Positions 1 through 17,481 of a stretch of DNA of 17,481 nt are shown one piece after another. Source of the stretch: Phormidesmis priestleyi (GTDB lineage Bacteria > Cyanobacteriota > Cyanobacteriia > Phormidesmidales > Phormidesmidaceae); contig QBMP01000018.1 of NCBI GenBank assembly GCA_003242115.1, forward strand, positions 12,498 to 29,978, written 5' to 3'. Position 1 is the first letter of the stretch. The number at the start of each line of letters is the position of its first letter. The notes under the pieces were generated by a model, which saw only the letters and a list, made by a program, of their open reading frames with translations, was not told where the DNA came from and did not search any database. The position numbers were made by a program, and so were the translations under genes.

Positions 1-1438
1 CTTTCTTACCTTGAATCATCGCAAAAACAGGATTGGCATAGAAATCTTCTATACCAACAATCTCTACTTTTGAAGAGTACTCTTTCAAGCAAGATTGCGT
101 CTCCACAACATTCTGATCCATGTCAGCAGGATATTTTGAATATTGGTAGACTGTGGAAGGTACAGACACACGGATGACTCGATCAGCCATAAGATAGCAA
201 CTGAAGAACAAACTAGTCAGAACTAAACTTATCATGACTAGCCTGGGAATCGAGCGCCTGGATAAGATATAGCCAAAGGGAATTAAAAAGAATAGTATAT
301 TGGCTGCTTTCATGTATCCCGTATAGTGCATCATCACCGTAGGGCCAAAAAATAGGTAGAGGAAAAGAATAGGAAAGAACGAAAGAACAACGATAGTTTT
401 TTCGTTCAGCCCACTTCGATTTCTCCAGGCTTCTATAAGTGACCAGAATCCTAAGCCCATTAGAAGACAATAAGCCGCTATAGAAAAAGCTTCCATATAA
501 GCGCCTATTAAATGTTCGCCGAATATCTGATGTTTGAGCGTAATTGCGGCGAAAAAGAACTTCAGAGGCTCCCAAAATGGGTACCCTAAAATACCTGTTG
601 CCTGCTCTCTAGGCGAGACCGCGAAAGTAGCCTTGAGATAAATCTGCCAAGCCACGAAAATAACGCAAGGCAAGGTAAATATTATGGTTTGTTTGATCAA
701 CCTTTTCCAGTTCAGCTCTCTGAAACCATACAGATTGAAACCATACAGATTGTGGGCTAGAGTGAACAGTAGAATGAAGCCAGCAATTAGAATATAGGCC
801 TCTCTGGATAAAGCAGCCAAAGTAATAAAGATACAGTAGAGAATCGGGTTCTGACTCAGATAAGAGACTATCGAGAGAATCAGTAAGCCATCTGCTGCTG
901 CGTCAGGCAATCCGTTTAAAAGCGTCAGCTGAGTACCAATGCCTACTCCCCAAAATAAGGAAATCCAAGGAGAAAACCCTTGAATCTGTATCCAAACTGA
1001 TAGAACATACGTCGCCGTAACAACTATGATGAAGCTTGCCAGGTAATAAACCGTTGGACTGACCCAGCTCTTGCCCAAAATTACAGATAAACTTTTAGCG
1101 AGTAAAGGAAGGCCAATTCTTTGATAGCGATAGGCATCTGCATCAATGTGTTCAGCAGTATCTTTCTGGGCAAGTAAGTCGTTAGAAATATAGTAGTAGA
1201 ACTGTCCATCCCAACCGGTTTCACCAGGATACAGATAGAGAGGCTCAAATCCTTTGGCTGCGATCTCCTCTGGAACTCCAAACATTGCTCCAGGCAGCAC
1301 GTGCCAGTTTATGTTTCCTCTTATCTCTCCTCCCATATAGCAGAAAAGATAAAGCGCCGCGATGGTAGCTACTGCTAACGACACTAGAAAAGGCCGGACT
1401 TGGAAGAGGGCTGAAAAACGCCCTTTAAATAAATTCAT
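1..1438 (-). CDS. GT-C-like multi-pass membrane protein, partial (3' end beyond window)
   Basis: One uninterrupted frame runs from an ATG at 1438-1436 off the left edge, giving 479 codons without a stop. The product is a multi-pass membrane protein with hydrophobic segments starting around residues 17-35, followed by a loop holding GWDGQFYYY (residues 75-83) and YRYQRIGLPLLA (about 102-113). From memory, DGQFYY plus YRYxRixxPLLA marks a large family of bacterial integral membrane proteins thought to be GT-C glycosyltransferases, with the loop Asp (D77) as candidate catalytic residue. The start overlaps the stop of the HAD gene by 4 bp (ATGA), so translation is probably coupled and the start is secure. 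Last gene of the operon inside the window. It carries an in-frame 15-bp duplication (NLYGF twice). Donor, acceptor and the C-terminus are unknown. Confidence 0.8.
   Translation of the reverse strand, partial: MNLFKGRFSALFQVRPFLVSLAVATIAALYLFCYMGGEIRGNINWHVLPGAMFGVPEEIAAKGFEPLYLYPGETGWDGQFYYYISNDLLAQKDTAEHIDADAYRYQRIGLPLLAKSLSVILGKSWVSPTVYYLASFIIVVTATYVLSVWIQIQGFSPWISLFWGVGIGTQLTLLNGLPDAAADGLLILSIVSYLSQNPILYCIFITLAALSREAYILIAGFILLFTLAHNLYGFNLYGFRELNWKRLIKQTIIFTLPCVIFVAWQIYLKATFAVSPREQATGILGYPFWEPLKFFFAAITLKHQIFGEHLIGAYMEAFSIAAYCLLMGLGFWSLIEAWRNRSGLNEKTIVVLSFFPILFLYLFFGPTVMMHYTGYMKAANILFFLIPFGYILSRRSIPRLVMISLVLTSLFFSCYLMADRVIRVSVPSTVYQYSKYPADMDQNVVETQSCLKEYSSKVEIVGIEDFYANPVFAMIQGKK
721..752. 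repeat. In-frame 15-bp tandem duplication in membrane protein gene
   Basis: The unit GAAACCATACAGATT occurs twice head to tail (722-736 and 737-751), and the match extends one base on each side. On the minus strand it encodes NLYGF-NLYGF. The frame is kept, so it looks like a recent slippage duplication tolerated by the protein. Confidence 0.9.
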
Positions 1439-2229
1439 TTGGCAATATTTTTGACTGTAGTGAGTTCTGGTGTTTGGTCTGAAAGGATTTTCTGCAAAGT
1501 ATACTCATGCAGCTCCAAGAATGAACTAAAGGCATAGTCTGGAGCATCTTTGCCAGAGCCGATCTTCAGATCTCCGTGAACCTTTTGAAAGGTTACTGCA
1601 CCGATAGTCTTTCCCCCTCGAATGTCTGCCGAAGGGCTGTCTCCTATCATCCAAACTTGACCGTCGTTTGCATTAACCTTTAATTTATCTAAGACTAATT
1701 CAAAGTTTCGTTTGTCAGGTTTATCTGCTCCTACTTCTTCTGAGGTGACAACGGCATCGAAAGTTTCTTCTAATCGAAAATGGGTTAGCTTGCGCAGTTG
1801 CACATGAGCAGTTAGGTCTGTGACAATGGCAATTGGGACGCTTTGGCGACGTAATAACTGTAAAAACTCAACCACCCCTGGGAACAAGGGCGCATTGACA
1901 AGAAAGGTACGCCAGAAAGTTTGTTCTAGATCCAGAGCAATTAGGAGCTGGGCTTTAAACCCTAAAATCTCTAGCATCCTCTGGAAATAGAGTAACCGGT
2001 TGTGGCTACTAGCAGTATGCCCTAATCGGACTTTTACGTCTTGACGAGCCTGCTTGAAAGCGGCTTTATAGATGTCGGATGATATGCCAAGCAGATTGCC
2101 AGCCTTACGCTCAGCCGCCTGATTTGCAATATGATTGGCTGGGCCGTAGTCATACAGAGTATTATCTGTGTCAAACAAAACTGTGATTGGCCTAGTTAAA
2201 AGTACCTCTGAATTAATGTGCTTAAGCAT
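1435..2229 (-). CDS. HAD-superfamily hydrolase (phosphatase)
   Basis: A 264-residue soluble protein with the full HAD motif set: motif I FDTDNTLY with nucleophile D20 and acid/base D22, motif II VTD (T137), motif III Lys in ADKPDKRNF (K170), and motif IV GDSPSAD (D197, D202). Residues about 25-115 form a helical cap of the C1 type, as in subfamily I phosphatases such as YjjG and phosphoglycolate phosphatase-like enzymes. It probably removes phosphate from a small phosphorylated metabolite. Given the neighbours (aldolase, PRK-like kinase domain, nucleotidyltransferase) this may be a sugar or polyol phosphate, but the substrate cannot be read from sequence. Its ATG shares one base with the stop of the upstream fusion gene (TAATG), and its stop overlaps the next start (ATGA), so it is translationally coupled on both sides. 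Confidence 0.88.
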   Translation of the reverse strand: MLKHINSEVLLTRPITVLFDTDNTLYDYGPANHIANQAAERKAGNLLGISSDIYKAAFKQARQDVKVRLGHTASSHNRLLYFQRMLEILGFKAQLLIALDLEQTFWRTFLVNAPLFPGVVEFLQLLRRQSVPIAIVTDLTAHVQLRKLTHFRLEETFDAVVTSEEVGADKPDKRNFELVLDKLKVNANDGQVWMIGDSPSADIRGGKTIGAVTFQKVHGDLKIGSGKDAPDYAFSSFLELHEYTLQKILSDQTPELTTVKNIAK

Positions 2230-4343
2230 TAGGACAAGCGCCTACCACGGTGAAGGACATCTGCTACATGAGCCAAAATAACCAATTGCATAATACCAGT
2301 ATATCCTCCAGCCCACAGTGGAATTCTAGCAACTAGGTCGTTCAGATTTGGAATTATGAGCGGTGCGATAGTGCTAATATCCTCAGATCTGACATCTCCT
2401 TCAATGGTAATATCGATAAATTCGAGATCTTCAGATTGCTCGATATCGACCTGCATGCCGCAAAGGGCAATTAAATGGCGTATGAGTTCTTCATGGAAAA
2501 AGCCATTGGCCATCTTTACTACAAGCTTCAGCCGTGGCGATCGCTGACGATCACTCACGTCGATAGGACTCAGCGGCGCTAACTTAAATATTAGTTCAGC
2601 GTACTTCGCTTGGCTACGAATAAATTTTTGACTGTCTTCGATCCGCTGGGCCAGAGCTAACGATACGCTCCCGTTTGCGTAGTTTCGCTCTGTTAGGTCG
2701 CGATGCGTTTTCCAAAAAAATCTGAGCTCATCATCAGTGTCCAAAAATATCTTTAAATCCAGATGCTCTCGCAATCTATGCAGATACAGCGTGTGCAACC
2801 CGCTAACGATTAGAAAATCTTTAGGTTTAGATGATGTAGGAGATGTGAACTTTTCGTTCTGGTGATTGTAAATTCTTTTTTTAACTGAAGCTCCATCTAA
2901 TAGAACCGAGACATCTTGAGTCAATTTAGAGAGGTCGTTCGCGTGAGGATCTAGATGAGTCTTTGTAGACCACATAGGGTGATGCCGTTCCCACTTATGG
3001 TAATCATCTCCAGAAATTGATGTTACGCCTCGATTTCCTAAAACATCTATAAGCGCATCAACGAGAGTATCTTTTCCTGCTCCTGAGTCACCGCTAATGC
3101 CGATAGCCATAGGCTTACGGCTAGCCCGATAGTAACCGTTTCGCCGAACTCCAAAGATATACATTCTGATGCATAGCAGAAGAGCAATAGAGTTCAAAAC
3201 AGTGAAACTCAAAGATTGGACTCTGGCGCTATCAACCCTTGTATCTAGTAGAAAAGGTCGACTGAGATCTAGCTGTAGAGACGGTATAGTTGCGCCAGTC
3301 GAATATGCCAAGCTATAGCAGACGTAAGCACCATAGAATAAGAAGGTCAACCAAAGATAATTTTGTTTAGCTTTAATCTGATACCACACTAGAAAAGGAA
3401 CGACCCACATGAACCAACCGCTAGCAGGCGGAAGCATTAAAAGAGTTGAGAAGAAACCTAGTCCGACTGAGATAATAAATAAATCGAGGGTAATTCGCTC
3501 AATGCGCCACGTCAGGTATAAAACAAGCATGTAAACAGGTGGCAAGAGAAAAAACTGCAAGCTGTCTCCGTAGCTTAATCTGACTTGAAAGAGTCGAGCT
3601 GTCTCCTTCGTTAATACCGTCATCTGCACGAAAGCATCCGAGAAGAGAAACGGAACGAACGTAATGGCAGCGGTGACAAGAATTGACGTTCCAACTCGGA
3701 TGATATCGTTCCTTAAACGGTTGTTTCGGTATAGATATATCAGGAGGAAAGGGACAGCGATTAAAACGCTGAATTTACTAGATATCGCTAGGCCGATTGC
3801 GACGCCGGATAGAATAGGGCGATATGACTCTAGAAGATAGATGCCGAGAACAAGAAGAAATATCGGCAAAAGATCGACTTGTCCGTGCCAGTAAGCAATG
3901 TAAATGACAATCGGAGAGCACCAGTAAGTCGCTAAAAACAAAGTCTTAGGAAAAGTTTTTAGCAAAAGCGCTAGACTCATCAAAATTCCGAGATCGAGTG
4001 CTAGTGAGGTCAGCCCAAACCCTACCTTTGCTAACCACTGTATATGAAACAAATTATCCAGTACATGACCCAGCCCGGTCAGAGGAACATAGACCACATA
4101 CATCACAATCCCGTAGGGAAACGATGAGAGACTTCCCCCTTGAGACAAGTAGACTGACCACGGATCGGGGAAGGGCTGAGCAACAGTTTGAGTGATAAAG
4201 GGTATAAACCATTCTGACTGCGTTTTAGGCAATACTAGCCCGATCATGATTGCTTTAAGAACTAACGAACCTATGAATACAGGATGGTTAAATAGGGGGT
4301 TGAAGAAACGCTTGAGTCCGATTATAGAAAAGGAACTTATCAT
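2229..4343 (-). CDS. Fusion: GT-C-like membrane domain + PRK/uridine-kinase-like P-loop domain
   Basis: 704 residues in two parts. Residues about 20-400 are a multi-pass membrane region with a GT-C layout: an early loop with D60 (PFPDPW), then YWHGQVDLLP (151-160) and AISSKFSVL (186-194), as in GT87/PIG-M/DUF2029-like transferases. Residues about 411-600 are a phosphoribulokinase/uridine-kinase-family domain: Walker A GDSGAGKDT (418-426, K424), DDYH (446-449), LDPHAND (464-470), YNH (492-494), SGLHTLY (514-520), FWKTHRDLTER (543-553) and the Q-KYAE region (578-583). The order matches cyanobacterial Calvin-cycle PRK, but the acidic residue normally preceding GLH is Ser514. A PRK-like tail continues to about 650. 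The kinase probably phosphorylates a sugar or polyol, or has become regulatory. The stop overlaps the HAD start by 1 bp. The frame is open throughout, so the fusion is not a sequencing join of two genes in different frames. Confidence 0.85.
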   Translation of the reverse strand: MISSFSIIGLKRFFNPLFNHPVFIGSLVLKAIMIGLVLPKTQSEWFIPFITQTVAQPFPDPWSVYLSQGGSLSSFPYGIVMYVVYVPLTGLGHVLDNLFHIQWLAKVGFGLTSLALDLGILMSLALLLKTFPKTLFLATYWCSPIVIYIAYWHGQVDLLPIFLLVLGIYLLESYRPILSGVAIGLAISSKFSVLIAVPFLLIYLYRNNRLRNDIIRVGTSILVTAAITFVPFLFSDAFVQMTVLTKETARLFQVRLSYGDSLQFFLLPPVYMLVLYLTWRIERITLDLFIISVGLGFFSTLLMLPPASGWFMWVVPFLVWYQIKAKQNYLWLTFLFYGAYVCYSLAYSTGATIPSLQLDLSRPFLLDTRVDSARVQSLSFTVLNSIALLLCIRMYIFGVRRNGYYRASRKPMAIGISGDSGAGKDTLVDALIDVLGNRGVTSISGDDYHKWERHHPMWSTKTHLDPHANDLSKLTQDVSVLLDGASVKKRIYNHQNEKFTSPTSSKPKDFLIVSGLHTLYLHRLREHLDLKIFLDTDDELRFFWKTHRDLTERNYANGSVSLALAQRIEDSQKFIRSQAKYAELIFKLAPLSPIDVSDRQRSPRLKLVVKMANGFFHEELIRHLIALCGMQVDIEQSEDLEFIDITIEGDVRSEDISTIAPLIIPNLNDLVARIPLWAGGYTGIMQLVILAHVADVLHRGRRLS

Positions 4344-4353
4344 TTTATTAGGC

Positions 4354-6060
4354 TCAATCCGACCGAAGTTTTGTTACTAATGCAAAGTCTAGATATTCAC
4401 AAGACCCAGATTCTTTGATGTAATAATTATCCAACGATTTGGCATTAAGTATTTTTAGAACATGCGGCACGAGTGGCAGAACGGGGAAAGATTTTCCTTG
4501 AAACCTGTGACCTGAGAGAAATAAGATAGTCTTCCCAGAGGATATTTTTTGAGCTGCCCATGAGAGATCCTCAAAGAAGAATGAAAGTGTATTTCCGCCT
4601 ATCGGTACCTCAGTAACGTTTTTAGTTTCCAGCGCTTCAAGTGGCAAATAGTCTACGTATCTTCTTTCCCTAGTGACACCGCTTCGAGGATCTTTCCTCA
4701 CAAGGTATATCTCTGAAAAATCGAGTACGGTATCAATGTTTGAGAGTTCACCGGAATCATTTTTGTCTTGGACAGCATTAGCTACACACTCTTTTGCTAG
4801 ATTTGCTTTGCTTATGTTAGAGTAGTGCTCTATTTTATTCGCATAGCCCTCAGAGAGATAAGGCAGGTTGAAAAGCAGCATTCCGAAGACTATGAAAATG
4901 TAAAAGCAATACTTTAATGAACTTATTCGCTGATTGCTCCTCGTCACAGTTCCGACTAAAGTTGAAAATGGCAAAACTATTAGTGGAAACAAGTACCAGG
5001 ACAGCATAGGACGAGATGAAAGTATCAAAAAAGACAGAATATAAACTGCGCTACAAGCTATAGTCAGTGTTTTGTTCGAGGCTTTATAAAATAGTAAGCT
5101 CAGTAAAACTATAGAACCGAAGCCCAACTGAAGAAGTCCTCCGTTCTGAATCGCATCCCAATGCCAGATACTGCTGTGCAGACTGTATATTAATCTTTCG
5201 TATGAAAAGAAAACCTCGCCGCCTGTGGCAGCCTTTAGGTTAGACAGCCATATAGCCCCTCCTCCTGGGAATAGAGTAAACGGGTTTGCTAAAGCTAGCC
5301 CGACTGTAAAACCAGCTAAAGCCGATATAGAAGTCTGGAATACTTGCCTGAAATTATGAAGTGGTCTATTAAAGTAATTAATAGAAAAAGCTACAGCGGC
5401 GAACAAAACCATCGGAAATATGGTTAGTCTTATGCCGAACGATAGACCTAGTAGCAACGAGCTGAGAAAAAGCTTCACCAGCTTTACCTTATTGTTTTGT
5501 TCAAAACTACTTCTAAGCAGTAAGGCAACTCCAAAGAAAGCTAAGGTTGCCGGAACTATCTCAGGGCCAACGATCTTTCCGTACCACCAAGCTATACCCT
5601 GACTTAGCCAAAGCACAAGAACGAGTCTGGTAAACTTGCGATCGCAACCGTACTTAGAGGCTACCAGCAGCAAGGTGAATGGAATTGATAAGATACTAAG
5701 CAGATTTAGGGCGCGAAGACAATAAAGGCTATGAAGTAAGTTTTCATTGAAAAGATACAGGGTTAAAGTATTAATAATCCAGTAGGCAGAACCGTAGCCG
5801 AGTTCGTTTGGCTGCCAGAATAAGTACGATAACAATCCGTCACTTGCTATCTTCTCTACTCCACTTGTAGATATTCCCAAGAACAATAGTTCATCTGGTA
5901 CTGCAACGGGTAGAAAAAAAAGCGGTGCCGTTGCACAGATATATATGATCAGCAAGAGAATTGACGGCAAGTCATACTTCTCTAAGAACTTTCCTGTGAG
6001 TCTTGACTTACTGCTAACTCGCATCAGTTTCAATGGCTTAGAACCTACTCTACTATTCAC
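4354..6060 (-). CDS. GT-C family membrane glycosyltransferase (DE motif)
   Basis: 568 residues with about ten or more hydrophobic segments from residue 33 onward, ending in a soluble C-terminal domain (about 420-568). The loop after the first membrane segment has PDELLF with D56-E57, the acidic pair typical of GT39/ArnT/PMT-like GT-C enzymes, which transfer a sugar from a polyprenyl-phosphate donor outside the cytoplasm. PFTLFPGG (about 261-268) and a WY-containing periplasmic region fit this group. As called it starts at GTG (6060-6058), 3 bp after the GDPD-like gene; an in-frame ATG at 6024-6022 would give a protein 12 residues shorter, and no clear Shine-Dalgarno decides between them. The stop lies 10 bp before the fusion gene start. 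Its likely donor is the lipid-linked sugar made by the GT2/GtrA pair upstream (inference). Confidence 0.8.
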   Translation of the reverse strand: MNSRVGSKPLKLMRVSSKSRLTGKFLEKYDLPSILLLIIYICATAPLFFLPVAVPDELLFLGISTSGVEKIASDGLLSYLFWQPNELGYGSAYWIINTLTLYLFNENLLHSLYCLRALNLLSILSIPFTLLLVASKYGCDRKFTRLVLVLWLSQGIAWWYGKIVGPEIVPATLAFFGVALLLRSSFEQNNKVKLVKLFLSSLLLGLSFGIRLTIFPMVLFAAVAFSINYFNRPLHNFRQVFQTSISALAGFTVGLALANPFTLFPGGGAIWLSNLKAATGGEVFFSYERLIYSLHSSIWHWDAIQNGGLLQLGFGSIVLLSLLFYKASNKTLTIACSAVYILSFLILSSRPMLSWYLFPLIVLPFSTLVGTVTRSNQRISSLKYCFYIFIVFGMLLFNLPYLSEGYANKIEHYSNISKANLAKECVANAVQDKNDSGELSNIDTVLDFSEIYLVRKDPRSGVTRERRYVDYLPLEALETKNVTEVPIGGNTLSFFFEDLSWAAQKISSGKTILFLSGHRFQGKSFPVLPLVPHVLKILNAKSLDNYYIKESGSCEYLDFALVTKLRSD

Positions 6061-6063
6061 TCG

Positions 6064-6651
6064 TCAGATTGTCCATCTATCTGGAAGCTTTGTACAGACT
6101 GCATCTATTACTATACTTTCAGAATTCAATAGCTCTCGAATTTCGGTAATCTTCGCTGATGAATAGCCTTGCAATTCTGGTGAGACAAGGCACAGACGAA
6201 AACCTGCTTCTTTGAGACATAAAACATCTAACCTATCCAGAGGAAAGCGAGTGAATACGTCTATCCATATCCAGCCAACCATCCCTGTAAGAGAGAGCGC
6301 TGTTTCTATTGATTCATATTCAGAGACTCTAACAGCACAGCGGGACTCCCCAGATCTTGCAGTCTTTATCAAGAATGGAAAGGACTGATCGAGGAAAAAG
6401 AAGTCGTTGATTCCTCGTTGCGACATCAGCCCTAGAAGTTTATCTTCTAAGCCCTCCTCTTTTGTATTCAAAATTAGAAATTGATGGCCATAACCTTCTA
6501 GCCAGTCTTCAAATGCGATCGCATCTGTGAAAGGATCATGATGGACAACCAATTTAGAACCATAGCTGCGAATATCAACTTCTATGCCGTAGTTGCGAGG
6601 TGTTTCAGACAGTAACTCTAAAGTATTTCGACGATGATGGATGATTAGCAT
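6064..6651 (-). CDS. Glycerophosphodiester phosphodiesterase-like protein
   Basis: 195 residues, somewhat shorter than common GDPD enzymes (about 230-350). N-terminal motifs match the GDPD/PI-PLC-like TIM barrel: HHRRNT (5-10), which varies the usual HRG; GIEVDIR with metal ligands E24 and D26; and VVHHDP with catalytic-type H37/H38 and D39. The next strand has LILNTKEEG (59-67), with K64 at the usual conserved Lys position. No signal peptide or membrane segment is visible, so it is probably cytoplasmic. It may hydrolyse a phosphodiester, or act on a nucleotide- or glycerol-linked intermediate of the pathway; this is inference. It sits between the GT2 gene (53-bp gap) and the GT-C gene (3-bp gap). 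The altered first motif leaves activity uncertain. Confidence 0.72.
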   Translation of the reverse strand: MLIIHHRRNTLELLSETPRNYGIEVDIRSYGSKLVVHHDPFTDAIAFEDWLEGYGHQFLILNTKEEGLEDKLLGLMSQRGINDFFFLDQSFPFLIKTARSGESRCAVRVSEYESIETALSLTGMVGWIWIDVFTRFPLDRLDVLCLKEAGFRLCLVSPELQGYSSAKITEIRELLNSESIVIDAVCTKLPDRWTI

Positions 6652-6704
6652 GAAAATCTGTCCGACAAAACTAAACTCAAACCGAAACAGGACATTTGAT
6701 TAGC

Positions 6705-7421
6705 TTATTGATATTTTGAGTGGAGTCTCTTCCGCAGCTTCCAGGTGAAGTTAAAAGTTCGTTTGATAAATTTTATTTTAGCTCTCCAATTTATATTCCA
6801 ATGTGAAGAGCCATAGGCTCTCTGTCCAAATAGAACCTCGAACCGAACAATTTTAAGCCTGCTGTTAACCGCTTTGTAGTAGCAATACAAATCTAGCGAA
6901 AAATCATAGGGTGGGCTCTCCCAAGTCTCGAAGAATGTTTTCGCAAAAAGGTTAGGCTGGGCATTAACGTCCCAGAAGGGGGTTCCTAGCAATAAGCTAG
7001 TACAAAGGGACATACCTACCGTAAAGAAGCTGTCTGCAAAAGGACGACCATATCTTTTCCCTTTGACATACGTCCGCTCTGGACTACTGCTATTCTCTAG
7101 AATTGATAACCCACGAATGACGTCTTGAGGGTCGGTTTGCATGTCTGCATGGGTCCATCCTAAGAATCTGCCCTGAGCCGCTCGCAAACCGTATAAAATG
7201 CCATAGCCATAGCCCTGATTTATATCGACCCTTACGCTTCTCGCGAATGGATATTCCGGCAGCAGTTGGCTTAATACTTCAGAGGAGCCATCTATAGAGC
7301 CATTGTCTACTAAGATCACCTCTATATCATCGCGATGAATAACTTCTGAGAATCGCGCTAGCAAGAGCGGTAGGTTTTTAGATTCGTTGAAGCAGGGAAT
7401 GATAATAGAGAGCGTTTTCAT
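6705..7421 (-). CDS. GT2 glycosyltransferase, DPM/GtrB-like
   Basis: 238 residues. GT-A fold of family 2: SIIIPCFNE (5-13), VDNGSIDGS (38-46), and the metal-binding stretch HADMQTDP (D93, Q95, D97), which has the DxQxxP-like form of dolichyl/undecaprenyl-phosphate sugar transferases. It then follows the DPM pattern (FWDVNAQPNLF). The C-terminal membrane helices of GtrB are absent and the end is strongly basic, suggesting peripheral membrane attachment. It likely transfers a sugar from a nucleotide donor to polyprenyl phosphate on the cytoplasmic face. It lies directly after the GtrA gene (21-bp gap), the usual partner. The start is supported by a perfect AGGAGG ten bases upstream, the only strong Shine-Dalgarno I found in this operon. 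The sugar is not predictable. Confidence 0.88.
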   Translation of the reverse strand: MKTLSIIIPCFNESKNLPLLLARFSEVIHRDDIEVILVDNGSIDGSSEVLSQLLPEYPFARSVRVDINQGYGYGILYGLRAAQGRFLGWTHADMQTDPQDVIRGLSILENSSSPERTYVKGKRYGRPFADSFFTVGMSLCTSLLLGTPFWDVNAQPNLFAKTFFETWESPPYDFSLDLYCYYKAVNSRLKIVRFEVLFGQRAYGSSHWNINWRAKIKFIKRTFNFTWKLRKRLHSKYQ

Positions 7422-7431
7422 AATGCTTAAA

Positions 7432-7437
7432 CCTCCT
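7432..7437 (-). promoter_or_regulatory. Shine-Dalgarno AGGAGG for the GT2 gene
   Basis: The plus strand reads CCTCCT, so the mRNA has AGGAGG with a 10-base spacer to the ATG at 7421-7419. It sits just after the GtrA stop codon. None of the other operon junctions I examined shows such a strong site. Confidence 0.75.
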
Positions 7438-7442
7438 ACTGC

Positions 7443-7850
7443 TTAAGCTTTCTTGAAAACGAAAAATTTCATCCCTAGAAAGTTGAGCACTGCTGAGACT
7501 CCCGTTGCAATAATAAATGCGATTAGGGTGTTGAGTTGTCCGAGCCGACCAGTAAGCTGGGCCAGTAATGATAAGACTACCGCATTAAGGCTGACATTAA
7601 CGGCTAGATTGAAACCGTAAACGGCACTAAACTTCACAACTTGAAGCAGGCTACCTGAGCCAGAGGAAAATGTCCACAACCGGTTGGCCTGGTAAGCGTA
7701 GATAGTGCCACAGATAAAGCTAATGCCTTTGGCTGTAGAGGGGTTAAGCCAGGTCAGTAGTACTATATAGATAGCTAGGTCAACTAAGACAGTGCTGCTA
7801 CCTACTAAAAGAAAACGCAGGATCTCTTCTCTGGAACTCCGGTTTCTCAT
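7443..7850 (-). CDS. GtrA-family membrane protein
   Basis: 135 residues with four membrane segments (about 12-32, 38-55, 70-92 and 103-126), the size and layout of the GtrA family. Characteristic residues are visible: RFLLVGSSTVLVDL near the N-terminus, YQANRLWTF after segment two, and NFLGMKFFVF at the C-terminus. GtrA proteins are linked to translocation of polyprenyl-phosphate-linked sugars and are usually encoded next to a GtrB-like GT2, as here. It begins 4 bp after the nucleotidyltransferase stop. No strong Shine-Dalgarno precedes it, so translation may be coupled to the upstream gene. Which sugar is carried is unknown. Confidence 0.9.
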   Translation of the reverse strand: MRNRSSREEILRFLLVGSSTVLVDLAIYIVLLTWLNPSTAKGISFICGTIYAYQANRLWTFSSGSGSLLQVVKFSAVYGFNLAVNVSLNAVVLSLLAQLTGRLGQLNTLIAFIIATGVSAVLNFLGMKFFVFKKA

Positions 7851-7854
7851 GACG

Positions 7855-9516
7855 TTAAGCCAGCGGCAGTGCTGATAGTTTTGGAGAGGTTTGCTGTGAG
7901 ATCAATCGGCGTTTACTTTTAGGAATCCAAGAATCGTTTTCAATCCGATAGGGATGACTTTGCCACTTGTGAAAGCAAGACTGCCAGTATTCAAAAGTTT
8001 TAAGGTCGTTGGGTGTTCCCCAGCAAATGTAATGATCGACTTCAAAGATGACGCATTTGTAGCCTAGAGCGATCGCATCATTGATACAGGTATCCACATA
8101 GTATTCACCATTAACCATTCCTTGACGCTCAACCATCCGCTCAAATGCTAGCTGAAATATCTGAGTCTCTTTAAATGTGAAAGTTCCGATAATAATAGGG
8201 TCATGCTCTGGATTTTGTAAAGGCTGTTTGACAGAGACTTGAGTGATGGAGCCGTTCTCTTCTTCTACCCATCCATACATCTCTGGATAGCGGACTGCGC
8301 CAGGATGTTCTCTAGCGACCCAAACTATGCAGTCGACATGAGTATCATACCAGAGCTGATTGAAGCGATCGCGATCAAACAAAACCGCATGATCACAGGC
8401 GCTAATAGTAAGGGGCTGCCTGGAGTCGATATGCGCCATTGCAGCGACGCAAGTTCTAGCTTGACCGTCAGTAACATCCCTTAGACCAGAGATTCCAACC
8501 TTAGAATCAGCATCAGAAAATGATTCAGTCAAAGATTGCTTGAGGTTGCTATTTCCCAGGTGCTCTTCTAAGCAAACAAAATGGTAGTTTTGAGTTCTTG
8601 GCAATGAGCGAACTGCCTGCACAACCATCGGTTCAGCTGACACTGAAATCAAAGGTTTAGGAAGCTGATAACCTTCTTGCCGAAATCGACTCCCTCGTCC
8701 TGCCAAAGGAATCAATGTAACTCCTGGTAAAGTCTGCTGCTCTGTCTGCTGCTCTATATGGTTCAACCTCACAAACAAATCGAACCATCTTCTAAATTCT
8801 TCGAGATCTTTTGGTGTACCCCACTGCATGAAGTGCTCAAGATCATACACAGAAACCTTTAGCCCCGCTTGTATCATCAAGTTGTAAATGACGCTGCAAT
8901 AATACTCATTATTCACTAAGACGTTATTATCTATAGCCGCTTGAAAGAATTGTTTAATGTAGCTACCTTTGGCAAAATAGTAAGTTCCGCTCGAAGCAAA
9001 CTCAGCAATTTTATTCGCCGTAAAAGGGCTCTTCTCCTGAATTTGCATCATCCACCCGTCTTTCTCCTGGATAAAAGCGTAGTTTGCACCGTGGAGAGAA
9101 TGCGGGTGGAAGTTTCTATAGGCCGGGACACAGCCATCAGAGCCCGATAGCTCTAACCAATACTTAAAGTGTGTATAGTCCCAGTAGCAGCTGAAATCGC
9201 AGTAATTAACAATGACAGGCTCATCATCGTCAATGTAATCAAGTGCCTGAATAACCGCATAAACAGGTCCCTTTTTGTGGGATGGAATTCCTAAAACACG
9301 ACCATCTGGGCAGTATCTTTTAAGCGTATCAACAACTGGAAATTTTTGAATATGATCCTGGTTGCAAATGAAGACAAACTCATCTTCCTGGGAAAACATA
9401 TCAATGACGTGGCCAATAATAGGCTTTCCATTTAGAGGAATAAGCGGCTTTGGAACAGTGTAGCCTGCCCGCCTAAAGCGCTCCCCAAAGCCAGACATTG
9501 GAATGATGATTTTCAT
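7855..9516 (-). CDS. Tandem two-domain sugar nucleotidyltransferase
   Basis: 553 residues made of two homologous NTP-transferase domains. Domain 1 (about 1-250): IIIPMSGFGERF (3-14) with PKPL (22-25), an acidic residue D107 in NYCDF, and an end signature QWGTPKDLEEF (231-241). Domain 2 (about 265-515): TLIPLAGRGSRF (267-278), PKPL (286-289), D375 in ACDH, and end signature CWGTPNDLKTF (498-508). Both keep the GxGxRF...PKPL nucleotide-binding loop of the RmlA/GlmU-like family, so both could be active. They join sugar-1-phosphates to NTPs to give nucleotide sugars. The linker holds a duplicated EQQT, and a basic tail follows domain 2. The start overlaps the aldolase stop by 1 bp (TAATG). Which NTP and sugar each half uses is unknown; one domain may be regulatory. 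Confidence 0.87.
   Translation of the reverse strand: MKIIIPMSGFGERFRRAGYTVPKPLIPLNGKPIIGHVIDMFSQEDEFVFICNQDHIQKFPVVDTLKRYCPDGRVLGIPSHKKGPVYAVIQALDYIDDDEPVIVNYCDFSCYWDYTHFKYWLELSGSDGCVPAYRNFHPHSLHGANYAFIQEKDGWMMQIQEKSPFTANKIAEFASSGTYYFAKGSYIKQFFQAAIDNNVLVNNEYYCSVIYNLMIQAGLKVSVYDLEHFMQWGTPKDLEEFRRWFDLFVRLNHIEQQTEQQTLPGVTLIPLAGRGSRFRQEGYQLPKPLISVSAEPMVVQAVRSLPRTQNYHFVCLEEHLGNSNLKQSLTESFSDADSKVGISGLRDVTDGQARTCVAAMAHIDSRQPLTISACDHAVLFDRDRFNQLWYDTHVDCIVWVAREHPGAVRYPEMYGWVEEENGSITQVSVKQPLQNPEHDPIIIGTFTFKETQIFQLAFERMVERQGMVNGEYYVDTCINDAIALGYKCVIFEVDHYICWGTPNDLKTFEYWQSCFHKWQSHPYRIENDSWIPKSKRRLISQQTSPKLSALPLA
8732..8755. repeat. 12-bp tandem repeat in interdomain linker
   Basis: GTCTGCTGCTCT occurs twice head to tail (8732-8743, 8744-8755). 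On the minus strand it encodes EQQT-EQQT (residues about 255-262), exactly in the linker between the two nucleotidyltransferase domains, where length change should be tolerated. Confidence 0.9.
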
Positions 9517-10562
9517 TATGCAGATACGCTTTCCAGTGACTTACGATATTTTTCTGCTTCCCAATTCATGAGCTCAGAACACTGCCCGTCGGTTAGTAAG
9601 CTAACATTTGAATCAGGTGATACCCGCAAAAAAACTTCCGCTTGAGCTTGCAGCATGGCGTCTGTTGAGCGAGAAGCGGATTCGAGTAAAACAACTCCTC
9701 TACTCGGAAATAAAGCATAGCTAGCCTTATATCCCCAGACTCTCTCAAACCGCTCTGCCTCTTCAGCAAAAGAATCCAGATCTCTAATGACTAAGGGGCG
9801 AGTTCCACAAAAGACGACATGATCAGGATAGGGAGGATTGCATTGGGCAAGCTTTAGGCTCCATGCGTCTGTCGCCAACGAATGAGTCACCCTGTTGTCG
9901 GGTAGTCGGCTGTGAGGAATGGCAGCTCTTGCCCGGTTTAAATAATCTCTATCGGCTGTTGCTAGAGGTCTGGGCTTGATATCGAGCCTCGCGCAGATTT
10001 CGTGATGCAGAGCTTCAGCCGTTTCGCAGGTATCTCCGCCCACCACCAACCCGTGATTAGCTAAAACCAAAACATCGCAGGAAGCAGTGGTTTTTAGAAC
10101 TTCATCGATAGCCCGCGTTAGCGGTTGCCCCGGTCGCTGATACGGAATCCATGCCCAGCTGACACCTTTGAGAAGCGCGGAGAGGTGATTCCGACTGCCT
10201 GGAATCAGAGACTGAGCGATCACAGATACCGGATGGGTATGAAGCACTACCCTATGGGGTATGAGTGCATGTAACGTCGTCTCAATCGAAGGCCGCAAGC
10301 CATTCGTATATAAACTCCGATAGCTATCTGCCCCGGCTCCAATATCTCGATGCACTTGGGCAAGATCTACCGGTACAAACACATTAGTCTGTGAGGCATC
10401 TGACAAATGTTTACCTGAAGCTTTGATCCAAAGCGTATCTTTTTCCTTTATGGACGTATTGCCCCCGGCAGCCTGAACGAAGAATGGGTTTGAGCCCAGT
10501 CGTGCAGAAACTTTGCTCAGGTCTGAAAGAGATGACTTCTCTAGTTGCTTTGCATTTGCCAT
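9516..10562 (-). CDS. Class II aldolase, RhaD-like, standalone
   Basis: 348 residues with class II (zinc) aldolase/adducin motifs: AAGGNTSIK (31-39) and KASGKHL (47-53) for phosphate/substrate binding, SIETTLH with candidate catalytic E94, and metal ligands H108 and H110 (HTHP) plus H170 (ANHGL). The GGNTS...LWxKASG arrangement and the PDHVVFCGTRPL segment resemble the N-terminal half of bifunctional RhaD-type rhamnulose-1-phosphate aldolase/dehydrogenases, but the dehydrogenase half is absent. Such enzymes reversibly cleave ketose-1-phosphates to dihydroxyacetone phosphate and an aldehyde. In this cluster it may instead build a sugar phosphate that the next gene activates (inference). It is the first gene of the left operon, preceded by a 388-bp non-coding stretch; its stop shares one base with the next ATG. 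Confidence 0.85.
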   Translation of the reverse strand: MANAKQLEKSSLSDLSKVSARLGSNPFFVQAAGGNTSIKEKDTLWIKASGKHLSDASQTNVFVPVDLAQVHRDIGAGADSYRSLYTNGLRPSIETTLHALIPHRVVLHTHPVSVIAQSLIPGSRNHLSALLKGVSWAWIPYQRPGQPLTRAIDEVLKTTASCDVLVLANHGLVVGGDTCETAEALHHEICARLDIKPRPLATADRDYLNRARAAIPHSRLPDNRVTHSLATDAWSLKLAQCNPPYPDHVVFCGTRPLVIRDLDSFAEEAERFERVWGYKASYALFPSRGVVLLESASRSTDAMLQAQAEVFLRVSPDSNVSLLTDGQCSELMNWEAEKYRKSLESVSA

Positions 10563-10950
10563 AGGTCTGATAGAGTCTCCATTGAGCGAAATTATTAGAT
10601 TATTGACCGCTCAAAAACGATATTCAGAAAACAGGACGGCAACTGAACTTGACGTCTCGAAAACCGATGAAGAGTATGTAATATTCTAGGTACTCCAGTT
10701 TACAGTCACACTAAGCTACACAATCATGGTAAGGCCGTCAAGATGTTAACTGGGCGTTCAGTCTGGCGTCAGTTATCCTGATCGTTATGCTCACTACAGT
10801 GGGTAGGAATGGCACCCCGGTAAGATATTGCTTCGTTCCTATGAGAGCTGATTAGATTGCGATCGCCTATCTAAAGCTCATTTCAGCGCATATTCGCCAG
10901 TACCCTCTTTGGTAGTGCCCTAAAATGCTAATTGCTGATTACAAGAGTCG
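10563..10950. other. Non-coding region upstream of the glycan operon
   Basis: 388 bp between the DUF6671-like stop and the aldolase start. It should contain the operon promoter on the minus strand. A possible -10 box TAGAAT (plus-strand ATTCTA, 10683-10688) has no convincing -35. It also holds the inverted repeat at 10582-10614 and a HIP1-centred palindrome (10852-10874, TTAGAT/ATCTAA arms). I see no tRNA, no credible ORF and no U-tailed terminator. It coincides with the change in HIP1 density. Confidence 0.6.
10582..10614. promoter_or_regulatory. Inverted repeat TTGAGCG-N19-CGCTCAA, candidate operator
   Basis: Perfect 7-bp arms TTGAGCG (10582-10588) and CGCTCAA (10608-10614) flank an AT-rich 19-bp centre, 20-52 bp upstream of the aldolase ATG. 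The place and geometry suit a regulator binding site or a 5' UTR hairpin. No regulator gene is visible nearby, so the role is open. Confidence 0.35.
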
Positions 10951-11808
10951 CTAGGGATTGCAGTAAGGACACTGGCCTGGGTCGGCGAAATCGGGAGCAT
11001 CGGGCGATCGCACCCAGCATTCATAGGCGCACTTCTGACAGCGAGACAGCTCCGACAGCGTGAGTGAAGTGGGCGCGTAGCAAAGGCCGCAAGGTAAACC
11101 AAGGCGACGCTCAACGATGCTAAAGCCAGGGCAATCGCATTTAGGGCAACGCTGAGCGACTCGCTGAATCAGATCTTCGGTGGCTTGAGCGATCGCCTGC
11201 ATTCTAGTCGGGTTATAAAGTGCCCGCATATCCGTTTCGAGATGAACCTTGCCGTGCCGAGCATTTGATAAGGCCAGTTCCACCGCAGTAATGAGGTCAG
11301 ATTCTTGCGTAATGCCTTTGGCTAACGGCCTATTAGGAGCCTCGACAGACTCCATCACGACCAGCCCATGCGCCGGAAATCCAACAGATTTTGCAAAGGA
11401 GAGCGCTTCTTCAAGGCTAGCGATCGCCTGAGAGCGATAGTTTGTATGAGTAGAAACCGCCTCACCGACAATTTCTAGCTGATGCACGGTGTCTAGCAGC
11501 AGCACAAATTCGCGGCTGTAGGGCACAAACGGTAGCTGCGGATGCGGGCCAAAGCTGCCCTCACTAGCTAGGGCTAAGGTTTCACCCGTCAGCGCTAAGG
11601 CGGCTTCGGCTTTTAGTCTTGCGGTGGTGAGCTGATCGCTCGCTCGATCAATGTCGCGGGTGAAGGTGCCAAAAGCATCGGTATCAAAGTCAGTTGGTAC
11701 GAGCGTTTTCACGTTCCAGGCAGTTGTGATCAGGGGCGCGATCGCGGCCTCTTTTCTGTGCATGGTCGCAATCACGGCAACTCGCCCTGCCAAAGAAAAT
11801 CCAGACAT
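10951..11808 (-). CDS. Conserved cyanobacterial protein, DUF6671-like, C-terminal Cys-rich
   Basis: 285 residues, no membrane segments. The N-terminal about 215 residues form an unassigned alpha/beta domain starting GRVAVIATMHRKE, with LASEGSFGPHP (80-90) and the signature ETDMRALYNPTRM (191-203). The C-terminus has ten cysteines (221, 224, 226, 240, 243, 257, 260, 264, 280, 283): paired CxxC knuckles consistent with two zinc ribbons. I recall this architecture as the DUF6671 family but cannot confirm the number. Function unknown. It follows era with a 133-bp gap and has several HIP1 sites, so it belongs to the native chromosomal part rather than the glycan operon. No Shine-Dalgarno is visible before the ATG. 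Confidence 0.75.
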   Translation of the reverse strand: MSGFSLAGRVAVIATMHRKEAAIAPLITTAWNVKTLVPTDFDTDAFGTFTRDIDRASDQLTTARLKAEAALALTGETLALASEGSFGPHPQLPFVPYSREFVLLLDTVHQLEIVGEAVSTHTNYRSQAIASLEEALSFAKSVGFPAHGLVVMESVEAPNRPLAKGITQESDLITAVELALSNARHGKVHLETDMRALYNPTRMQAIAQATEDLIQRVAQRCPKCDCPGFSIVERRLGLPCGLCYAPTSLTLSELSRCQKCAYECWVRSPDAPDFADPGQCPYCNP

Positions 11809-11941
11809 TAGTTTACAGGGTTAATTGGCAGGGAAGCCCTTTTTGGCTGTTCTAAATTACGAAGTCAGATTGTGAGCGTTTTTCAACAGCTTTTGTTTGT
11901 TTTCAGGGCGGTTGAACTGTTTTAAGCTTGCAAGTCCTGCT

Positions 11942-13222
11942 CTAATGCTCGACTTTATAGCCAAATTCAGATAGGTGAGTGCGCGATTGCCGCCAGCGTT
12001 CTTGCACCCGCACAAATATCTCTAAGTACACTTGGCCCGCTACGAGCTTTTGCATTTGCTCACGCGCGGCGGTGCTGATGGCTTTCATCATCAGGCCCCC
12101 TTTGCCAATCAGAATGCCTTTTTGAGACTTGCGCTCCACATTCACTGTCGCCAGAATGCGGGTAATTTTTTCATCTTCTTCCACTTTATCGATCGAAATC
12201 GCGACTGAATGCGGCACTTCTTCACGGGTATGCAACAGCACCTGCTCTCGAATCAGTTCGCCCATAATGAAGCGCTCAGGCTGATCGGTGACAAGATCAG
12301 GCGGATAGTAGTAAGGGCCGGGTTCTAATCGTTCAATGAGCTTTTGCTGGAGGGTGTCTAAGCCTTCGCCAGTCAGGGCTGAAAACTTGACGACATCCCA
12401 GTTATGCTCAGCGGCGATCGCGTCATAGCTCCCTTTGATCTCAGCTGCTTTACGCCCACTGCCGCTGAGCTGATCAAGCTTGTTAATGCCTAAAATCACC
12501 GGGCCACTTGTTCTCGCGACTAGCTCAGCGACAAACAGGTCACCTTTGCCCGCTGCTGAGGTGGCATCGACCACAAACAGCACCACATCGACGGAGGTAA
12601 TCGCCACGCGCGCATTTTGCACCAGCACTTTGCCTAGCTCATGATGCGGCTTATGAATGCCCGGTGTATCAACAAAGATCATCTGGGCGGCGGGCGTGGT
12701 CAAAATGCCCTGAAGCCGGTTGCGAGTGGTTTGGGCAATCGGTGAGGTAATGGCGATTTTTTGGCCCACCAGATAGTTCATTAGCGTGGACTTGCCGACG
12801 TTAGGCCGACCGACGATGCTGATAAAGCCGGAGCGAAAGTCAGGCGCAGCGGTAGGAATCAGCCCCTGACTCAAGTTGGGCTTACCCTTGATGTCAACGG
12901 CGGCAGAATTATCAAGCGGCACAATCGGTAAGGCCGCTACTTTTAGCACCGGGCCTTTAGCTGCCGTTTCGCTGGCGCTATCGGCTGTGTGTTTTAGCTT
13001 CGGCTGGGGCGTGTCAGACTTGAGCGGCTTTTGCTTGACGCCTTTGTACTGCGGGGCGGCAAATTTGTTGGTCTGTTTATCTGGCCGTTTGCCTGCCCGT
13101 TTGTCTGTGGGTTTGCGGCTGCTTTTTTTATGCCCAGACGGGTTGCCGGTGGCGGCTTTCCACGGATTGGATGAATTGGACGACTCGTTTTGGTCGCGGT
13201 TGTCAGCTTTGCGATCGCTCAT
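11942..13222 (-). CDS. era: GTPase Era, with long basic N-terminal extension
   Basis: Ribosome-assembly GTPase acting on 16S rRNA and the 30S subunit. With the ATG at 13222-13220 it has 426 residues: G1 GRPNVGKS (138-145), G3 DTPG (185-188), G4 NKLD (247-250), G5 SAL (281-283), and a C-terminal KH domain with GKGG (373-376) and the RxxWRxxRTHLxxxGY end. This start overlaps the yjbQ stop as ATGA. A more upstream ATG (13303) would overlap yjbQ by 85 bp and is less likely. Typical Era is about 300 residues; here about 130 residues rich in Lys, Ser, Pro and Thr precede the G domain. No Met lies between residue 1 and 148, but a TTG at residue 117 could give a normal-length form. Confidence 0.93.
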   Translation of the reverse strand: MSDRKADNRDQNESSNSSNPWKAATGNPSGHKKSSRKPTDKRAGKRPDKQTNKFAAPQYKGVKQKPLKSDTPQPKLKHTADSASETAAKGPVLKVAALPIVPLDNSAAVDIKGKPNLSQGLIPTAAPDFRSGFISIVGRPNVGKSTLMNYLVGQKIAITSPIAQTTRNRLQGILTTPAAQMIFVDTPGIHKPHHELGKVLVQNARVAITSVDVVLFVVDATSAAGKGDLFVAELVARTSGPVILGINKLDQLSGSGRKAAEIKGSYDAIAAEHNWDVVKFSALTGEGLDTLQQKLIERLEPGPYYYPPDLVTDQPERFIMGELIREQVLLHTREEVPHSVAISIDKVEEDEKITRILATVNVERKSQKGILIGKGGLMMKAISTAAREQMQKLVAGQVYLEIFVRVQERWRQSRTHLSEFGYKVEH

Positions 13223-13689
13223 GAGCCCAATCCGGTAATGTGAATTACGACTTCGCGGGTATGGGCGCGATCGCGATGCTCCCACAAATAAATTCCCTGC
13301 CAAGTGCCCAACGCTAGCCGCCCGTCGATAATCGGAATTTGCTCAGAGGTGTGCGTTAGCGTCGTGCGAATGTGAGCGGGCATATCGTCTGGCCCCTCGT
13401 CGCGATGGCGGTAATCGTCGCCTTCAGGTACCAGCTTCGCCAAAAAAGTCTCCATATCGGCCAGCACATCCGGGTCAGCATTTTCCTGAATCACCAAGCT
13501 TGCTGACGTATGCCGCACAAAAATTGAGCACAGCCCCGTGCGCACACTCGAATCAGCCACGGCAGCGCTTACTTTGTCGGTAAAGCGACCCAGCGATTTG
13601 CCTCGGGTGTTGAGGTGCAAATGGGTTTGATAGTGAATCGTCTGAGCGGAAGTAAGCCGGTTGTGCACTGCGTTTGAAGTCGCCACCAT
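13219..13689 (-). CDS. yjbQ: YjbQ/UPF0047 family protein
   Basis: 156 residues matching the YjbQ (UPF0047) family: FVRHTSASL (57-65), IQENADPDV (67-75), HRDEGPDDMPAHI (95-107), and GTWQGIYLWEHR (128-139), with the conserved His and Asp residues forming the presumed metal site. Length is slightly above the usual about 135-140 residues because of a short N-terminal lead. Weak thiamin phosphate synthase activity has been reported for E. coli YjbQ, but the physiological role is unclear. It starts 43 bp after the upstream glycosyltransferase-like gene and overlaps era by 4 bp, so it is probably co-transcribed with era. Confidence 0.92.
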   Translation of the reverse strand: MVATSNAVHNRLTSAQTIHYQTHLHLNTRGKSLGRFTDKVSAAVADSSVRTGLCSIFVRHTSASLVIQENADPDVLADMETFLAKLVPEGDDYRHRDEGPDDMPAHIRTTLTHTSEQIPIIDGRLALGTWQGIYLWEHRDRAHTREVVIHITGLGS

Positions 13690-13732
13690 AGATCTGACTG
13701 GACTTAAAAGGTCGAAAGGGTACTTCGTCAGT

Positions 13733-14863
13733 CTAGCTCACTGTGCTGTTTACAGGGCGGTTTTGCACAGGGTTTGCGGCGGTTTTGAGATAGTCGGTAA
13801 TCGCAGCAGCAATGGTGGCCTGACCGCCTTTATCCAGTTTTTCGAGCTTGCGAGGCAGATGCAGGTCATGGGTTAAAAACGACCAGTCGCCGTCAAAAAA
13901 ATCAGCCGCTTCGACAATTCGGTGCGGCGCATAATCTTGAATGCCGTCGATTAAAATCTGGGCCTCGGCAAAGCCTTCGCGGGTAATCGTAATCACGCCT
14001 TTATCTAGTAGGCAGGCTTCGGCAAAGGTGCTGTAGCCCGGTTTGGAGACGATGCGATCGCACACTACCATCCAATCGACGGGCCGCATTTTGCGATCAT
14101 TTACCCGATACAGGTTCGGCAAATCTGGCGCAGTGCGATCAAAAGTAACAAACTGCCAGTCGGGAAACTTGGCCAGCGCCTGATACGGAATCGCCGTCAG
14201 CCCCAAGCCGCCAAAGGTCAGTAGCACCGTGCGATCGCTTGGCACATCGCTGTGCATCAGCTCCCGCAAATGGGCTTCACTGTAGGCCGGTGTACCGCCC
14301 GTCAGGCCCACATCGGTAATGTTAGGCAGCGCTGACATCGGTTCGCTAAACGGTAGGCGGAAGGTGCGATCGCCGTGCCCCCAGCATTCTGTAATCCAGT
14401 CAGCGATCGCCGTAAACTCACCCCCCCAAGGCCGATAGATAAAATCCCAGCCAAAATTGCCCATCAGCCAGCAAGGCACGCCAGCGGCCTTGGCAATGCA
14501 GCCCATCAGCGGCGGAATATCGGCCAGCACCAAATCTACCTGTTGGGCCTGCAAAAAAGCCGCCTCCTGCTCAATCAAATCCGCCTGCTGCGCCCGAATC
14601 GCCTGCATTTCCTTGAGCGTCGCCGCCTTATCCATCGTCAGGCTATCGCTCTGCAATACGCCCACATCAAAGCTCACCGGCCGATACTCATAATCACCCA
14701 TCAAATAGCTATCCAGCAGCCATTCTGGCGCTTTGGTCGCCATGATCACCTTCAGCGGCAGGCCCAGTGCCTGACAGCGCTGCCGAACTTCTGTCGCCAC
14801 CGAGGCTGCACGAGTTGCATGGCCAAAGCCGTGATTTGTCACCGCAACGTAGAGCGTAGGCAT
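13733..14863 (-). CDS. GT-B glycosyltransferase-like protein (arabinokinase N-domain type)
   Basis: 376 residues with a MurG/GT28-like two-domain GT-B look: an N-terminal glycine loop NHGFGHATR (10-18), then SFDVGVLQSD (64-73), ADIPPL (114-119), GNFGWDFIY (135-143), a second-domain loop TFGGLG (216-221), and SKPGYSTFAEA (273-283) at the expected nucleotide-sugar site. The order and wording closely match my memory of the N-terminal half of plant L-arabinokinase, without its GHMP kinase half. It is predicted cytoplasmic, with no signal peptide. Substrate unknown. It is followed by yjbQ and era with short spacing. No strong Shine-Dalgarno precedes the ATG; the upstream 228 bp (14864-15091) hold the ftsH terminator and probably this gene's promoter. 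Confidence 0.8.
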   Translation of the reverse strand: MPTLYVAVTNHGFGHATRAASVATEVRQRCQALGLPLKVIMATKAPEWLLDSYLMGDYEYRPVSFDVGVLQSDSLTMDKAATLKEMQAIRAQQADLIEQEAAFLQAQQVDLVLADIPPLMGCIAKAAGVPCWLMGNFGWDFIYRPWGGEFTAIADWITECWGHGDRTFRLPFSEPMSALPNITDVGLTGGTPAYSEAHLRELMHSDVPSDRTVLLTFGGLGLTAIPYQALAKFPDWQFVTFDRTAPDLPNLYRVNDRKMRPVDWMVVCDRIVSKPGYSTFAEACLLDKGVITITREGFAEAQILIDGIQDYAPHRIVEAADFFDGDWSFLTHDLHLPRKLEKLDKGGQATIAAAITDYLKTAANPVQNRPVNSTVS

Positions 14864-15000
14864 AGAGTATCTATAAATAGTCTTCCTAGCTTAGATAGAA
14901 ATGCTCTCAAAGGAAATCTTTTCATCAGGTTTATAGCAGGTTTACCGTAGAAAAATTGAGTTGCGATCGCCTAGCTCTAAATCAACTGCTGAATCAGGCT

Positions 15001-15034
15001 AAAAAAAAGACCCGCTGAATGAACAGCAGGTCTT
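15001..15034 (-). terminator. Intrinsic terminator of ftsH
   Basis: In the minus-strand RNA, AAGACCUGCUG pairs with CAGCGGGUCUU (one G-U wobble, loop of six), followed by a run of U. The stem spans 15007-15034 and the U-run 15001-15008. On the plus strand the wobble becomes a C-A mismatch and no T-run follows, so it acts for ftsH, whose stop is about 58 bp upstream. Confidence 0.9.
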
Positions 15035-15072
15035 CCTCAATCCGAAATTACTAGCTCACACTCGAACTGCTT

Positions 15073-15099
15073 GCTAACGCTAACGCTAAAGCTAAAGCT
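15073..15099. repeat. Hexamer array GCTAA(C/A) across the ftsH stop codon
   Basis: Plus strand GCTAAC twice, GCTAAA twice, then GCT: about 4.5 copies of a 6-bp unit. The ftsH TAG stop (15094-15092) lies inside it, so copy-number change could shift nearby 3' UTR length but would keep the stop. Confidence 0.8.
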
Positions 15100-16984
15100 G
15101 CGGCACAAAGCGCTCTTTTTCAGGCACGATTGTGTACTCACCGACAATCCGACGAAACTCGTCGCCGTCAATTGACTCCTTTTCAATCAGCAAGTCTACG
15201 ACTCGATCAATCACATCGCGGTTGTCACGAATGATTTTGCAGGTGTCTTCGTAGCACTTACTGACGATATTGTATACCGCCGCATCAATGCGAGAGGCCA
15301 CTTCTTCGGAGTACTCGTTGCGCCCGCCCCAGCTACCGCCGACAAATGCGGGGCCTTGCTCAGTTTCTAGCGCTAGCTGACCCAAATCCGACATCCCAAA
15401 GCGAGTCACCATCTGACGTGCCATGCCGGTGAGCTGCTGCAAGTCATTACCTGCACCTGTCGTAATTTCAGCATCGCCAAAAATCACCTCCTCAGCTGCA
15501 CGTCCACCCAAAGCGCCCATAATCCGCGCCTTGAGCTGCCCGCGAGAAATCAGCATCTGATCTTCGCTAGGGGTAAACCAAGTCAGTCCTTGCGCCTGTC
15601 CGCGTGGAATCAGGGTCACTTTTTGCACGGGGTCATGGTCTTTGACCAGTGTGCCGATAATGGCATGGCCAATTTCGTGGTAGGCAATCAGTCGCTTGCT
15701 CTTGCCATCTGTGAGCGGCGTACCTTCCATGCCAGCGACCACGCGATCAATCGCATCGTCGATTTCTAGCATGGTGACGGCTTCTTTGCGGCGACGAGCG
15801 GTGAGAATCGCGGCTTCGTTGAGCAAGTTAGCCAAATCAGCGCCCGTGAATCCGGGGGTGCGACGAGCGATCGCATCCAAAGAAACCCCTTCAGACACTT
15901 TCTTATCGCGGGCATGGACTTCTAGCACCTCACGCCGACCCTTAATATCCGGCGGATCGACCGATACCTGACGATCAAATCGACCGGGACGCAGCAGCGC
16001 TGAATCCAGCACGTCAGCGCGGTTGGTAGCGGCAATCACGATAATGCCATTGTTGCCTTCAAAGCCGTCCATTTCAGTTAGAAGCTGGTTGAGCGTTTGC
16101 TCACGCTCATCGTTACCGCCACCGATGCCTGCGCCACGAGAGCGACCTACGGCGTCAATCTCGTCGATAAAGATGATGCAAGGGGCGTTTTCTTTGGCTT
16201 TTTTGAACAGGTCACGGACGCGAGAAGCACCCACACCGACGAACATTTCAACGAATTCAGAGCCTGAGATAGAGAAAAACGGCGTCCCGGCTTCACCTGC
16301 AATAGCTTTGGCTAGCAGTGTTTTTCCGGTTCCTGGCGGGCCAACGAGCAGTACTCCTTTGGGAATTCGAGCCCCAATTGCGGTAAAGCGCTCAGGCTTT
16401 TTCAAAAAGGTAACAACTTCTTGCAGCTCTTCTTTGGCTTCTTCAATGCCCGCTACATCGTCAAACATAACGCCTGTATTGGCTTCCATCATAAAGCGGG
16501 CTTTGGACTTACCAAAGTTCATCGCCTGACCGGGGCCACCAGCACCACCGTTAGAACGGCGCAACAGAAAAAACAAACCGCCAATCAGCAGCACCGGAAA
16601 CAGCAGATTGCCCAAAATGCCGACAATCGCGCCATCATTGCGAGGCTGGTGAGAATCTAAGCTGATGTTAGAGGCGCGCAGCCGCTCTACTAGCTCAGGC
16701 GCATTCCCCGGCAGGTCTACCCGCCAACGCTGCACCTGATTATCAATTTGCGGATCGACGGCCTCGACAATGGCGGTACGGCCACTATCATAAAAGTCTA
16801 CGGAAGTGACGCGATCCGCGTCTAAATAATCTAAAAATCGTCCGTAGGTCATGCTAGTTCTAGCAGTATTACGGCCTGTGTCTGCGGGACTTGCGCTACC
16901 GACGGAACCCTGCCAAAGGAAAAATCCAACTACGAGAATGGGCAGTGTCCACAGTAGGGCAGTTCTCCAAGAAAAATTTTTCAT
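15092..16984 (-). CDS. ftsH: ATP-dependent zinc metalloprotease FtsH (FtsH2/Slr0228-like)
   Basis: Membrane AAA+ protease; in cyanobacteria the close relatives degrade damaged photosystem II D1 protein in thylakoids. With the ATG at 16984-16982 it has 630 residues and begins [12 protein letters not shown], as in cyanobacterial FtsH2; the earlier ATG at 17038 would add 18 residues not typical of the family. Order: membrane segment 1 (about 8-26), lumenal domain, segment 2 (about 117-141), Walker A GPPGTGKT (215-222), Walker B IIFIDEID (270-277), second region of homology with RPGR (332-335), zinc site HEIGH (436-440) and third ligand region GAGND (510-514). All catalytic residues are present. 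A purine-rich AGAGG sits upstream of the chosen ATG. It ends in an intrinsic terminator and is monocistronic or follows gltX. Confidence 0.95.
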
Positions 16985-17180
16985 GACTCGGTGGCCTCTG
17001 TTGCTTGCTATTGGGTGCTGTAAGTAAGCCGCTGGCATTTTGTGCTGGCATTTAGTCAGGGATGCAGGCGGTGCTCAGGGTAATGCGATCGCTCAATCCC
17101 ACTTAAAACTACGTAAATCACGGCTCACACCGGAGTTCGTAACGAATTATTAAGGGATCGCAGGTTTTATGAGACTTGTC

Positions 17181-17200
17181 TTTACTAAATTTAACGTAAA
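17181..17200. promoter_or_regulatory. Inverted repeat TTTAC-N10-GTAAA upstream of ftsH
   Basis: Arms TTTAC (17181-17185) and GTAAA (17196-17200) flank an AT-only-like centre TAAATTTAAC, about 200 bp before the ftsH ATG and 43 bp after the gltX stop. It could be part of the ftsH promoter region; no convincing -35/-10 pair was found. Confidence 0.25.
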
Positions 17201-17243
17201 TTCTCGACATCTCACCATGTAATTCCGGTGCAATGCCGATTTT

Positions 17244-17481
17244 TTACTGTTTTGCCAAGGCCACAGCCGCCTCTAGCCGTTGCTGATCAAACCCTTGGCG
17301 GTGCAAAATCACCCAAGACTCAACCAAATCGGGGCCCTGCATATCTCCCATGAGAGCGGCTCTAAGCGATCGCATAATCACCCCTTTTTTCACCCCCAAA
17401 TCCTTCGTCACCTTGTCTATCAATCCCTTCGCATCCGCCGCCTCATTCACAGGCGTCTGCTTCAGCCCATCCAACACCGCC
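17244..17481 (-). CDS. gltX: Glutamyl-tRNA synthetase, C-terminal fragment (5' part beyond window)
   Basis: The frame is open from the right edge to a TAA at 17246-17244, giving 78 codons of a longer gene. The apparent GTG start at 17477 is an internal Val, since the frame continues. The sequence matches the anticodon-binding C-terminus of discriminating bacterial GluRS: KKGVIMRSLRAALMG followed by GPDLVESWVILHRQG and a final helix RLEAAVALAKQ, as in cyanobacteria. The enzyme charges tRNA-Glu for translation and for tetrapyrrole synthesis. The catalytic domain is outside the window. No hairpin with a U-run follows the stop, so readthrough into ftsH is possible. Confidence 0.88.
   Translation of the reverse strand, partial: AVLDGLKQTPVNEAADAKGLIDKVTKDLGVKKGVIMRSLRAALMGDMQGPDLVESWVILHRQGFDQQRLEAAVALAKQ

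Follow-up and report, generated by a model that had tools for sequence, protein, structure and literature searches.

Phormidesmis priestleyi encodes a 704 aa protein in which a GT-C membrane transferase is joined to a kinase related to phosphoribulokinase (PRK). Sequence and model comparisons show that this kinase represents a distinct PRK-related subfamily joined to a GT-C transferase inside a conserved gene cluster. The whole stretch of DNA analysed, referred to below as the window, is 17,481 nt long (GCA_003242115.1, contig QBMP01000018.1, positions 12,498 to 29,978 of the forward strand), and all genes described here lie on its minus strand. We propose, with a probability of roughly 40%, that the cluster is a module for surface glycans that has spread horizontally, and that its tethered kinase supplies a HAD phosphatase and an aldolase with RuBP or a closely similar compound. 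More tentative is the wider idea that surface glycans, too, are assembled with the help of RuBP formation, a step seen as the hallmark of carbon fixation. A kinase subfamily derived from PRK, whose partner is GT-C in bacteria (with the Walker metal ligands exchanged) and aldolase in phages, would start a branch leading from Ru5P through RuBP to ribulose-1-phosphate, and the kinase half could turn into a redundant pseudokinase alongside a Calvin cycle.

The fusion protein and its gene cluster

The fusion gene (2229..4343) was delimited by sequence searches and structure comparison. It encodes a GT-C membrane domain with a PIG-M/ALG3-like fold (residues 1–404; 3132..4343), followed by a PRK-like kinase domain with a C-terminal lobe (residues 405–704 plus the stop; 2229..3131). 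The Lys/Arg-rich linker following the last membrane helix suggests that the kinase half is located on the cytosolic side. An earlier note on this DNA had described a membrane GT-C-like domain joined to a PRK-like kinase. This is confirmed, and the fusion is not confined to one assembly: the fused length was found in 119 of 120 homologues among the matches listed. An assembly artefact or a one-off fusion is ruled out by the many fused homologues and the further loci. The same note knew of no described function, and no description of the fusion or the module was found in the literature searched, most subscription journals being outside that search. The available part of PMC12421898 is unrelated to either, and that of PMC11380512 does not mention aldolase, GtrA or nucleotidyl.

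Structure comparison assigns the N-terminal half to the GT-C fold. Its closest solved folds are GPI mannosyltransferase I (PIG-M) and ALG3, at a sequence identity of 13–14%; unlike these, the window's protein is bacterial and carries a kinase. It scores 27.0 with Pfam GT87 (cut-off 25), a family matched by only 13 of 27 members at E 0.01. The first outer loop of GT-C enzymes typically carries an acidic residue. When comparing 244 fusions, Asp can be noted at position 60 in 189 and Asn in 37, and D157 is invariant in all of them. Probably, this half transfers sugar to cell-surface chains. The earlier note had assumed a transferase with lipid-linked donors, which agrees with the polyprenyl-linked donors used by the solved relatives; a polyprenyl-phosphate sugar donor is suggested here by the GT2 and GtrA neighbours.

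The core cluster contains seven genes, and their occurrence was followed in 80 related loci. The fusion gene is accompanied by genes of a HAD phosphatase (1435..2229; 78 of the 80 loci), a compact GDPD-fold protein of 195 aa (6064..6651; 74 loci), a GT2 transferase without a membrane domain, which we take to be DPM1-like (6705..7421; PF00535; 67 loci), a GtrA/DPMS-type membrane protein (7443..7850; PF04138; 45 loci), a tandem nucleotidyltransferase with two domains (7855..9516; two stretches matching PF12804; 71 loci) and a class II aldolase-family protein (9516..10562; PF00596, 82.9 bits; 72 loci). Fifty of the loci are longer than 21 kb; the HAD gene is found in 50 of these, the GDPD, nucleotidyltransferase and aldolase genes in 48 each, GT2 in 43 and GtrA in 30. 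The compact protein has the glycerophosphodiester phosphodiesterase fold (model pLDDT 94.7; Foldseek match to GDPD 1zcc, E 1.3e-6), and none of 20 such members matched the GDPD Pfam family at E 0.1. All 80 loci were found by their kinase motifs, and intact kinases are expected there by construction; therefore, they are not used as evidence of intact kinases in heterotrophs.

The cluster is common to unrelated bacteria of several phyla and occurs on plasmids and in part on viral contigs. A megablast comparison of the window's cluster with E. coli genomes gave no match. Databases label the parts piecemeal ('uridine kinase', 'GtrA family', 'NTP transferase'); here they are named together as one conserved gene module. 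Two further ORFs of the window are not part of the core. One encodes an accessory GT-C protein, AZOBR_p60025-like (144.3 bits, cut-off 150), which runs off the window (2..1438; 9 of the 80 loci). The other is a hydrophobic ORF (4354..6060; 1 of the 80 loci) that has no match in Pfam or NCBIfam and is probably another GT-C protein.

Family and ligands of the kinase half

PRK (NCBIfam NF005655) is the best family for the kinase half, although the score of 190 bits is under the cut-off of 236. A higher score to an unrelated P-loop family was looked for and did not occur. That the domain is a salvage kinase of the uridine kinase type, the label given by automatic annotation, is highly improbable. 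Apart from the database name, which favours it, both the scores and the tree disagree with this label, and it was rejected on these grounds. The curated uridine kinase models give 94.1 bits (cut-off 180) and 80.2 bits (cut-off 220), far under PRK, and the fusion kinase forms a separate clade (support 92/94), apart from shorter relatives, three of which are named uridine kinase. The earlier description of the domain as PRK-like rather than uridine-kinase-like thus stands.

According to the available part of Kono 2017 (PMC5241800), the Ru5P ligands of the M. hungatei PRK (MhPRK) are His55, Arg59, Tyr98, His100 and Lys151, and its Arg62 is not universal among PRKs. Sequence alignment to MhPRK gives H449, R453, Y492, H494 and K545 as the equivalents of the phosphate ligands in the window's kinase. 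Among the 244 fusions, the aligned positions are kept in 225 (His55), 228 (Arg), 233 (Tyr), 223 (His100) and 224 (Lys) cases. Pro takes the place of Arg62 in 212 of the 244, which counts against RuBP as the product, and Trp is present at position 458 in 233. Both features would suit a kinase acting on another ketose or sugar phosphate, with the cluster making a nucleotide-activated sugar by a heptose-like route without RuBP. We regard this as possible but doubtful, and the retention of the universal Ru5P phosphate ligands argues against it.

Compared with the PRKs of M. hungatei (5b3f) and the cyanobacteria-specific PRK (9qkn, 9qko, 9qkp), the fusion kinase is joined to a GT-C enzyme, stands in a tree clade of its own under the curated PRK score, and has different Walker motifs. 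Instead of the PRK-type Walker A GK[ST] and the Walker B Glu before GLH, 207 of 244 fusions have GKD (D425) and Ser/Thr at position 514; the viral relatives retain the S/T and E in 53 of 58 cases. Because the Walker A Ser/Thr and the Walker B Glu are replaced by Asp and Ser/Thr, the kinase half is a putative enzyme, which weighs against the RuBP reading. The exchanged metal ligands would also fit a kinase fold that serves the GT-C enzyme as a structural scaffold, as a unit for dimerisation or as a sensor of a metabolite, with catalysis being secondary. Such a role is unlikely, given that K424, D446, R453 and H494 are all kept in 222 of 244 fusions and that the kinase core is the best-conserved part in the 212 intact fusions that do not belong to the window's clade.

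A possible route through RuBP

In the proposed RuBP route, GT2 and GtrA would charge polyprenyl phosphate with a sugar and bring it to the outer side for transfer by the GT-C half. The main claim is that the cytosolic kinase half would phosphorylate O1 of Ru5P, or of a close 5-phosphoketose, yielding RuBP. The HAD phosphatase would strip off the 5-phosphate, leaving ribulose-1-phosphate for the aldolase to cleave or remodel, and the nucleotidyltransferase, whose substrate is a guess, would activate a product for GT2. Through its tether, the kinase would form RuBP at the membrane module itself. In organisms whose Calvin cycle already provides RuBP, the kinase half would be dispensable and could decay while the rest persists. 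We also considered that the product may be a xylulose side chain. Should RuBP be the kinase product, PRK chemistry gains a second use outside carbon fixation; should it not, the domain still represents a new kinase subfamily derived from PRK, whose metal ligand is movable and whose sugar pathway can be put to the test.

No family scores higher with the window's HAD protein than RuBP 5-phosphatase (NF053830), whose model also matched all 18 aligned HAD members; this favours RuBP over another sugar phosphate. The HAD score is 172.7 bits against a cut-off of 330, and the window's aldolase scores 19.1 against 300 with the Ru1P aldolase model (NF053831) and is nearer to rhamnulose-1-phosphate aldolases. 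Together with the PRK score, all three of these curated cut-offs are missed, which speaks against RuBP and for another sugar. The Glu at position 94 of the aldolase is invariant. FucA has Glu at that position, and AraD has Asp. The Glu fits an aldolase, and an epimerase in its place is tentatively disfavoured.

The available part of Sato 2022 (PMC9700705) describes a HAD protein and a FucA-type aldolase of one operon that convert RuBP to DHAP and glycolaldehyde; this haloarchaeal RuBP comes from a ribose-1-phosphate kinase and an isomerase in nucleoside degradation. The window likewise has a HAD phosphatase and a class II aldolase, which would follow an RuBP-forming step. It differs from the haloarchaeal operon in having a PRK-like kinase in a glycan-type cluster and in HAD and aldolase scores under the haloarchaeal cut-offs.

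On viral contigs, kinase–aldolase fusions adjoin nucleotidyltransferase, small HAD and GDPD-like genes. An aldolase match follows the kinase in 52 of 58 viral loci with the kinase, and nucleotidyltransferase and GDPD-like genes are found in 51 and 50. In annotated isolate phage records, only 8 weak matches were found, none covering 80% of the viral kinase–aldolase query, and a viral scan with P0206 as the query gave no match. A HAD–kinase fusion was found in one case (P0224). Pfam matches of the aldolase-fused and HAD-fused relatives show no membrane domain, and these relatives have no GT-C half; this argues against a scaffold for the GT-C enzyme. It also disfavours phosphorylation of a lipid-linked donor or glycan acceptor at the membrane, which is very unlikely in spite of the covalent link to a membrane transferase. 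The earlier note was right about the fusion of GT-C and PRK-like domains; its suggestion that phosphorylation is coupled to export is less favoured. The fusion belongs to a cluster of seven genes, and elsewhere the kinase subfamily is joined to aldolase (viral contigs) or HAD (P0224) instead, so the preferred role is one in soluble sugar-phosphate chemistry in common with these two enzymes. One locus (L152) has a nucleotidyltransferase–GT2 fusion. Like the aldolase and HAD fusions, it links parts of the module and favours the proposed RuBP route. This fusion, and the fact that the nucleotidyltransferase, HAD and kinase travel together, also suit an activated sugar other than a RuBP derivative; the heptose pathway is a kinase–phosphatase–nucleotidyltransferase route.

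Kinase decay and RuBisCO

In the window's clade of 26 proteins, at least two of K424, D446, R453 and H494 are lost in 12, and the mean identity to the window is 26.6% for the kinase core, 43.4% for the GT-C half and 48.8% for the tail. Overall, 18 of 244 fusions have lost at least two key kinase residues and still keep the domain. This retention, together with the conservation of the C-terminal lobe despite core decay in the window's clade, is in favour of a scaffold or sensor, and the domain may act as a metabolite sensor where the core has decayed.

One family of small RuBisCO-bearing genomes contains four carriers among 201 genomes. Their kinases are decayed in all four, and the HAD, aldolase, nucleotidyltransferase, GT2 and GDPD genes stand beside them. 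If RuBP is the product, a natural experiment is at hand; action on another sugar phosphate would require another cause for this decay. When genomes were searched with the GT-C half or a decayed protein as the lead, a decayed kinase was present in four of five RuBisCO-bearing genomes versus none of 17 others (Fisher p 0.0007). This contrast may represent one event, because all four genomes with decay belong to a single family. RuBisCO was scored as present above 400 bits, except in G710, where two 37-bit fragments lying at the ends of contigs were accepted; G236 (70 bits) and G956 (217 bits) were scored as lacking it, and G417 was left out, having only the gene start at a contig end. Inclusion of the motif-led loci gives p 0.0086, which is biased and not relied on.

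Most of the decayed proteins (11 among 50 hits when the protein search was led by GT-C) are metagenomic, and decay may therefore also occur in heterotrophs. An intact kinase in the window's own organism and in five other RuBisCO-bearing genomes speaks against redundancy. The G956 gene is broken, and its kinase motifs are kept. A RuBisCO-bearing Nitrosospira MAG (L081), which was motif-led and is outside the 22 genomes compared, has lost H449, R453 and H494.

The membrane transferase–kinase fusion and its gene cluster

The ORF at 2229–4343 (minus strand), in which the earlier note saw a GT-C-like membrane domain fused to a phosphoribulokinase (PRK)-like kinase, consists of a GT-C transferase domain (residues 1–404) and a PRK-like domain (residues 405–704). 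This fusion is real and widespread. It occurs in several phyla, and 119 of the 120 homologues listed (430 were found) have the fused length (649–729 aa). It is not confined to this assembly with split homologues elsewhere: a search with the GT-C half alone returned 50 proteins, 49 of them of 569–706 aa, and the remaining one sits on a 1.6-kb contig. Scanning named genomes for two kinase motifs revealed 163 relatives; the best 80 loci were kept and belong to Proteobacteria, Acidobacteria, Nitrospira, Planctomycetes, and other taxa. The fusion gene is apparently interrupted at locus L056 of a Regiella genome (overlong match) and apparently lies in two pieces (L182 and L183) in G956, a Rugamonas-family genome. 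The GT-C half likely moves a lipid-linked sugar.

A tblastn comparison of the window genes with these best 80 loci detected the HAD (1435–2229) in 78 loci, the GDPD-like gene (6064–6651) in 74, the aldolase (9516–10,562) in 72, the tandem nucleotidyltransferase (7855–9516) in 71, GT2 (6705–7421) in 67, and GtrA (7443–7850) in 45. Matches to the window's two further membrane ORFs, 2–1438 and 4354–6060, occur in nine loci and one locus, respectively; the former encodes a GT-C protein scoring just under the NCBIfam AZOBR_p60025 cut-off. Of the 50 loci that exceed 21 kb, 27 contain all six partners, a number that rises to 40 if GtrA is treated as optional. Among the loci without GT2 and GtrA matches, six (L041, L055, L066, L071, L077, and L082; Roseomonas, Pseudoroseomonas, or Belnapia) retain the remaining four. 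The genes are usually arranged as nucleotidyltransferase–GtrA–GT2–GDPD–fusion–HAD, and the aldolase lies at one end or the other. The same seven genes are found on an E. coli IncR plasmid and an Azospirillum plasmid. The window cluster was probably acquired, because its GC content is 43.5% versus 53.3% alongside and no match to the fusion protein turned up in six listed congeneric genomes. No description of the fusion in a conserved module was found within the literature searched. At L152 (5091–7391, minus strand), the tandem nucleotidyltransferase and GT2 form one 766-aa ORF, which suggests that the nucleotidyltransferase product feeds GT2.

Active site and partner enzymes

The structure model of the 195-residue protein encoded at 6064–6651 shows a GDPD fold, with no GDPD Pfam match. 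Asn-x-Lys, both residues of which are invariant in 20 of 20 aligned members, stands where GDPDs would be expected to carry a Glu-x-Lys metal motif. For the window HAD, the top NCBIfam model is ribulose bisphosphate (RuBP) 5-phosphatase (172.7 bits, not reaching the cut-off of 330; next model 102.6), and all 18 aligned HADs match it. In Sato 2022 (PMC9700705), a RuBP 5-phosphatase and a FucA-type aldolase from one operon convert RuBP via ribulose-1-phosphate to DHAP and glycolaldehyde. The cluster aldolase is closer to rhamnulose-1-phosphate aldolases.

As described for the M. hungatei PRK (Kono 2017, PMC5241800), the Ru5P phosphate site is held by Arg59, Arg62 (not universal), Tyr98, and His100, and His55 and Lys151 are also Ru5P ligands. 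In the sequence alignment of 244 fusions, Arg59 corresponds to R453 (kept in 228), Tyr98 to Y492 (233), His100 to H494 (223), His55 to H449 (225), and Lys151 to K545 (224), while Arg62 corresponds to P456 (Pro in 212). GKD instead of GKS/T in Walker A, paired with Ser/Thr for the Walker B Glu, occurs in 207 of the 244 fusions; the viral relatives have the Walker A Ser/Thr with the Walker B Glu retained in 53 of 58. A carboxylate seems to have shifted from Walker B to Walker A in the fusions, where it may bind magnesium. The best single guess, at a probability of about 0.4, is that the kinase half makes RuBP.

Viral relatives and the kinase tree

Of 60 loci on viral contigs, two contain the bacterial-type cluster and the remaining 58 all carry a kinase of the fusion's subfamily. 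An aldolase match lies downstream of the kinase in 52 of these 58, mostly within one ORF, as Pfam confirms at L101; at L139 the aldolase has a separate ORF, and several of the six loci without a match are truncated by the contig edge. Downstream of the kinase, a nucleotidyltransferase was found in 51 loci, a GDPD-like protein in 50, and a small HAD-like protein in 33, with all three accompanying the kinase in 32. At L086–L143, the kinase–aldolase, nucleotidyltransferase, small HAD, and GDPD-like genes are consecutive. An NAD-dependent epimerase/dehydratase-family ORF is also present in 40 of the 58 loci; the single one tested (L089) is closest to dTDP-glucose 4,6-dehydratase. The viral contigs are labelled T4-like because, in a PHROGs scan of eight ORFs from eight contigs, three matched UvsX-like recombinase, DnaB-like helicase, and clamp loader. 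Among isolate phages, no record matched a kinase–aldolase query of this kind over 80% of its length.

In the midpoint-rooted kinase tree (53 rows), GT-C-fused, viral, HAD-fused, and other kinases form one 41-row clade (support 92/94). Outside it fall the two PRKs of the window's genome as well as five shorter relatives, of which three are named uridine kinase. The HAD–kinase fusion P0224 is on a long branch, and two divergent GT-C fusions (L152 and L154) fall outside the main GT-C-fused clade. Five proteins examined (478–496 aa) combine the kinase with a different N-terminal domain without a Pfam match; in P0194, P0195, P0210, P0216, and P0220, an N-terminal domain of ~200 residues with an RxRPD motif and no Pfam match precedes a kinase of the same subfamily. 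The genome carrying L002 (G000:C299) also encodes a 316-aa soluble PRK-like protein, apart from canonical PRK in the tree, and the PDB contains chains titled cyanobacteria-specific PRK.

Kinase decay

Two or more of K424, D446, R453, and H494 are lost in 18 of the 244 aligned fusions, and most of these decayed proteins come from metagenomes; parsimony on the GT-C tree requires eight changes. The window's 26-protein clade, two members of which bear cyanobacterial names, contains 12 of the 18. Mean identity to the window protein is 49.7% (GT-C), 54.8% (kinase core), and 58.2% (tail) for the 12 intact members of this clade versus 43.4%, 26.6%, and 48.8% for the 12 decayed ones.

Among 201 genomes of one small-genome family in the window's class, which we take to be picocyanobacteria, there are four carriers, all decayed, and the nucleotidyltransferase, aldolase, HAD, GT2, and GDPD genes adjoin the decayed fusion. 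The key kinase residues are conserved in four small genomes from this phylum that lack true RuBisCO, although one gives a weak match of 70 bits. When 392 genomes of the Rugamonas aquatica family were searched with the GT-C half, 13 carriers emerged; the kinase motifs are present in every one, including G956 with its broken gene. With RuBisCO status assigned by PF00016, the kinase is decayed in four of five RuBisCO-bearing genomes versus none of 17 others; since all four decayed genomes come from one family, this association should be read as a pattern for testing and falls short of proof. Across the 78 fusions of the motif-led set, a RuBisCO-bearing Nitrosospira MAG holds the sole change at the eight key positions, and this change affects three Ru5P ligands. 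The kinase is intact despite RuBisCO in the window's organism and five other genomes, which counts against the idea of redundancy.
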